DNA of 60,417 nt from Methyloversatilis sp. (GTDB lineage Bacteria > Pseudomonadota > Gammaproteobacteria > Burkholderiales > Rhodocyclaceae): the NCBI RefSeq assembly GCF_030696805.1, contig NZ_JAUYRO010000052.1, positions 1 to 60,417 on the forward strand, in the 5' to 3' direction. How positions within the stretch are numbered: position 1 is the stretch's first letter; the number at the start of each line of letters is the position of its first letter. Below are positions 1-60,417 of the stretch, one piece after another. Below the pieces are notes generated by a model. It did no database searches and was not told the origin of the DNA. It saw only the letters and a list, made by a program, of their open reading frames with translations. Made by a program: the position numbers and the translations under genes.

Positions 1-403
1 CATCGCTTCGCTTACCCCAACCTACCGGGGCGGAGTTGCGCTTCGATTGCGAATGCCGGCGTGATGCGGCGGGCGGGGGTGATGTACTTGGCGGGGTCGT
101 GCGGGTTGGCGTTGGGATGTTGGGCATCGCTGCGCTCACCCCAACCTACGGGACTTGTTGCGCGGGCGTCACGCTGCGGTATTACGGCGGGCTGGGTTGC
201 GGCGCTCGATGGGGCTGCGCGGGGGTGACGTTGGGTGTTGGGCATCGCTGCGCTCACCCCAACCTACGGGGGCGGGTTTGCGTATCGGACTTGGCGGGTT
301 TGGCGTTGGGTGTTGGGCATCGCTGCGCTCACCCCAACTTACAACAGCGACGGACGGCGGCGCGGCGAATTGTAGGTTGGGGTGAGCGCAGCGATGCCCA
401 ACA
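1..403. repeat. cluster of five GTAG-headed REP palindromes
   Basis: This 428-base gene-free stretch holds five copies of a 32-nt palindromic repeat. Four are in reverse orientation (1-25, cut by the window edge; 118-149; 236-267; 311-342) and one is forward (372-403). Each forward unit is GTAG, then a stem GTTGGG, a loop GTGAGCGCAGCGAT, and the closing stem GCCCAAC. The spacers between copies are partly similar, so the array looks semi-tandem. Apparent short ORFs here are translations of the repeat. No gene is seen. Confidence 0.85.
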
Positions 404-428
404 GCGGTCGACGCTCAGCCGGGCCATT

Positions 429-1214
429 TCAGGCGAGCAGCGCCTGCATGATGCGGCGCTGCATGCTGCGTGGGGTGAGGCGCGCGGACCAGGCGGACAG
501 CTTGTTCGCCAGCCCGGGCACCACGCCGGCGCGGCCCTGCATCAGCGCGCGGATGCCCGCTTCGGCAACCGGGCGCGGCGCCATCATCATCAGGTTCAAC
601 GTGGCCGACACATGGTGGCCGGAGCTCTTGAAAAAGGCGGTCTTCGTGACGCCGGGCGACAGCACGGTAACGGTCACGCCAGCCGCTGCCAGTTCGTCGT
701 GCAGCGCCTCACCCAGCGCCAGCACATAGTGCTTTGTGCCCGCGTACGCGGCGTAGAACGGCGCCGGCATGAAGCCGAGCAGGCTGGCCACCAGCAGGAT
801 GCGGCCGCGCCCGCGGCGCGCCATGTCCTGCCCGTACTGCTGCGTCAGTTCGGTCAGTGTGACCATGTTGAGCTGCAGCATCTGCGGCAGCCGCACCGGA
901 TCGGCGTCAAGCAGTGGACCATGCAGCCCGAAGCCGGCGTTGTTGATCAGCGTTTCGATGCGCAGCCCGCGCGCATCGGTGCGCCGCTTCAGCTCGGCGG
1001 CGGCACCGGGCGCCGACAGGTCGATGCCTTCCACGACCACTTCGATGCCGTACGCGCTGCGCAGCGCCTCGGCCAGCCGTTCCATGTCGGCGACGCCGCG
1101 CGCGGCCAGTACGAGGTTCATGCGCCGGTCCGCCAGGATGTGGGCGAATTCGACGCCCAGACCGCTGGATGCGCCCGTGATGAGTGCCCAATTACCGGTG
1201 TTCGTTATCTGCAT
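429..1214 (-). CDS. SDR-family short-chain dehydrogenase/reductase
   Basis: A 261-residue classical short-chain dehydrogenase with one Rossmann domain. The nucleotide-binding TGASSGLG motif is at residues 13-20, NNAG at about 91-94, the catalytic Ser near 144, and the Tyr157-x3-Lys161 pair. It should be a cytosolic NAD(P)(H)-dependent oxidoreductase; the substrate cannot be read from the sequence. It starts one base after the RND permease stop and is probably the last gene of the TetR-controlled efflux operon. The C-terminal 40 residues are basic and may be membrane-associating. Confidence 0.85.
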   Translation of the reverse strand: MQITNTGNWALITGASSGLGVEFAHILADRRMNLVLAARGVADMERLAEALRSAYGIEVVVEGIDLSAPGAAAELKRRTDARGLRIETLINNAGFGLHGPLLDADPVRLPQMLQLNMVTLTELTQQYGQDMARRGRGRILLVASLLGFMPAPFYAAYAGTKHYVLALGEALHDELAAAGVTVTVLSPGVTKTAFFKSSGHHVSATLNLMMMAPRPVAEAGIRALMQGRAGVVPGLANKLSAWSARLTPRSMQRRIMQALLA

Positions 1215-1215
1215 G

Positions 1216-4200
1216 TCAGTGCTCCGTCTGCAAGCCAGGGGGACGCGAAGGGGCGTGTCCGGCAGCCGGTGCGCCGATGCGGAACCACAGCGCGAACAGC
1301 GCCGGCAGGAACAGCAGCGTCAGCACGGTGCCGACCGCCGTCCCCCCGATCAGGGTATAGGCCAGCGCACCCCAGAAGGTCGAGGTGGTCAGCGGGATGA
1401 ACGCCAGCACCGCGGCCACTGCAGTCAGCAGCACCGGCCGGGCGCGCTGCACGGTCGCTTCGACCACGGCGTCGTGGCGATCCATGCCGGCGGCACTGTT
1501 GGCTTCGATCTGGCCGACCAGGATGAGCGTGTTGCGCATCAGGATGCCGGCCAGCCCGATCAGGCCGAGGATGGCGTTGAAGCCGAACGGCTGGTCGAAC
1601 AGCAGAAGCGCGGGCGCCGCACCGATCAGGCCGAGCGGCGCCGTCAGGAACACCATGGTCATCGCGGAAAAGGAGCGCACCTGGATCATGATTACCGTGA
1701 GCATCAGCAGCAGCATCACCGGGAACACCGCCGCCAGCGCGAGATTGGCCTTGTTGCTTTCTTCGATCGAGCCACCGGTGTCGATGCGGTAGCCTTCCGG
1801 CAGTGCGGCGCGCAGGTCGGTCAGCGCGCGGTCGATGCCGGCCGACACGTCCGGCGGCTGCACATGCTCGGCGATGTCGCCGCGCACCACGATGGTCGGG
1901 TGGCGGTCGCGCCGGTGCAGCACCGGCTCTTCCTGCCGCACCTCGGTGCGCCCGATCTGCGCCAGTGGAATGCGCCGGCCGTCCGCAGCGATCAGCGACA
2001 GGGCGTCGAGCGTGGCCGGGTCGCTTCGCGGGTCACTGCGAACAAACCCGTGCATCGAGCCGCCGACGCGCGCCACCACGGCCACCGAACGGATGTCTTC
2101 GCGCAGCTCGGTCACCGTCACGCCATCGAGAAGGAACTGCAGCTGCTGCGCCGCCTCGGCCGGCGACAGGCCGATCTGGCGCAACCGCGACTGATCGAGC
2201 ACGAAATGTAGCGTGGCCGCCGGCCCGGTATTGTCGCGATGCACCTCGCGCATGTCCGGGTGGGCGCGCATCACCGCCTCGACGTCACTGGCGATGGCGC
2301 GCAGCCGGTCGAGGTCCGGGCCGCTGACGCGGTAGGACACCGGGAACGGCACCGGCGGGCCGAACAGCAGTTGCGTGGCGCGCACGCGCGCCTCCGGCGC
2401 GAGGCCCTCGGCGACGCGCTCGCGCAGGCGCTGCCTGAGACGGTCGCGTTCCGCAGCACCGGGCGTCAGCACGATGATCTTGGCGAACGCCGGGTCGGGC
2501 AGTTCCTGCGACAGCGAAAAGAAGAAACGCGGCGCGCCCTGCCCGATGTAGGCGGTGACGACGCGCGACTCCGGCTGCTGCCTGAGCCAGCCCTCGACCG
2601 TTTCGGTCGTGCGCTGCGTGGCGGCGATGTCGCTGCCCGACGGCAGCGTCACCTCGACGATCAGTTCCGGCCGCTCGGACACCGGGAAGAACTGCTTCTT
2701 CACGACGACCATCGCAGCCACCGATGCACCGAACATCAGCAGCACGAGGAGCGCCACCGTGCCCTTGCGCCGCACGCACCACGCGACCAGAGCACGCAGC
2801 TGGCGGTAGCGCGGCGTGTCGTAGATGGCGCGGGCGCCGCCGGGCACGGCGGCCACGGCCGGCAGCAGCTTCACCCCGAGATAGGGCGTGAACACCACGG
2901 CGACCAGCCAGGACATCAGCAGCGAAAAGGCGACGATCCAGAAAATATTGCCGGCGTATTCGCCCGCGCTCGACGCGGCGAAGCCGACCGGCATCAGGCC
3001 GATCACCGTCACCGCAGTGCCGGACAGCATGGGCGCGGCAGTGACCGTCCACGCGTGTGCAGCGGCTTCGACGCGCGCCATGCCTTCCTGCATTTTCACC
3101 ACCATCATTTCGATCGCGATGATGGCGTCGTCCACCAGCAGGCCGAGCGACAGGATGAGCGCACCCAGCGTGATGCGGTCGAATTCGCGCCCGGTCATCA
3201 GCATGACGATGAACACCGCCGCCAGCGTCAGCGGCACCGCCGCGGCGACGATCACGCCCTCGCGCCAGCCGAGCGACAGGAAGCTCACGCCGGTCACCAC
3301 CGCCAGCGCGACGAAGAACTTCAGCATGAATTCGTCCACCGCCTGGGTGATGTTCACCGCCTGGTCGGAAATCTTCGTGAAGCTCAGGCCGAGCGGCAGT
3401 TCGGCGGCGAGGGCCGTTTCTTCGGCGGCGAGTGCGCGGTCAAGCTCCAGGCCGTTCCAGCCGGGCCGCATCACCACCCCGACGATCATCGACGGCTCAC
3501 CGTCGTGACGGATCAGGAAGGTGGCCGGGTCTTCGAAGCCGCGCCGGATGTCGGCGATGTCGCCCAGCCGGAAGGTACGATCGCCGGCGCGCACCGGTGT
3601 GTCGCCCAGCATGTCGACACCGGCGTAGGCACCGTCGAGCCGCAGGAAAACGCGCGGGCCGTCGGTGCTGACCGAGCCGGCCGGCGTCACCGCATTCTGC
3701 CGCGCCAGCGCATCGAAAATGTCGCGCGCATCGATGCCCAGCGTGGTCAGTCGCTCGTACGACAACTCGACGAACACCCGCTCCGGCCGCTCGCCGATGA
3801 TGTTCACCTTGTTCACACCGGGCACGCGCAGCAGCCGCTCGCGCAGCCGCTCCGCCTCGCGCACCAGATCGCGCTGCGGCAGGTCGCGCGCCTTGAGCGC
3901 ATAGAGCGCGAAATTCACATCGGAATATTCGTCGTTGATGAACGGTCCGTAGACGCCGGGCGGCAGGCGGCGCGCCTCGTCACCGAGCTTCTTGCGCGCC
4001 TGGTAGAACTGCTCCGGCACGTCGGCCGGACGGGTCGAATCCTTCAGCGTCAGCGTGGCGAACATCAGGCCGGACCGGGTGAAGGTTTCCACCCGGTCAT
4101 AGCCAGCCAGTTCCTGCATGCGCTTTTCCAGCGGTTCGGCCACCAGATCCTGCATCTGCTGTGCGGTGGCACCGGGCCAGGCGGCGCTGAAGGTCATCAC

Positions 4201-4338
4201 CTTGATGCTGAACACCGGGTCTTCGGCGCGCCCGAGCTTGAAGAAGGCGAACACGCCCGACACCGCCACCGCAATGATCAGGAACAGCGTGACCGCGCGT
4301 TCGCGCACGGCGAGCGCCGACAGGTTGAGGCGGTTCAT
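1216..4338 (-). CDS. RND-family multidrug efflux permease
   Basis: An inner-membrane resistance-nodulation-division transporter of 1040 residues, the usual length for AcrB-like permeases. It has a first membrane helix at about residues 10-30, a large periplasmic loop, a central helix block (about 330-530), a second periplasmic loop and a C-terminal helix block. It would export substrates in proton antiport as the pump of a tripartite complex. The start MNRLNLSALAV was chosen because its ATG overlaps the adaptor stop as ATGA; the open frame extends upstream only as a shadow of the adaptor gene. Substrate unknown. Confidence 0.92.
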   Translation of the reverse strand: MNRLNLSALAVRERAVTLFLIIAVAVSGVFAFFKLGRAEDPVFSIKVMTFSAAWPGATAQQMQDLVAEPLEKRMQELAGYDRVETFTRSGLMFATLTLKDSTRPADVPEQFYQARKKLGDEARRLPPGVYGPFINDEYSDVNFALYALKARDLPQRDLVREAERLRERLLRVPGVNKVNIIGERPERVFVELSYERLTTLGIDARDIFDALARQNAVTPAGSVSTDGPRVFLRLDGAYAGVDMLGDTPVRAGDRTFRLGDIADIRRGFEDPATFLIRHDGEPSMIVGVVMRPGWNGLELDRALAAEETALAAELPLGLSFTKISDQAVNITQAVDEFMLKFFVALAVVTGVSFLSLGWREGVIVAAAVPLTLAAVFIVMLMTGREFDRITLGALILSLGLLVDDAIIAIEMMVVKMQEGMARVEAAAHAWTVTAAPMLSGTAVTVIGLMPVGFAASSAGEYAGNIFWIVAFSLLMSWLVAVVFTPYLGVKLLPAVAAVPGGARAIYDTPRYRQLRALVAWCVRRKGTVALLVLLMFGASVAAMVVVKKQFFPVSERPELIVEVTLPSGSDIAATQRTTETVEGWLRQQPESRVVTAYIGQGAPRFFFSLSQELPDPAFAKIIVLTPGAAERDRLRQRLRERVAEGLAPEARVRATQLLFGPPVPFPVSYRVSGPDLDRLRAIASDVEAVMRAHPDMREVHRDNTGPAATLHFVLDQSRLRQIGLSPAEAAQQLQFLLDGVTVTELREDIRSVAVVARVGGSMHGFVRSDPRSDPATLDALSLIAADGRRIPLAQIGRTEVRQEEPVLHRRDRHPTIVVRGDIAEHVQPPDVSAGIDRALTDLRAALPEGYRIDTGGSIEESNKANLALAAVFPVMLLLMLTVIMIQVRSFSAMTMVFLTAPLGLIGAAPALLLFDQPFGFNAILGLIGLAGILMRNTLILVGQIEANSAAGMDRHDAVVEATVQRARPVLLTAVAAVLAFIPLTTSTFWGALAYTLIGGTAVGTVLTLLFLPALFALWFRIGAPAAGHAPSRPPGLQTEH

Positions 4339-5468
4339 GGCGCGCGCTCCACGCCAGCGAGTGCCGTGTCGAGGCCGCGCACGGTGCTGCCATCGCGCAG
4401 CAGGTGGGCGCCGAGCGCGACGATGCGTTCGCCGACGCGCAGGCCGGCGGAAATCGACGCGCTGTCGTGACCCAGACCGGCCAGCGTGACCGGGCGGAAG
4501 GCGACGCGGCTGGCATCGCCGACCCGTTCGATCACCCACACGCCCGGGCCCTGGCCGGCGTCGTGCAGCGCGGCGATCGGCACCCGCACCCGCTCGCCCG
4601 CTGCGTCGCCCGACATGCGGTCGAGCGCAAGGGTCACCGTGCTGCCGATCGGTGCCTGCGCCGCGGCGCCGTCGAGCAGGTAGCGCGCTTCGAAGGTGCG
4701 GCTGCGCGGGTCGGCTGCATCGGACAACTGGCGCAGGCGGGCCGTGAAGGTGGTGCCCGGCAGGCTGTGTAAGGTGGCGGTGGCGCCCGTGCCGACGGCC
4801 GGGCGCACCGATTCGGGCAGGTTGACCAGCGCCTCGCGCGCGCCCGAGCGCGCCAGCCGCACGACCGGCTCGCCGGCGCGCACCACCTGGCCCGGTTCGA
4901 CGAGGGTGTCCACCACCACGCCATCGCTGTCGGCCACCAGCAGCGTGTAGCCGGCCGCGTTGCGCGCCACCTGCTGCTGCGCCAGTGCCGCGTCGAGCAG
5001 GGCCTGCGCGCTGTCGGCGCCGGCGACCGCCTGATCGCGCACCTGGGCCGACACGGCACCCTGCTCCACCATTCCGCGCAGCCGCTGCTCGTCGGCGCGC
5101 GCCTGTACCGCGTGCGCCCGCGCCGCCTCGACCGCCGCGGCCTGCGCCGCGAGCGCCAGATCGAGATCGGCGGCATCGAGGCGCATCAGCGGCTGGCCGC
5201 GCCGTACGGTCTGACCGGTATCGACCAGGCGCTCGACCACCTTGCCGGCGACCCGGAAACCGAGATCACCGACCACGCGCGACGTCACCACGCCGGTGTA
5301 GGACTGCGACGCGGCCCGATCCGGCTGCACGACGGCGACAGCCACGCGCGGCACACCGGTGCGCGGGTCGGGTTGTGCCGGCTGGGTGCACGCGGCGAGA
5401 GCAAGAACGGCCGGGATTGCAAAGACGATGCCGATAACGGCGGGCAGGCGAAGCAGGCGGGCATCCAT
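4335..5468 (-). CDS. RND efflux periplasmic adaptor (membrane fusion lipoprotein)
   Basis: A 377-residue HlyD/MFP-type adaptor linking the RND permease to an outer-membrane channel. The N-terminus has a lipoprotein signal ending LALAAC with the lipidated Cys at about residue 27. A lipoyl/barrel-sandwich half (VVGDLGFRVAGKV), an Ala-rich coiled-coil hairpin (about 95-165) and beta-barrel and membrane-proximal domains follow. I chose the internal Met 14 codons into the open frame because it gives the proper lipoprotein signal. A perfect palindrome lies 33 bases upstream, probably the TetR operator. Its stop overlaps the permease start. Confidence 0.9.
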   Translation of the reverse strand: MDARLLRLPAVIGIVFAIPAVLALAACTQPAQPDPRTGVPRVAVAVVQPDRAASQSYTGVVTSRVVGDLGFRVAGKVVERLVDTGQTVRRGQPLMRLDAADLDLALAAQAAAVEAARAHAVQARADEQRLRGMVEQGAVSAQVRDQAVAGADSAQALLDAALAQQQVARNAAGYTLLVADSDGVVVDTLVEPGQVVRAGEPVVRLARSGAREALVNLPESVRPAVGTGATATLHSLPGTTFTARLRQLSDAADPRSRTFEARYLLDGAAAQAPIGSTVTLALDRMSGDAAGERVRVPIAALHDAGQGPGVWVIERVGDASRVAFRPVTLAGLGHDSASISAGLRVGERIVALGAHLLRDGSTVRGLDTALAGVERAP

Positions 5469-5500
5469 GACCGGGCACTTTCGGAAAGAGAGCGCCCAGT

Positions 5501-5518
5501 TTCGTAACAAGTTACGAA
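5501..5518. promoter_or_regulatory. probable TetR operator in front of the efflux adaptor
   Basis: The perfect palindrome TTCGTAACAAGTTACGAA has 8-nt arms and a 2-nt centre. It lies between the TetR regulator and the adaptor gene. GTAAC/GTTAC half-sites recur in the regulator's upstream region (6190-6243), which supports it as the operator of the adjacent TetR protein. Confidence 0.7.
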
Positions 5519-5548
5519 TAAGTCAACCCGTAACCTGAAAACAACCGC

Positions 5549-6181
5549 TCAGGGCGAAAGGCTGCGCAGCACCAGGCCGGACACCGCCGCCGCGTTCACT
5601 GCGATCTCCTCGCGCGGCGTCTGCTCGAGCATCACCGGATGACAGAACGGCGACGTGGTGACGAAGATGGCGCGGCACACCTCGTCGAGCGGCGTCTTGC
5701 GCTCGAATTCGCCTCGCTCGCGGCCATCGGCGACGATGCGGCACAACGCCTGCAGGATGGCGCCCTTGTGCTGCGCCACCGAGCCCCAGCCCTCTTCAAC
5801 CGCCGCGACCACGATGTCGTGCAGCCGCCGCTCGTTGAAAAACAACTCGAAGCCTTCTTCGAAAAGCGCTCGGTAGAAGCGTCTCAGGCGATCGGATGCC
5901 GACGTGTCCTCGCTCGCAATGGCCATCAGCCGCTCGTCCAGCGGCTGCAGCGTCATCCTGCAGACCGCTTCGCCGATCGCCTGCTTGGACTCGAAGAAAC
6001 GATAGACGTAGGCGCTGGACACGCCGATGGCGCGCGCCAGATCAGCCACCGTGGTCTTCTGGTAACCGAAGTGACGGAAGTGTTCGTCGGCCGCGGCGAT
6101 GATCTGCTCGCGCCGTTCGTGTTCGACCGGGCCGCGCTGACCGGTCGCCAGAGGGGTGTCGTGGGCTGCGCTGTCATTCAT
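5549..6181 (-). CDS. TetR-family transcriptional regulator of the efflux locus
   Basis: A 210-residue TetR/AcrR-type repressor. The helix-turn-helix spans about residues 25-70 (RREQIIAAADEHFRHFGYQK, then TTVADLARAIGVSSAYVYRF with FESKQAI); the C-terminal helices are the ligand-binding and dimer domain. It is upstream of and co-directional with the adaptor-permease-SDR genes and divergent from the outer-membrane lipoprotein gene. GTAAC palindromes on both sides suggest it represses both directions and itself. The inducer is unknown. Confidence 0.88.
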   Translation of the reverse strand: MNDSAAHDTPLATGQRGPVEHERREQIIAAADEHFRHFGYQKTTVADLARAIGVSSAYVYRFFESKQAIGEAVCRMTLQPLDERLMAIASEDTSASDRLRRFYRALFEEGFELFFNERRLHDIVVAAVEEGWGSVAQHKGAILQALCRIVADGRERGEFERKTPLDEVCRAIFVTTSPFCHPVMLEQTPREEIAVNAAAVSGLVLRSLSP

Positions 6182-6189
6182 GAAGCAAG

Positions 6190-6243
6190 GTTACAAGGTC
6201 GCCCCCGCATTGACAACGAGTAACGAGTATATAAACTTGTAAC
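6190..6243. promoter_or_regulatory. divergent control region with TetR half-sites
   Basis: The 81-base gap between tetR and the outer-membrane lipoprotein gene contains GTTACAAG (6190-6197) and its exact complement CTTGTAAC (6236-6243), with another GTAAC half-site between them (6220-6224). A TTGACA hexamer (6210-6215) and TATAAA (6230-6235) are present, but the spacing is short for a sigma-70 promoter. The same core as 5501-5518 suggests binding by the adjacent TetR protein. Confidence 0.55.
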
Positions 6244-6262
6244 TCTTTATCAGGAGCGCGCC

Positions 6263-7768
6263 ATGCCGTCATCGATCCGTCGCCTGCCGGGCGCTGCCGT
6301 CTGGATGCTGGCCATCCTCACTTTGGGCGGCTGCACGGTCGGCCCCGACTTCCGGCGCCCCGAACCCCCAGCCAGCATGCAGTTCGTGTCGGCCGATGCG
6401 CTGGCTTTGCGCAGCGCACCGGTGGGCGCCGATGATCCCGCGCGCTGGTGGACCGGTTTCGACGACCCGCTGCTCGACCGCATCGTCGCCCGCGTGCTGG
6501 CCGGCAACCTCGACCTGACGGTGGCGGCGGCGCGGCTCGAACAGGCGCGTGCGGGGCTGGCGGTGCGTTCGGCCATCCAGCGCCCGTCCGGCCAGTTGGG
6601 CGCCGAAGCGGCGTCCGGCCGACTGTCGGTGCAGACGCCGCTGGGCCGCCTGCTCGACGCGCGCCCCGGCTTCGACCGCACGGCTGACGAATACGCGCTC
6701 AATGCAGGGTCGAGCTGGGAACTGGACCTGTTCGGCGGCCTGCAGCGCGCCGAGGACGCCGCCCGCGCCGACTATCTGGCCGCCGGTGCCGGCGTGGCCG
6801 GCGCGCGACTGGCGGTTGTGGCGCAGGCGGCCGACACCTACATCCATGTGAGGGCGCTGCAGTCGCGCCTGCAGGTGCTGCATGAACAGATCGATACGCA
6901 GCGCCGGCTGGTCGGGCTGATTGCGCTGCAGGTGTCGCGCGGTCTGGCCGCCGAACTGCAGCACGATCAGGCGCAGGGCGCGCTGGCGGAAGTCGAAGCC
7001 GCGCTGCCCGCACTCGAAGCCGGGCGTGACGCCGCGATGTTCGCACTCGACGTGCTGACCGGCGATACCCCCGGCCACTGGCGCGCCGAACTGGAGCCGC
7101 CCGCTGCGCTGCCGCGTGCGCCGGCCGTCGCCACGGCGGGCGGTCCGGCCAGCCTGATCCGGCGCCGGCCCGACCTGATGGCGGCCGAATACCGGCTGGC
7201 CGCGTCGAATGCACGCATCGGCGAAGCCATCGCCGCTTACTACCCGCGCATGGCACTGACCGGCCTGCTCGGTTTTGCCACGGCGGGCGGCGGCAGCCTG
7301 ATCGCGTCGGGCGCCGCGCAGGCGCGTCTGGCCGCCGGCCTGCGCTGGCGTCTGTTCGATTTCGGGCGCGTCGATGCCGAAGTGGCCGCGGCGCGCGGCG
7401 GCGAAGCCGAAGCGCTGGCGCACTACCGGCAGGCCGTGCTGCGCGCCACAGAAGAGGTCGAAAACGCCTTCACGGCGCTGGTCAAGCGCGAGGCGCAGGC
7501 CGCAACGCTGAGCACCGGCGAAGCGGCGCTGAACCGCGCGCGAGGGCGTGCCTTCACGGCCTGGCAGGGTGGCGTGGTCAGTCTGGTCGAGGTGCTCGAC
7601 GCGGACAGCCGCTTGCTGCGCACGCGCGACGCGCGCATACAGGCTGAAGCCGAAGCCGCGCGCGCTGCGGTGGCGTCGTTCCGCGCGCTTGGCGGCGGCT
7701 GGCAACCGGCCGGGACAGATGACACACAACCGCAGCCGGTCGCGGGCACAATAGCCACCGACGGGTAA
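6263..7768 (+). CDS. NodT/TolC-type outer-membrane efflux lipoprotein
   Basis: The outer-membrane channel of the tripartite efflux system, 501 residues. It has a lipoprotein signal with lipobox LGGC and Cys at about residue 24, then TVGPDFRRPEPP, typical of the NodT family. Two outer-membrane efflux repeats follow (about 70-260 and 285-480), with helical coiled-coil segments and Ala-rich periplasmic helices. It is divergent from tetR, so the pump is encoded on both sides of its regulator. The Gln/Gly-rich C-terminus beyond about residue 470 looks unstructured. Confidence 0.9.
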   Translation: MPSSIRRLPGAAVWMLAILTLGGCTVGPDFRRPEPPASMQFVSADALALRSAPVGADDPARWWTGFDDPLLDRIVARVLAGNLDLTVAAARLEQARAGLAVRSAIQRPSGQLGAEAASGRLSVQTPLGRLLDARPGFDRTADEYALNAGSSWELDLFGGLQRAEDAARADYLAAGAGVAGARLAVVAQAADTYIHVRALQSRLQVLHEQIDTQRRLVGLIALQVSRGLAAELQHDQAQGALAEVEAALPALEAGRDAAMFALDVLTGDTPGHWRAELEPPAALPRAPAVATAGGPASLIRRRPDLMAAEYRLAASNARIGEAIAAYYPRMALTGLLGFATAGGGSLIASGAAQARLAAGLRWRLFDFGRVDAEVAAARGGEAEALAHYRQAVLRATEEVENAFTALVKREAQAATLSTGEAALNRARGRAFTAWQGGVVSLVEVLDADSRLLRTRDARIQAEAEAARAAVASFRALGGGWQPAGTDDTQPQPVAGTIATDG

Positions 7769-7917
7769 GGTTGGCACCATCGCGGCGGTCTGATCGAGGG
7801 TCCAGCCCCTGTGTCGATGTGGCACCCGGAACACTGCGCTCCCGCATGAAAAAGCTCGGCACCGAAGGGCCACGTGCCGGTACGTGAGCCGACGCCTTGG
7901 TCCGGGAGAGCTTGGCG

Positions 7918-8015
7918 TGGGGGTGCTGGATGTAGGGTGCTGGATGTAGGGTGCTCGCTGTAGGGTGCTCGCTGTGGGGTGCTCGCTGTGGGGTGCTCGC
8001 TGTGGGGTGCTCGCT
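7918..8015. repeat. 14-bp tandem repeat array
   Basis: Six exact-length 14-bp units of the form GTRGGGTGCTSGMT run from 7932 to 8015, preceded by a degenerate unit from 7918. The first half (GTRGGG) matches the start of the REP-like element that begins at 8016, so the array may have grown from one repeat end. It is in the 443-base gap 7769-8211, which has no recognisable gene. Confidence 0.8.
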
Positions 8016-8097
8016 GTGGGAGCGGCGTCCCCGCCGCGATCAGTGCCGCGATGGTCGCTGATCAAAGTGAGTATCGCGGCGAGGACGCCGCTCCCAC
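8016..8097. repeat. inverted pair of REP-like elements (second family)
   Basis: Two 25-nt arms face each other: 8016-8040 begins GTGGGAGCGGCGTCC, and 8073-8097 is its reverse complement at 24 of 25 positions. They enclose a 32-nt spacer. GTGGGAGCGGC-type palindromes are a common extragenic repeat in Pseudomonas and relatives. The family is unrelated in sequence to the GTAGGTTGGG repeats elsewhere in the window. Confidence 0.75.
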
Positions 8098-8211
8098 AGA
8101 AACTGCGCGGATCGCGTTGAGGGGGTTTCGGCGCGCACTGCTCACCGCCCGCAAAGCGGGCTGGCCACGCAGGGTAAGCTCTCCCACAGCCAGCGGCCCG
8201 GCAACGCCGGA

Positions 8212-9465
8212 TCAACCGTAGCGCTGCCTTGCCACGACGGCCAGGCCGCAGCCGACGCTACCGTACAGGTCGCCCTCGACCGGACGTGCTTTCGGGAAGC
8301 GCCGCGACAGCGCGTCGCGCAGTACCGGCACGGCGCTCGAGCCGCCGGTGAAGAACAGCGTGTCGAGCGTATCCGCACGCACACCGGCGTGATCCAGGCA
8401 GCGCTGCGCGGCGGCACACACGCGTTCGATCTCGGCTGAGATGGCGGCTTCGAACTGGGGGCGCGTCAGGGTCACCGCCAGTCCGGCTTCGGCCACATCG
8501 AGATCGAGTACGCACGAGAGCGACTGCGACAGTTCGATCTTCGCCGCTTCAGAGCGCATGGCGATGCGGTGACCGCTGCGTTCGCGCACCACGCGCAGCA
8601 GGCGGTCGAAGCGCTTGGTGTCGACCACATCGAGCCGCATGTCCTGCAGGCTGGCCAGCACGGCGCGCGGATAGGCGAGATGGATGGTGTGCCAGGTGGC
8701 CAGCTGGAAGTAGGTGGTGTTGGGCAGGATGGCGCCGCTGGCCAGCAGGCCGCCCATGCCCAGTTCGGGCATGACGCAGGCGAGCGACAGCCGCTTGTCG
8801 AAATCGGTGCCGCCGATATGCACGCCGCTGGTGCCCAGCAGGTCGGCGCTGCGGTCGGTTGCGTTGCGCCGCTCGGGCGACAGGCGGACGAGGGAGAAGT
8901 CGGACGTGCCGCCACCGATGTCGACCACCAGCACCAGCGATTCCCGGTCCACCGTTTGCTCGAAAGCATGCGCTGCGGCGATCGGTTCGAACTGGAAACT
9001 GACGTCGCGAAAACCCAGGCCGCGCACGATCTGCGCCAGCGTGTCCTCGGCCAGCTGGTCGGCTTCCGGGTCATCGTCGACGAAATACACCGGCCGGCCG
9101 ATGACCACCTGATCGAAGCCGCAGCGCGCCGCGGTTTCGGCGCGCTTGCGGATTTCGGCGAGAAAGCCGCCGATCAGGTCGCGGAACGCGAGGTGACGGC
9201 CGCCCACGTCGGTGCCGGTGTCCATCAGGCCGCTGCCGAGCAGGCTTTTCATCGAGCGCATCAGCCGCCCCTCGTAACCTTCGAGGTATTCGTTCAGCGC
9301 CGCGCGGCCGAACGACATCGTGTCTTCGTCGAGATTGAAGAACACGGCCGACGGCAGCGTCAGCCGACCCGCTTCCAGCGGCAACAGACGGGCGATTGCG
9401 CCGTCGTGCACCGCGGCGGTGGAGTTGGACGTACCGAAATCGATGCCGCAGGCGGTCAGGCTCAT
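8212..9465 (-). CDS. Hsp70-family chaperone-like protein (YegD type)
   Basis: A 417-residue protein with the actin-like ATPase fold of Hsp70 but no substrate-binding domain, as in YegD. The phosphate-1 motif GIDFGTSNSTAAV is near residues 8-20, phosphate-2 VVDIGGGTSDFSL near 180-192, and the adenosine motif FFTGGSSAVPVL near 375-386. It is probably a cytosolic ATPase of unknown client. It is not linked to nif by transcription and sits between two repeat-rich gaps. Confidence 0.85.
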   Translation of the reverse strand: MSLTACGIDFGTSNSTAAVHDGAIARLLPLEAGRLTLPSAVFFNLDEDTMSFGRAALNEYLEGYEGRLMRSMKSLLGSGLMDTGTDVGGRHLAFRDLIGGFLAEIRKRAETAARCGFDQVVIGRPVYFVDDDPEADQLAEDTLAQIVRGLGFRDVSFQFEPIAAAHAFEQTVDRESLVLVVDIGGGTSDFSLVRLSPERRNATDRSADLLGTSGVHIGGTDFDKRLSLACVMPELGMGGLLASGAILPNTTYFQLATWHTIHLAYPRAVLASLQDMRLDVVDTKRFDRLLRVVRERSGHRIAMRSEAAKIELSQSLSCVLDLDVAEAGLAVTLTRPQFEAAISAEIERVCAAAQRCLDHAGVRADTLDTLFFTGGSSAVPVLRDALSRRFPKARPVEGDLYGSVGCGLAVVARQRYG

Positions 9466-9514
9466 GATGCGTTCAACCTGAAAACCTCATTTGATCGACG
9501 CCATGGGTAAGGGT

Positions 9515-9593
9515 GGCGGGGTGCACGGCAAGGCGCGAGGACGCGGCAGGATGGCTCCCTGCAAGGACGAGCAACGCAGCCGGGCACCCCGCC
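9515..9593 (+). other. structured repeat motif, copy A
   Basis: A foldable 79-nt motif lies in the 299-base gap between yegD-like and dedA-like genes. The outer stem GGCGGGGTGC (9515-9524) pairs perfectly with GCACCCCGCC (9584-9593). Inside lies AAGGCGCG (9530-9537), a short hairpin with loop TGGC, and GCAACGCAG (9571-9579). The same layout with different but still paired stems occurs twice inside the nifD-nifK spacer element. Whether it acts as RNA or DNA is unknown. Confidence 0.6.
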
Positions 9594-9764
9594 GGCCGTG
9601 CACAGGGCGGCGAAGCGCGCTCACCCTGAGGGCGAAGGCCGGGCGAAAGCAGGAAAGTTGCAAGGGCAATGTCTTCCATCGATGTTTCAAGCGATCAACT
9701 GAGGTCTTCAGGTTCAGTGCATGGACAACACGGGCGCGCAGCCTACGGCGCTGCGCAGGCCGGG

Positions 9765-10706
9765 TCAAACGCTGGCGGCCGGCTCGATCGCTTCCAGCCG
9801 GTAGCCGGCCGCCTTCCAGCCGTCGATGCCGCCGAGCAACGGGCGCGCGTCAACGATACCTGCCGCGCGCAGCTTGAATGTGGCGCGCACCGCCGACACG
9901 TCGTTCGGGCAGGCGCAATACACGATGACCGGACGGTCGCGCGGCAGCCGGTGCGCCTCCGCATCGATCCGTTCGAGCGCGATAAGCAGCGCGCCCGGGA
10001 TGCGCACCGGTTCGGCGTCGGCGATCAACCCGGAGCGCACGTCGATCACCGTCACGTCGACGCCGCTGTCGATCATGTCCAGCAGTTCGGAGGGCGCAAG
10101 CCTGACCGCGCGCAGCGCCTTCATCGCGCGCTGGCGGTCGAACCACCGGTACCCGATGTACAACGCCAGCAGCGTGCCGATCAAGGCGGCCGCCACCGAC
10201 CCCAGGCCGGCAAGGTAGTCGAGCACGGCACCGATCTGTGCGTGAAACACCAGCCCGATGGCCAGCGCGGCGCCCGCCCACAGCAGCGCACCGGCGGTAT
10301 TGAACAGCATGAAGGCGCCCGGCCGCATGCCCAGCGCACCGGCCAGCGGCGGCGCCAGCGTGGACAGACCGGGCACGAACTTGGCGATCACCAGCGTCGC
10401 CAGACCGTAGCGGGTAAAGGTCGATTCGCTGGTACGCACGCAGGTGTCGGGCGACAGCGAAATGCGGCACAGCAGCTTCAGCACGCGATGGCCGTGCCGG
10501 CGGCCGGCGACATACCAGGCCAGATCGCCCAGGGTCGATGCCAGCACCGCCACCAGCAGCGCGATCACGCCATACAGCGGATCGTCGGCCACGCGCGCGC
10601 CGGCCAGCATGACCAGCGGCATGGCCGGAATCGGCAACCCGAGCTGTTCCGCCAGCACCACGGCAAACAGCAACCACAGGCCGTACTGGGCCAGCAACTC
10701 ACTCAC
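9765..10706 (-). CDS. DedA-family membrane protein fused to a rhodanese domain
   Basis: An N-terminal DedA/SNARE-associated membrane domain (about residues 1-190) has several hydrophobic helices and the FTRYGLATLVIAKFVPGLST segment. A C-terminal rhodanese domain (about 205-305) has the active-site Cys in VYCACPND. It would be an inner-membrane protein with a cytosolic sulfur- or thiol-handling domain. I chose the GTG start (VSELLAQYG) because GGGGGA sits just upstream; an in-frame ATG 14 codons earlier is possible. Not obviously part of the rnf operon. Confidence 0.8.
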   Translation of the reverse strand: MSELLAQYGLWLLFAVVLAEQLGLPIPAMPLVMLAGARVADDPLYGVIALLVAVLASTLGDLAWYVAGRRHGHRVLKLLCRISLSPDTCVRTSESTFTRYGLATLVIAKFVPGLSTLAPPLAGALGMRPGAFMLFNTAGALLWAGAALAIGLVFHAQIGAVLDYLAGLGSVAAALIGTLLALYIGYRWFDRQRAMKALRAVRLAPSELLDMIDSGVDVTVIDVRSGLIADAEPVRIPGALLIALERIDAEAHRLPRDRPVIVYCACPNDVSAVRATFKLRAAGIVDARPLLGGIDGWKAAGYRLEAIEPAASV

Positions 10707-10826
10707 AGCATTCCCCCGACAGACTTGCGCAGGCGTCGACGATGACACATCGTCGCGACGTGATGCGCGCTGCCGGCCGGATTCGCGGACGAAGCCCGAA
10801 CGGTCGCTGCAGGGGCCCGGATCAGT

Positions 10827-11648
10827 TCAGCGCACGGTGTGGCGCAGCAGGCGCAGGCATTCGACGGCGGCGGCCAGATCGGCGGCGAGATAATCGTCGT
10901 CGGTGCGGATCATCGGATCCGCACCGCACTCAAGCAGCAGTGCCAGCATGTCGTGCTTGCCGCTGGACGCCGTGTACATCAGTGCGGTGGCGCCGGTGTC
11001 ATTGCGGTTGTCGACACGGATGCCTGCCGCGACCAGCGCACGCACGATGCCGGCCTGACCTGACACGCAGGCCAGCCACAGCGCGTTGTTGCCGTCACCG
11101 TTGCGCCGGTCGACGGCGACCCCGAGCGCCAGCAGTTCGTCCACGAGATCGGCCCGGCCGGACAGCGCCGCGCGCATCAGCGGCGTCAGGCCGTGTTCGC
11201 GGGAAACATCGAGATCGCTGGCGTCGAAGCCGTGTTCGGCCACGAAGGCCTGCAGCGCAGCCGAACCGCCAGCCGACGGAGGCTGCCCGGCACCTGCCGA
11301 CGCGCGCCGGCCAAGCGCCGCGGCGAGCGCATCGTGGCCGCCGTCGACGCTGTAGACCTCGGCGTAGCGGAAGTCGGCAAACATGCCTGCCCAGGTCTTG
11401 CTGGCGTTGCCGCGATAGCAGTAGATGAGCACCGGCATCGACCGGCCGACCGCCTGCAGGGCGTCGCCGAAGCCGGCTTCGGTCAGGTGTTGCGCGCCGG
11501 CGATGTGCGCGCGTTCGTAGCTGGCACGGTCGCGTGTGTCGAACACCGCCAGCGACGCGAGGCCGCCGCTGCGATGGCGCAGCAGCAGGTCGGCCGCCTG
11601 GTCGGCGGGAATGCAGCGATAGCGGGAAGCGGTCGCGGTTTCGTTCAT
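10827..11648 (-). CDS. rhodanese-ankyrin repeat protein at the end of the rnf operon
   Basis: A 273-residue two-domain protein. A rhodanese domain (about 10-100) carries the persulfide-forming Cys in the loop IYCYRGNAS, and three to four ankyrin repeats follow (about 145-265, e.g. HGLTPLMRAALSGRADLVDE). It is probably cytosolic, moving sulfur or binding a protein partner. The start MNETATASRYRC overlaps the SagB-like stop as ATGA, so the two are translationally coupled at the end of the rnf operon. A role in nitrogenase sulfur supply is inference. Confidence 0.85.
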   Translation of the reverse strand: MNETATASRYRCIPADQAADLLLRHRSGGLASLAVFDTRDRASYERAHIAGAQHLTEAGFGDALQAVGRSMPVLIYCYRGNASKTWAGMFADFRYAEVYSVDGGHDALAAALGRRASAGAGQPPSAGGSAALQAFVAEHGFDASDLDVSREHGLTPLMRAALSGRADLVDELLALGVAVDRRNGDGNNALWLACVSGQAGIVRALVAAGIRVDNRNDTGATALMYTASSGKHDMLALLLECGADPMIRTDDDYLAADLAAAVECLRLLRHTVR

Positions 11649-13339
11649 GGCGTAAGTTCCGGTGCTGCCGGTGCGCGCTGCGCGTAGGCCGGCGATGATT
11701 CGATGCGCGCATCGTCGATCGCGCGCCCGAGGGTGAAGTGGTACAGCGTCTGGTGCGCCGTGCCTTCGAGGCAGATCAGCTCGTGCACTGCGTCGTCGAA
11801 AAAGCAGCCGATGCCGGTTCCGCGCAGGCCCATCGCCTCCGCCTCGGCGTAGAGCACCTGGCCAATGAGTCCGGCCTGCCGGTGCAGATCGCGATAGTTG
11901 GCGGCGGACGCCGCCAGCGCGGCTTCGAACTCGCACAGCATGCCGAGCGCAAGGCAGGCGTTGGCGGCGATGTCCTGATGGCAGTGCAGGCTGCGTGCCA
12001 AACGCGCGAGCGCCATCGGTTCCATCGCCGCCAGCCGGTAGAGCGGCACGGCGACACCTTCCACGGGCACCAGGTCGTGCTGGCGGGCCAGCCGCGCCGG
12101 CACGCCCTGTTCGACGCGACCGCGCGACAGCAGATAGACACCGGGCGACAGGCCTTCGACGCGATGCACGAACAAGAGCAGATCAATGCGCCAGCCACCC
12201 GGCAGCGCGTCCCAGGGCATGGCCCCGGACGGCTGCAGCCGTTCCAGCAGACGTTCGAAGGCGTCGCGCGCCAGCACCTCCCGCGCATCGAAGCGCTGCG
12301 CGCTGCGCCGCCCCAGCAATACCTCGCCGACCGATCGCCCGCGTGCTGTGAGCGCGGCTGCCCCGCGTGTCGCGCGCGCGCCCGCCGGATGCTCGTCGGC
12401 AACAGGTACTGCGCCCTGCACGGCGCCGCGGGTTGCGGCCGCCACCTCGCCCACCGCCGCCCAGCGATACATCGGATGGCGATCCACCGTGCTCGCCGTG
12501 CCGTACCACTGCACGTGTCCGAGCTCGGGCAGTGGCGGACCGTCGTCACTCGCACAGCCGATGGCGAGCAGCAGTTCAGCCTCTTCGATTTCGGTGTCGA
12601 TGGCGCGGCGTGCCGGAAAGTCCTGCAGGCGATCGGTGCCGGCGAGCGCCGCCAGCGACGCCCCGTCGATGTCCGGCTCCGCCTGCAGCGTCCAGCCGAG
12701 CACTGCCGCCGCATAGCGCAACGCACCCACCGCGTGACCGGTGTCCAGCTGGCAGTAACGGAAGGCGCGTTCACCGTACTTCCATGCCTCGCGCCACATG
12801 ACCGACGTCAGCACGACGTGCACGCCGGCGCCCCCGGTGGCACAGCTGCCATGGCGGGCGCGGCATTCCAGCTCGTGCGTCTCCGGCAGGTAGTGGTACA
12901 GCCCGTCTGCAAGCACATCGAGACCGCGTATCACCAGATAGGCCTCCACCGGGTGCAGATTGCCGCTGGACGGATTGGCGCGCACCGCCCAGCGGTCCGG
13001 GCCGCTCGACTTCCACGCCGTCAGGCCGAGCGACAGGTGCAGCAGCGCGCCCAGCGTGTGCAGCGACAGTGGCAACGGCGGCAACGGCGTGTCGAGCGCG
13101 GCGAAATCCTGGTCGAGGCGCAGCCGGGCCGGATTGGCGTCGTCGGTCGCCAGCGGCAGCGCGCTGCGCGGCGCGCCTTCGAAGTGCCGGAATGGCGCCG
13201 GCTGCGCGTCCCAGTCCAGCGTTTCCGGGCCGGCTGCATAGGCGGCGTAGCGGTGGCGGGTGCGCTGGTGATAGGCGCGCACGACGTCGGCAGCCGACGC
13301 GGTCGCGTCCGGCGCCGGCCACATTTCAGTCGTCGTCAT
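11645..13339 (-). CDS. SagB/ThcOx-type nitroreductase-like oxidoreductase
   Basis: A 564-residue protein with two nitroreductase-like halves. The N-terminal half contains NPSSGNLHPVEAYLV, the FMN-site signature of SagB/ThcOx dehydrogenases; the C-terminal half contains RRSAQRFDAREVL and the GTGIGCFFDDAVHEL motif. It should be an FMN-dependent oxidoreductase. No RiPP precursor or cyclodehydratase gene is nearby, so peptide-azoline oxidation is doubtful; an electron-transfer role with Rnf is possible but unproven. It overlaps rnfH by 14 bases upstream and the rhodanese-ankyrin gene by 4 bases downstream. Confidence 0.8.
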   Translation of the reverse strand: MTTTEMWPAPDATASAADVVRAYHQRTRHRYAAYAAGPETLDWDAQPAPFRHFEGAPRSALPLATDDANPARLRLDQDFAALDTPLPPLPLSLHTLGALLHLSLGLTAWKSSGPDRWAVRANPSSGNLHPVEAYLVIRGLDVLADGLYHYLPETHELECRARHGSCATGGAGVHVVLTSVMWREAWKYGERAFRYCQLDTGHAVGALRYAAAVLGWTLQAEPDIDGASLAALAGTDRLQDFPARRAIDTEIEEAELLLAIGCASDDGPPLPELGHVQWYGTASTVDRHPMYRWAAVGEVAAATRGAVQGAVPVADEHPAGARATRGAAALTARGRSVGEVLLGRRSAQRFDAREVLARDAFERLLERLQPSGAMPWDALPGGWRIDLLLFVHRVEGLSPGVYLLSRGRVEQGVPARLARQHDLVPVEGVAVPLYRLAAMEPMALARLARSLHCHQDIAANACLALGMLCEFEAALAASAANYRDLHRQAGLIGQVLYAEAEAMGLRGTGIGCFFDDAVHELICLEGTAHQTLYHFTLGRAIDDARIESSPAYAQRAPAAPELTP

Positions 13340-13610
13340 CGTCGTCCGAAACGCCGTTCTTGCGCGGCACCGTTTCCGGGTCGCAGATGATCGGTCGATA
13401 GATTTCGATGCGGTCGCCCGGACGCAGCGGTGCGTCCTTCTTCACCACCTTGCCGAACACGCCGACCTTCTGCCGGCTGAGGTCGATGTCCGGACACAGC
13501 TTCAGGATGCCCGACAGCTCGATGCCTTCGGCCACCGTGCAGGTGTCCGGCACGTCGATCTTCAGCCAGTGGTTGGCGACACTGCCCGCATAGGCTACGG
13601 CGATCCGCAT
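13326..13610 (-). CDS. rnfH: RnfH ubiquitin-like protein
   Basis: A 94-residue RnfH/YfjF-family protein with a beta-grasp fold (GRIEIYRP-type end, here GDRIEIYRPI), followed by an acidic tail of six Asp residues. RnfH accompanies the six Rnf subunits in diazotrophs; its exact role is not known. It is 12 bases downstream of rnfE and its 3' end overlaps the SagB-like gene. Confidence 0.9.
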   Translation of the reverse strand: MRIAVAYAGSVANHWLKIDVPDTCTVAEGIELSGILKLCPDIDLSRQKVGVFGKVVKKDAPLRPGDRIEIYRPIICDPETVPRKNGVSDDDDDD

Positions 13611-13622
13611 GGCGCGCCTCCT

Positions 13623-14306
13623 TCAGTGAGCCGCCTGAGCGCCGGCCAGCGCCGCGGCACGCCGATCGGCGCGTCGCTGCAACCAGCGGCGGCCGGCGAT
13701 CAGCAGGCCGAGCGCCAGGAATCCGCCCGGCGGCAGGATCATGAACAACGCGCCCGAATCCGCCGGCAGCACCTTCGTTTCGAGAAAGGCGAAATGCGGC
13801 CCGAGCAGCAGATGTGCATTCGCGAACAGCGTGCCGGCACCGGTGATTTCGCGCAGCGCACCCATCACGGTCAGCGCCAGCGTGAAACCAAGGCCAGTGG
13901 CCAGACCGTCGAACGCCGACAGCGCCGCCGACTGGCGCGATGCGAAGGCCTCGGCGCGGCCCAGCACCGCGCAATTGACGACAATCAGCGCGATGAAGAT
14001 GCCGAGCACCTTGTACAGGTCGTGGAACCAGGCGTTCAGGCACATATCGACCAGCGTCACCATGCCGGCGATCAGCACGATGAAGATCGGAATGCGCACC
14101 TCGTCGCTGACCCAGTGACGCAGCGACGAAATGAGCGCATTCGACATGACCAGCACGACCATGGTCGCCAGCCCCATGCCCAGACCGTTGGTCGCACTGC
14201 TCGTTACCGCCATGGCCGGACACAGCCCGAGCATCTGGCCGAGCACCGCATTGTTGTCCCACAGGCCGTCGCGTGCGACCGCCTTGGCTGTCGGGCTGTC
14301 ACTCAT
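13623..14306 (-). CDS. rnfE: Rnf complex membrane subunit RnfE
   Basis: A 227-residue integral membrane subunit of the ion-motive ferredoxin:NAD oxidoreductase, with about six hydrophobic helices and the conserved LGLCPAMAVTSSATNGLGMG segment near residues 27-46. RnfE pairs with RnfA, and the family shares a transmembrane [2Fe-2S] site. It overlaps rnfG by 4 bases and is part of rnfABCDGEH. In nif clusters this complex is thought to drive reduction of the electron donor to nitrogenase. Confidence 0.94.
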   Translation of the reverse strand: MSDSPTAKAVARDGLWDNNAVLGQMLGLCPAMAVTSSATNGLGMGLATMVVLVMSNALISSLRHWVSDEVRIPIFIVLIAGMVTLVDMCLNAWFHDLYKVLGIFIALIVVNCAVLGRAEAFASRQSAALSAFDGLATGLGFTLALTVMGALREITGAGTLFANAHLLLGPHFAFLETKVLPADSGALFMILPPGGFLALGLLIAGRRWLQRRADRRAAALAGAQAAH

Positions 14307-14953
14307 GGTTTCTCTCCGCTGACCGGCACCGCCTCGCCGCTCGCCTCAGCCGTCAGTTCAGCGCGGTGCGCGGCGAGAAATTCGAGGCCTTTCTTCACTG
14401 TCGCGACGACCGCGCGCGGCGTGATGGTTGCGCCGGCGAACTGGTCGAAGTCGCCGCCGTCCTTCTTCACCGCCCAGCGCGTCGGTGCCGGCTGCTGCTG
14501 CGACTTGCCGTCGAAAGAACGTATCCAGTCATGCCGCGCGACCTCGATCTTGTCGCCCAGGCCCGGTGTTTCGTTGTGCTTCGTCACCCGCACGCCGACG
14601 ATGCGACCGTCGACATCGACCGCCATCAGCAGCACGATGCGCCCGCCGTAGCCGTAGCCCGACATTTCAAACAGCAGCGCGCGCAGCGCGCCCTGCTTGC
14701 GCGCGCGATGCACGGTCAGCGGCGCACCATCCGGCCCGGCCAGCTGCAGTGTGTCGGTCAGCAGGTTGTTGTCGGCATAGCCGGTCGGCAGGATCTGTTC
14801 GAGCTGCTGCCGCGTGTCATCGGATTGCGCCTGCGCAATCCGGTCGCGGGTGGCGAACTGACCGAAGGCGAGGAAAGCGGTGGTCACCAGCATCACCACG
14901 CCCAGCGAGGCGCCCGGAAACCACAGCGCATCGGGTGCGCGCGAACCGCTCAT
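14303..14953 (-). CDS. rnfG: Rnf complex flavoprotein subunit RnfG
   Basis: A 216-residue subunit with one N-terminal membrane anchor (about residues 10-32) and a periplasmic FMN-binding domain. The covalent FMN site appears as FAGATITPRAV near residues 173-183, with the family's threonine present. It overlaps rnfD and rnfE by 4 bases each. Confidence 0.93.
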   Translation of the reverse strand: MSGSRAPDALWFPGASLGVVMLVTTAFLAFGQFATRDRIAQAQSDDTRQQLEQILPTGYADNNLLTDTLQLAGPDGAPLTVHRARKQGALRALLFEMSGYGYGGRIVLLMAVDVDGRIVGVRVTKHNETPGLGDKIEVARHDWIRSFDGKSQQQPAPTRWAVKKDGGDFDQFAGATITPRAVVATVKKGLEFLAAHRAELTAEASGEAVPVSGEKP

Positions 14954-16023
14954 CGCGTGACCTCCCGAGCGCGGCGCGCGTCAAGCGGCTTGCCGCCGAT
15001 GCGCCGGCCGAAAATGCGCGGCCGGGCCCACAGGTCGAGCAGCGGTGTGGCGGCATTCATCAGCAGGATGGCGAAACCGACGCCCTCCGGATAGCCGCCC
15101 CAGGTGCGGATCAACCAGGTCAGCAGGCCGGCACCGAGGGCGAATATCCACTGCCCGAACGGCGCACTGGGCGACGTCACGTAATCGGTGGCGATGAAGA
15201 AGGCGCACAGCAGCGCACCGCCCGACAGCAGATGGGTGGTCGCCGGCAGGAAGGCCTGCGGCGCCGCCGCGTGCGCGATGGCCGCCGGAATGCACAGGCC
15301 GGCGAGAAAGCCGATCGGAATGCGCAGGCCGATGACGCGCTTGAACACCAGGAACAGTCCGCCGGCGCCGATCAGCAGCGCCGACGTTTCGCCCAGGCTG
15401 CCGGCGCGCAGGCCCAGCATCGACTGTTCCGGCAGAAAACCGTGCATCGCATCGACCAGCGGCAGGCCGCGTCCCAGTTCGGTCTTCACGTGACCGAGCA
15501 GCGAGGCACTGGTCAGCGCATCGGGAATGCCGCCGTTCAGGCCGATGGCAATCGCCTGCGCGAGGTCGGTGCCCTGGGCCAGCACCTGCGGGCTCACCCA
15601 CTGCGTCATGTGAACCGGGAACGACACCAGCAGCACGGTGCGTCCGACCATGGCCGGATTGAACACATTGCAGCCCAGTCCGCCGAATACCTGCTTGGCG
15701 ATGACGATGGAAATGAAGCCGCCAAGCACGCCGATCCACCAGGGTGCCCAGGGCGGCAGCGACATGGCGAGCAGCCAGCCGGTCAGCGCGGCCGAGCCGT
15801 CGGACAATACTGGCGCAACGCGCCGGCCGGACCACTGCAGGCACAGTGCTTCGGCCAGCACACAGGACAGCACGGTGACCGCCCACAGGCAGAAGGCCGG
15901 CCAGCCGAACTGCCAGAAGCCGGCCAGGGTCGCCGGCACCAGAGCCGCCATGACCAGCGCCATGATGTGGCCGCTGGTGCGCCGCGACAGCGCGTGCGGC
16001 GACGCCTGGACTGGCGAGTTCAT
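14950..16023 (-). CDS. rnfD: Rnf complex membrane subunit RnfD
   Basis: A 357-residue integral membrane subunit of the NqrB/RnfD family with about ten hydrophobic segments, including GLGCNVFNPAMVGRT near residues 120-135. At the place where the family carries its covalent FMN threonine (x-S/T-x-A-T) the sequence reads DALTSASLL, so serine may stand in for threonine; the alignment is by eye. It overlaps rnfC and rnfG by 4 bases. Confidence 0.92.
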   Translation of the reverse strand: MNSPVQASPHALSRRTSGHIMALVMAALVPATLAGFWQFGWPAFCLWAVTVLSCVLAEALCLQWSGRRVAPVLSDGSAALTGWLLAMSLPPWAPWWIGVLGGFISIVIAKQVFGGLGCNVFNPAMVGRTVLLVSFPVHMTQWVSPQVLAQGTDLAQAIAIGLNGGIPDALTSASLLGHVKTELGRGLPLVDAMHGFLPEQSMLGLRAGSLGETSALLIGAGGLFLVFKRVIGLRIPIGFLAGLCIPAAIAHAAAPQAFLPATTHLLSGGALLCAFFIATDYVTSPSAPFGQWIFALGAGLLTWLIRTWGGYPEGVGFAILLMNAATPLLDLWARPRIFGRRIGGKPLDARRAREVTR

Positions 16024-17534
16024 GCCGATTCCTCCTGCGTGGCAGCCGCCTTCGCCGCTGCCTCGGCCGCCTGCGCGGCGGCACGCTCGGCCTTGCGGCG
16101 GGCGTGCATTTCAGCTTTTTCACGCGCTTCGCGTTCGTGGCGCGCGGCGCGCGCCTCGGTCAGTTCGCGCACTTCGTCGAGCCGCTTTCGTTCGCGTTCG
16201 CGCGCCATCAGTTCGCCGCGGGCGTGCGCGAAATACTGCACCAGCGGTATGCGCGACGGGCACACATAACCGCAGGCGCCACAGGTGAGGCAGTCGCGCA
16301 GGCCGATGTCCTCGGCCTGCCCCAGTTCGCCGGCATTGATGCGGTTGGCCATTTCCAGTGGCATCAGGCCGACCGGACAGGCGACGACGCAGCTGCCGCA
16401 GCGGATGCAGGCGCTCGGCTCGCGTTCGCCGACCTCAGCCGCGGTCAGCGCGAGCACGCCGCTGGCGCCCTTGCCGACCGGTACGTCGAGATCGGGCACG
16501 GCCACGCCCATCATCGGCCCGCCGACCACCAGCCGGGCCGGCTCGCGCGTCAGTCCGCCGGCGCGCTCGACCAGCCATGACAGCGGCGTGCCGACACGCA
16601 CGCGCATGTTGCGCGGCGCCGCGACGGCACCGCCAGCCACCGTGATCACCCGCTCGGTCAGCGCTTCGCCGTGGCGCAACGCTCGCCACACCGCCGCCGC
16701 CGTGCCCACGTTGTGCACCACGACGCCGACGTCGGCCGCCCGCCCGCCCGCCGGCGGCTCGACACCGAGCAGGGTGTGGATGAGCTGGCGTTCGGCGCCC
16801 ATCGGATAGCGGCTCGGAATGCGCACAACCGAAATTTCGGGGTAGGGATGCGCCGCCACCTTCATGGCGTCGATGGCATCCGGCTTGTTGTCCTCGATGC
16901 CCACCAGCAGGTGCTGCGCCCCGGTGGCACGCAGCAGCAGACGCGCGCCCTCGATGATGTCGCCGGCGCACTCCTGCATCAGCCGGTCGTCGCACGACAG
17001 GTAGGGCTCGCATTCGCTGCCGTTGAGGATGACGGTGTGGATGCCGCTGCGCTGGCCCAGTGCCAGCTTGACCGCTGCCGGAAACGCGGCACCACCCATG
17101 CCGACGACCCCGGCGGCCGCGACGCGACGGGCAATCTCTTCCGGCGCCAGGTTGATCGGATACGGTTCGACTTCGCGCGGCGCCCAACGGTCGAGACCAT
17201 CCGGGCGCAGCGTGATGCCCTGCCCGGGCAACCCCGACGGATGCGGCATCGGCGCGTCGCCGATCGCCAGCACCGTGCCCGACGTCGACGCGTGCACGTG
17301 CGCCGACACATGACCGACCGCTTCGGCCACCAGCTGACCGCGCAACACATGGTCACCGACCTTCACCACCGCCCGCGCCGGTGCGCCGGCCTGCTGCGAC
17401 AGCGGCAGCACCAGCAGCGGCGGCAGCCCGGCATCGACGATGTCCAGCCCGGCCGCCGGGAACTTGTGGCTGTCCGGATGGATGCCCCAGCGCGTGAGCA
17501 GGCGCCGGATCGGCGGGATGACGACGTGAGCCAT
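16020..17534 (-). CDS. rnfC: Rnf complex NADH-binding/ferredoxin-like subunit RnfC
   Basis: A 504-residue peripheral subunit. It has a barrel-sandwich N-terminus (about 40-110) and a Complex-I 51-kDa-like nucleotide/flavin domain (GVVGMGGAAFPAAVKL near 140-155). Two [4Fe-4S] motifs follow: CIRCGSCVVACP near 374-385 and CLTCGACGYVCP near 413-424. A charged Ala/Arg/Glu coiled-coil tail covers about 440-504. It is the NAD(H) site of the complex. It begins 4 bases after rnfB. Confidence 0.94.
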   Translation of the reverse strand: MAHVVIPPIRRLLTRWGIHPDSHKFPAAGLDIVDAGLPPLLVLPLSQQAGAPARAVVKVGDHVLRGQLVAEAVGHVSAHVHASTSGTVLAIGDAPMPHPSGLPGQGITLRPDGLDRWAPREVEPYPINLAPEEIARRVAAAGVVGMGGAAFPAAVKLALGQRSGIHTVILNGSECEPYLSCDDRLMQECAGDIIEGARLLLRATGAQHLLVGIEDNKPDAIDAMKVAAHPYPEISVVRIPSRYPMGAERQLIHTLLGVEPPAGGRAADVGVVVHNVGTAAAVWRALRHGEALTERVITVAGGAVAAPRNMRVRVGTPLSWLVERAGGLTREPARLVVGGPMMGVAVPDLDVPVGKGASGVLALTAAEVGEREPSACIRCGSCVVACPVGLMPLEMANRINAGELGQAEDIGLRDCLTCGACGYVCPSRIPLVQYFAHARGELMARERERKRLDEVRELTEARAARHEREAREKAEMHARRKAERAAAQAAEAAAKAAATQEESA

Positions 17535-17538
17535 GACG

Positions 17539-18075
17539 TCAGGCCGCCATCGGTGGCTTGGGCATCACCCAGGTACCTGCGGTGGCCGGCAGTTCCTGCA
17601 TCGTGATGGCACCGGTCGGGCATTTCTCGGCGCACTGGTTGCAGCCGGTGCAGGCTTCGGCGAACACGCCGTGCAGCTGCTTCATCGCGCCGACGATGGC
17701 ATCGGACGGACACAGCCGGTAGCACTTGGTGCAGCCGATGCAGATCGCATCCTCGATGACCGCGATCTTCGGCGCCTCTTCCATGTCGTCGTCGCCCAGC
17801 GTGATGCCGAGGTGTCCGGCAATCGCCAGCGCCACCACCTTGCCGCCGGGCGGGCAGCAGGTCGGCGACGCCTCGCCTTCCACGATGGCCTGCGCCGCAC
17901 CTTCGCATCCGGGGAAGCCGCATTGACCGCAATTGGCCGCCGGCAGCATCGCCACGATTTCCTCGACCCGGCTGTCGCCTTCCACGGCGAACCTGCGCGC
18001 CGCTACGCCGAGCACGACACCGAGACCAGAGCCGATGGCGGCCAGGCTCATCACTGCTGTAATCATCTGTTCCAT
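17539..18075 (-). CDS. rnfB: Rnf complex iron-sulfur subunit RnfB
   Basis: A 178-residue iron-sulfur subunit with one N-terminal membrane helix (about 5-25), a four-Cys cluster domain (CGQCGFPGCEGAAQAI near 48-63 and the CCPPGG segment), and two [4Fe-4S] motifs (CIGCTKCYRLCP, CTGCNQCAEKCP). It is the likely ferredoxin-facing entry of the complex. The start MEQMITAVMS was chosen because GGGAGG precedes it; the longer open frame upstream covers the rnfA-rnfB spacer and lacks protein-like composition. Confidence 0.93.
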   Translation of the reverse strand: MEQMITAVMSLAAIGSGLGVVLGVAARRFAVEGDSRVEEIVAMLPAANCGQCGFPGCEGAAQAIVEGEASPTCCPPGGKVVALAIAGHLGITLGDDDMEEAPKIAVIEDAICIGCTKCYRLCPSDAIVGAMKQLHGVFAEACTGCNQCAEKCPTGAITMQELPATAGTWVMPKPPMAA

Positions 18076-18222
18076 TTCGCTACCTCCCATTTGATGCAAC
18101 GCGAACGTGAAGCCGCAGAACGGAGGCGCGCGCCGCACGCCGGGCCGCCCCAAGGGCGAGCGCAGCCCCCGGGGCGGGGGTGAGGCCGGGGTTTCGCAGC
18201 GCATGCGCGGCGCCGGCCGAAC

Positions 18223-18246
18223 GGGCCGGCTGTGCAAAGCCGGCCC
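18223..18246. other. hairpin in the rnfA-rnfB spacer
   Basis: GGGCCGGCT and AGCCGGCCC form a 9-bp stem around a 6-nt loop in the 199-base spacer between rnfA and rnfB. There is no T-run, so it is more likely an mRNA processing or stability element than a terminator. The rest of the spacer is very GC-rich and shows no gene. Confidence 0.4.
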
Positions 18247-18274
18247 ACCGCGAACAAGGAGAGCGTGGGGGCCA

Positions 18275-18865
18275 TCAAACTCCTCCCGCCGGTACGAGCC
18301 CGGTAAAACCCATGAATGCCAGCGCCAGCAGGCTGGCTGTGACGAACGCGATCGGCGCGCCTTCGAAACTGTCAGGCACGCGCGCCAGCTGCAGCCGCTC
18401 GCGCAGTCCGGCGAACAGCACCATCACCAATGTGAAGCCGACCCCCGACGCGAAGCCGGTCAGCACGCTCATGCCGACGCCGAGCGCCGACTGGGCATTG
18501 AGCAGCGGGATGCCGAGCACTGCGCAGTTGGTGGTGATCAGCGGCAGGTAGATGCCGAGCACGCGGTGCAGGTCGGGGGTGGATTTGCGCATCGCCATTT
18601 CGACGAACTGCACGACCGCGGCGATGACGACGATGTAGGACAGGATGCGCAGATAGCCCAGATCGAACGGCAGCAGCAGCGCGTGCTCCAGTACCCAGGC
18701 CGCCAGCGCGGACAGCGTCATGACGAAGGTGGTCGCCAGCCCCATGCCGAAGGCGCTATCGATCTTCTTCGACACGCCCATGAAGGGACACAGGCCGAGG
18801 AAGCGGACCAGCACCACGTTGTTGACCAGCGCTATGCCGATTACTGCGAGCAAGACATCACGCAT
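18275..18865 (-). CDS. rnfA: Rnf complex membrane subunit RnfA
   Basis: A 196-residue integral membrane subunit and first gene of the operon, with about six helices and the conserved [20 protein letters not shown] near residues 14-33. It is paired structurally with RnfE. The start [10 protein letters not shown] follows AAGGAG. A sigma-54 promoter ends about 28 bases upstream, which ties the whole rnf operon to NifA control; the longer open frame runs through that promoter and was rejected. Confidence 0.94.
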
Positions 18866-18891
18866 TGCGATCTCCTTGTTGCAGGTCTCAA

Positions 18892-18907
18892 TGCATGCGG
18901 CGTGCCA
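18892..18907 (-). promoter_or_regulatory. sigma-54 promoter of the rnf operon
   Basis: On the minus strand it reads TGGCACGCCGCATGCA, with GG and GC separated by exactly 10 bases as required for RpoN promoters. It is about 28 bases before rnfA. The 332-base gap 18866-19197 holds this and the opposing isc promoter and no gene; no exact TGT-N10-ACA NifA site was found in it. Confidence 0.8.
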
Positions 18908-19143
18908 TGCCCGCCCCGGCATGCCGCGCCGTCGCCGGCGCCACCCGGCGAATCCGCCGCAACGGCCGTGCCTGCGCGCTTTCCGGCCGTTGGCCGCCCG
19001 GTCGGGAAGCCGATCCGGCGGTTCGGCGCATGTCGTGCTGCAGCGCGTCGGCAACCCTACAAATTCGACATGACTTGTCTGACCTTCGGGCGGCGCGCGA
19101 CGAACAAGAAAGCAAGTCGTTGATCCATCGAAAGTTTTCAAAC

Positions 19144-19160
19144 TGGCCCGCAAGTTGCGT
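19144..19160 (+). promoter_or_regulatory. sigma-54 promoter of the isc operon
   Basis: TGGCCCGCAAGTTGCGT has GG-N10-GC spacing and a TTGC -12 element, 38 bases before iscS. Having a sigma-54 promoter in place of IscR-type control implies that this Isc set is induced with nitrogen fixation. Confidence 0.75.
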
Positions 19161-19197
19161 AGTCCCTGCAAAACCCTTCCATGCAGGAGAGTCCGAC

Positions 19198-20406
19198 ATG
19201 AACCGCCCGATCTATCTGGACTACGCCGCCACCACACCCGTCGATCCTCGGGTGGTCGGAAAAATGATGCCCTGGTTGTTCGACAACTTCGGCAATCCAG
19301 CCAGCCGCTCGCATGCCTTCGGCTGGGCCGCGGAAGAAGCCGTGGAACTGGCCCGCGAACAGGTGGCCGCGCTGGTCGGTGCCGATCCGCGCTCCATCGT
19401 ATGGACCTCAGGCGCCACGGAATCGAACAACCTGGCCATCAAGGGCGCGATGCAGTTCCACGCCGGTCGCGGCAAGCATGTCGTGACCGTGAAGACCGAA
19501 CACAAATCGGTGCTCGACACGGTGCGCGAACTCGAACGCGCCGGCTGCGACGTAACGGTGCTCGACGTGCAGGAGAACGGCTTGCTCGACCTTGAAGCGT
19601 TCCGCGCCGCACTGCGGCCGGACACGGTGATCGCATCGGTCATGTTCGTGAACAACGAAACCGGCGTCATCCAGGACATCGCCGCACTGGGCGCCATCTG
19701 TCGCGAAAAGGGTGTGCTGTTCCATGTCGATGGCGCGCAGGCGACCGGCAAGGTGCCGTTCAGTCTGGACGAGCTGCCGGTCGACATGATGTCGCTGTCG
19801 GCACACAAGACCTACGGCCCGAAAGGCATCGGCGCCCTCTACGTCAGCCGCAAACCGCGCGTGCGCATCGACGCCATCATCCACGGCGGCGGCCACGAGC
19901 GCGGCATGCGTTCCGGCACACTTGCGACCCACCAGATCATCGGCATGGGCGAAGCCTACTGGCTGGCACGCGACAGCATGGGCAGCGAGAACGAGCGCAT
20001 CCGCTCGCTGCGCGATCGCCTGATGAACGGCCTGATGACGCTCGATCAGGTGTTCGTCAACGGCGACCTCGAACAGCGCGTGCCGCACAACCTCAACCTC
20101 AGCTTCAACTTCGTCGAAGGCGAATCGCTGCTGATGGGCATGAAGGATGTCGCCGTGTCGTCCGGCTCGGCCTGTACCTCGGCCAGCCTGGAACCGTCCT
20201 ACGTACTGCGTGCCATGGGCCGCAGCGACGAACTCGCGCACAGCTCGATCCGCTTCTCGATCGGTCGCTTCACGACCCAGCAGGAGGTCGATACGGTGAT
20301 CGAGAAGGTCAGCGCCGCGGTGAACAAGCTGCGCGAACTGTCGCCGCTGTGGGACATGCACAACGAAGGCATCGATCTGGCGTCGGTTCAGTGGGCCAGC
20401 CACTGA
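19198..20406 (+). CDS. iscS: cysteine desulfurase IscS
   Basis: A 402-residue pyridoxal-phosphate cysteine desulfurase that frees sulfur from cysteine for cluster assembly on IscU. The PLP Lys is in [12 protein letters not shown], the persulfide Cys in [20 protein letters not shown], and the IscS-type C-terminal tail [12 protein letters not shown] is present. This tail and length mark it as IscS rather than NifS, although it is led by a sigma-54 promoter. The start [15 protein letters not shown] follows GCAGGAGAG. iscU is 45 bases downstream. A second desulfurase, NifS, lies at 32.9 kb. Confidence 0.94.
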
Positions 20407-20451
20407 GCGGCGCAGGCAACACCCCTCACTTACCCTTTTCGGAGAACCACC

Positions 20452-20859
20452 ATGGCATACAGCGACAAGGTGCTTGACCACTACGACAACCCGCGCAACG
20501 TGGGCGGCTACTCGAACCAGGACGAAGACGTCGGCACCGGCATGGTCGGCGCGCCGGCCTGCGGCGACGTCATGAAGCTGCAGATCAAGGTCGGTGCCGA
20601 CGGCATCATCGAAGACGCGAAGTTCAAGACCTATGGCTGCGGCTCGGCCATCGCCTCGTCATCGCTGGTGACCGAATGGGTCAAGGGCAAGACGCTGGAT
20701 GAGGCACTGGCGATCAAGAACACCGAAATCGCCGAAGAGCTCGCGCTGCCGCCGGTGAAGATCCACTGCTCGATCCTGGCCGAAGACGCAATCAAGGCCG
20801 CCGTCGCCGATTACCGCACCAAGCAGACCGCCGCCAACACGGCCGTCGAAGCCGCCTGA
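20452..20859 (+). CDS. iscU: Fe-S cluster scaffold IscU
   Basis: A 135-residue single-domain scaffold. The three cluster Cys are in [21 protein letters not shown] and [12 protein letters not shown] (LPPVK precedes it, the HscA recognition motif). It lacks the ferredoxin-like and Nfu domains of NifU. With no NifU visible in the window it may be the nif scaffold. The Ala/Thr C-terminal tail is a few residues longer than usual. Confidence 0.95.
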
Positions 20860-20870
20860 AAGGACCTGTC

Positions 20871-21248
20871 ATGAACACGCTTTCCGATACCCCCGTCGCG
20901 CTGGCGAGCGCACCCGCCCTGTCGCCGATCACCTTCTGCGAAGCGGCTGCCAGCAAGGTGGCCGAAATGATCGCCGAAGAGGGCAATCCCGCGCTGAAGC
21001 TGCGCGTCTATGTGACCGGCGGCGGCTGTTCCGGTTTCCAGTACGGCTTCGCCTTCGAAGAGACGGTGAACGAGGACGACACGCACATCGTGCAGTCCGG
21101 CGTCACGCTGCTCGCCGATTCAATGAGCCTGCAGTACCTGATGGGCGCCGAAATCGATTACGAGGACGGTCTCGAAGGCTCGCGCTTCATCATCCGCAAC
21201 CCGAATGCGACCTCGTCGTGCGGCTGCGGCAGTTCCTTCTCGATGTGA
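20871..21248 (+). CDS. A-type Fe-S carrier, ErpA-like
   Basis: A 125-residue HesB/IscA-family protein with the three ligand Cys in [11 protein letters not shown] and the C-terminal CGCGSSFSM. The overall sequence ([21 protein letters not shown]) is closest to ErpA rather than IscA. The roughly 18-residue Ala/Pro-rich N-terminal extension is unusual. It receives clusters from IscU and passes them to apoproteins. It lies between iscU and a second A-type gene. Confidence 0.88.
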
Positions 21249-21261
21249 TCGGAGGCCGGCC

Positions 21262-21585
21262 ATGACCATCACCATCAGTGAAGCCGCGGCGCGGCATGTG
21301 CAGAAAAGCCTGGCCAAACGCGGCCAGGGCGTCGGCCTGCGGCTGGCGGTGAAGACCAGCGGCTGTTCCGGGCTGGCCTACGCGCTGGAATTCGCGGACG
21401 CCGCCGAAGCGGAGGACGTGAGCTTCGAAAGCCATGGCGTCACCGTGCTGGTCGATCCCAAGAGCCTGCCCTTTCTTGACGGCACCGAACTCGACTTCGT
21501 GCGTGAAGGCCTGAACGAAGGCTTCAAGTTCAACAATCCCAACGTCAAGGCCGCCTGCGGCTGCGGCGAAAGCTTCGGCGTCTGA
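21262..21585 (+). CDS. iscA: A-type Fe-S carrier IscA
   Basis: A 107-residue IscA-type carrier with Cys ligands in [13 protein letters not shown] and CGCGESFGV. It is 13 bases downstream of the ErpA-like gene, so two A-type proteins are encoded in tandem. hscB would normally follow; here only 44 bases separate iscA from hscA. Confidence 0.93.
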
Positions 21586-21629
21586 AGCCTGCTGCGCCAG
21601 CGTCACCACCGAAACGGGAGTAGCCCATC

Positions 21630-23504
21630 ATGGCCTTGCTGCAGATTGCCGAACCGGGCCTCAGCGCCGCACCGCACCAGCATCGGCTGGCGGTCGGCAT
21701 CGATCTGGGCACCACCAACTCGCTGGTCGCCACGGTAGCCAGCGGACTGTCGCGCGTGCTGCCCGATGCACACGGGCGCCGGCTGCTGCCGTCGGTGGTG
21801 CGCTACGCCGAGAACGACGTCGTGGTCGGTCATGACGCACAGGCCGCGCAGGTCGAAGACCCCGGCAACACCATCGTGTCGGTGAAGCGTTTCATGGGCC
21901 GCACGCTGTCCGATCTCGACGCATCGGTGCACACGCCCTATACGCTGGTGGACACGCCGGGCATGCTCAGTCTGGCCACCCGCAGCGGCGTGCGCTCGCC
22001 GGTCGAAGTGTCGGCCGACATCCTGCGTTCGCTGCGCCAGCGCGCCGAAGACGGCCTGGGCGGCGATCTGGTGGGCGCCGTCATCACGGTGCCGGCCTAT
22101 TTCGACGACGCGCAGCGTCAAGCCACCAAGGACGCGGCGCGCCTGGCCGGCCTCAATGTGCTGCGCCTGCTCAACGAACCCACGGCAGCCGCCATCGCCT
22201 ACGGGCTGGATAACGCGGCACAGGGCGTGTTTGCCATTTACGATCTCGGCGGCGGCACCTTCGACATTTCGATCCTGAAGCTTTCGCAGGGCATGTTCGA
22301 AGTGCTGTCCACCGCCGGCGATGCCGCACTTGGCGGCGACGATTTCGACCATCGCATCGCCGACTGGCTGCGGCAGAACCTGGCACTCGCAGCGACCTCC
22401 GCCGGCGAAACGCGCATGATGCTGGCGCGGGCGCGGAGCGCCAAGGAGGCGCTGTCGAGTGCACCGGTGACATCGATCGCCGGCCGGCTGGACGACGGAC
22501 GCAACTTCAGTTTCGAACTGACGCGCGAACAGTTCGAAAGCCTGACCGCCGATCTGGTGGCACGCAGCATGACACCGGTACGTCGCGCGCTGCGCGACGC
22601 GGGCATCGCCGCCGACGAGGTCGACGGCGTGGTGCTGGTCGGCGGCTCGACCCGCATGCCGCAGGTCCGCGACGCGGTCGGCAAGCTGTTCGGCCGCGAG
22701 CCCTTGAGCGATCTCGATCCGGACGAAGTGGTGGCGCTCGGCGCGGCCATGCAGGCCAATGTGCTCGCCGGCAACCACCCCGGCGGCGACAGCGACTGGC
22801 TGCTGCTCGATGTCTGCCCGCTGTCGCTCGGTCTGGAAACGATGGGCGGGCTGGTCGAGAAGGTCATCCCGCGCAACACCACGCTGCCGGCCGCACGCGC
22901 GCAGGAATTCACCACTTACAAGGACGGCCAGACCGCGATGGCCATTCACGTCGTGCAGGGCGAACGCGAACTGGTGAGCGACTGCCGTTCGCTGGCGCGC
23001 TTCGAGCTGCGCGGCATTCCGGCGATGGTTGCCGGCGCGCCACGCATCCGCGTCACCTTCCAGATCGACGCCGACGGCATGCTGTCGGTGTCGGCCCGGG
23101 AGCAGACCAGCGGCACCGAGGCGCACATCGAAATCAAGCCGTCCTACGGTCTGAGCGACACGCAGATCGCCGACATGCTGACCGACGCCTGGGGCAAGGC
23201 CGACGTCGACATGGCGGCTCGCATGCTGCGCGAGGCACAAGTGGATGCCCGCCGTCTGGTCGATGCGACCGAAGCTGCGCTGGCGGAAGACGGTCACGCC
23301 CTGCTGACGCACGACGAATTCGTGGCCGTGCAATCCGCGATGTTCGCGCTGGCCGACGAACTGGAAAGCGGCGGCGACCTGCCGCGCCTGAAGCGCGCCA
23401 GCGAGGCGCTGAACACCGCCACCACCCACTTTGCCGGGCTGCGTATGGATGCCGGCATCCGCCGTGCGCTGGCCGGCACGCGGATCTCGGCGCTGCAGAC
23501 ATGA
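21630..23504 (+). CDS. hscA: Hsp70-type Fe-S assembly chaperone HscA
   Basis: A 624-residue Hsp70 paralogue that works with IscU. The ATPase motif [13 protein letters not shown] is near residues 22-34, [14 protein letters not shown] near 203-216 and [19 protein letters not shown] near 335-353, followed by a full substrate-binding domain with [15 protein letters not shown] and a helical lid. Its J-protein partner HscB is not encoded beside it. It overlaps fdx by 4 bases. Confidence 0.93.
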
Positions 23505-23833
23505 GCCTGATCACCGTACTGCCTCACCCACAGCTGTGCCCGACCGGCACCAGCTTCGAAGCAACGGCCGGCACGACCGTGTGCGATGCGCTGCTGGCGC
23601 ACGACATCGCGATCGAGCATGCCTGCGAAAAGGTGGCCGCCTGCGCCACCTGTCACATCTACGTGCGGCAGGGCGCGTCGTCGGTCAATCAGCCGGACGA
23701 CGACGAGGAGGACCAGCTCGACGACGCCTGGGGCCTGGAATCCGCCTCGCGGCTCGCCTGTTGCGTGCGCCTCGGCCAGGCGGACCTGACGATAGAACTG
23801 CCGATGCACACGCGCAATCTCGCGCGCGAGTAA
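23501..23833 (+). CDS. fdx: Isc-type [2Fe-2S] ferredoxin
   Basis: A 110-residue adrenodoxin-like ferredoxin of the Isc system. The ligand Cys are 42, 48 and 51 ([10 protein letters not shown]) and 87 (ACCVRL). The acidic patch [14 protein letters not shown], which contacts IscS, is present. It supplies electrons for cluster assembly. Its ATG overlaps the hscA stop, and it is the last gene of the nif-linked isc operon. Confidence 0.93.
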
Positions 23834-23862
23834 GGCGCCCGGTAACCCGCGCGCGGTGAAAC

Positions 23863-23882
23863 GTGCTCGGTCGAACGAGCAC
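23863..23882. terminator. weak hairpin between convergent operons
   Basis: GTGCTCG and CGAGCAC form a 7-bp stem with a 6-nt loop in the 120-base gap between fdx and the convergent small ORF. No T-run follows, so termination is only a guess. Confidence 0.3.
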
Positions 23883-23953
23883 GGTGAAACGGGGCATGTT
23901 CGTTGCGCGGCGGAAACGCCTTCCGGGCACTTTCGCCGCGCACTTTTTTCGGA

Positions 23954-24196
23954 TTACCACTCCTTCTGCATGCCCCAGGGATGCGAACCGGGCACCAGCT
24001 CGACCTTGAGCCCCTTGTTCGCGATGTCTTCCAGCGTCCGGTAGAAAGTCGCCTCGTGCATCAGCGTGCCCCTGGTGGTGTACAGGGCGACGTACTTCGA
24101 CGGCAGGTCGATTTCGATGACGAAATCGCCACCCGGGTCCTGCACGCTGCGCGCCTTGCCGTTCCAGTCGATGAAATAGCCGTTTTCACTGGTCAT
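23954..24196 (-). CDS. conserved small protein of unknown function
   Basis: An 80-residue protein beginning MTSENGYFIDWNGKAR and ending PGSHPWGMQKEW. It looks like a compact, mostly beta-strand soluble protein with no signal, Cys motif or membrane segment. It is 16 bases downstream of the ohr-like gene, so it is probably the third gene of selO-ohr-orf. I do not recognise a family. The start follows GGGAGAAATG in the spacer. Confidence 0.7.
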   Translation of the reverse strand: MTSENGYFIDWNGKARSVQDPGGDFVIEIDLPSKYVALYTTRGTLMHEATFYRTLEDIANKGLKVELVPGSHPWGMQKEW

Positions 24197-24212
24197 CACA
24201 TTTCTCCCGGTT

Positions 24213-24647
24213 TCACGCCGTCGCCGGTGCTTCGAGCACCGCGACCGCGCTGACGGTGACATTGTTCTTCGTCGCATCGGTGTACGGACACACCTTCAGC
24301 GCGCGCTCGACCAGCGAGTCGGCGGTCGGCTGGTCGATGCCGTGCAGCACCGTGGTGAAGCGGATCGCCATCCGGTAGGCCTCCTCGAAGTTCTTGAACA
24401 GCGATATTTCCGCCTCGACCATGCAGCCCTTCACCGGCAGCCGGTCGGCGCGCACGATGTGCCGCACCGAGTTCTCGAAACAGGCGGCCCAGGCGGCCGC
24501 GAAAAGCTGCTCCGGATTGCTGCCGGGTTTCTTGCCGCCCATTTCGGCGGGCGCGGCGAGGTCGAGCTTCAGTGCGCCGTCTTCGCTCTGCACGCGGCCG
24601 TTGCGGCCGCCCTGGCTGAAGACGCGGGTTTTGTAGATGAGGTCCAT
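24213..24647 (-). CDS. organic hydroperoxide resistance protein (Ohr/OsmC family)
   Basis: A 144-residue thiol peroxidase of the OsmC/Ohr family that reduces organic hydroperoxides. The two redox Cys are in AAWAACFENSVRHI and LKVCPYTDATKNNVTVS. The GSNPEQLFAAAW motif is typical of Ohr. It is 31 bases downstream of selO. A protective role during nitrogen fixation is inference. Confidence 0.9.
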   Translation of the reverse strand: MDLIYKTRVFSQGGRNGRVQSEDGALKLDLAAPAEMGGKKPGSNPEQLFAAAWAACFENSVRHIVRADRLPVKGCMVEAEISLFKNFEEAYRMAIRFTTVLHGIDQPTADSLVERALKVCPYTDATKNNVTVSAVAVLEAPATA

Positions 24648-24678
24648 GGCAGTTCCCGGTGAGTGATGAAGAAGGGGG

Positions 24679-26190
24679 TCAGCTGGAACAGCTGACCGAC
24701 ATGCCGGCCGCCCAGTCCGGCGGGGGTGCAGCGTAGCGGGCGCTGGCGGGCTGGTCGTCGAAAGGCCGGCGCAGGCAGTCGAACACGGCGCGCACTTCGC
24801 CGAAGTCGCCCTCGCGGGCGCGGCGGATCGCCGCCTCGGCCATCCAGTTGCGCAACACGTAGCGCGGATTGACCGCGCGCATTGCCGGCTTGCGCACCGC
24901 ATCGCGACTGCCTTCGCGGGCGAGTCGCGCACGCCAGCCGAGCAGCCAGGCGTCGCACGCCTCGCGGTCGGCGAACAGGTCGCGCAGCGGCGCGTCAATG
25001 ACGGCGCGCGCCTCGCGCAGGACTGCTCCGGGCAGGCCTGAGAGCGCGCGGAAGAACAGCGTGTAATCGATGCGCTGCAGCTGCAGCAGGCCGAGGGTGG
25101 CGCCGATGAAGTCGGCATCGCCGGGCTGCGCCGTCGCCAGACCGAGGCGGCCGCGCATCCGTTGCGCGAAGTGCGCGTCGAAGGCCGGCGTGTAATGGTC
25201 GTCCGCCAGCGCACGCGTGACGTCGGGATGGCCGATCAGCGGCCCCAGTGCGTCGGCCAGTGCATACAGGTTCCACAGGCCGATGCGCGGCTGCGCACGG
25301 AAGGCATAGCGCCCGTAGGTGTCGGAATGGTTGCAGATGTGCCCGGCGTCGAACGCTTCCATGAAGCCGAACGGGCCGTAGTCCAGCGTCAGGCCGAGGA
25401 TGGACATGTTGTCGGTGTTCATCACGCCGTGCATGAAGCCGATCGCCTGCCAGTGTGCGATCAGTTCGCCGGTGCAGCGGGCGGCCTCGGCCAGCAGCGC
25501 TTCGAACGGCTTCGGCGCATCGCGCAAATGCGGCAGGAAGCCGTCGATCACATGATCGGCCAGCGTGCGCAGGCTGGCGACATCGTCCTTGTCGGCGAAG
25601 TACTCGAAACTGCCGAAGCGCACGAAGGTGGGGGCGATGCGCGTCAGCACCGCGGCCGTTTCCATCGTTTCACGCTGCACTGGCAGCGACGAGCCGATGA
25701 CACACAGCGCACGCGTGGTCGGTATGCCGAGCGCGGCCATCGCCTCGGAACAGAGGAATTCGCGGATGGACGAACGCAGCACCGCACGACCGTCGGAGAA
25801 GCGCGAGTACGGCGTGGGTCCCGCCCCCTTGAGCTGCAGCTCCAGCGTGCCGGACGACGTGCGCACGCCACCGAGCAGGTGGGCGCGGCCGTCGCCCAGG
25901 CGCCCCGACCAGCTGCCGAACTGATGCCCGCCATAGACCGCCGCCAGCGGTTCGCTGCCGCGCAGCAGCGCGTTGCCGGCGAAGGCGTCGACGAAGTCCG
26001 GCCGCATCGTCTGCGCGACGTCGAGGCCGATCAGCGCCGCCGCGTCCTCGCTGACGACAACCCGATGCGGCGCAGGCAGCGACGACGGCGGCAGCCGCGT
26101 ATGGAAGGCGGCGGGCAGCGCGGCATAGCGGTTGTCGAATTCCAGCGCGTCGAGCGGAACACCGGAAGGTCTGTTTAGAGGTGCATTCAT
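24679..26190 (-). CDS. selO: SelO protein adenylyltransferase (UPF0061/YdiU)
   Basis: A 503-residue SelO pseudokinase-fold enzyme that transfers AMP to protein Ser/Thr/Tyr. Family blocks present are YGGHQFGSWSGRLGDGRAH, LQLKGAGPTPYSRFSDGR, MNTDNMSILGLTLDYGPF and the C-terminal SVSCSS redox Cys. The start MNAPLNRPSG was chosen by homology to SelO N-termini; the open frame continues far upstream only as a shadow of the divergent gene. It leads a minus-strand run with ohr. In E. coli SelO is tied to oxidative-stress glutathionylation. Confidence 0.92.
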   Translation of the reverse strand: MNAPLNRPSGVPLDALEFDNRYAALPAAFHTRLPPSSLPAPHRVVVSEDAAALIGLDVAQTMRPDFVDAFAGNALLRGSEPLAAVYGGHQFGSWSGRLGDGRAHLLGGVRTSSGTLELQLKGAGPTPYSRFSDGRAVLRSSIREFLCSEAMAALGIPTTRALCVIGSSLPVQRETMETAAVLTRIAPTFVRFGSFEYFADKDDVASLRTLADHVIDGFLPHLRDAPKPFEALLAEAARCTGELIAHWQAIGFMHGVMNTDNMSILGLTLDYGPFGFMEAFDAGHICNHSDTYGRYAFRAQPRIGLWNLYALADALGPLIGHPDVTRALADDHYTPAFDAHFAQRMRGRLGLATAQPGDADFIGATLGLLQLQRIDYTLFFRALSGLPGAVLREARAVIDAPLRDLFADREACDAWLLGWRARLAREGSRDAVRKPAMRAVNPRYVLRNWMAEAAIRRAREGDFGEVRAVFDCLRRPFDDQPASARYAAPPPDWAAGMSVSCSS

Positions 26191-26409
26191 GTCGGGCCTG
26201 CTGTCATCACAGTGACCTAGCAAGAATCGCGCACGCCCGGCAAGCGGACGATTGCATTGCGCCTGCGCGGTGGCGATGTGCCAAACGCGACAAAGCCGAC
26301 GTCGCGTCCGCCGGTCGCCCCCGCAGCGCGGCCATGCGGCGCGACAAGGCGCCGTGGAACGATGCTTGCTGAACGCAATGCATCTGATTGCCACGCGGAG
26401 GACCGCACC

Positions 26410-27987
26410 ATGCTGGATACCCTGATCGTCGGCGCCGGACTGTGCGGCCTGAGCATCGCCGGCCGGCTGCAATCGGCCGGACGCGACTTCCTGCTGATCG
26501 ATGCGCGGCCCCGCGCCGGCGGGCGCATCGAAACCGTGCCGGGCACGGTCGGCAAGGCCGCGCTTGACCTCGGACCTGGCTGGTTCTGGCCGCAGACGCA
26601 GCCGCGCATGGTGAAGCTGCTCGCCGAACTTGGGCTCGACAGCCATGCGCAGCACGACAGCGGCGTCACCCTGCATCTGGCCAGTACGGATTCGAGTCCG
26701 GAAGCGCTGGCCCAGGATGGCGTGCACAACGGCGCGCACCGCGTCGCCGGTGGCATGGGTGCCATCGTCGCCGCGCTGGTGCAGGGGCTGGCGCCGGACC
26801 GCCTGCGCACCGGCTGCAGGCTGCTGCGACTGGTCGACCGCGGCGACTTCGTCGAAGCGCACTGCCGCAGTCCGCAGGAAGATTTCGTCATCGCTGTGCG
26901 CCATGTGGTGCTGGCGATGCCGCCGCGGCTGGTGGCCGAGCACATCGCCTTCGAACCGGCGCTCGACGCGCCGCTGATGCAGGCGCTGCAGGACACACCG
27001 ACCTGGATGTCCGCCCAGGCCAAGGCGGCGATGCGCTATGGCGACGCTTTCTGGCGCGATGCCGGCCTGTCGGGCAACGCCTTCGTGTCGCATCCGCAGG
27101 CGGTGCTGGCGGAAATCTTCGACGCCTGCGATGCCGGCGGCGACGCCGCTGCACTCGGCGGTTTCGTCGCGCTGTCGCCGGCACAGCGCAAGACCTACGC
27201 TGCTTCGCTGGAACTGCTGGTGCGCAGCCAGCTGGCGCAGCTGTTCGGTCCGACTGCCGACGAGGGCGAACTGCACCTGCGCGACTGGGCGAGCGATCCG
27301 CTGACCTGCAGCGCGCGCGACGCGGCAGCGCCGAGCCAGCACCCGGAGGACGGCTGCGAAGCGCTGGCTGCCGATCGCTGGGACGGCCGATTGCTGCTGG
27401 GCGGCAGCGAAACCGCGGCGCGCGGCGCGGGTTATCTGGAAGGCGCACTCGACGCCGCGACGCGCATTGCCAACCGCCTGCTGGCGCGCGCGGCCACCTC
27501 GCACGCGCTGCTTTCACCGGCCAACGAAGGCAGCGTGCGCCACTTCACCGACTGGGTGGCCGACCAGCGCAGGCTGTGCGCCAATCTGTACCGGCAGCGC
27601 ATCGCGCGCGCGCTGGCGGCGCAGAGCAGCGCGGACCTGACGCGCAACGTGCTGCTCGACGTGATCGACCAACTGTATGCCGACGCCCTGGCCGAACTCA
27701 TCAGCCTGTCCTTCGACACCCGTGGCGTGGCCATCGAGCAAGGCCGCTCCGCGCTGACACCCGCCGTGCTGGCGCCCTTTTCCGGCCTCAGCGACGAATT
27801 GCTGGGCGAGGCGCTGAAGCACAACGGCACCTCCTGTGCGCTGTCGAACTTCCCGGACGAGGCCCAGCCGTCGGCCCGTTACCGGCATGACATCCGGCGC
27901 GATCTCGCACTGGCCTGGCGCGCCTTCGCGCAGTCGGTCAATGCGCTGCTGCTCGACAAGGCGGACAACCCCAAGGCGCTGCACTGA
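26410..27987 (+). CDS. FAD-dependent amine-oxidase-like oxidoreductase with C-terminal extension
   Basis: A 525-residue flavoprotein. The N-terminal dinucleotide motif is LIVGAGLCGLSIAGRL, followed by RAGGRIET, and the C-terminal FAD-binding GRLLLGGSETAARGAGYLEG is near residue 335. These mark the flavin amine oxidase superfamily. About 150 residues after the fold (from ATSHALLSPANEG) form a helical extension that I do not recognise. GCGGAGG precedes the chosen ATG. It is divergent from selO and directly upstream of nifB. Substrate unknown. Confidence 0.8.
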   Translation: MLDTLIVGAGLCGLSIAGRLQSAGRDFLLIDARPRAGGRIETVPGTVGKAALDLGPGWFWPQTQPRMVKLLAELGLDSHAQHDSGVTLHLASTDSSPEALAQDGVHNGAHRVAGGMGAIVAALVQGLAPDRLRTGCRLLRLVDRGDFVEAHCRSPQEDFVIAVRHVVLAMPPRLVAEHIAFEPALDAPLMQALQDTPTWMSAQAKAAMRYGDAFWRDAGLSGNAFVSHPQAVLAEIFDACDAGGDAAALGGFVALSPAQRKTYAASLELLVRSQLAQLFGPTADEGELHLRDWASDPLTCSARDAAAPSQHPEDGCEALAADRWDGRLLLGGSETAARGAGYLEGALDAATRIANRLLARAATSHALLSPANEGSVRHFTDWVADQRRLCANLYRQRIARALAAQSSADLTRNVLLDVIDQLYADALAELISLSFDTRGVAIEQGRSALTPAVLAPFSGLSDELLGEALKHNGTSCALSNFPDEAQPSARYRHDIRRDLALAWRAFAQSVNALLLDKADNPKALH

Positions 27988-28124
27988 ATCTGACAACCCA
28001 GGTTTTCAGGTTGATGTGCGTGTCGCACCCGCACCGCGCAAGTGTGGGTTTTGTCGCAAGCGTAAGGTTCCGGCCACGCCGGGTGAGGCAGGCCAAGTAA
28101 TTGAATAAACAGGAAAACCGTCGG

Positions 28125-28140
28125 TGGCACGGAAATGGCT
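28125..28140 (+). promoter_or_regulatory. sigma-54 promoter of the nifB operon
   Basis: TGGCACGGAAATGGCT has a perfect -24 element and GG-N10-GC spacing, 86 bases before nifB. No exact TGT-N10-ACA NifA site was found in the 239-base gap 27988-28226. It probably drives the co-directional run to 37537. Confidence 0.8.
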
Positions 28141-28226
28141 AAACACACTCTGCCAGCCCACACCGCCCAATTCGCCTGGATCGCCCTGATTGCCCATTGG
28201 CGCATCAGCAGAACAAGGAGTTCGTC

Positions 28227-29801
28227 ATGCAAAGTGCAGCAGCGAGTTACGTCAGCCTGGATGCCCTGAAATCCAACCGCAATGCGCTGGCCGAACCGGT
28301 CGACGCGCCCGCCCACGCCGGCTGCGGTACCTCCGGCGGTGAAGGCAAGGCCAGTTGCGGCACGTCCGACGGTCCGGACGACATGCCGGCCGACGTGTGG
28401 AACAAGGTCAAGAACCACCCCTGTTATTCGGAAGAGGCGCACCACCACTACGCACGCATGCATGTGGCTGTGGCGCCAGCCTGCAACATCCAGTGCAACT
28501 ACTGCAACCGCAAGTACGACTGTTCGAACGAATCGCGTCCGGGCGTGGTGTCGCAGAAGCTGACGCCGGAACAGGCGGTCAAGAAGGTGGTCGCGGTCGC
28601 CAGCGAAATCCCGCAGATGACGGTGCTCGGCATCGCCGGCCCCGGTGACTCGCTGGCCAGTCCGAAGAAGACCTTCGAAACCTTCCGCATGCTTCAGGAA
28701 CAGGCGCCGGACATCAAGTTGTGCCTGTCCACCAACGGCCTTGCGCTGCCCGGTCTGGTCGATGAAATCTGCAAGTACAACATCGACCACGTGACCATCA
28801 CGATCAATATGGTCGATCCGGAAGTGGGCGCCAAGATCTATCCGTGGATCTTCTGGGACCACCGCCGCGTCACCGGCGTCGAGGCGGCCACCATCCTGCA
28901 CCAGCAGCAGATGCTCGGGCTGGAAATGCTGACCGCGCGCGGCGTGCTGACCAAGATCAATTCGGTGCTGATCCCCGGCATCAACGACGAGCACCTGATC
29001 GAGGTGAACCGCGAGGTGAAGAAGCGCGGCGCCTTCCTGCACAACATCATGCCGCTGATCTCCGAAGCCGAACACGGCACGGTGTTCGGCCTGACCGGCC
29101 AGCGCGGCCCGACGGCGCAGGAACTGAAGGCGGTGCAGGACGCCTGCATGGGCGGCGCCAACCTGATGCGCCACTGCCGGCAGTGCCGTGCCGACGCGGT
29201 CGGCCTGCTGGGTGAAGACCGCAGCGAGGAATTTACGCTCGACAAGATCGAAGAGATGGAAGTGGTGTACGACCTGGATCGTCGCCGTTCCTACCAGGAC
29301 CGCGTCGAGGCGGAACGCCAGGCGCAGCACGCCGCCAAGGTCGAGGCACTGGCCGCGACGCAGGACGCCGGTGCGGCCGATGGCATCAAGGTGCTGGTCG
29401 CGGTGGCCACGACGGGTGGTGGGCGGGTGAATCAGCACTTCGGCCACGCCGACGAATTCCAGATCTTCGAAGTGTCGGCTGGCGAGGCGCTGTTCGTCGG
29501 TCACCGCCGGGTGGACCTGTTCTGCCAGGGCGGTTATGGCGAAGACGAAAAGCTGCCGTCCATCGTCACCGCGATCAACGACTGCCACGCCGTGCTGGTG
29601 TCGAAGATCGGCGCCTGCCCGCGCGACGAACTGAAGGCCGCCGGCATCGAACCGGTCGACAACTACGTCGATGAGTTCATCGAGAAAGCCGCGTTGTCGT
29701 GGTTCGCCGATTACACCGGCCGCGTCGCCCGCGGCGAAACGGTGCACCAGGCGCGCGGCGACGCATCGATCCGCCAGGGTGCCTTCACGGCTGCTGCATG
29801 A
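28227..29801 (+). CDS. nifB: nitrogenase cofactor biosynthesis protein NifB
   Basis: A 524-residue radical-SAM enzyme that fuses two [4Fe-4S] units and a carbide into NifB-co, the FeMo-co precursor. The radical-SAM Cys are 86, 90 and 93 (CNIQCNYC); accessory-cluster Cys include [22 protein letters not shown]-terminal NifX-like domain (about 392-505, starting [14 protein letters not shown]) completes the long form of NifB. The start MQSAAASYV follows AAGGAG. It is the first gene of a long plus-strand operon. Confidence 0.97.
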
Positions 29802-29859
29802 CCCGATGACCCACGCGACCGCGGCGGCGTGCCGCGGTCACTTCCGAAGGGAGATCACC

Positions 29860-30060
29860 ATGTCACTCAAGATCATTGCCGACCTCTGTACCGGCTGTTC
29901 GGCCTGCGAGCCGGAGTGTCCGAACGAAGCCATCAGCGAAAAAAAGAACCTCTTCATCATCGACCCCGATAAATGCACCGAATGCGAAGGCGACTACGAC
30001 ACACCGCAATGTGTGGCGGTATGTCCGGTCGACCATTGCATTCTTCCCCTGGCAGCGTGA
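29860..30060 (+). CDS. fdxN: 2[4Fe-4S] ferredoxin FdxN
   Basis: A 66-residue bacterial-type ferredoxin with Cys10-x2-Cys13-x2-Cys16-x3-Cys20 and a second set Cys39, Cys42, Cys51, Cys55 with the enlarged loop ([11 protein letters not shown]) typical of nif ferredoxins. It lies 58 bases after nifB, where FdxN serves NifB maturation or nitrogenase electron supply. The start [10 protein letters not shown] follows AAGGGAG. Confidence 0.95.
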
Positions 30061-30070
30061 GGAAAGACAA

Positions 30071-30493
30071 ATGACAAACGTAACCCTGACACCCGCAGCA
30101 GCAAAGTTCATGTCGCGCCTCGTGCGCTTTTCCGGCGAGCCCGAAGGCGCCGGCTTCCGCCTTCAGGTCAGCGCGGGCGGCTGCTCCGGCTTCAACTCGG
30201 AATTCACCGTCGAGTCGCTGCCACAGGCGGGCGACACCGTGGTCGATGTCTCCGGCGTGCGCATGTTCCTGCCGGCTGAGTCGCGCCTGCTGCTCGAAGG
30301 CGTGACGATCGACTTTTCGGACACGCCGATCAAGAGCGGCCTCACCTTCATCAACCCGAACCAGGCGCCGTGCGCGTGCAGCAGCAGTTCGACCGGCACG
30401 CAGGCCACGCACAGCCACGCCAGCGGTCATGGCGACAGCCATGCGATGCCCGGCGTCGTGTCGGTCGGCATCGACGCGATCCGGCGCGGCTGA
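30071..30493 (+). CDS. nif-associated A-type Fe-S carrier (IscA/HesB-like)
   Basis: A 140-residue HesB/IscA-family protein: GGCSGFNSEFTVES carries the first Cys ligand and CACSSSS the C-terminal pair. A His/Ser/Gly-rich tail (about residues 108-125, HSHASGHGDSHAMPG) follows the fold and may bind metal. It is 10 bases after fdxN, as in other nif clusters where an IscA(nif) sits near nifB or nifU. It is the third A-type protein in the window. Confidence 0.9.
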   Translation: MTNVTLTPAAAKFMSRLVRFSGEPEGAGFRLQVSAGGCSGFNSEFTVESLPQAGDTVVDVSGVRMFLPAESRLLLEGVTIDFSDTPIKSGLTFINPNQAPCACSSSSTGTQATHSHASGHGDSHAMPGVVSVGIDAIRRG

Positions 30494-30503
30494 GGGTACG
30501 GCG

Positions 30504-31082
30504 ATGTGGTCGGAGAAACGAGCGGATGACATCGGTGCGGATGACATCGCCGACTTCGATCTGGCGGTACTCGGCGGCGGCCTGCCCGCCGAAGCCGAGC
30601 GCCTGATCGGACGCGCCGGCCTCATCCGGGGCCAGGTCGATGAAGCGCTCGCGCTGCTCGACCAGGCGCACGCCCTGGCGCCGCAACATCCGGCCACGCT
30701 GATCGCGCTGTACCGCTTCCACTTCTACGGCAACCGGCTCGACGACGCGCGCGCCATTTCACTGCGCGCACTCGCCATGGCGTCCACCGCCCTCGGGCTG
30801 CCGTCCGACTGGCGGCAGGTGGGCGCGGACGCACGCTTTGGCGCACTTGAGGCGCTGCCGCGCTTCTATCTGTTTTCGCTCAAGGGTTTTGCCTATCTGA
30901 GCCTGCGTCTGGGCGATCTCGACACCGGTCGCGCCGCACTCGCCAGACTGACGGTACTCGATCCGGCGAACAAGGTCGGTCATCGTGTGCTTGACGACGT
31001 ACTCGCCCGCATGGGACGCGACGACATCGGCTACGAAGACTGCCCCGACGTGGCCGCGACGGGCGGGGTGGTGGCGGGATGA
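30504..31082 (+). CDS. nif-linked TPR-like helical protein, copy 1
   Basis: A 192-residue, all-helical protein with TPR-like repeats (about residues 20-110), e.g. GQVDEALALLDQAHALAPQH. The core PRFYLFSLKGFAYLSLRLGD and DPANKVGH match the minus-strand gene at 56488-56976, so the two are paralogues. No signal or membrane segment is seen. It overlaps the LRV gene by 4 bases. The function is not known; a scaffold for nif Fe-S proteins is a guess from context. Confidence 0.8.
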   Translation: MWSEKRADDIGADDIADFDLAVLGGGLPAEAERLIGRAGLIRGQVDEALALLDQAHALAPQHPATLIALYRFHFYGNRLDDARAISLRALAMASTALGLPSDWRQVGADARFGALEALPRFYLFSLKGFAYLSLRLGDLDTGRAALARLTVLDPANKVGHRVLDDVLARMGRDDIGYEDCPDVAATGGVVAG

Positions 31083-31876
31083 TCACCGGACCCACGGATC
31101 CGGTCGGCGTCGAGGAGGACATCCCGCCGGTCGACTGGAACGGTGTGCCGCTCGACTGTACGGTCTGCGGCACGCGCAGCGAACTGATCCGCTGCGAACG
31201 CGGCCACGCCTGCGTGCAGGACCGCTACGCCAAGCGCATCGACCGCTTCTTCCGCTGGAATCCGCAGGTCAGCAACGACTACCTGACACACCCCTATTTC
31301 GAAGTGCGCGCCATCGCCTGTCGGCAGGCCGACGTGTTCCGCCTGCCGCCGCTGATCGACGACGAAGACGAAACGGTGCGCCTGTCGGTGGCCGTGCGTC
31401 TGCCGCTGGCGCAGGCGGTGCGCCTGCGCAACGACCCGCACCGCGAAGTGCGCATCCGCGTGGCGATGCGCCTGGAAGGGCGCGAATTGCTGGCGATGGC
31501 CAACGACGACGACTACTACGTGCGCAAGCTGGTGGCGCGCCGGCTGCCCGAAGCACTGGCGCCGCGGATGCTCGACGACCGCGAGTGGGAAGTGCGCCTC
31601 GAAGCGGTCAAGCGGGTCGGCATGCCGGCGCTGCTGCGCATGTGCGACGACCGCGAGATCGCGGTGCGGCGCGAGGTGGTGGCGCGGCTGCCGGTGGCGC
31701 AGTTGTACCGCATGGCGCACGACCCGGCGTGGGAAGTGCGCTGGGAAGTGGCGCAGCGCGCCGGCCGCGAGCTTGCGCGCCTGATGGCGCATGGCGACGA
31801 GGAAGCAGAGGTGAGGGACGAAGCGCTCGCGCGCCTCGAGGTTCTGGACCAGCAGACGGGAGCACAGCATGAGTGA
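31079..31876 (+). CDS. [4Fe-4S] leucine-rich-repeat-variant (LRV) protein
   Basis: A 265-residue protein with an N-terminal four-Cys cluster domain (Cys27, Cys30, Cys39, Cys45: CTVC and CERGHAC). About eight LRV repeats of roughly 24 residues follow (e.g. DDREWEVRLEAVKRVGMPAL, HDPAWEVRWEVAQRAG). This matches the LRV protein encoded near nifB in Azotobacter vinelandii, whose structure shows an Fe-S domain capping a superhelix. Its role in nitrogen fixation is not established. Coupled to the TPR gene upstream and nifZ downstream by overlaps. Confidence 0.9.
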   Translation: MITGPTDPVGVEEDIPPVDWNGVPLDCTVCGTRSELIRCERGHACVQDRYAKRIDRFFRWNPQVSNDYLTHPYFEVRAIACRQADVFRLPPLIDDEDETVRLSVAVRLPLAQAVRLRNDPHREVRIRVAMRLEGRELLAMANDDDYYVRKLVARRLPEALAPRMLDDREWEVRLEAVKRVGMPALLRMCDDREIAVRREVVARLPVAQLYRMAHDPAWEVRWEVAQRAGRELARLMAHGDEEAEVRDEALARLEVLDQQTGAQHE

Positions 31877-32222
31877 CATCAGCCGCGACAGCGACACGGT
31901 CGAACTGACCGCCGACCCGGTATTCCAGTACGGCGAAAAGGTGGTCAGCCGCTTCACGATCCGCAACGACGGAACGTACTGCGGCAAGGACATCGGCGAG
32001 GTCCTGGCAAAGAAGGGCGACGTCGGATTCGTCACGTCGATCGGCACCTTCCTGCAGCAGTACTACATCTATGCGGTCGAGTTCCTGGGCACCGGCCATC
32101 GCGTCGGCATGCGGGGTCGGGAGCTGGTATCGCTCGACAACCTGCCGCCGCACGTGATCGAAATGCTCGGCGACCGCGTCACACAACTGGCTGCCATCAA
32201 GGCGGGAGACGAACGTGTTTGA
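31869..32222 (+). CDS. nifZ: nitrogenase P-cluster maturation protein NifZ
   Basis: A 117-residue NifZ-domain protein with FQYGEKVVSRFTIRNDGTY, GDVGFVTSIGTFLQQYYIYA and VGMRGRELVSLD blocks. NifZ helps form the second P-cluster of the MoFe protein. It overlaps the LRV gene by 8 bases and the next nifZ-like gene by 8 bases. Confidence 0.93.
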   Translation: MSDISRDSDTVELTADPVFQYGEKVVSRFTIRNDGTYCGKDIGEVLAKKGDVGFVTSIGTFLQQYYIYAVEFLGTGHRVGMRGRELVSLDNLPPHVIEMLGDRVTQLAAIKAGDERV

Positions 32223-32484
32223 AATGCGCGAAGCGAAATTCGAATGGGGCCAGCGCGTGACCGCGCTGACCGATCTGTTCAACGATGGCTCGCACCCCGA
32301 GGTGCCGCTGGACGCCCTGCTGGTGGCCGAAGGTTCGGCCGGGGAAATCGTCCAGATCGGGCATCACGAAGAAGCCAATCTGCCGGTCTACATGGTCGAG
32401 TTCGCCGACGGGCCGGCGGGCGCCGACGACAAGCCGCGACCCTGCGTGGTCGGCGTGCTGGAAGAGGAAATCGCGCCGGCCTGA
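32215..32484 (+). CDS. second NifZ-domain protein
   Basis: An 89-residue protein with the NifZ-like order KFEWGQRVTALTDLFNDGSH, GEIVQIGHHEEANLPVYMVE and a C-terminal acidic end. The two adjacent NifZ domains here are separate overlapping genes; in some diazotrophs NifZ is longer and has both. It may be a partner or split half of NifZ. Confidence 0.85.
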   Translation: MFEMREAKFEWGQRVTALTDLFNDGSHPEVPLDALLVAEGSAGEIVQIGHHEEANLPVYMVEFADGPAGADDKPRPCVVGVLEEEIAPA

Positions 32485-32501
32485 CCGCCGCGCGTCTTCC
32501 C

Positions 32502-32870
32502 ATGAACCCGCGCCCCCGCCCGCCCGCCCGGCAGCCGCAGCACGCACCGCACGCCGTGGTCGCGGAGAGCGAACTGCTGCGCCGGCGCGTGCTGCGCGCA
32601 CTGGAGCGGCGCGAGCGCTACCGCTACGTCCGGCCCGAGGTGCATGCATCGGCCGAAGGCTGGGTGGTCACCAGCCCGTGCTGTTCGCGCAATGTTGATC
32701 CGGACGGCGGTGTCATCGACATCGCGCTGCTGCAGCGCTCGGCGGGTGGCTGGACGCTGAGCCGGCGCGACCATGCCAGTGCGAGCTGGGTCAGGCACTC
32801 GAAGGGCGTCCGGCTGGACACCCTGCTCGACGTGCTGTGCGAAGACCCGCAACGGGTGTTCTGGCCATGA
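32502..32870 (+). CDS. nif-operon protein of unknown function
   Basis: A 122-residue basic protein with a Pro/Arg-rich start, then a compact domain (about 25-122). The domain contains RYRYVRPEVHASAEGWVVTS, SPCCSRNVDPDGG with a Cys pair, and LLDVLCEDPQRVFWP. No family recognised. It overlaps nifS by 4 bases, so its product is translationally coupled to the desulfurase. The start at MNPRPRPP follows the nifZ-like gene by 17 bases. Confidence 0.75.
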   Translation: MNPRPRPPARQPQHAPHAVVAESELLRRRVLRALERRERYRYVRPEVHASAEGWVVTSPCCSRNVDPDGGVIDIALLQRSAGGWTLSRRDHASASWVRHSKGVRLDTLLDVLCEDPQRVFWP

Positions 32871-34018
32871 TCTATCTCGACCACAACGCCACCACGCCGC
32901 CGCTGCCCGAAGTGATCGAAGCGGTGACCGACTGCCTGCGCAGCGGCTGGGGCAATCCGTCGTCCAAACATGGCTTCGGCCAGCAGGCGCGCAGTGCGCT
33001 GGCAGCGGCCCGCGCCGAAGTGGCCGCGCTGGCCGGCGCGCAGCCGGTCGAGGTGGTGTTCACCAGCGGCGCCACCGAAGCCAATCACCACGCGCTGAGC
33101 GGTGCGCTGGCCCGTGCCGGGGCTGCGCCGCGCGTGCTGCTGTCGGCGACCGAACACAGCGGCTTCCTGAAGGCGGCGCTGCGGCTGCGCGAAGTCGGCA
33201 TCGAGGTCGAACTGCTGCCGGTGGACGCTCAGGGTCGGCTGCAGCGGGATGCGCTGGCGACAGCGCTGGCCGAGCCGGCCGCCTTGCTGTCGGTGATGGC
33301 CGCCAACAATGAAACCGGCGTGCTGCAGCCGGTGGCCGACATCGCTGCGCAGGCGCGCGCCGCCGGCGTGCCCTTCCATGTCGATGCCACACAGATGGCC
33401 GGCAAGCTGGCGCTCGACTTCGCCGGCTGGGGTGCCGATCTGATGTCGATGTCGGCACACAAGTTCGGCGGCCCGAAAGGTTGCGGCGCGCTGATCGTGC
33501 GCAAGGGACTGAGCTGGCCGCCGCTGCTGTCCGGCCAGCAGGAACGCGGCCGGCGCGGCGGCACCGAAAACATGCCGGGCATCGCCGGCTTCGCCGTGGC
33601 GGCACGCGCAGCCCGCGCGACGATGCAGCCGGACGCGCTGCGCCTGGGCGCGCTGCGCGACACGCTCGAAACCGTCCTGCGCGAAACGCTGCCCGGTCTG
33701 ACCGTGTTCGGCGCCGCGGCACCGCGACTGCCGAACACGCTGATGCTGGCCATCGCCGGGCAGTCGGCCGACCGCGTACTCGACTGCCTGGAACGGCAGG
33801 GCATCTTCGCCTCGTCCGGCGCGGCCTGTTCGTCAGGCGGGAGTGAAGCTTCGCACGTGCTGCGCGCGATGGGCGTGCCGGCCGCCGACGCGCTGGGTGC
33901 GGTGCGCCTGTCGCTCGGCCGCGACAGCGATGCCGAACATATTGCCCGCGTCGTGCAGGCGCTGTCCTCGCTCGCACAGCAGCAGCCATTGGTCGCGCCC
34001 GCCGCGACCACCCACTGA
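32867..34018 (+). CDS. nifS: cysteine desulfurase NifS
   Basis: A 383-residue group I cysteine desulfurase of NifS type. It has IYLDHNATTPP at the start, the PLP Lys in SMSAHKFGGPKG and the persulfide Cys in FASSGAACSSGGSEASHVL. It provides sulfur for nitrogenase clusters. It is in the nifB-nifZ-nifT operon without nifU; the possible scaffold is IscU at 20.5 kb. The ATGA overlap with the upstream orf fixes the start. Confidence 0.93.
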   Translation: MIYLDHNATTPPLPEVIEAVTDCLRSGWGNPSSKHGFGQQARSALAAARAEVAALAGAQPVEVVFTSGATEANHHALSGALARAGAAPRVLLSATEHSGFLKAALRLREVGIEVELLPVDAQGRLQRDALATALAEPAALLSVMAANNETGVLQPVADIAAQARAAGVPFHVDATQMAGKLALDFAGWGADLMSMSAHKFGGPKGCGALIVRKGLSWPPLLSGQQERGRRGGTENMPGIAGFAVAARAARATMQPDALRLGALRDTLETVLRETLPGLTVFGAAAPRLPNTLMLAIAGQSADRVLDCLERQGIFASSGAACSSGGSEASHVLRAMGVPAADALGAVRLSLGRDSDAEHIARVVQALSSLAQQQPLVAPAATTH

Positions 34019-34050
34019 ACATCGATGAACCATCCTGAACGGAGCCGGCA

Positions 34051-34266
34051 ATGAAAGTGATGATCCGCAAGAGCAACAAGGGAGAACTGTCGCTCTACGT
34101 GCCGAAGAAGGATCTCGAAGAGCCCATCGTGCAGATGGAGCGGCCGGAAATGTGGGGCGGCCAGATCACGCTGGCCAACGGCTGGACGCTGGACCTGCCG
34201 GAAATGGCGGCCGACACGCGGCTGCCGATCACGGTCGAGGCCCGGCTCACCGGGGGGCGCGACTGA
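34051..34266 (+). CDS. nifT: NifT/FixU protein
   Basis: A 71-residue NifT-family protein (MKVMIRKSNKGELSLYVPKK; GGQITLANGWTLDLP). It is found in most nif clusters but its function is undefined. It starts after CGGAGCCGGCA, 32 bases past nifS, and is followed after one base by the next small gene. Confidence 0.93.
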   Translation: MKVMIRKSNKGELSLYVPKKDLEEPIVQMERPEMWGGQITLANGWTLDLPEMAADTRLPITVEARLTGGRD

Positions 34267-34267
34267 C

Positions 34268-34531
34268 ATGGCACTCGACGCCGAACAACTGACGCAGGTG
34301 GCGCGCATCACGCTTGCCGCGGGCAGCCTGCGCGAGGCGGTCGACGGCGTGCGCCGGGTGATTCCCGGCCTGCGCGCCTCGACCGTCGATGCCTTCGACA
34401 TGCGCGGCGAAACACCGGCGCTGCGCATCGGCGATCGCGACCTCTTCCTGATGCACACCGACGGCCACTGCTGGTCGGTGACCAGCGATCCGCTGGTCGC
34501 CGACGGCATCGTGCTGACGCAGAACCCCTGA
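34268..34531 (+). CDS. small nif-operon protein of unknown function
   Basis: An 87-residue acidic protein with a helical first half (EQLTQVARITLAAGSLREAV) and a C-terminal beta region (DRDLFLMHTDGHCWSVTSDP). No catalytic motif or membrane segment. It lies one base after nifT and 14 bases before the DegT-like gene, so it is surely co-transcribed. I do not recognise the family with certainty. Confidence 0.8.
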   Translation: MALDAEQLTQVARITLAAGSLREAVDGVRRVIPGLRASTVDAFDMRGETPALRIGDRDLFLMHTDGHCWSVTSDPLVADGIVLTQNP

Positions 34532-34545
34532 CGCCGGAGACGCCC

Positions 34546-35694
34546 ATGGACAGCGACTGGATTCCACTTTCGATTGCCGATCTCGGCGCACGCGAAGCGC
34601 AACTGGTGGCGCAGGTCATGGACTCGGGCCGGCTGTCCGGCGGTCCGATGGTCGAGGCCTTCGAGTCCGTATTCGCCGACCTGCACGCCCGCAAGTACGC
34701 GGTGGCCGTGTCGAGCGGCATGATGGGTGCCTGGCTGGCACTGCGCGCGCTCGGCATCGGCCCCGGCGACGAGGTGATCGCCAGCGCCTACAGCTGGCAC
34801 CACGTGGCCAATGCCATCGTGCATGCCGGCGCGACCCCGGTGCTGGCCGACATCGACTACTGGTCGGGTGCCGTCGCCCCGCAGGCCGTGGCCGACGTCA
34901 TCACACCGCGCACGCGCGCCATCCTCGCCAACAACTGCAACGGTCATCCGGCGGCGTGGGCCGAACTGCGCGCACTGGCCGACCGGCACGGCGTCGCGCT
35001 GATCGAGGATTCGACCGAAGCCATCGGCTCACGCTACATGGGCCGGCTGGTCGGCACCTTCGGCGACATGTCCATCTTCGACTTTTCGCAGCCGCTGGCG
35101 CTGAACTGCGGCGAAGGCGGCATGGTGCTGACCGACGATGCGAAGCTCGCCAGCGAACTGCGCTACCTGCGCTCGCACGCGCTGGCCGACCGCAATTCGG
35201 TGTCGGTCGGCAGCCGCGTGCCGCTGGCGGCCAACATGAGCGACATCGCCGCGGCCATCGGCATCGCGCAGGCCGAACGCATCGACGAAATCCACGCCCG
35301 GCGCAAGCAGGTCGAGGTCTGGTACCACCAGCAGATGCAGACCTTCGAAGGCATCAAGCCGCCCTATCTGGCGCAGGACGTCGACGAGGTGCACTGGATG
35401 CTCTACGTCGTGCACCTGGGCAAGCGCTTCACGCTGAGCGCGCGCGCGCAACTGGTCGAGGACCTCGACACCGAAGCGATCGAGGTGGCCGCCTACTGCC
35501 GGCCGCTGCACCACCAGTTCCACTACCAGCAGTACGGCTACAAGCGCGGCCAGCTCAAGAACACCGACCGCATCGGCGACCGCTCGCTGGCGCTGCCCTT
35601 CCACGGCTTCATCGAAGAGGACGAAGTGCGCTTCGTGGTGAAGACGCTGAAGGACGCGGCGACCAATGTCGGCGCCGGCGCCGCCATCTACTGA
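34546..35694 (+). CDS. DegT/DnrJ/StrS aminotransferase-fold protein lacking the PLP lysine
   Basis: A 382-residue member of the DegT/DnrJ/EryC1/StrS fold. It retains SSGMMGAWLALRALGIGPGD, the DSTEAIGS loop and FDFSQPLALNCGEGGMVL. In active family members the residue five before GEGG is the Schiff-base lysine; here it is leucine (SQPLALNCGEGG). No nearby sugar-nucleotide gene exists. It therefore looks like a pseudoenzyme, or binds another ligand, within the nif operon between nifT and the SIR2-like gene. Function unknown. Confidence 0.85.
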   Translation: MDSDWIPLSIADLGAREAQLVAQVMDSGRLSGGPMVEAFESVFADLHARKYAVAVSSGMMGAWLALRALGIGPGDEVIASAYSWHHVANAIVHAGATPVLADIDYWSGAVAPQAVADVITPRTRAILANNCNGHPAAWAELRALADRHGVALIEDSTEAIGSRYMGRLVGTFGDMSIFDFSQPLALNCGEGGMVLTDDAKLASELRYLRSHALADRNSVSVGSRVPLAANMSDIAAAIGIAQAERIDEIHARRKQVEVWYHQQMQTFEGIKPPYLAQDVDEVHWMLYVVHLGKRFTLSARAQLVEDLDTEAIEVAAYCRPLHHQFHYQQYGYKRGQLKNTDRIGDRSLALPFHGFIEEDEVRFVVKTLKDAATNVGAGAAIY

Positions 35695-35721
35695 ACCCGA
35701 CGCATCGCTCAAGGACCCATC

Positions 35722-36564
35722 ATGACCCGCACTCTCACCGACCTGCCCGCCGAACTCGAACAGGGCCTGCGCGCAGGCCGCATCGTGCCCTACCTGGGCC
35801 AGCACGTGCTGTCGCTGGTGCCCGATTACGCCGTGCCTGGCTCGCCCGAAGCACTGGTTGCGCTGCTCACGGCAAAGGTGTCGGTGCCGCACAAGATCCG
35901 CGGCCGGCTCACCCAGGCAGCGCAGTTCATCGAAAACTTCAAGCACCGCAAGACGCTGGTCGACCAGATGAATACCGCATTCGCGGCAGCGCCGCACTAC
36001 TCGGCCATGCACAGCTGGCTGGCTTCGCTCGGCGTACCGCTGATCGTCGACACCTGGTACGACGAAGCGATGGCGGCTGCGCTGCAGGCGGCTGGCGTCA
36101 AGTGGGGCGAGGTGCAGGGTCTGTCGCAATCGGAACACTTCGGCACCTGGACCGGCTGGTACGACAGCGACGGCAATCCGCTGCCCGACCGCACGCCGGA
36201 CTGGCAGACCATCCTGTACAAGCCGATCGGCAGCAGCAACCCGGCCGGCAACTACCTGGTATCGGACTCCGACTATGTCGAGGTGCTGACCGAGATCGAC
36301 ATCCAGACACCGATCCCGGCCGAAATCCAGGCGCTGCGCACCGGCCGCCACTTCCTGTTCATCGGCTGCCGCTTCAACGACCAGCTCACGCGCACCTTCG
36401 CGCGCCAGATCATGAAGCGTTCGAGCGACACGCACTGGGCGCTGCTGTCCGAGGAGCCGACGCGCATGGAAGCGAAATTCCTGGCTGAACAGAACATCAC
36501 CCGCATCGACATGTCGCTGGCTGAATTTGCGGCCCGCATGGCACCGCTCAGCGAAGCGGCCTGA
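35722..36564 (+). CDS. SIR2-like domain protein with degenerate NAD motifs
   Basis: A 280-residue SIR2-like protein. The C-terminal HFLFIGCRFNDQLTRTFARQ and THWALLSE blocks match SIR2-domain proteins of the defence/NADase type. The GAG-x-S NAD motif is replaced by PYLGQHVLSL near residues 25-34, and the usual TTNYD appears as VDTWYDEAM. NAD hydrolysis is thus uncertain. It lies in the nif operon between the DegT-like gene and a ferredoxin gene, so a defence role is unlikely by context. Confidence 0.75.
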   Translation: MTRTLTDLPAELEQGLRAGRIVPYLGQHVLSLVPDYAVPGSPEALVALLTAKVSVPHKIRGRLTQAAQFIENFKHRKTLVDQMNTAFAAAPHYSAMHSWLASLGVPLIVDTWYDEAMAAALQAAGVKWGEVQGLSQSEHFGTWTGWYDSDGNPLPDRTPDWQTILYKPIGSSNPAGNYLVSDSDYVEVLTEIDIQTPIPAEIQALRTGRHFLFIGCRFNDQLTRTFARQIMKRSSDTHWALLSEEPTRMEAKFLAEQNITRIDMSLAEFAARMAPLSEAA

Positions 36565-36599
36565 CTTTCCACCCCCTCGCAGAAAAGGAGAAACACACC

Positions 36600-36896
36600 A
36601 TGGCCACCCTCACCATCATGCCGTCCGGACGCACCAGTGAAGTCGCCGCCGGCACCACGCTGCTGGCCGCCATCCTGGCCGCCGGCGAAAAGCTGGTCAG
36701 CAAGTGTGAAGGCGAAGCGAAATGCGGCGAATGCCACGTCGCCATCAATGAAGGACGCAAGAGCCTGTCGAAGATCCAGCGGGCCGAGAACGCGAAGCTC
36801 GATGAAATCGTCGGCGTCAGTTCCAAGTCACGTCTGGCCTGTCAGGCCCAGATGGGCGAAGAGAACGTGACGGTGGAAATCCTCAGCTTCGTCTGA
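36600..36896 (+). CDS. nif-associated [2Fe-2S] ferredoxin
   Basis: A 98-residue plant/adrenodoxin-fold ferredoxin with ligand Cys36, Cys42, Cys45 (CEGEAKCGEC) and Cys81 (RLACQAQ). A long charged helix (about 52-72) sits between the loop and the last Cys. It follows AAAAGGAG. It could give electrons to nitrogenase or to maturation steps. Distinct from the Isc ferredoxin at 23.5 kb. Confidence 0.88.
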   Translation: MATLTIMPSGRTSEVAAGTTLLAAILAAGEKLVSKCEGEAKCGECHVAINEGRKSLSKIQRAENAKLDEIVGVSSKSRLACQAQMGEENVTVEILSFV

Positions 36897-36928
36897 ACCT
36901 CTCAAGAACCGATTACAGGAAGAACACC

Positions 36929-37162
36929 ATGAGCTATGACCTCATCAAGGCCGAACGCGGCCTGTGCCTTGGCAACCGCACCGGCCTGAACGGCAAGTGC
37001 AACGGCCAGACCTTTCGCTGCGAATGCGGCCATGTCGGCTGCCGCCAGACCTACGACGATGCCTGTACCGGTCAGGCCTTTTCGGCTGCCTGGCGCTGCG
37101 TGAATTGCGGCGCCGTCGGCAAGGTCGAAGCGCTGAACTTCGAGAACCGCATCGGCGCCTGA
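36929..37162 (+). CDS. Cys-rich small protein, possible zinc or Fe-S binder
   Basis: A 77-residue protein with eight Cys: one near residue 13, then C-x6-C-x-C-x4-C-x7-C from about 24 to 46, and CVNC near 57-60. The pattern suggests zinc ribbons or an Fe-S site. The family is not recognised. It starts 32 bases after the ferredoxin with good AGGAAG, and the next gene begins 3 bases after its stop. Confidence 0.75.
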   Translation: MSYDLIKAERGLCLGNRTGLNGKCNGQTFRCECGHVGCRQTYDDACTGQAFSAAWRCVNCGAVGKVEALNFENRIGA

Positions 37163-37165
37163 GCC

Positions 37166-37537
37166 TTGGCCGATACCCTGTTCGGTGCGGCATCGCTGGC
37201 CATCCTCGAAGAGGCCTGCGGCGACGTGCTCATCCTCGGCGAAGGCCTGTCACGCGACGACTTCGAACGTTCGCGCCTGACCCGCACTGCACTGTGCGAG
37301 CGCTTGAAGGTCATCGCCGACTGCCTGCACGGGCTGCCCGCCGAGGCGCGCAGCCGGATGCCCGAACTGGGCTGGGATGGCTGGGACGTCGCGCGCCGGG
37401 TGCTGGATGGCGCGCCCGATCACGACGGCACGCGGTGGTTCGCCGCCAGCTCCCTCGCCCCGGCCACGCTGATGTGGCTGCGGGTGTACCGCGAAGAGCA
37501 GCCCGCTCTGTTCGCGTTCACCGCGGGTGCCGATTGA
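37166..37537 (+). CDS. HepT-like (DUF86) domain protein without the RNase motif
   Basis: A 123-residue helical protein. The segment RTALCERLKVIADCLHGLPA, followed by EARSRMPELGWDGWDVARRV, matches the HepT/DUF86 helical core. The RX4-6HXY active motif of HepT toxins is not present. It uses a TTG start 3 bases after the upstream stop, no other suitable start exists, and no SD is evident, so it probably depends on coupling. No MNT nucleotidyltransferase partner is nearby. It is the last gene of the nifB run. Confidence 0.65.
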   Translation: MADTLFGAASLAILEEACGDVLILGEGLSRDDFERSRLTRTALCERLKVIADCLHGLPAEARSRMPELGWDGWDVARRVLDGAPDHDGTRWFAASSLAPATLMWLRVYREEQPALFAFTAGAD

Positions 37538-37560
37538 CGGCACGGCGGGCGCAGGCCGTG

Positions 37561-37645
37561 TGTCGGGCATCGCGGCGCTCACCCCGACCTACGGGATGCG
37601 CGATCGGTAATTTGTAGGTTGGGGTGAGCGCAGCGATGCCCAACA
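37561..37645. repeat. pair of REP palindromes after the nifB operon
   Basis: A reverse copy with G substitutions (37561-37592, TGTCGGGCAT start) and a consensus forward copy (37614-37645, GTAGGTTGGG start) face outward between the convergent nifB operon end and the nifO gene. A bidirectional hairpin at a convergent junction could protect or end both mRNAs. Confidence 0.8.
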
Positions 37646-37685
37646 GCGGCGGTCGAACAGCGTCGCTCCGCTCGCACCGTCCCGA

Positions 37686-38117
37686 TCACGGTGCTGCACA
37701 CCCGCCTTCGCGCATGCCGGCCGCACAGCCTTCGGACTGCGCGCGGGAGCGCTGCGCCGCGAGACTGGCGAGGCCGATCCAGGCATCGACAACGGCCGGG
37801 TCGAACCCTACCCGGCGTTCATCACCGACCTGCAGCAGCGGACGGCGGATCAGCAGCGGTTCAGCCAGCAACAGCGCGAGCGCGGTATCGCGATCGACTT
37901 CCTCCGGCACGATCTCGCCTGACTTCACGCACGGGGCGGCGCGGTTGAACCAGTCGGCGACAGGCAGCGGCGAGATCCATGCGAGCAGGGTATCGGCCGC
38001 CCACGGCTCCGCCAGCAGGCTGCGCACGTCGAGCGTGTGGCCGGCGTCGAGCAGCCACTGCTTCTGCTTCGCATTGCCGCCGCAGCCGGGCTTTTCGTAG
38101 AAGACGATATGACTCAT
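37686..38117 (-). CDS. nifO: nitrogenase-associated ArsC/Spx-family protein (NifO-like)
   Basis: A 143-residue thioredoxin-fold protein of the ArsC/Spx superfamily. It starts IVFYEKPGCGGNAKQKQWLL with one conserved Cys, has the LLIRRPLLQVGDERRVGFDP block, and ends in a Gly/Ala/Cys-rich tail. The nitrogenase-associated subfamily includes NifO of Azotobacter. Its biochemical role is not clear. It is the last gene of the run globin, unknown, nifO. Confidence 0.82.
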   Translation of the reverse strand: MSHIVFYEKPGCGGNAKQKQWLLDAGHTLDVRSLLAEPWAADTLLAWISPLPVADWFNRAAPCVKSGEIVPEEVDRDTALALLLAEPLLIRRPLLQVGDERRVGFDPAVVDAWIGLASLAAQRSRAQSEGCAAGMREGGCAAP

Positions 38118-38179
38118 GAGCCGAATGCCCCGCGCTGCGCCTGCGCCCGGCCTTGCCGCCGGACGCAGGCGCAGGCACG

Positions 38180-38773
38180 TCAGACCGGACGGTTCTCGTA
38201 CAGGTTGCGGATCGGGCCCATCAGCTTCAGACCTTCCTCGAACGTGATTTCCGGGAACTTGCCGGTGAACTTGAGCGCGGCATCGGCCACGGCATCCACC
38301 TTGCCGGCGGTGTCGAACTTCTTCAGTTCGGTCTTTTCCAGATAGAGCAGTTCCAGAAGCTCGTTGTACACCGTCGCCTCGTCGATCGGCAGGATGTAGA
38401 AGGTCGCGCCGCCGTACTGCACCTGGTACTTCTTCGACAGGTCGATGTTGTCGCAGAACAGGAAGTACTTGCCGGTCGGCGACAGCGCCTCGCCCATCAC
38501 GTCGGCCAGCAGCTTCAGGTATTCGAACGACAGCAGGAAACCGGTCAGGAAGGGAATCTGCTGCTCGCCTTCGTGCGCGGCGGCGATCACCTGGTCCATG
38601 CTGATTTCGGGCGGACGCGCCTCGTCGGCAAACTGCTGGGCGAACTTCAGCGCGATGTCGCCGCGGAAGCCGACCCGATCCGCCTTGTGGGTCGGCCCCT
38701 TGAAGACGGCGTTGAGCATCCGCTTCTCGTTTTCCAGCGTGGCAAATGCGGAGCTAGCTATGGTGATGCTCAT
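38180..38773 (-). CDS. nif-region protein of unknown function
   Basis: A 197-residue soluble protein, with helical N- and C-terminal parts and a central strand-rich part (KYFLFCDNIDLSKKYQVQYG, then GATFYILPIDEATV). The sequence is well composed and non-repetitive, but I do not recognise the family. The start MSITIASSAF overlaps the globin stop region by 20 bases, so the two are translationally coupled. Context suggests action with the globin during nitrogen fixation. Confidence 0.8.
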   Translation of the reverse strand: MSITIASSAFATLENEKRMLNAVFKGPTHKADRVGFRGDIALKFAQQFADEARPPEISMDQVIAAAHEGEQQIPFLTGFLLSFEYLKLLADVMGEALSPTGKYFLFCDNIDLSKKYQVQYGGATFYILPIDEATVYNELLELLYLEKTELKKFDTAGKVDAVADAALKFTGKFPEITFEEGLKLMGPIRNLYENRPV

Positions 38774-39221
38774 GATGGTTCCCCTGATCATTGCGGATGA
38801 AATCCGCGGTCTTGAAAAAAGCCTGCTCAAGCTGCTGCCGCAACGCGGCGTCGGTCACTACTTCCTGCAGCGCCTGTCGCATGCAGTCCATCCATGCATC
38901 CCGTTCGGCGGCGCCGATCGGAAATGCCAGGTGTTTGCGGCGCAGCCGCGGATGGCCACGCTCGGTCGAATAGCGCTGCGGGCCACCGGTCCACTCGACC
39001 AGATAGTTCACCAGTATCTGGCGCACCGACGACAGGTCGTGCGGATGCATCGCGCGAATGCCGGCGGCCGCTGGCTGCGTGTTCATGTGGTGATAGAAGC
39101 GCTCGACCAGACGTTCGATCGCTGCTTCGCCACCGATGCGCTCGAAGTGCGGATTGCCGCCGGCAGAAACTGAACTGACGGAGGGGGCGACAGGCTTGTC
39201 TGCAGGCGGGCGGGTTTCCAT
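38754..39221 (-). CDS. truncated hemoglobin (group II-like)
   Basis: A 155-residue truncated globin. The fold starts at NPHFERIGGEAAIERLVERF; the B-helix Tyr-type position FYHHM, the segment LVEWTGGPQRYSTERGHPRL and the proximal-His region RRKHLAFPIG follow. A His-rich tail (NHHEHHHS) ends the protein. It probably binds O2 or NO and may buffer oxygen for nitrogenase. I chose METRPPADK because a sigma-54-like site at 39255-39268 would place the transcript start downstream of the alternative ATG at 39251. No clear SD exists for either start. Confidence 0.85.
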   Translation of the reverse strand: METRPPADKPVAPSVSSVSAGGNPHFERIGGEAAIERLVERFYHHMNTQPAAAGIRAMHPHDLSSVRQILVNYLVEWTGGPQRYSTERGHPRLRRKHLAFPIGAAERDAWMDCMRQALQEVVTDAALRQQLEQAFFKTADFIRNDQGNHHEHHHS

Positions 39222-39254
39222 GGCATCGGGTACGCGTGTTGATGCAGGCATACA

Positions 39255-39268
39255 GCAAGCCCCGTACC
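39255..39268 (-). promoter_or_regulatory. candidate sigma-54 promoter of the globin operon
   Basis: On the minus strand the site reads GGTACGGGGCTTGC, followed by T, with GG-N10-GC spacing. The -12 part TTGCT is perfect; the -24 part deviates from TGGCAC at two positions. It faces away from nifH, with the NifA site at 39370-39385 about 115 bases upstream, a normal distance. Confidence 0.5.
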
Positions 39269-39369
39269 CGCTCGCTGTCCGGGATGACCAACGCCCGCCT
39301 GCAGGCCGTTTGCGCCATTCGCGACAGACCGTGCGCCGACCCGGCCATTCCGCACAGCGCTGCGATGAA

Positions 39370-39385
39370 TGTCGCGTTTGTCACA
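39370..39385. promoter_or_regulatory. NifA upstream activator site
   Basis: TGTCGCGTTTGTCACA is an exact TGT-N10-ACA NifA-binding site, centred about 95 bases upstream of the nifH promoter. Its position also suits the divergent globin operon promoter. The 410-base gap 39222-39631 otherwise holds only the two promoters and the nifH leader. Confidence 0.8.
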
Positions 39386-39465
39386 TCCGTTCGTTCATTC
39401 GCCAGACCACCGATCAACGCCACGAAATGGCGTGTGCGATGGCTTTGGTCGATATTGAAAGCGAG

Positions 39466-39481
39466 TGGCACGGCAGTTGCT
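39466..39481 (+). promoter_or_regulatory. sigma-54 promoter of nifHDK
   Basis: TGGCACGGCAGTTGCT is a perfect RpoN consensus (TGGCAC, GG-N10-GC, TTGCT). It leaves an untranslated leader of about 140 bases before nifH. Confidence 0.92.
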
Positions 39482-39505
39482 GAAGTGACCCTGCACCGAC
39501 CATGA

Positions 39506-40510
<1,005 letters not shown>

Positions 40511-40530
40511 GAAACCGAGAGTCGAGGGTC

Positions 40531-40563
40531 GGGAGCCGCGGGTCGCAAAGCCCGCAGGCTCCC
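40531..40563 (+). other. stem-loop between nifH and nifD
   Basis: GGGAGCC-GCGGG pairs with CCCGC-A-GGCTCCC around an 8-nt loop in the 116-base spacer. No T-run follows. Such hairpins commonly stabilise the nifH part of the message so that NifH exceeds NifDK; that role here is inference. Confidence 0.7.
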
Positions 40564-40626
40564 GGCCTCCGCCGGCGACCCCACGGTTCTCCTCCCTCCG
40601 CTCTCGATACGTACAGGAGTTATCAA

Positions 40627-42081
40627 ATGAGCATGACGATTGACGAAAAGAAGGCCCAGAACGCAGCTCTCATCGAAGAGGTGCTGAAGGCCTACCCGGA
40701 AAAGACTGCCAAGAAGCGGGCCAAGCACCTCAATGTTCACGAGGAAGGCAAGCCTGACTGCGGCGTCAAGTCGAACATCAAGTCGCTGCCCGGCGTGATG
40801 ACGATACGTGGCTGCGCCTACGCAGGTTCCAAGGGCGTGGTGTGGGGTCCGATCAAGGACATGATCCACATTTCGCACGGCCCGGTCGGCTGTGGCCAGT
40901 ATTCATGGGCTGCGCGACGCAATTACTACATCGGCGTGACCGGTGTGGACACCTTCGTGACGATGCAATTCACCTCCGACTTCCAGGAGAAGGACATCGT
41001 TTTCGGCGGCGACAAGAAGCTGGAAGTCATCATGGATGAGATCCAGGACCTGTTCCCGCTGAACAAGGGCATCACCGTGCAGTCCGAGTGCCCGATCGGT
41101 CTGATCGGCGACGACATCGAGGCGGTGTCGAAGAAGAAGTCGAAGCAGTACGACGGTCACACCATTGTGCCGGTTCGCTGCGAAGGCTTCCGCGGCGTGT
41201 CGCAATCGCTCGGTCACCACATCGCCAATGACGCGATCCGCGACTGGGTGTTCGACAAGACCGAAGACAAGCGCCCCGACTTCGTGTCGACGCCGTACGA
41301 CGTGGCCATCATCGGCGACTACAACATCGGCGGCGATGCCTGGTCGAGTCGCATCCTGCTCGAAGAGATGGGTCTGCGCGTGATCGCCCAGTGGTCGGGC
41401 GACGGCACCATCGCCGAGCTGGAAAACACTCCGAAGGCCAAGCTCAACGTGCTGCACTGCTACCGCTCGATGAACTACATCAGCCGGCACATGGAAGAGA
41501 AGTACGGGGTGCCCTGGGTCGAGTACAACTTCTTCGGCCCGACCAAGATCGAAGAGTCGCTGCGCGAAATCGCTGCGCACTTCGACGACACGATCAAGGC
41601 CAACGCCGAGAAAGTGATCGCCAAGTACAAGCCGCTGATGCAGGCCGTCATCGACAAGTACCGTCCGCGTCTCGAAGGCAAGAAGGTGATGCTGTTCGTC
41701 GGCGGCCTGCGCCCGCGTCACGTCATCGGCGCCTACGAAGATCTGGGCATGGAAGTGGTCGGAACCGGCTATGAATTCGGCCACAACGACGACTACCAGC
41801 GCACCACGCACTACGTGAAGGACGGCACGCTGATCTATGACGACGTCACCGGTCACGAGTTCGAGAAGTTCGTCGAGAAGGTGAAGCCTGACCTGGTGGG
41901 TTCCGGCATCAAGGAAAAGTACGTATTCCAGAAGATGGGCGTGCCTTTCCGCCAGATGCACAGCTGGGACTACTCGGGTCCGTATCACGGCTACGACGGT
42001 TTCGCGATCTTCGCCCGCGACATGGACATGGCGATCAGCTCGCCCATCTGGGGCCTGTCGAAGACGCCCTGGAAGAAGTAA
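40627..42081 (+). CDS. nifD: nitrogenase molybdenum-iron protein alpha chain NifD
   Basis: The 484-residue alpha subunit. P-cluster Cys are 63 (RGCAYAG), 89 ([10 protein letters not shown]) and 155 ([11 protein letters not shown]); FeMo-co ligands are Cys278 (LHCYRSMNY) and His445 ([12 protein letters not shown]). Val and His near the cofactor ([17 protein letters not shown]) match Mo-type NifD, not VnfD or AnfD. The start [11 protein letters not shown] follows CAGGAG. It is followed by an unusual 388-base spacer before nifK. Confidence 0.98.
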
Positions 42082-42133
42082 GCATCTGCAGTGAAACGGG
42101 GTCTGCTGACAATTGATTCGTCCGCCGCGTTGC

Positions 42134-42222
42134 CGTTGAGCCGATCGCGAACAAGGCGCGCGACGCAGCCGAGACTGGCCGTCTCGGCAAGAAGCGCAAC
42201 GCAGGGCGCGGGCGGCTCAACG
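42134..42222 (+). other. structured repeat motif, copy B
   Basis: The outer stem CGTTGAGCCG pairs with CGGCTCAACG (42213-42222), followed by a 2x2 mismatch and a CGCG/CGCG pair. Conserved AAGGCGCG (42153-42160) and GCAACGCAG (42196-42204) flank a hairpin GCCGAGAC-TGGCC-GTCTCGGC. It shares the layout of copy A at 9515-9593. Confidence 0.65.
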
Positions 42223-42234
42223 ACAACCCGAAGG

Positions 42235-42335
42235 GCACAGGCCGGGCGGCGTCCATGGCGGCGTTGCACCTCCTGACCTGACGGCCAGTCAGGCTGCGTC
42301 GGCGCGCCTTGCCATGGACGCCGCCCGGCCTGTGC
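42235..42335 (-). other. structured repeat motif, copy C
   Basis: A perfect 25-bp stem (42235-42259 with 42311-42335) encloses 51 bases which, read on the minus strand, are AAGGCGCG, CGACGCAGCC, a hairpin TGAC-TGGCC-GTCA, and GTGCAACGCC. It is the same motif as copy B with a different outer stem, inverted relative to it. Confidence 0.65.
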
Positions 42336-42469
42336 GCGACGGACGAATCAATTGTCAGCAGACCCCAGGGTGGGCCGAGGGCACCGAAACCCACCACGAA
42401 CGACCCGCGTGTCGACGGGCCAGGTGGCTTGATGCTGCCGGCCCACCCTACATCAAGGAGCTATCAACC

Positions 42470-44029
42470 ATGCCTCAATCAGCCGACAAAATTCTCGACC
42501 ACGAACTGCTCTTCCGCGAGCCCGAGTACCAGAAGATGCTCGCGGACAAGAAGTCCGAATTCGAGTTCAACCATGCCGACAACAAGATCCAGGAAATCGT
42601 CGAATGGACGAAGACCGAGGATTACAAACAGAAGAACTTCGCCCGCGAAGCGCTCACCGTCAATCCGGCCAAGGCCTGCCAGCCGCTGGGCGCGGTCTAC
42701 GTCGCCAACGGCTTCGCCAAGACCCTGTCGTTCGTGCACGGCTCGCAGGGCTGTGTTGCCTACTACCGTTCGCACTTCTCGCGCCACTTTAAGGAACCGA
42801 CTTCGTGCGTGTCCTCGTCGATGACCGAAGACGCGGCCGTGTTCGGCGGTCTGAACAACATGATCGACGGCCTGGCCAACACGCTCAACCTGTACAAGCC
42901 GGAAATGATCGCGGTGTCGACCACCTGCATGGCGGAAGTCATCGGTGACGACCTGAACGCCTTCATCAAGACCTCGAAGGAAAAAGGCAGCGTGCCGGCC
43001 GACTTCGACGTGCCGTTCGCCCACACCCCGGCCTTCGTCGGCAGCCACATCACCGGCTACGACAATGCGCTGCTCGGCATCGTGCGCCACTTCTGGGACG
43101 GCAAGGCAGACACCGCACCGAAGCTCGAGCGCGTACCCGACGAGTCGATCAACTTCATTTTCGGCTTCGACGGGTTCGTCGTCGGCAACATGAAGGAAAT
43201 GAAGCGCATCCTCGGTTTGTTCGGCATCGACTACAACATCATCTGCGATCCGTCGGAAGTGTGGAACACGCCGACCGACGGCGAGTTCCGCATGTATGAA
43301 GGCGGCACGACCAAAGCCACCGTCGAGCGCGCGCTCAACGCCAAGGCCACCATCATCTTCCAGGAATTCTGCTGCGAGAAGACCGCAAAGTTCATCGCCG
43401 ACCACGGTCAGGAAGTGGTCAAGCTGAACAGCCCGATCGGCGTCGCCGGCACCGACAAGTTCCTGATGGAACTGTCGCGCATCACGGGCAAGCCGATCCC
43501 GGCCGAACTCGAGCTGGAGCGCGGCCAGCTGGTCGACGCGATGGCCGACAGCCAGGCTCACCTGCACGGCAAGCGCTACGCCATGTACGGCGACCCGGAC
43601 ATGATGCTCGGCCTGACCGAATTCCTGCTGGAACTCGGTGCTGAGCCGGCACACATCCTGGCCACCAACGGCGAGAAGGAGTGGGCGAAGAGGGTGCAGG
43701 AGGTACTGGACGCGTCGCCCTACGGTGCCGGCTGCAAGGTGTACCCGAAGCGAGACCTTTGGCACATGCGTTCGCTGCTCTTCACCGAGCCGGTGGACTT
43801 CCTGATCGGCAACACCTACGGCAAGTACCTCGAGCGCGACACCGGAACACCACTGATCCGCATGGTGTTCCCGATCTTCGATCGCCACCACTACCACCGC
43901 TACCCGATCTGGGGTTACGAAGGCGGCCTGCGCGTGCTGGTCATGCTGCTGGACGAGTTCTTCGAGTCCATCGACGTGAACACGATCGTCGCCGGCAAGA
44001 CCGACTACTCGTACGACATCATCCGCTGA
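42470..44029 (+). CDS. nifK: nitrogenase molybdenum-iron protein beta chain NifK
   Basis: The 519-residue beta subunit. P-cluster Cys are at 70 (AKACQPLGA), 95 (GSQGCVAYY) and 153 ([12 protein letters not shown]), the same numbers as in Azotobacter NifK. The N-terminal extension (about residues 1-60) wraps the alpha chain. The start [10 protein letters not shown] follows CAAGGAG, which lies outside the inverted-repeat element. A strong terminator follows the stop. Confidence 0.98.
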
Positions 44030-44074
44030 GTACCGGCACCGGGGGCAACCCCGGTCCGCTCAGAGCAGTCCGGA

Positions 44075-44107
44075 CGGGCTGCCCGGGAAACCGGGCAGCC
44101 CGTTTTT
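44075..44107 (+). terminator. Rho-independent terminator of nifHDK
   Basis: CGGGCTGCCCGG and CCGGGCAGCCCG form a perfect 12-bp stem with a GAAA-type loop, followed by TTTTT, starting 46 bases after the nifK stop. Confidence 0.95.
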
Positions 44108-44131
44108 CCATCACGACGAAGCCACGGCGGG

Positions 44132-44329
44132 TGTTGGGCATCGCTGCGCTCACCCCAACCTACGGACCACGCGGTTTCGGGTGAGCCAGAGCCGATGCCC
44201 GGCCACCCCGCATTCCGCGATCCACCGTAGGTTGGGGTGAGCCGAAGGCGATGCCCAACACCCACCCGCCACCTCGCATCCCACCCGACACACCCCGTAG
44301 GTCGGGTGAGCAAAAGGCGATTCCCGACA
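44132..44329. repeat. REP cluster between nifK and the RAYT gene
   Basis: A reverse consensus copy (44132-44163), a forward copy of the GCCGAAGGC loop type (44227-44260) and a divergent forward copy GTAGGTCGGG (44297-44329) fill the 248 bases between the nifHDK terminator and the RAYT gene. The 23 bases after the first copy (from ACCACGCGGTTTCGGGTGAG) recur after a copy near 45585, so copies moved or duplicated with flanks. Confidence 0.82.
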
Positions 44330-44355
44330 CCAAATCTGATCCGGCGGCACCCACC

Positions 44356-44883
44356 TCATTCCCCGAACCGGCCTTCGACCGGCGAACCCTCGCCGCCCCA
44401 GTCAGCAGGCAGGATACCCCGCTCGACATAGCGGTGAAACGACGAATGCGGCCAGTCGGCGACGCGGGAGACCAGCCCGTGTTTCACCGGGTTGAAGTGG
44501 ATGTAGTCGACGTGGCGCGCGTAATCGTCGTCGTCGCGAACCAGGTGTTCCCAGTAGCGTCGCTGCCACACGCCGCGCTCACCCTTGCGGGCGCGGCTGG
44601 CGTCTATCGTTTCGTCGCGCGGCAGGGCGCGCGAGAAGGCCGCCTTGACCAGCATCCAGCGTGTCGCGTAGTCGGCATCGCCGGTCGGGAGCGTCCACAA
44701 CATGTGCAGATGATCCGGCAGGACAACAGCCGCATCGATGTGGAAGGGGTGGTGCAACGCCGTGACGCGAACGGCCTTGCGCAGCGCCCCTATGTGGCGA
44801 AGCAGCAGACCGGATGACCGGTCGGCCAACGCCAGCGTAAAGAAGAAGGTCGCGCCGGGGGCGGACGAACGACGGTAGCGCAT
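44356..44883 (-). CDS. REP-associated tyrosine transposase (RAYT)
   Basis: A 175-residue single-domain HUH-family transposase related to IS200/IS605 TnpA. The HUH pair is HLH at residues 58-60 (LPDHLHMLWTLP), and the catalytic Tyr is probably Tyr127 in VDYIHFNPVKHGLV. RAYTs act on GTAG-headed REP hairpins, and such hairpins flank this gene on both sides. The start MRYRRSSAPG was chosen because the upstream part of the open frame (from 44973) is a translation of a REP. It could be a domesticated single-copy gene. Confidence 0.88.
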   Translation of the reverse strand: MRYRRSSAPGATFFFTLALADRSSGLLLRHIGALRKAVRVTALHHPFHIDAAVVLPDHLHMLWTLPTGDADYATRWMLVKAAFSRALPRDETIDASRARKGERGVWQRRYWEHLVRDDDDYARHVDYIHFNPVKHGLVSRVADWPHSSFHRYVERGILPADWGGEGSPVEGRFGE

Positions 44884-44951
44884 CGGGCAATGATAAATGC
44901 ATCGACTGCGTTTGGCATACTGGATGTATGGGCATCGCGGAATAACGTTCG

Positions 44952-45025
44952 TGTTGGGCATCGCTGCGCTCACCCCAACCTACGGCGCATCCCGTAGGTT
45001 GGGGTGAGCGCAGCGATGCCCAACA
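44952..45025. repeat. inverted REP pair upstream of the RAYT gene
   Basis: A reverse copy (44952-44983) and a forward copy (44994-45025), both consensus, are separated by 10 bases. They form a large outward palindrome just before the RAYT start, the arrangement (BIME) seen around RAYT genes elsewhere. Confidence 0.87.
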
Positions 45026-45140
45026 CCGCAACGTCGCTCGGCGCAACACCCGACCACACGCCGATCCGGTATCGATTTTGCTCGTGCATGGTATCCGGCC
45101 CGCCGGGTCGGAAAACCTACAGTGTTCCCGGGAGAACGAC

Positions 45141-45458
45141 ATGGCTTTTCAGCCGTTGTGCAAAAGCAACCTGCTCTATGAGGGCGAACTCGTGCCGTGC
45201 ATCGTGGGCAAGACGGAAGTCGTGGTGATGTGGCCGGAGGGCGGCCGGCCGCGCGCTTTCGACGCCGCCTGTCCGCATGACGACGTGTCGCTTGCGCGCG
45301 GCGTGTTCAGCGGCCACACCCTGACTTGCATCGCCCACGGCTGGGTGTTCGACGGTCACACCGGCGAGGGCGTGGCGCCCGAAGGTTGCGCGATGCAGGA
45401 GTACCCGATACGCCTGGTCGATGGCGTGGTCGAGATTGATCTTGACGACGAAGATTGA
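45141..45458 (+). CDS. Rieske-type [2Fe-2S] protein
   Basis: A 105-residue Rieske ferredoxin, NirD/BphA3-like. Cluster ligands are Cys44-x-His46 (ACPHDD) and Cys63-x2-His66 (CIAHGW). It begins MAFQPLCKSN after GGGAGAACGAC. It stands alone between REP clusters. Rieske ferredoxins occur in several nif regions and may carry electrons; the specific partner is unknown. No convincing sigma-54 site precedes it. Confidence 0.88.
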   Translation: MAFQPLCKSNLLYEGELVPCIVGKTEVVVMWPEGGRPRAFDAACPHDDVSLARGVFSGHTLTCIAHGWVFDGHTGEGVAPEGCAMQEYPIRLVDGVVEIDLDDED

Positions 45459-45483
45459 GGTGGTCGGGGGGGTTGAGGGCGGG

Positions 45484-45723
45484 TGTTGGGCATCGCTGCG
45501 CTCACCCCAACCTACGGGCGGGTGAACGCGCGGGGTGCGGATGACGTGTTGTTGGGCATCGCTGCGCTCACCCCAACCTACGAACCACGCGGTTTCGGGT
45601 GAGCCGGAGACGACACGCAACACCCGCCAGCCCCCCCGTAGGCGATGCCCGACACCACCCAGCGCCGCCCGATGCAACCCGCCCCATCCCCGTAGGTTGG
45701 GGTGAGCGCAGCGATGCCCAACA
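45484..45723. repeat. REP cluster between the Rieske gene and nifF
   Basis: Two reverse consensus copies (45484-45515, 45550-45581) and one forward copy (45692-45723) lie in the 342-base gap 45459-45800 between the convergent Rieske and nifF genes. Truncated remnants are visible near 45638-45655 and 45752-45781. No gene is seen here. Confidence 0.83.
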
Positions 45724-45800
45724 CCCCGCGTCGGCCAAAGCACCCGACCCGCCGCGCAGGTCGGGCTGAACGCAAAGATGCCCTGTCCGCGCGGCCTCGA

Positions 45801-46355
<555 letters not shown>

Positions 46356-46369
46356 TCAGATGAGGTGGG

Positions 46370-48079
46370 TCAGGAAGCGGTTCCGGTTTCGTGCGCCTGG
46401 TCCATGCCGCGAAAGATCGCGCAGCGCTTGAACACGTCGAGCGTGGGCAGGCAGGCCTTGTGCTGGCAGTACTTGGCGGCCAGCTTCGCCAGTCCCTTGA
46501 TGTCGCGTCCGGTGGCGGCGGGGAACAGAACGGTGAGTTGTTCGATCAGCGCGTCGTCGATGTCGAGCGCGAACTGTGCCGCCATGACCTGCCAGATGCG
46601 CGCGCGCGCCGCATGGTCGGGCGGCGCGTACTTGATTAGCGCAATGCAGCGCGACACGATGGCTTCGTCGATGTCGTCGACGCGGTTGGTGGTCAGGAAC
46701 AGCAGGCCGTTGAAGTACTCGAGCACGCGCAGGAAGACGCCGACCACGGCGTTCATCGTGATGTTGTCGTCGCGCCGCTTGATGTAGACGTCGGCCTCGT
46801 CGATCAGCATCACCGCGCCCCAGCGCTGGGCGCGCGTGAGCACGTCCTTCAGCGCGGTTTCCATCTGCGCCACGTTCAGGCCGAGCTGGCCGGAATGCAC
46901 GCGGTACAGCGGACGGCGGATGATTTCCGAATACACCTCGGCGGTCAGCGTCTTGCCGACGCCGGCCGGTCCGGCGCACAGCACGGTGGTGCCGCCCGAC
47001 TTGCCGGCGATGATGTCGTCCATCAGTACGTCCATCTCGGCGGTCAGGATGTCGATCAGGTCGGTCTGTTCCGGCGGCAGCACCAGCTTCTGCTTCAGCG
47101 CAGGCTGGTAGGCCCAGGGCGTGATGTCGTCGACGTGCACCCACAGGTAGTGGTGCAGGTCGAGGTGGAACATCAGGATGTAGGGATGCACCGGCAACTG
47201 CGAGAACAGGCCTTCGGGCATCGCATCGCGCGAGGCGCCGACCTCTTCTTCGGCGTCGTAGCGGTTGCTCTTCGCAGCCTTGCGCAGGTACGGGCCGAGG
47301 ATGTCGCCCGGCGCGTCGAGCAGCAGCGTGCGCGCCGGCAGGATGCCTTCGTCGTTGACCAGACGCGCCGCGCCGCCGCTGGCCGACAGCACGACCACGT
47401 CCTTGCGCGTCCAGTCGGTGTCGCGGTGGCTGGCAGCCGGATCTTCGGCGTGGAAGCCGGTGCCGATGCCGGAGAACTGTTCGCCGTAGCGGCCACGCCA
47501 GTCGAAGTAGCGGCCGATGGTGTCGTCGTACGCGGCGATCAGTTCCGGCGTCTCCTTGAGGAAGCCCTTGGCGGCCAGTATTTCGCCGACCGTGCGGTCG
47601 ACCACGTCGGCACCGTAGATGCGGATGACGGCGGTTGCCAGCGTGGCCTTCACGTTGGCCTTCAGCTCGATGAACACCTTGCCGGTTTCGTCGTTGCCGG
47701 CCGGCGTGTAGTCGAGCCGGCTGACCACCCAGGGCAGCGGTCGCGTCATCTGGTTGGCGGTGAACAGCCAGCCGCGGATGGCGTCGGTCGCCAGGTGGCG
47801 CGCCAGTGCCGGCACCAGCGATTCGAGGTCGCCGGCAGCAAAGCGGCGACCGTCGCCCTCGAGCGCGCGCTGCAGCGTCGCCAGATGCGCAGCGCGCAAC
47901 TGCATGGCCGGCCCCGCCTCACTGTAGAGCTTGCCGAGAAAGCGCAGCGCATCGACCGACAGCCGCGACACCGGCACTTCGACCCGGTTGCCGAAGCGCA
48001 GCTGTTCGCGCAGCGTCGCCAGATCCGGGAAGGCGTCGATCATGCTCTCGACGTGCGGCGCATCGATCAGGACTTTCAT
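46370..48079 (-). CDS. AAA+ ATPase of the nif region
   Basis: A 569-residue protein. The N-terminal ~300 residues are of unrecognised type and form no known receiver or sigma-54-interaction domain. The C-terminal AAA+ module has Walker A GPAGVGKTLTAEV near 364-376, Walker B VMLIDEADVYIKRR near 424-437, sensor-1 LFLTTNR and the arginine-finger region EAIVSRC. It resembles MoxR/CbbX-type remodelling ATPases more than NifA-type activators (no GAFTGA loop). It sits between a pseudo-receiver gene and nifF. Remodelling of a nif protein is a guess. Confidence 0.8.
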   Translation of the reverse strand: MKVLIDAPHVESMIDAFPDLATLREQLRFGNRVEVPVSRLSVDALRFLGKLYSEAGPAMQLRAAHLATLQRALEGDGRRFAAGDLESLVPALARHLATDAIRGWLFTANQMTRPLPWVVSRLDYTPAGNDETGKVFIELKANVKATLATAVIRIYGADVVDRTVGEILAAKGFLKETPELIAAYDDTIGRYFDWRGRYGEQFSGIGTGFHAEDPAASHRDTDWTRKDVVVLSASGGAARLVNDEGILPARTLLLDAPGDILGPYLRKAAKSNRYDAEEEVGASRDAMPEGLFSQLPVHPYILMFHLDLHHYLWVHVDDITPWAYQPALKQKLVLPPEQTDLIDILTAEMDVLMDDIIAGKSGGTTVLCAGPAGVGKTLTAEVYSEIIRRPLYRVHSGQLGLNVAQMETALKDVLTRAQRWGAVMLIDEADVYIKRRDDNITMNAVVGVFLRVLEYFNGLLFLTTNRVDDIDEAIVSRCIALIKYAPPDHAARARIWQVMAAQFALDIDDALIEQLTVLFPAATGRDIKGLAKLAAKYCQHKACLPTLDVFKRCAIFRGMDQAHETGTAS

Positions 48080-48089
48080 CGCCGGGCGC

Positions 48090-48515
48090 TCAGCGCAGCA
48101 CGACCGGAATTTCGAGTGGCGTGCGACGGCCCAGCTGGGTGTCGACCTTGCGCCGCACGGTTTCCACCTTGAGCGGACGCAGCAAGGTGCTCTCGGCGCC
48201 CAGCGCCAGCGCCGCCTTGACCTCTTCGTCGTCGGCATCGCTGCACACCACGAGCATCTTCACGCCGTCCAGCCCTTGCTTCAGGCGCGTCACCACGCCA
48301 ACGCCTTCGCTCGCCAGCACGCCGGCACCGAGCAGCAGCAGGTCGGGCGGCGCGCTGCGGCCCTTGGCCAGCGCCTCGGCGCTGTCGGCCAGCACATGGG
48401 TTTCCATTTCGTCGGCCAGCATGAACTGCAGCGCCATGCTGACGACGTCGTCGTTGTCGACCACGAATACGCGCTTGTTCTCCACCGCGCGCTGGCTGTC
48501 TACGCCGATCTGCAT
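48090..48515 (-). CDS. pseudo-receiver domain protein
   Basis: A 141-residue protein with the CheY-like receiver pattern: acidic pair VVDNDDVV near residues 17-24 and ALALGAESTLLRPLK near the end. The phosphorylated Asp is replaced by Gly in PPDLLLLGAGV, and the invariant Lys is Arg (LRPLK). It therefore cannot be phosphorylated normally. The C-terminal tail TPLEIPVVLR is short with no output domain. It starts after CGGAGG, is 10 bases upstream of the AAA+ gene, and may control it by binding. Confidence 0.82.
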   Translation of the reverse strand: MQIGVDSQRAVENKRVFVVDNDDVVSMALQFMLADEMETHVLADSAEALAKGRSAPPDLLLLGAGVLASEGVGVVTRLKQGLDGVKMLVVCSDADDEEVKAALALGAESTLLRPLKVETVRRKVDTQLGRRTPLEIPVVLR

Positions 48516-48555
48516 GCTGGTTGCCTCCGTGTCGATGGGTGTCTGCCGACACATG

Positions 48556-48571
48556 AGCAAGCTTCGTTCCC
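48556..48571 (-). promoter_or_regulatory. candidate sigma-54 promoter of pseudo-receiver-AAA-nifF
   Basis: On the minus strand the site reads GGGAACGAAGCTTGCT, with GG-N10-GC spacing and a perfect TTGCT, about 41 bases before the pseudo-receiver start. It overlaps the region of an opposing candidate (48576-48592). A palindrome GTGTCTGCCGACAC lies at 48539-48552. Confidence 0.5.
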
Positions 48572-48575
48572 GTCG

Positions 48576-48592
48576 CGGCACGTCTCCTGCTT
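48576..48592 (+). promoter_or_regulatory. candidate sigma-54 promoter of the 104-residue ORF
   Basis: CGGCACGTCTCCTGCTT has GG-N10-GC spacing and departs from TGGCAC-N5-TTGCT at two positions. It ends 41 bases before the ORF at 48634 and is divergent from the previous site. Confidence 0.45.
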
Positions 48593-48633
48593 CGACACCC
48601 CTGTGTGCAATCCATCCTGACGGGAGAAGCGAA

Positions 48634-48948
48634 ATGACGATCCATGTGAAGACGACGGAAGACGGCCGCAAGGTCGAAGTGATCGACGATGCCGTGTGCC
48701 TTGACGGCAGGCCGGAGGCCACGAAGCTGGTGCCGCTGATCGAGCACCCGAACCGCCAGGCCATCCTGCGCGCGGTGCCGCAGGCCACGCACATGGCCGG
48801 GCGCATTGCGCTGACGCTGCCCGAATCGGCCATCGCGCAGGACGCCCTCAATGCGGCGAGCCGCGATTTCGACGCCAGCCCGGGCGGCATCGCACGGCGA
48901 CTGCAGGCGGCCATCTATCAGAAGGCAAAAATGGACGGTATCGAGTGA
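48634..48948 (+). CDS. nif-region small protein of unknown function
   Basis: A 104-residue protein beginning MTIHVKTTEDGRKVEVIDDA with a short beta-hairpin, followed by a helical part. It has one Cys (AVCLDG) and no known motif. GGGAGAAG precedes the ATG. It stands alone between two sigma-54-like sites, before nifE. The long open frame upstream is a shadow of the minus-strand genes. Confidence 0.75.
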   Translation: MTIHVKTTEDGRKVEVIDDAVCLDGRPEATKLVPLIEHPNRQAILRAVPQATHMAGRIALTLPESAIAQDALNAASRDFDASPGGIARRLQAAIYQKAKMDGIE

Positions 48949-49074
48949 GCCGCCGGCGCGACACCTGCCAAACCCGACAAAGCCTTGTCGCAAACCGCTC
49001 ACGGTTTGTCGGGCCGGAAGGCGTCGTGCCGCTACTGCGCTGATTCGATGGCCGCTTTGTGCGCTGCAGCGGCT

Positions 49075-49091
49075 TGGCATCATTCCTGCTG
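49075..49091 (+). promoter_or_regulatory. sigma-54 promoter of the nifENX operon
   Basis: TGGCATCATTCCTGCTG has GG-N10-GC spacing, 58 bases before nifE. The 200-base gap also has AAACCG/CGGTTT dyad symmetry near 48994-49009 but no exact TGT-N10-ACA site. Confidence 0.65.
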
Positions 49092-49148
49092 AAGTGGCTG
49101 CAGGGCCGTCGCCAGCGACGGATGCCATGACCGAATGGGAGGTGTGCA

Positions 49149-50543
49149 ATGGATGCCCGTGTATCCGCCAAGATCCAGGACGTGTTCGAAGAACCCGCCT
49201 GCGAGCACAACCAGAACAAGTCGGCCAAGGAAAAGAAGAAGGGCTGCACCAAGCAGCTGTCGCCCGGCGCGGCCGCTGGCGGCTGTGCCTTCGACGGCGC
49301 CAAGGTCGCGCTGCAGCCCATCGTCGATGTCGCCCATCTGGTGCACGGACCGATCGCCTGTGAGGGCAATTCGTGGGACAACCGCAATTCCTCGTCCAGT
49401 ACCTCGCAGCTCTACCGCACCGGCTTCACCACCGACATCAATGAACTGGACGTGATCTACGGCGGCGAGAAGCGGCTGTTCAGGTCGGTGAAGGAAATCA
49501 TCGAGAAGTACGACCCGCCGGCGGTGTTCGTCTATCAGACCTGCGTCACCGCGCTGATCGGCGACGACATCGAGGCGGTGTGCAAGCGGGCAACCGAAAA
49601 GTTCGGCAAGCCGGTGATTCCGGTGAATGCACCCGGCTTCGTCGGACCGAAGAACCTCGGCAACAAGCTCGGCGCCGAAGCGCTGCTCGACTACGTGATC
49701 GGTACCGAAGAGCCCGACTTCGTCACGCCGTACGACATCAACATCATCGGCGAATACAACCTGGCCGGGGAATTGTGGCAGATCAAGCCGCTGCTCGATG
49801 CGCTCGGCGTGCGCATCCTGTCGTGCATATCGGGTGACGGCCGCTACCGCGAGGTCGCGTACAGCCACCGCGCCAAGGCGGCGATGATGGTGTGCTCGAA
49901 GTCGATGATCAACATCGCGCGCAAGATGGAAGAGCGCTACGACATTCCGTTCTTCGAAGGCTCGTTCTACGGCATCGGCGACATGTCGGAAACGCTGCGC
50001 GAGATCGCGCGACTGCTGGTCGAAAAGGGCGCGCCGGAAGAACTGAAGGCGCGCACCGAAGCGCTGATCGCGGTCGAGGAAAGGCGCGCCTTCGAACGCA
50101 TCGCGGCGTATCGCCCGCGGCTCGAAGGCAAGAAGGTGCTGCTGATCACCGGCGGCGTGAAGAGCTGGTCGGTGGTCGCCGCGCTGCAGGAAGCCGGGCT
50201 GGAAATCGTCGGCACCAGCGTCAAGAAGTCGACCAAGGAAGACAAGGAAAAGATCAAGGAGCTCATGGGCCAGGACGCCCACATGATCGACGACATGACG
50301 CCGCGCGAAATGTACGCGATGCTCAAGGACGCCAAGGCCGACATCATGCTGTCCGGCGGCCGCAGCCAGTTCATCGCGCTCAAGGCCAAGATGCCCTGGC
50401 TGGACATCAACCAGGAACGCCACCACGCCTACGCCGGTTACGAAGGCATGGTCGATCTGGTGCGCGAAATCGACAAGGCGCTGTACAACCCGATCTGGGA
50501 ACAGGTGCGCCGGCCGGCGCCCTGGGACGTGGTCGCCGCCTGA
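49149..50543 (+). CDS. nifE: FeMo-cofactor scaffold protein NifE
   Basis: The 464-residue NifE subunit of the NifEN scaffold on which NifB-co matures. NifD-like Cys are in AAGGCAFDGAKV, GPIACEGNSWD and [17 protein letters not shown]. The Cys-rich N-terminus PACEHNQNK and KKGCTKQLSPG match NifE. It is the first gene of nifENX, 10 bases before nifN. Confidence 0.97.
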   Translation: MDARVSAKIQDVFEEPACEHNQNKSAKEKKKGCTKQLSPGAAAGGCAFDGAKVALQPIVDVAHLVHGPIACEGNSWDNRNSSSSTSQLYRTGFTTDINELDVIYGGEKRLFRSVKEIIEKYDPPAVFVYQTCVTALIGDDIEAVCKRATEKFGKPVIPVNAPGFVGPKNLGNKLGAEALLDYVIGTEEPDFVTPYDINIIGEYNLAGELWQIKPLLDALGVRILSCISGDGRYREVAYSHRAKAAMMVCSKSMINIARKMEERYDIPFFEGSFYGIGDMSETLREIARLLVEKGAPEELKARTEALIAVEERRAFERIAAYRPRLEGKKVLLITGGVKSWSVVAALQEAGLEIVGTSVKKSTKEDKEKIKELMGQDAHMIDDMTPREMYAMLKDAKADIMLSGGRSQFIALKAKMPWLDINQERHHAYAGYEGMVDLVREIDKALYNPIWEQVRRPAPWDVVAA

Positions 50544-50553
50544 GGATCGCGCC

Positions 50554-51999
50554 ATGGCTACCGTCATCGATTCGAAGAAGGCCTGTACGGTCAATCCGCT
50601 GAAGATGAGCCAGCCGCTCGGGGCGTGCTACGCCTTCATGGGCCTGGACAACTGCATGCCCATGATGCACGGCTCGCAGGGCTGTACCTCGTTCGGACTG
50701 GTGCTGCTGGTGCGCCACTTCAAGGAGGCGATCCCGATGCAGACCACGGCGATGAACGAGGTGAGCACCATCCTCGGCGGCCTGGACAACATCGAACAGG
50801 CCGTCCTCAACATCAAGAAGCGCGCCAATCCGTCGCTGATCGCCATCGCCTCGACCGGACTCACCGAAACCAAGGGTGACGACGTCGACGGCTACCTGAA
50901 CCTGATCCGCAAGAAGCACGGCGAAACGCTGGTTGGCACCGACATCGTCTACGTGTCGACGCCGGATTACGTCGGCGCCTTCGAGGACGGCTGGGGCAAG
51001 GCCGTGCTGGCCGTGGTCGATGCCTTCGCCCAGCCGTGCGAAGTGCGCGACGACCACCTGGTGAACCTGCTGCCGGGCGCCCACCTGACGCCGGCCGACA
51101 TCGACGAACTGCGCGAAATGATCGAGGCCTTCGGCCTGCAGGCGCGCGTGCTGCCCGACATATCGGGCTCGATGGATGGCCACATTCCGGACAACTTCAC
51201 GCCGACCACGCTCGGTGGCACCACGCCCGACGCGCTGCGCCAGTTGGGCGCGGCCAAGGCCACGCTGGCCATCGGCGCGCGCATGGACGCCGCCGCCGCG
51301 GCGATCGAAGAACGTTGCGGCGTGCCCTTCCGCGTGTTCGACCGGCTGACCGGGCTGGCCGCGGTCGACGACTTCCTGCAATACCTGTCGGAGCTGTCGG
51401 GCCGGCCGGTGCCGCACAAATACCGGCGCCAGCGCAGCCAGCTGCAGGACGTGATGCTCGACGCCCACTTCTGGGTCGGCAGCAAGAACATGGCCTTCGC
51501 CGCCGAACCCGACCTGCTCTACGCGCTGACGACCACCGCCGCCGAAATGGGGGCGCACGTGGTGGCCGCGGTCACCACGACGCACTCGCGCGTGCTCGAA
51601 GGCGTGCCCTGCGTCGAAGTGCTGGTGGGCGACCTCGAAGACCTCGAAATCCGCGCCAAGGCGGGCGGCGCGCAACTGCTGATCACCCATTCGCACGGTC
51701 GCCAGGCGGCCGAACGGCTCGGCGTGCCGCTGCACCGTGTCGGCATTCCGATGTTCGACCGCCTGGGCGCCGCCCACATGCTGATGGTGGGCTACCGCGG
51801 CACACGCGAACTGATCAACGGCTGGGCCAACATCTTCCTCGCCGACGAACACCAGAACACGCCGCAGGACTGGCCGCTGCCGGAAGAGAGCCGGCGCGCG
51901 GCCAGCGGCGCACACGCCACATCGTGCAGTACCGGTGGATGTGGCGGCAGCAGTGCCACCCCGGCAGACGATGTCGTACCCGATGCGGTCGGCGCCTGA
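50554..51999 (+). CDS. nifN: FeMo-cofactor scaffold protein NifN
   Basis: The 481-residue NifN subunit, partner of NifE, with NifK-like QPLGACYAFMGLDNCMP and HGSQGCTSFGLVLLVRHFKE blocks and a SGSMDGHIPDNF segment. The tail after residue 445 is Cys/Gly/Ser-rich (SCSTGGCGGSSATPAD) and is longer than the core needs; it may bind metal. It is followed 32 bases later by nifX. Confidence 0.96.
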   Translation: MATVIDSKKACTVNPLKMSQPLGACYAFMGLDNCMPMMHGSQGCTSFGLVLLVRHFKEAIPMQTTAMNEVSTILGGLDNIEQAVLNIKKRANPSLIAIASTGLTETKGDDVDGYLNLIRKKHGETLVGTDIVYVSTPDYVGAFEDGWGKAVLAVVDAFAQPCEVRDDHLVNLLPGAHLTPADIDELREMIEAFGLQARVLPDISGSMDGHIPDNFTPTTLGGTTPDALRQLGAAKATLAIGARMDAAAAAIEERCGVPFRVFDRLTGLAAVDDFLQYLSELSGRPVPHKYRRQRSQLQDVMLDAHFWVGSKNMAFAAEPDLLYALTTTAAEMGAHVVAAVTTTHSRVLEGVPCVEVLVGDLEDLEIRAKAGGAQLLITHSHGRQAAERLGVPLHRVGIPMFDRLGAAHMLMVGYRGTRELINGWANIFLADEHQNTPQDWPLPEESRRAASGAHATSCSTGGCGGSSATPADDVVPDAVGA

Positions 52000-52031
52000 C
52001 ACCGATCATCGACCGAAACCTTGAGGAGCAG

Positions 52032-52451
52032 ATGATGATGAAGATCGCCTTCGCCACCCAGGACAAGCAGTGCGTCGACGCGCACTTCGGCTGGGCCAAA
52101 CACCTCGCGGTGTACGAGATCGACCGCGACGGCTACCACTTTCTCGAAAGTTTCGACTTCGGCGGCAAGCTCGACGAGGACGGCGACGAGGACAAGCTCG
52201 CGCCCAAGCTGGAAGCGATCAAGGACGTCGCCATCGTCTATGTCGCCGCCATCGGCGGCTCGGCGGCGGCGCGCGTGGTGGCCAGCAAGATCCACCCGAT
52301 CAAGGTGAACCAGCCGGAACCCATCATGGACATTCTGGACAAGTTGCAGGAAGTGCTGCGCGGTACGCCGCCGCCGTGGCTGCGCAAGGCACTGGACAAG
52401 GACGCGCGGCGCGATTTCGATTTTGAAGACGAGGCTGAACAAAATGGCTGA
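52032..52451 (+). CDS. nifX: nitrogenase cofactor carrier NifX
   Basis: A 139-residue NifX-domain protein ([40 protein letters not shown]) that holds FeMo-co precursors between NifB and NifEN. Three in-frame ATGs begin it; AGGAG precedes the first. The C-terminus is charged. It overlaps the DUF269 gene by 8 bases. Confidence 0.95.
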
Positions 52452-52920
52452 AACCCTGGACATCACCGCCGAAGACAGTGCGGCACTGGCAACCCCCTTC
52501 CTGAGCGAGCTGATCAAGCAGTTCCGCGCGCAGGACATGCACGGCGCGTGGGAAGGCAAGAGCGATGCGCAACTGCTCGAACCCTACATCCTGAGCGCCG
52601 AGGCGCGCCGCGCGCTGCCGCTGATGGGCGATCCGGACCCGGAAACGCTGTGGCGCATCGAGCTGTTCTTCAACGCCGTGGGGCTCACCATCGAACGCGA
52701 AACCAAGGTCATGGTGACGCCGATGATGAAAATGTCGCACGAGGGCTTCGGCCGCATGGTGCTGATCGCCGGTCGCCTGATCGCGGTGAACAAGCAGTTG
52801 CGCGACGCGCATCGATTCGGCTTCCCCAGCTACGCCAAGCTGGCCGAGGCGGGGCAGAAGTTCGTCGAAGAGGGCGTCGGCATGGTGACCAAGTACAACG
52901 AAGTCGCCAACTGGGGTTGA
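52444..52920 (+). CDS. NifX-associated nitrogen fixation protein (DUF269)
   Basis: A 158-residue helical protein of the DUF269 family that almost always follows nifX. Typical blocks are [40 protein letters not shown] and [20 protein letters not shown]. Start [11 protein letters not shown]. Precise function is unknown. It is 10 bases upstream of the CCE_0567-type gene. Confidence 0.93.
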
Positions 52921-52930
52921 GGAGCGCGCC

Positions 52931-53128
52931 ATGGCAGACATCGACACCTTGAAGGCTGAAGTGAAGAAGCTCAACGCGCGGGCGACCCAGGCCAAGATGG
53001 ATCTGCACGATCTGTCGGAAGACCTGCCGACCAACTGGGAAAAGATCCTCGACGTGGCGCAGACGGCTTATGACGCGCACCAGTCGCTGATGGCTGCGCG
53101 CAAGGATCTGGCCGCCGCGACGGCCTGA
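52931..53128 (+). CDS. CCE_0567-family metalloprotein (DUF683)
   Basis: A 65-residue, two-helix coiled-coil protein (DIDTLKAEVKKLNARATQAK, MDLHDLSEDLPTNWEKIL) typical of the small CCE_0567 family that co-occurs with nifX-DUF269. The family member studied binds metal at a dimer or tetramer interface. A 117-base spacer with no visible gene separates it from fdxB. Confidence 0.9.
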   Translation: MADIDTLKAEVKKLNARATQAKMDLHDLSEDLPTNWEKILDVAQTAYDAHQSLMAARKDLAAATA

Positions 53129-53245
53129 GCACGAACTGTCCTGTCCGTCGCGACGGCCCCGGCCATCGCGACACCACCCGGGGCCTGTCCGCATGCGTGA
53201 CCGACATCGCGCTGCCGGACAACCCTCCTGATCGAAGGAAGCATC

Positions 53246-53554
53246 ATGGCCACCTTTTCCGTCACGCTGCCCAGCGGCGAAATCTGGACCCCCAAATTCG
53301 TCAGCAAGCTGAACCAGGACAACTGCATCGGCTGTGCGCGCTGCGTCAAGGTGTGCGCCAACAACGTGCTGGCGCTGGCCGGCATGACCGAGGACGGTGA
53401 CCTGATCGTGGTCGATCCCGAGAACGACGATGACGACGACGAGTACGAAAGAAAGGTCATGACGATCGGGACGCAGGCCAACTGCATCGGCTGTCAGGCC
53501 TGTTCGAAGGTGTGCCCGAAGAAGTGCTACACGCACGAGCCGGCCGAAGTCTAG
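53246..53554 (+). CDS. fdxB: nif-specific ferredoxin III FdxB
   Basis: A 102-residue 2[4Fe-4S] ferredoxin with Cys27-x2-Cys30-x2-Cys33-x3-Cys37 and Cys80-x2-Cys83-x2-Cys86-x3-Cys90. The acidic segment of Asp/Glu (about 58-68) between the clusters is typical of FdxB. It probably acts in cofactor maturation or electron supply and is 31 bases upstream of nifQ. Confidence 0.95.
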   Translation: MATFSVTLPSGEIWTPKFVSKLNQDNCIGCARCVKVCANNVLALAGMTEDGDLIVVDPENDDDDDEYERKVMTIGTQANCIGCQACSKVCPKKCYTHEPAEV

Positions 53555-53585
53555 ATACGGCGGCCGACGCATCCCGGAGACCGAC

Positions 53586-54197
53586 ATGGACACTCGCACC
53601 GAATCGCTCGAAGACCGTGCCTTATCCGGAAAGCGACCCGGCGCCGTCAGCTTCCGCAGTCTGCTGATGCGCCTCGCACGCAATCCGGAAAGCCGGCTGG
53701 CGCACGCACTGGCCGGCGTGATCGGCCAGCGCTGGCGACTGCATGGCCTGCACCGTCTGCCGCTGTATGGCCTCGACACTGCGACCACACGACGACTGCT
53801 GGCGCAGCACTTTCCCGGAGCGGAATGGCTGCCGGACCTGTGGCTCGACACGCCGGAAGACTTCGTCGAAGCCATCGAAATCGACGACGTGGTGACGCTG
53901 CTGGCGGATCACCGCACGCAGGCCGACGAAGACAATCTGTGGCTCGCCCACGCGGTCGCCACCGCCTGTGTCGGCGCCGATCACCTGTGGCAGGACATGG
54001 ACCTGCCGGACCGCAGCATGCTGTCCGCACTCATGCATGACCTTTTCACCTCGCTGGCGGTGCGCAACACGCAGGACATGAAGTGGAAGAAATTCCTCTA
54101 CCTGCAGCTGTGCGAACGCGCCGATATCCGCGTCTGCAAGTCGCCCAGCTGCGGCGCGTGCAGTGACTACGTCGCCTGCTTCGGCCCGGAAGAGTAA
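53586..54197 (+). CDS. nifQ: molybdenum donor protein NifQ
   Basis: A 203-residue NifQ, a Mo-Fe-S carrier that supplies molybdenum to NifEN/NifH. The signature Cys-x4-Cys-x2-Cys-x5-Cys is at residues 184-198 (CKSPSCGACSDYVAC). It is the last gene of the nifENX operon; the repeat array begins 61 bases after its stop. Confidence 0.94.
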   Translation: MDTRTESLEDRALSGKRPGAVSFRSLLMRLARNPESRLAHALAGVIGQRWRLHGLHRLPLYGLDTATTRRLLAQHFPGAEWLPDLWLDTPEDFVEAIEIDDVVTLLADHRTQADEDNLWLAHAVATACVGADHLWQDMDLPDRSMLSALMHDLFTSLAVRNTQDMKWKKFLYLQLCERADIRVCKSPSCGACSDYVACFGPEE

Positions 54198-54258
54198 GCA
54201 CGGACGACGTCGGTCACCGGTTCCGGCTCGCCTGGACCTGCGGGTTCGCTACGGCGCT

Positions 54259-54557
54259 TGTTGGGCATCGCCTTCGGCTCACCCCAACCTACGGGGTCGT
54301 GACGCGGGGCGGGTGTCCGGATCGGCTTCGGATCGTCCCCGATCTTTGGGTTCGTGACTTTTGTCTGTTGGGCATCGCCTTCGGCTCACCCCAACCTACG
54401 GGGTCGTGACGCGGGGCGGGTGTCCGGGGATCGGCTTCGGATCGTCCCCGATCTTTGGGTTCGTGACTTGTGTCTGTTGGGCATCGCCTTCGGCTCACCC
54501 CAACCTACGGGGTCGTCATGCCTTTGTAGGTTGGGGTAAGCGCAGCGATGCCCAACA
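54259..54557. repeat. tandem REP array of the GCCTTCGGC loop type
   Basis: Three reverse copies with the CGCCTTCGGC loop (54259-54292, 54366-54399, 54475-54508) are spaced 107 and 109 bases apart. They are joined by a nearly identical spacer (GTGACGCGGGGCGGGTGTCC, then GATCGTCCCCGATCTTTG), making a 107-109-bp tandem unit. A forward copy of the GCGCAGC loop type closes the array (54526-54557). The gap 54198-54566 has no gene. Confidence 0.87.
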
Positions 54558-54566
54558 GGCCGCCCG

Positions 54567-54806
54567 TCACTTGCGCCGCGTTCTGGCCTGGTCGCTCGCG
54601 GAGTAGTTGCTGAAGTGTCCTTCCCGCGCCGCGGCGGCGCGGCCGGCAGAAATGATGTCTTTGCTGCGGCCGGGGGCTTGCGGTGCCGACAGCAGCTTGT
54701 CCACCTGATCACTGCCACACCCCGGACAGGTGATCGGCGTGTCGCCGCGAACCAGCCGTTCGAAGTTGATTTCGCATTTGCGGCAGTGAAAGTCATGAAG
54801 CGGCAT
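54567..54806 (-). CDS. FmdB-type zinc-ribbon protein
   Basis: A 79-residue small protein with an FmdB-like zinc ribbon at residues 1-42 (CRKCEINFE and CPGCGSDQ), then a disordered basic tail ending DQARTRRK. FmdB-family ribbons are often called regulatory, but function is unproven. It is convergent with nifQ across the repeat array. Confidence 0.82.
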   Translation of the reverse strand: MPLHDFHCRKCEINFERLVRGDTPITCPGCGSDQVDKLLSAPQAPGRSKDIISAGRAAAAREGHFSNYSASDQARTRRK

Positions 54807-55163
54807 CGCGGTGATCTCCCTGGTGAATCTGCCTGACGTATCTTCCTGCTGACAAGCAAGAACAGGTCCTGGACTCGCTTACCCGGGATTTTGTCTTTGC
54901 GCACGGCTGTTGCGCGGACACCTGTCGAATGCGGCTGCGGTCCGTCGTGCTTCTGCATCGTGCGCCGACCGCGATGCGCCGCTCAGTGAAGTGCGACTGG
55001 CCCGGAACATGCACGACGACAGGCAGCGCTCCATCGCACGCACTGCAGAAACAAACATGACACCGCTCGCCGACAATCCCGACAGGCATCAGGGACGAGA
55101 CCCGATGCACATCGCCTCGCACCGGCACGGTGCTGGTCCTGGCACAGTGGGGCGGGCTGACGC
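54807..55163. other. 357-base gap with no convincing gene
   Basis: Only a poor 85-codon frame exists. A sequence with GG-N10-GC spacing (TGGCCCGGAACATGCAC, 54998-55014) is present but lacks the TTGC core and a NifA site, so I do not call a promoter. Nothing else is seen. Confidence 0.5.
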
Positions 55164-55700
55164 GTGACTGAATGGGCGCCGACATTGCACACGACCCGCT
55201 GCCTGCTGCGCAAGCCGCTGCCGTATGACGCCCCGGCGCTGTTCGCGCGCGTCAGCGGTGACGCGCGGGTGACGCGCTATCTCGGATGGGCTGCGCACGC
55301 CGAACCAGCACAGACGCAGCGGCAGATTTCGCACGACCTCGCGCGCTGGCAGCGCAACGCAGCACGCACCTGGGTGCTGGTCACCGGCGACGGTGAAGCA
55401 GGCGGCTTGCTGCAACTGCTCGGCCAGGGACATTCGATGCGCCTCGGCTTCGCGCTGGCACGCGATCTGTGGGGCCGTGGCCTCGCGTCCGAAGCGCTGG
55501 CGGCCATCCTCGATGAAGCGTTCAGCCACCGATCGCTGTACCGGGTCGAGGCCGTGAGCGACATCGACAATCCGCGCTCGGCGCGTACGCTCGAACGCGT
55601 CGGCATGCAGACCGAGGGCCTGCTGCGCCGCTACATCCTGCATCCCAATGTCTCGCCGGAGCCGCGTGACGTGCTGCTTCATGCCAAAGTGCGACCATGA
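55164..55700 (+). CDS. GNAT-family N-acetyltransferase (RimJ-like)
   Basis: A 178-residue acetyltransferase of the RimJ/RimL type: TTRCLLRKPLPYDAPALFAR at the start, the acetyl-CoA loop GRGLASEALAAIL near residues 110-122, and NPRSARTLERVGMQTEG near 136-152. It uses a GTG start with weak SD. The 3' end overlaps the next gene by 4 bases. Substrate unknown; no evident link to nitrogen fixation. Confidence 0.85.
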   Translation: MTEWAPTLHTTRCLLRKPLPYDAPALFARVSGDARVTRYLGWAAHAEPAQTQRQISHDLARWQRNAARTWVLVTGDGEAGGLLQLLGQGHSMRLGFALARDLWGRGLASEALAAILDEAFSHRSLYRVEAVSDIDNPRSARTLERVGMQTEGLLRRYILHPNVSPEPRDVLLHAKVRP

Positions 55701-56311
55701 ACAGCCCGTCACCCGACAAACCCTATGCGCCTTCCTGCGATCGCAACGGTGAAGTCATCCTGGAGCGCCTGCGCATCCACTTCGCCGATCGCCGGACCGT
55801 GCTCGAAATCGGCAGCGGCACTGGCCAGCACGCGGCGCGCTTCGCGGCAGCGCTGCCGCATCTGCGCTGGCAGTGCACCGATCGCGAAGACATGCTGCCG
55901 GGCATCCACATGTGGCTCGATGACGCGGCGCTGCCGAACACGCCACCACCGCTGCCCCTGGACGTCAGCCGGTTCTGGCCGGATGCCTGGCATGACGCGG
56001 TGTTCAGCGCCAATACGCTGCACATCATGGCGTGGAGCGAAGTGGTCGCACTGTTCGCCGCGCTGCCGGCCGTGCTGTCGCCGGGCGGCCTGCTGCTGAT
56101 TTACGGTCCCTTCAACTACGCAGGCCGCTTCACCAGCGACAGCAACGCCGAGTTCGACCGCTCGCTCAAGGCCGGCGCACCCCACCGGGGCATCCGCGAT
56201 TTCGAGGCGGTCGATGCGCTGGCTCGCAAAGCTGGCTTGCAGTTGATCGAAGATCACGCAATGCCGGCCAATAACCGGTGTGTCGTGTGGCGACAGGTAC
56301 GGGGCACGTAG
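55697..56311 (+). CDS. DUF938 class I SAM-dependent methyltransferase
   Basis: A 204-residue methyltransferase-fold protein. Motif I is VLEIGSGTGQHAARFA near residues 35-50, and the DUF938 signatures FSANTLHIMAW, GGLLLIYGPFNYAGRFTSDS and HAMPANNRCVVW are present. Enzymatic substrate unknown. Coupled to the acetyltransferase by ATGA overlap. Confidence 0.88.
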   Translation: MNSPSPDKPYAPSCDRNGEVILERLRIHFADRRTVLEIGSGTGQHAARFAAALPHLRWQCTDREDMLPGIHMWLDDAALPNTPPPLPLDVSRFWPDAWHDAVFSANTLHIMAWSEVVALFAALPAVLSPGGLLLIYGPFNYAGRFTSDSNAEFDRSLKAGAPHRGIRDFEAVDALARKAGLQLIEDHAMPANNRCVVWRQVRGT

Positions 56312-56356
56312 CGGCGTGCAACCGGGTTGCAGCGGAAGCGTGCGGCGACGGGCGGT

Positions 56357-56446
56357 CGTTGGGCATCGCTGCGCTCACCCCAACCTACGGGGCTGCGCGA
56401 TTGATCCGTGACCGTAGGTTGGGGTGAGCGCAGCGATGCCCAACAC
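56357..56446. repeat. REP pair between methyltransferase and nif TPR gene
   Basis: A reverse copy (56357-56388) and a forward copy (56415-56446) of the GCGCAGC loop type lie between the convergent methyltransferase gene and the nifVPW operon end. They mark the edge of the nifVPW block. Confidence 0.85.
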
Positions 56447-56487
56447 TAGATCGTCGACTCCCTTTGAGACGACAAACCTGGCCGGGA

Positions 56488-56976
56488 TCAATCGCCGGGC
56501 GCGCTACCGTCGAGCAGCGACGTGAGGACTTCACCGCCCAGCCCTTGCGTGGGGTCGAGGCGGGTGATGTGTCCGACCAGTGCGCGCGCTTCGTCGCTGC
56601 GCCCGGAACGCAGGCAGATGAAGGCCAGCGCCTTCAGGCTGAACAGCCAGAAGCGTGCCGGACCGGTTGACGAAAAATCGCCGTCACCGGGTTGCACCCG
56701 CGTCCAGTCAACATTCAGCTTCGCCTGCCGGCCGGCAACGTCGATGCCCTTGCAGGCGGCCTTTTCGGCCAGCTCGAACTGGCGTCGCCCGGCGTGGAAC
56801 TTGTACAGCAGGTAATACACGGGCAGACATTCCGGCGCGCTGGCCTGCGCTGTCCATAACAGCGCCTCGACCCGTAGCGGCGGCGCACCGACCGCTTCAT
56901 CAAGCAGGCGGCGCACCGCAGGCGGCACGCTGCCACCGAAGAATTCGTCCGCGCTTTCGCCGGTGAACAGATTCAC
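56488..56976 (-). CDS. nif-linked TPR-like helical protein, copy 2
   Basis: A 162-residue helical protein, paralogous to the 30504-31082 gene. The shared core is ARFWLFSLKALAFICLRSGR and LDPTQGLGGEVL, and both have a DW-x2-V element just before it. Here the N-terminal repeat part is shorter. It overlaps the [2Fe-2S] ferredoxin gene by 4 bases, so it may be that protein's partner. Function unknown. Confidence 0.8.
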   Translation of the reverse strand: MNLFTGESADEFFGGSVPPAVRRLLDEAVGAPPLRVEALLWTAQASAPECLPVYYLLYKFHAGRRQFELAEKAACKGIDVAGRQAKLNVDWTRVQPGDGDFSSTGPARFWLFSLKALAFICLRSGRSDEARALVGHITRLDPTQGLGGEVLTSLLDGSAPGD

Positions 56977-57296
56977 CAGACCGCCTCGCCGGCAAGCAGG
57001 CGTTCCACCGGCGCTTCGCCAAGCAGATGCTGGGTGAAAATCTCAGCGACATCGGCCTTGGTCACGTTCGAGTACAGGACGCCTTCCGGATAGACGACGA
57101 CGTTGGTGCCCTGATCGCACGGACCGAGGCAACCCGAGTAGGTCACGGCGATCCTGTCGAAGCAGTTGCGTGCCTGCAGTTCGGCCCAGAAAGTCTGCAG
57201 CACTTCGGCGCCGCCCTTCTGTGCGCAGGAACCACGCGGGTGTCCGTTGGGGCGTTGTTGACTGCATACGAATACGTGTTTGAGCGGCTTGGGCAT
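56973..57296 (-). CDS. thioredoxin-like [2Fe-2S] ferredoxin
   Basis: A 107-residue ferredoxin of the thioredoxin-fold type (Clostridium/Aquifex 2Fe-2S, Shethna protein I). Ligand Cys are Cys11, Cys24, Cys56 and Cys60 (VFVCSQQRPNGH; GSCAQKGG; YSGCLGPCDQG). Such ferredoxins are known in nif regions. It is 24 bases downstream of the ferritin-like gene. Confidence 0.92.
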   Translation of the reverse strand: MPKPLKHVFVCSQQRPNGHPRGSCAQKGGAEVLQTFWAELQARNCFDRIAVTYSGCLGPCDQGTNVVVYPEGVLYSNVTKADVAEIFTQHLLGEAPVERLLAGEAVW

Positions 57297-57320
57297 GATG
57301 CGTCTTTCAGGTTGGAAGGG

Positions 57321-57770
57321 TCAGGCGGTCATGCGGGAGATCCAGTTCTCGATCTCCGTGAGGTGCGCCGCGTCGTCGTGGGCGAAGGCGCGCGCCATCT
57401 TGCGCAGCCCCGGTTCGGGGGCGAGCACGGCCATCGTGGCGTAGTAGCTGTGGCTGCGCCGCTTCAGGTCGAGCGCGCGTTCGAGCGAGCGATACAGGTC
57501 GAGCGCTTCGTCGCTGATGACCTTGACGGCGCTGCGCGGCTTTTCCATTTCGATCGGCCGGATGCGCGGCAACAGCGCGGTCACCGGTAGCGAGCCGCCG
57601 AGCGCCTCACCTGCTTCCATGCGGGCCAGCGAAGCGAGGTTCTGGAAGAAGACTTCGAGTTCGAGATCGCCGGCATTCAGCGCATGCTGCGCAGCCACTT
57701 CGTAGTGGCCGGCCGCTTCGCTTTCAAGCGCGCCGACGCGGGCGAGAAATGTATCGCTGGTATCCATCAT
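57321..57770 (-). CDS. ferritin-like/rubrerythrin-type protein
   Basis: A 149-residue four-helix protein. Carboxylate and His residues are in ESEAAGHYEVAAQ, MEAGEAL and AHDDAAHLTEIENW, consistent with a diiron site; no C-terminal rubredoxin domain. It may scavenge peroxide or oxygen near nitrogenase. It lies between nifW and the [2Fe-2S] ferredoxin gene. Two adjacent ATGs exist; AAGGAG lies before the first. Confidence 0.8.
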   Translation of the reverse strand: MMDTSDTFLARVGALESEAAGHYEVAAQHALNAGDLELEVFFQNLASLARMEAGEALGGSLPVTALLPRIRPIEMEKPRSAVKVISDEALDLYRSLERALDLKRRSHSYYATMAVLAPEPGLRKMARAFAHDDAAHLTEIENWISRMTA

Positions 57771-57794
57771 GACGATCGCACTCCTTGCGCACGT

Positions 57795-58127
57795 TCAGAC
57801 GACCGACGGCAGCGTCGAGCGCAGGCTTTCGAGCGAGACGCGCTGCTGGCCGTCCGCCTCCTGGAATACCTTGAACACTTTTTCCTGCGCCGGCGTGGAC
57901 TTGACGAAGTCTTCATAGGCGCGCAGCAGCAGGCCGCGATAACGCGCATACACAACAGCGGGCTCGCCCTCGGCCACGCCCTGCTCGCCGCGCAGGTACT
58001 GGTAGAAGCGCTTCAGGATGTGCAGCCGGTTCACATTGACGACCGACTGGTCGAAGGGCAGTGCAAAGAATTCCAGGAAATCTTCGGCCGACGAAAGTGT
58101 GGCCAGACGCTGGGTCAGTTCATCCAT
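57795..58127 (-). CDS. nifW: nitrogenase-stabilising protein NifW
   Basis: A 110-residue Nif[36 protein letters not shown] and [20 protein letters not shown] are family blocks. NifW associates with the MoFe protein and aids its protection or P-cluster maturation. It overlaps cysE/nifP by 8 bases. Confidence 0.94.
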
Positions 58128-58947
58128 GACGATTCACTCCTTGTGGGATGTCGGCGGCGTGCAGGCTGCCGTCGAAGGCGGGTTGAGAACAGGTGTCGTC
58201 GCAGTCGCGACAGGCGCCCTGCATGGCGGGCAGGTCGCCTTTCAGGCGGCCGATCTCGCATTCGAGATCGGCTATGCGTTCGAGCAGACAGGCAAGTGCC
58301 TTGCCGACCGGATCGGGCATCTGGTGGTGGTCGAGGTCGATGCCGCCGTCGGTGATGCGGCGCTGGCTTTTCGGCAGCACCATCCGGCCGGGAATGCCGA
58401 CCACGGTCATGCCGGGCGACACGTCTTCGATCACCACTGAATTGGCGGCCACGCGCGCGCAGTCGCCGACGGTGATGGCACCGAGTATCTTGGCGCCGGC
58501 TCCGACCACGACGCCGGAACCCAGCGTCGGGTGGCGCTTGCCGGCGCTCCAGGTGGTGCCGCCCAGCGTGACGCCGTGATACAGCGTCACGTCGTCGCCG
58601 ATTTCTGCCGTCTCGCCGATCACCACGCAGGCACCGTGATCGATGAAGAAGCGCCGGCCGATGCACGCTGCCGGATGGATGTCCACATTGGTCAGGAAGC
58701 GCGTGACGAAGGACAGCAGGCGCGGCAGATAGCGCAGGCCGCGCAGCCACAGCGCGTGGGAGAGGCGATGCAGCACCAGCGCCTGGATGCCGGGGTAGAT
58801 GGTCAGCAGTTCGAGCGTGCTGCGCGCCGCCGGGTCGCGTTTGAACACGCATGCCACGTCTTCGCGCAGCATGGCGAACAGCCCAAGCGTTGCGGGCGGC
58901 GGGGAGGGATCGATGCAGGGATCCAAGGTGGCGTTGTCCGTATTCAT
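58120..58947 (-). CDS. nifP: serine O-acetyltransferase NifP/CysE
   Basis: A 275-residue serine acetyltransferase with the left-handed beta-helix hexapeptide repeats (about 95-175) and the His-containing [13 protein letters not shown] and [16 protein letters not shown] active-site loops. It makes O-acetylserine to raise cysteine supply for Fe-S synthesis. A Cys-rich tail after residue 230 ([12 protein letters not shown]) extends beyond the usual end. It is coupled to nifV upstream and nifW downstream by overlaps. Confidence 0.92.
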
Positions 58948-60083
58948 GAAGTCTCCCGCTGCGTGCGCATGACCTCGAGGTAGAAATCGGCGAGCTGGGT
59001 GGCGTCCGGTTCGCGCTTGTTGCGCGTGGCGTAGGCGCGGATGCGCTCGATGATCTGTGCGACTTCCGGCACCGACGGGTACATGCCGAGCTGCGCGTAC
59101 GCGGCGAGTACCGCGTGCGAGCCCGAATGCTTGCCCAGCACCATGCGGTGCGAACGGCCCAGTTCGGCCGGGTCGAAGCTCTGGTAGTTGAGCGGGTTCT
59201 TGATCAGGCCATCGACATGGATGCCTGACTCGTGGGTGAACACGTGGGAACCGACGATGCTCTTGTTGGCGGCGATGCGCCGGCCCGATGCCCGCTCGAC
59301 CAGGTGCGATATCTGCACCAGCGACTGCGTCGTGATGCCGGCATCGGCCCCGTGGATGTGGCGCATCGCCATCACCACCTCTTCCAGCGGCGCATTGCCG
59401 GCGCGCTCGCCCAGACCGTTCACCGTCGTGTTGGCATGCGTTGCCCCGGCGCGGAAGGCGGCCAGCGTGTTGGCGGTGGCCAGCCCGAGATCATTATGGG
59501 CATGCATTTCGATTTCGATGTCGACCGCGCGACGCAGGCGCGACACCATCATCCAGGTGCCGAACGGGTCGAGCATGCCCAGTGTGTCGGCGAAACGCAC
59601 ACGGCGCGCGCCGGCCCGCTGCGCTTCTTCGGCTACGCGGCACAGGAAGTCGATGTCGGCACGCGATGCGTCTTCCATGCCGACGCTGACGTCGACGCCG
59701 GCATCGAGCGCACGTCCGACGTGCGGCACGATCTGCGCCAGCACCCATTTACGGCTGCGCCGCAGCTTGGATTCGAGTTGCAGGTCGGACACCGGCAGTG
59801 ACATGTGCACGATGTCCACCGGACAGCGCAGCGCGGCATCGAGATCGGCATCGACCATGCGCGCCCACACCATCAGCTGCGACGACAGATGCTGCGAGGC
59901 GATGTCCTGGATGACTTCGATCTCCGCTTCACCCATCGTCGGAATGCCGATTTCCATTTCCGGCACGCCGGCCAGTGCCAGCGCGCGGGCGATGGTGCAC
60001 TTCTCGTCTGCAGTGAACGCAACGCCAGCGGTCTGCTCGCCGTCGCGCAGCGTAGTGTCATTGATGATGAAGTCGGCTGCCAT
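58944..60083 (-). CDS. nifV: homocitrate synthase NifV
   Basis: A 379-residue DRE-TIM metallolyase that condenses acetyl-CoA and 2-oxoglutarate into homocitrate, the organic acid of FeMo-co. It has [16 protein letters not shown] near residues 7-22, [18 protein letters not shown] with the metal His pair, and [19 protein letters not shown]. The start [10 protein letters not shown] follows GGGAGGAA. A sigma-54 promoter and an exact NifA site lie upstream. Confidence 0.96.
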
Positions 60084-60109
60084 GTCGCGATTCCTCCCGA
60101 CAGTCATTC

Positions 60110-60125
60110 AGCAAGCGCTATGCCA
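60110..60125 (-). promoter_or_regulatory. sigma-54 promoter of the nifV operon
   Basis: On the minus strand: TGGCATAGCGCTTGCT, with GG-N10-GC spacing and perfect TTGCT, about 27 bases before nifV. It drives nifV, nifP, nifW and the three genes after them. Confidence 0.85.
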
Positions 60126-60229
60126 TCACCCGAATTGATCGCAACAGAATGATATTAATGAGTTTTTTGATTTCCAAACTGCACCCCGGTCGGCAGTGAA
60201 GCAAAGCGGCGTGGCGCGCCTGTCGGCTT

Positions 60230-60245
60230 TGTGTCGTTTGCAACA
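60230..60245. promoter_or_regulatory. NifA upstream activator site of nifV
   Basis: TGTGTCGTTTGCAACA is an exact TGT-N10-ACA site, about 120 bases upstream of the nifV promoter, the usual distance for NifA activation through DNA bending. Confidence 0.78.
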
Positions 60246-60277
60246 GGGGAAGAACAGGAGGGCGTGACGAGAGGCCC

Positions 60278-60321
60278 GGATGACATCCAGTCGTGGCGCG
60301 CGCCACGACAGGATGTCATCC
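60278..60321. terminator. 44-bp near-perfect palindrome after nifA
   Basis: GGATGACATCC and GGATGTCATCC form the ends, with an inner GTCGTGGCGCGCGCCACGAC core; only one central pair of positions mismatches. It begins 5 bases after the nifA stop codon. There is no T-run, so it could be a terminator or an mRNA 3' end protector. Confidence 0.55.
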
Positions 60322-60325
60322 CAAG

Positions 60326-60417
60326 CTAGAAGCGCCGGACTTCGATGTCGTACGTCTTCAGTGCATATCCCATCTGGCGCGGCGGGGTGTTGAGCAGTCG
60401 GGCCGCCGTGGCCGGCA
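60326..60417 (-). CDS. nifA: NifA C-terminus (partial, cut by the window)
   Basis: The last 29 codons and stop of a gene reading into the window end. The peptide ATAARLLNTPPRQMGYALKT, with YDIEVRRF to the stop, is the Fis-type helix-turn-helix end of the sigma-54 activator NifA. It is upstream of and co-directional with nifV. The remainder lies outside the window, so domain content and any NifL are unknown. Confidence 0.85.
   Translation of the reverse strand, partial: PATAARLLNTPPRQMGYALKTYDIEVRRF

Follow-up and report, generated by a model that had tools for sequence, protein, structure and literature searches.

An inverted-repeat element between nifD and nifK of a Methyloversatilis genome carries folded modules that recur behind differing ends

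The spacer between nifD and nifK in Methyloversatilis sp. holds a 269-bp inverted-repeat element (MITE) with two hairpins, which carry the same 51-nt motif in opposite orientations. Taken as a whole, the locus is, with high confidence, best explained as a MITE that entered at a TA dinucleotide, was presumably mobilised by an IS5-family transposase acting in trans, would be tolerated between the two cistrons, could be cut by RNase III in the transcript, and contains modules that are themselves probably under selection. The DNA examined is one contig (NZ_JAUYRO010000052.1, 60,417 nucleotides, here called the window) of a 4.19-Mb draft genome in 123 contigs.

Organization of the nifD-nifK spacer

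The nif features of the window are, by position and strand:
39466-39481, + strand: sigma-54-type (nif) promoter site, a perfect consensus match, upstream of the presumed nifH ORF
40627-42081, + strand: nifD, the upstream cistron (TIGR01282, E 5.5e-267)
42098-42366, no strand assigned: inverted-repeat element (MITE), 269 bp (terminal repeats, empty sites, family copies)
42367-42449, + strand: native spacer hairpin, AGGGTGGGCCG ... CGGCCCACCCT (genus relatives and RNA fold)
42455-42472, + strand: Shine-Dalgarno-like region and start codon of nifK, retained (sequence)
42470-44029, + strand: nifK, the downstream cistron (TIGR01286, E 1.6e-246)

The encoded NifK is 92-97% identical to Methyloversatilis records, and a record labelled Gammaproteobacteria bacterium (L069) is also close (96%). 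A first-pass annotation of this DNA had called the 388-bp nifD-nifK spacer unusually long, and it is: 82 other spacers, those of the genus included, measured 17-150 bp. The survey took in 89 loci, with some genomes represented twice; six gave no value in the first pass, of which five lie on the opposite strand and were measured separately and one (L106) has no nifD match.

The same annotation had described a 269-bp inverted-repeat element with two large inner hairpins. Its outline is confirmed at 42098-42366, where 32-nt arms separated by 205 nt are complementary at 31 of 32 positions (97%), and both hairpins are borne out, with stems at 42129-42143/42213-42227 and 42235-42259/42311-42335. Its parts are:
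42098-42129, + strand: left terminal inverted repeat, 32 nt
42129-42143, + strand: outer stem of hairpin 1, 5' arm (fold; partner 42213-42227)
42152-42202, + strand (sense): structured module M1, 51 nt (model R1, 73.3 bits; among the 22 training rows of the model)
42213-42227, + strand: outer stem of hairpin 1, 3' arm (fold)
42235-42259, + strand: outer stem of hairpin 2, 5' arm (fold; partner 42311-42335)
42261-42311, - strand: structured module M2, 51 nt, inverted relative to M1 (model R1, 70.8 bits; likewise a training row)
42311-42335, + strand: outer stem of hairpin 2, 3' arm (fold)
42335-42366, - strand: right terminal inverted repeat, 32 nt

M1 and M2 are 109 bases apart, start to start. 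RNA folding of the spacer reaches -250.1 kcal/mol against -169.2 +/- 6.2 in 100 shuffles and predicts the three-way structure that had been proposed for the transcript; folded as DNA, the element has z = -13.6, with none of 200 shuffles equal. At just 269 bp it has no transposase gene of its own, and the overlapping ORFs extend into neighbouring sequence. Rfam gave no gathering-level match in the window and six weak, sub-gathering matches in the spacer, P37 among them (22.2 bits against a gathering threshold of 50).

Empty sites and target sequence

Among 13 Methyloversatilis genomes, nine encode NifK, and the spacers of all eight others besides the host are empty sites of 110-121 bp (121 bp in L068). 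The best empty site reads ...GTGAAACG-TA-GGGTGGGTTG..., and the filled site ...GTGAAACG-[GGGTCTG...CAGACCC]-CA-GGGTGGGCCG.... Based on this comparison, the actual inserted unit is probably GGGTCTG...CAGACCC at 42099-42365, with the outermost G/C forming the edge of a damaged TA target. Since L067 and L068 have empty sites while being closely similar to the host at the DNA level in nifD (96-97%) and nifK (93-95%), the insertion appears confined to the host's lineage within Methyloversatilis. The native hairpin of the spacer is present in all eight other nif-bearing genus genomes examined, which lack the element; in the host the element lies at the hairpin's 5' edge. Relative to the nearest empty site, the hairpin has T-to-C changes beside the insertion (GGGTGGGTTG to GGGTGGGCCG) that would convert G-U to G-C pairs.

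The nif site lacks the left TA, and its right TA reads CA, so that the duplication is not intact there and we infer it from sister copies. Three of these (L002, L006, L008) have clean orthologous empty sites with a single TA, a 2-bp target, and their filled sites are bordered on each side by TA or by a form of it with one base changed (CA, TG); from these alignments, this is a TA target with partly decayed duplicates. At a fourth copy, L019, relatives have no TA at the site. For this comparison ten joined flank sets were built, eight were searched (all but L028 and L027) and seven were aligned (all of these but L015), and the alignments of L003, L005 and L016 were unreadable for the target site.

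A dispersed family with a candidate transposase

Searching the host genome with the element gave 10 match rows (70-100% identity); two of them are the nif element, once on each strand, and the other eight fall in seven other places. Across 61 genomes the element has matches in 14, of which 11 belong to the genus, and family elements with paired ends (found with at most four mismatches) span 60-267 bp. Within the nif contig the end pattern matches the nif element alone. No match to a 23-base end pattern with at most one mismatch was found in 368 other genomes of the class; shorter stretches of similar end sequence do occur beyond Methyloversatilis, such as AGGGTCTGTTGACAT in L285. A plasmid collection gave two weak partial matches to the element and a phage collection none; nor did any plasmid match the stretches taken from L305, L309 and L317.

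Searching for a source of mobility, we scanned 30 of the 48 match rows for DDE_Tnp_1 (PF01609), and L239 alone had family ends on both sides; several other PF01609 loci had loose end matches that do not pair as ends. L239:1475-2381, from another genome of the genus (G008), is a 907-bp element with TA on both flanks and ends GGGTCTGTTCTCA / GGGCGTGTTCTCA. Its two ORFs match positions 2-115 and 116-258 of NF033580 (IS5 family), as well as DUF4096 and DDE_Tnp_1, a layout in two frames that is usual in the IS427 group. Because the ends of this autonomous-type IS5-family element resemble those of the MITE family, we regard it as a candidate transposase source. In the host's own draft assembly (123 contigs) none of three PF01609 matches was an IS5_3-type element, and inspection by eye of ten 4-kb stretches around single-ended matches, covering the starts of up to four of the largest ORFs in each, recognised no transposase as an autonomous partner. 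An IS630-type transposase (PF13358) was rejected: it has matches in 2 of the 13 genus genomes, neither locus has family-like ends, and the own-genome match has stops in frame. The L239 element and an own-genome MITE copy, L003:1449-1715, share their right junction at one TA and differ in their left flanks, which suggests a preferred site or a rearrangement.

Four findings thus support the earlier suggestion of a mobile element: the empty sites, the dispersed related copies, the TA target seen at three of them, and the candidate IS5-family relative, whose ends are similar. Like an IS5-family-derived MITE (NF033580, DUF4096 plus DDE), the nif element has matching ends (GGGTCTGTTCTCA...) and is shorter than 300 bp, and its family is non-coding and dispersed, with a TA target at three sister copies. 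The likeness to the IS is limited to the ends, whereas the inside is a conserved double module unseen in the IS and shared with elements that have other ends.

A wholly different source would be a REP/BIME-type palindrome moved by a REP-associated tyrosine transposase (RAYT), for which a gene lies downstream of nifK:
44356-44973, - strand: RAYT gene (NF047646, E 4.2e-58)
REP-like repeats are also common in the window, yet those near this RAYT are a different sequence, GTAGGTTGGGGTGAGC, and within the contig the end pattern occurs at the nif element alone. Among 18 further Y1_Tnp loci, which exclude the window RAYT, none has paired family-like ends, and three (L263, L265, L270) have one loose single match each. 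The 32-bp terminal repeats of the element and the TA duplication at three sister copies also speak against such an origin, and with no RAYT flanked by the same repeat among the loci scanned we give it almost no credence. In the region 44124-45731 the RAYT gene sits amid the GTAGGTTGGGGTGAGC repeats, the first 15 bases of which (at most two mismatches) occur in 20 copies in the window.

Known small repeats offer partial parallels. REP, BIME and GTAG palindromes with RAYT, in the sections of PMC3733652 consulted, are likewise palindromic repeats with G-T pairs in their stems; the nif element differs from them in its long terminal repeats, its length of about 267 bp and its TA target. The Chunjie MITE of Geobacter uraniireducens, in the portion of PMC10969869 that treats it, is of similar size (235 bp) and inserted in an operon; its host is different, and it is likened here by description rather than by sequence. 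Correia/NEMIS and ERIC elements, from the same portion of that source, are small inverted-repeat elements with transcripts reported to be processed or destabilised. They too are likened by description, not sequence, and no sigma-70-like promoter was found in the nif element. The Pae-1 double-hairpin family of Pseudomonas aeruginosa, in the part of PMC2267715 that lists it, also has an adjacent stem-loop pair, although its listed length of 84 is unlike that of the nif element; this comparison again was made by description and not by sequence.

Covariation and distribution of the inner modules

The 51-nt motif shows strong covariation. In an alignment of 22 copies, 12 of 13 pairs have two-sided change, none of 500 shuffles did as well on any of five measures, and the covariation score is 0.567, a value that slid partners do not approach (0.139 at most). 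In 108 distinct rows, in an alignment fitted to the covariance model, there are 388 two-sided cells against 130 +/- 11 when shuffled; four of the five measures beat every shuffle, while the fifth, the count of pairs that change on both sides, has reached saturation (12, with a shuffled value of 11.4 and shuffles as good in 247 of 500).

The covariance model R1, whose training set comes mostly from Methyloversatilis and whose E-values are rough, has matches at E <= 0.001 in 30 of 81 related genomes; within Methyloversatilis these are 11 of 13, elsewhere 19 of 68. Across the class it matches 57 of 369 genomes, the host included, in 50 of 272 genera. Among the matches listed, those in related genomes and class-wide score at least 39 bits, and in 709,897 bases of 80 nif loci, taken as background, nothing exceeded 24.7 bits. 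Searches of open-access literature and Rfam found no description of the motif, and the module strings as text were unmatched. One genome, G283, has at least 16 R1 matches, many with identical scores, which may reflect recent amplification; an element in it (L305:1321-1606) has the ends of a different IS5-family type.

A rival to selection on the folded strand is that covariation merely records homogenisation of the palindrome arms by intramolecular template switching. The nif arms lend this some weight, as they match each other yet differ from other own-genome copies at the same positions, and template switching would yield arms changed alike in this way. However, bases predicted to be unpaired are conserved across elements as well. 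In 64 non-redundant modules, CAAG stands at the opening in 63 and AACGC at the close in 57, and every one of the 64 has a G two bases beyond the ACGC position; the inner loop is less constant, with CGCNG in 47 and AAG in 50. Nearly fixed module spacing, described below, also argues against homogenisation, which moreover predicts no strand preference.

Strand preference was measured on the outer stems, which are absent from the R1 model and were aligned with symmetric scoring. The measurement used 111 of 128 copies; set aside were copies flanked by fewer than 32 nt, copies identical to another, and those whose stem alignment scored below 8. On the module sense strand these 111 stems have 142 G-T mismatches against 54 A-C. 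In 62 non-redundant stems the counts are 73 and 23 (34 versus 10 copies, p 0.0004), and by module position the G-T:A-C counts are 17:4 in the first of a pair, 11:7 in the second and 45:12 in single modules. The excess comes from outside the genus, where 46 stems have 53 G-T against 13 A-C (28 versus 5 copies, p 0.00007), contrary to what homogenisation predicts. Within the genus, 16 stems have 20 against 10 and the difference is not significant (6 versus 5 copies, p = 1), as homogenisation would have it. The direction of the G-T excess is the one predicted by single-strand folding, as RNA or single-stranded DNA, and expected if the fold is selected; a strand-specific mutation bias may also be the source. 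Weighing these points, we consider homogenisation of the arms an unlikely though not negligible account of the covariation.

Paired modules behind differing ends

We surveyed the pairing of modules in 86 sources chosen as holding or possibly holding the element, of which 83 have a match and 43 a pair. These yield 37 distinct module pairs, 20 from Methyloversatilis and 17 from elsewhere, counting second modules down to 26.6 bits, near background. All 37 are convergent (+ then -), with a start-to-start distance of 109 in 24, of 105-110 in 36 and of 125 in one. In 29 class-wide loci a pair is found in just 9 at that threshold, and therefore single modules or diverged partners are common. One-module elements do exist, for example at 9475-9714 in the window. 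This second module-bearing inverted-repeat element is 240 bp long, has ends AACCTGAAAACCTCATTTGATCG and carries one module at 9529-9577 on the + strand (47.2 bits); ends similar to its own occur in a further Methyloversatilis, L293, and outside the genus in L024, L295, L322 and L331.

The ends around the modules vary within the genus (AGGGTCTGTTCTCA, AGGTCGTCCGAATCGC) and beyond it (AGAGCTCATTTCATAAATATTCG, AGGACTCGCTAATGGATAAG, CTAGTACTCTTTCAAGG, TAGGGAAACACTGATTAATG), where several are variants of the GGGTCTGTT type (L285); some loci, such as L298, L310 and L328, have no convincing ends. The TAGGGAAACACTGATTAATG ends match a second IS5-family type of Methyloversatilis, with ends TAGGGAAACACTGATTTAA and a protein that matches NF033581 (IS5 family, E 2.8e-96). 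Similar cores therefore lie behind the ends of at least two IS5-family types. As the convergent 51-nt pair recurs with differing ends across many Gammaproteobacteria (sensu GTDB), the modules themselves are probably under selection as a folded single strand.

A broader reading, which we hold tentatively as a real possibility, is that the nif insertion is a copy of an undescribed, widespread mobile class of the Gammaproteobacteria in which a portable folded core, selected as a single strand (RNA or single-stranded DNA), has been joined to various transposase ends. Such a core would consist of two convergent 51-nt modules with CAAG and CGCNG internal-loop bases, about 109 bp apart. The convergent layout places one sense module on each strand, and hence in each transcript through a two-module element in any orientation.

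Possible consequences for nif expression

As M1 is sense on the + strand, it would be present in a nif mRNA. Continuous nifHDK transcription through the element, as the first-pass annotation assumed, is plausible because a perfect sigma-54-type site lies upstream and neither a sigma-70-like site nor a terminator-like site on the + strand was found in 41900-42700; that region has two terminator-like sites on the - strand, both inside nifK. The upstream site (39466-39481) is the sole one without mismatch among 106 sigma-54-type matches to the consensus in the window, and the ORF downstream of it is presumably nifH. A putative sigma-54-like promoter in the spacer, at the left end (42092), was rejected: it has three mismatches, which is chance level in the window (106 matches with at most three mismatches against 133 expected by chance).

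The most economical view is that the insertion is tolerated and that its stems may be cut by RNase III. The MITE would be tolerated because it lies between cistrons and spares both the stop codon of nifD and the ribosome-binding site of nifK. Its long stems in the nifHDK mRNA would form double-stranded RNA, and RNase III could cut them, which would do little harm and leave nifHD and nifK on separate messages. The part of PMC10969869 that deals with these elements reports that RNase III cuts mRNAs carrying Correia elements, and it describes RNase E effects for ERIC.

Alternatively, the element could have been recruited as a regulator of the nifD:nifK message ratio, acting through processing, differential stability or partial polarity, one of the roles first proposed for it. 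The very stable fold within the predicted transcript would suit such a role, and MITE-mediated mRNA processing has precedent (same part of PMC10969869). In Anabaena variabilis, the processing site of nifH1 has a stem-loop that the relevant section of PMC4284476 ties to transcript half-life, citing the mutant data as unpublished. nifD-nifK spacers also fold somewhat better than shuffles in general: at z < -2 (40 shuffles each) stand 23 of 52 distinct spacers of at least 50 nt, or 22 of 51, with a mean z of about -1.75, when the window is left out. Many betaproteobacterial spacers (L067-L146) are among those that fold better than their shuffles, and the few sequences viewed seem unrelated. Against recruitment, the element is absent from all eight other nif-bearing genomes of the genus and so is not required for nif function there; the insertion is found in one genome, so that conservation over time cannot be demonstrated; and the spacer already had its native hairpin. 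Regulation of nifD:nifK by the element is thus possible but unsupported, and we judge it improbable.

Tolerated or not, the nif insertion is a natural test of a large folded insert between genes for subunits needed in equal amounts, with the empty sites of the genus as controls. The insides of MITEs are often taken for filler; here structure, spacing and unpaired bases appear conserved behind changing ends. This suggests a functional core that does not depend on the transposase, and makes the reason for which the fold is kept testable.
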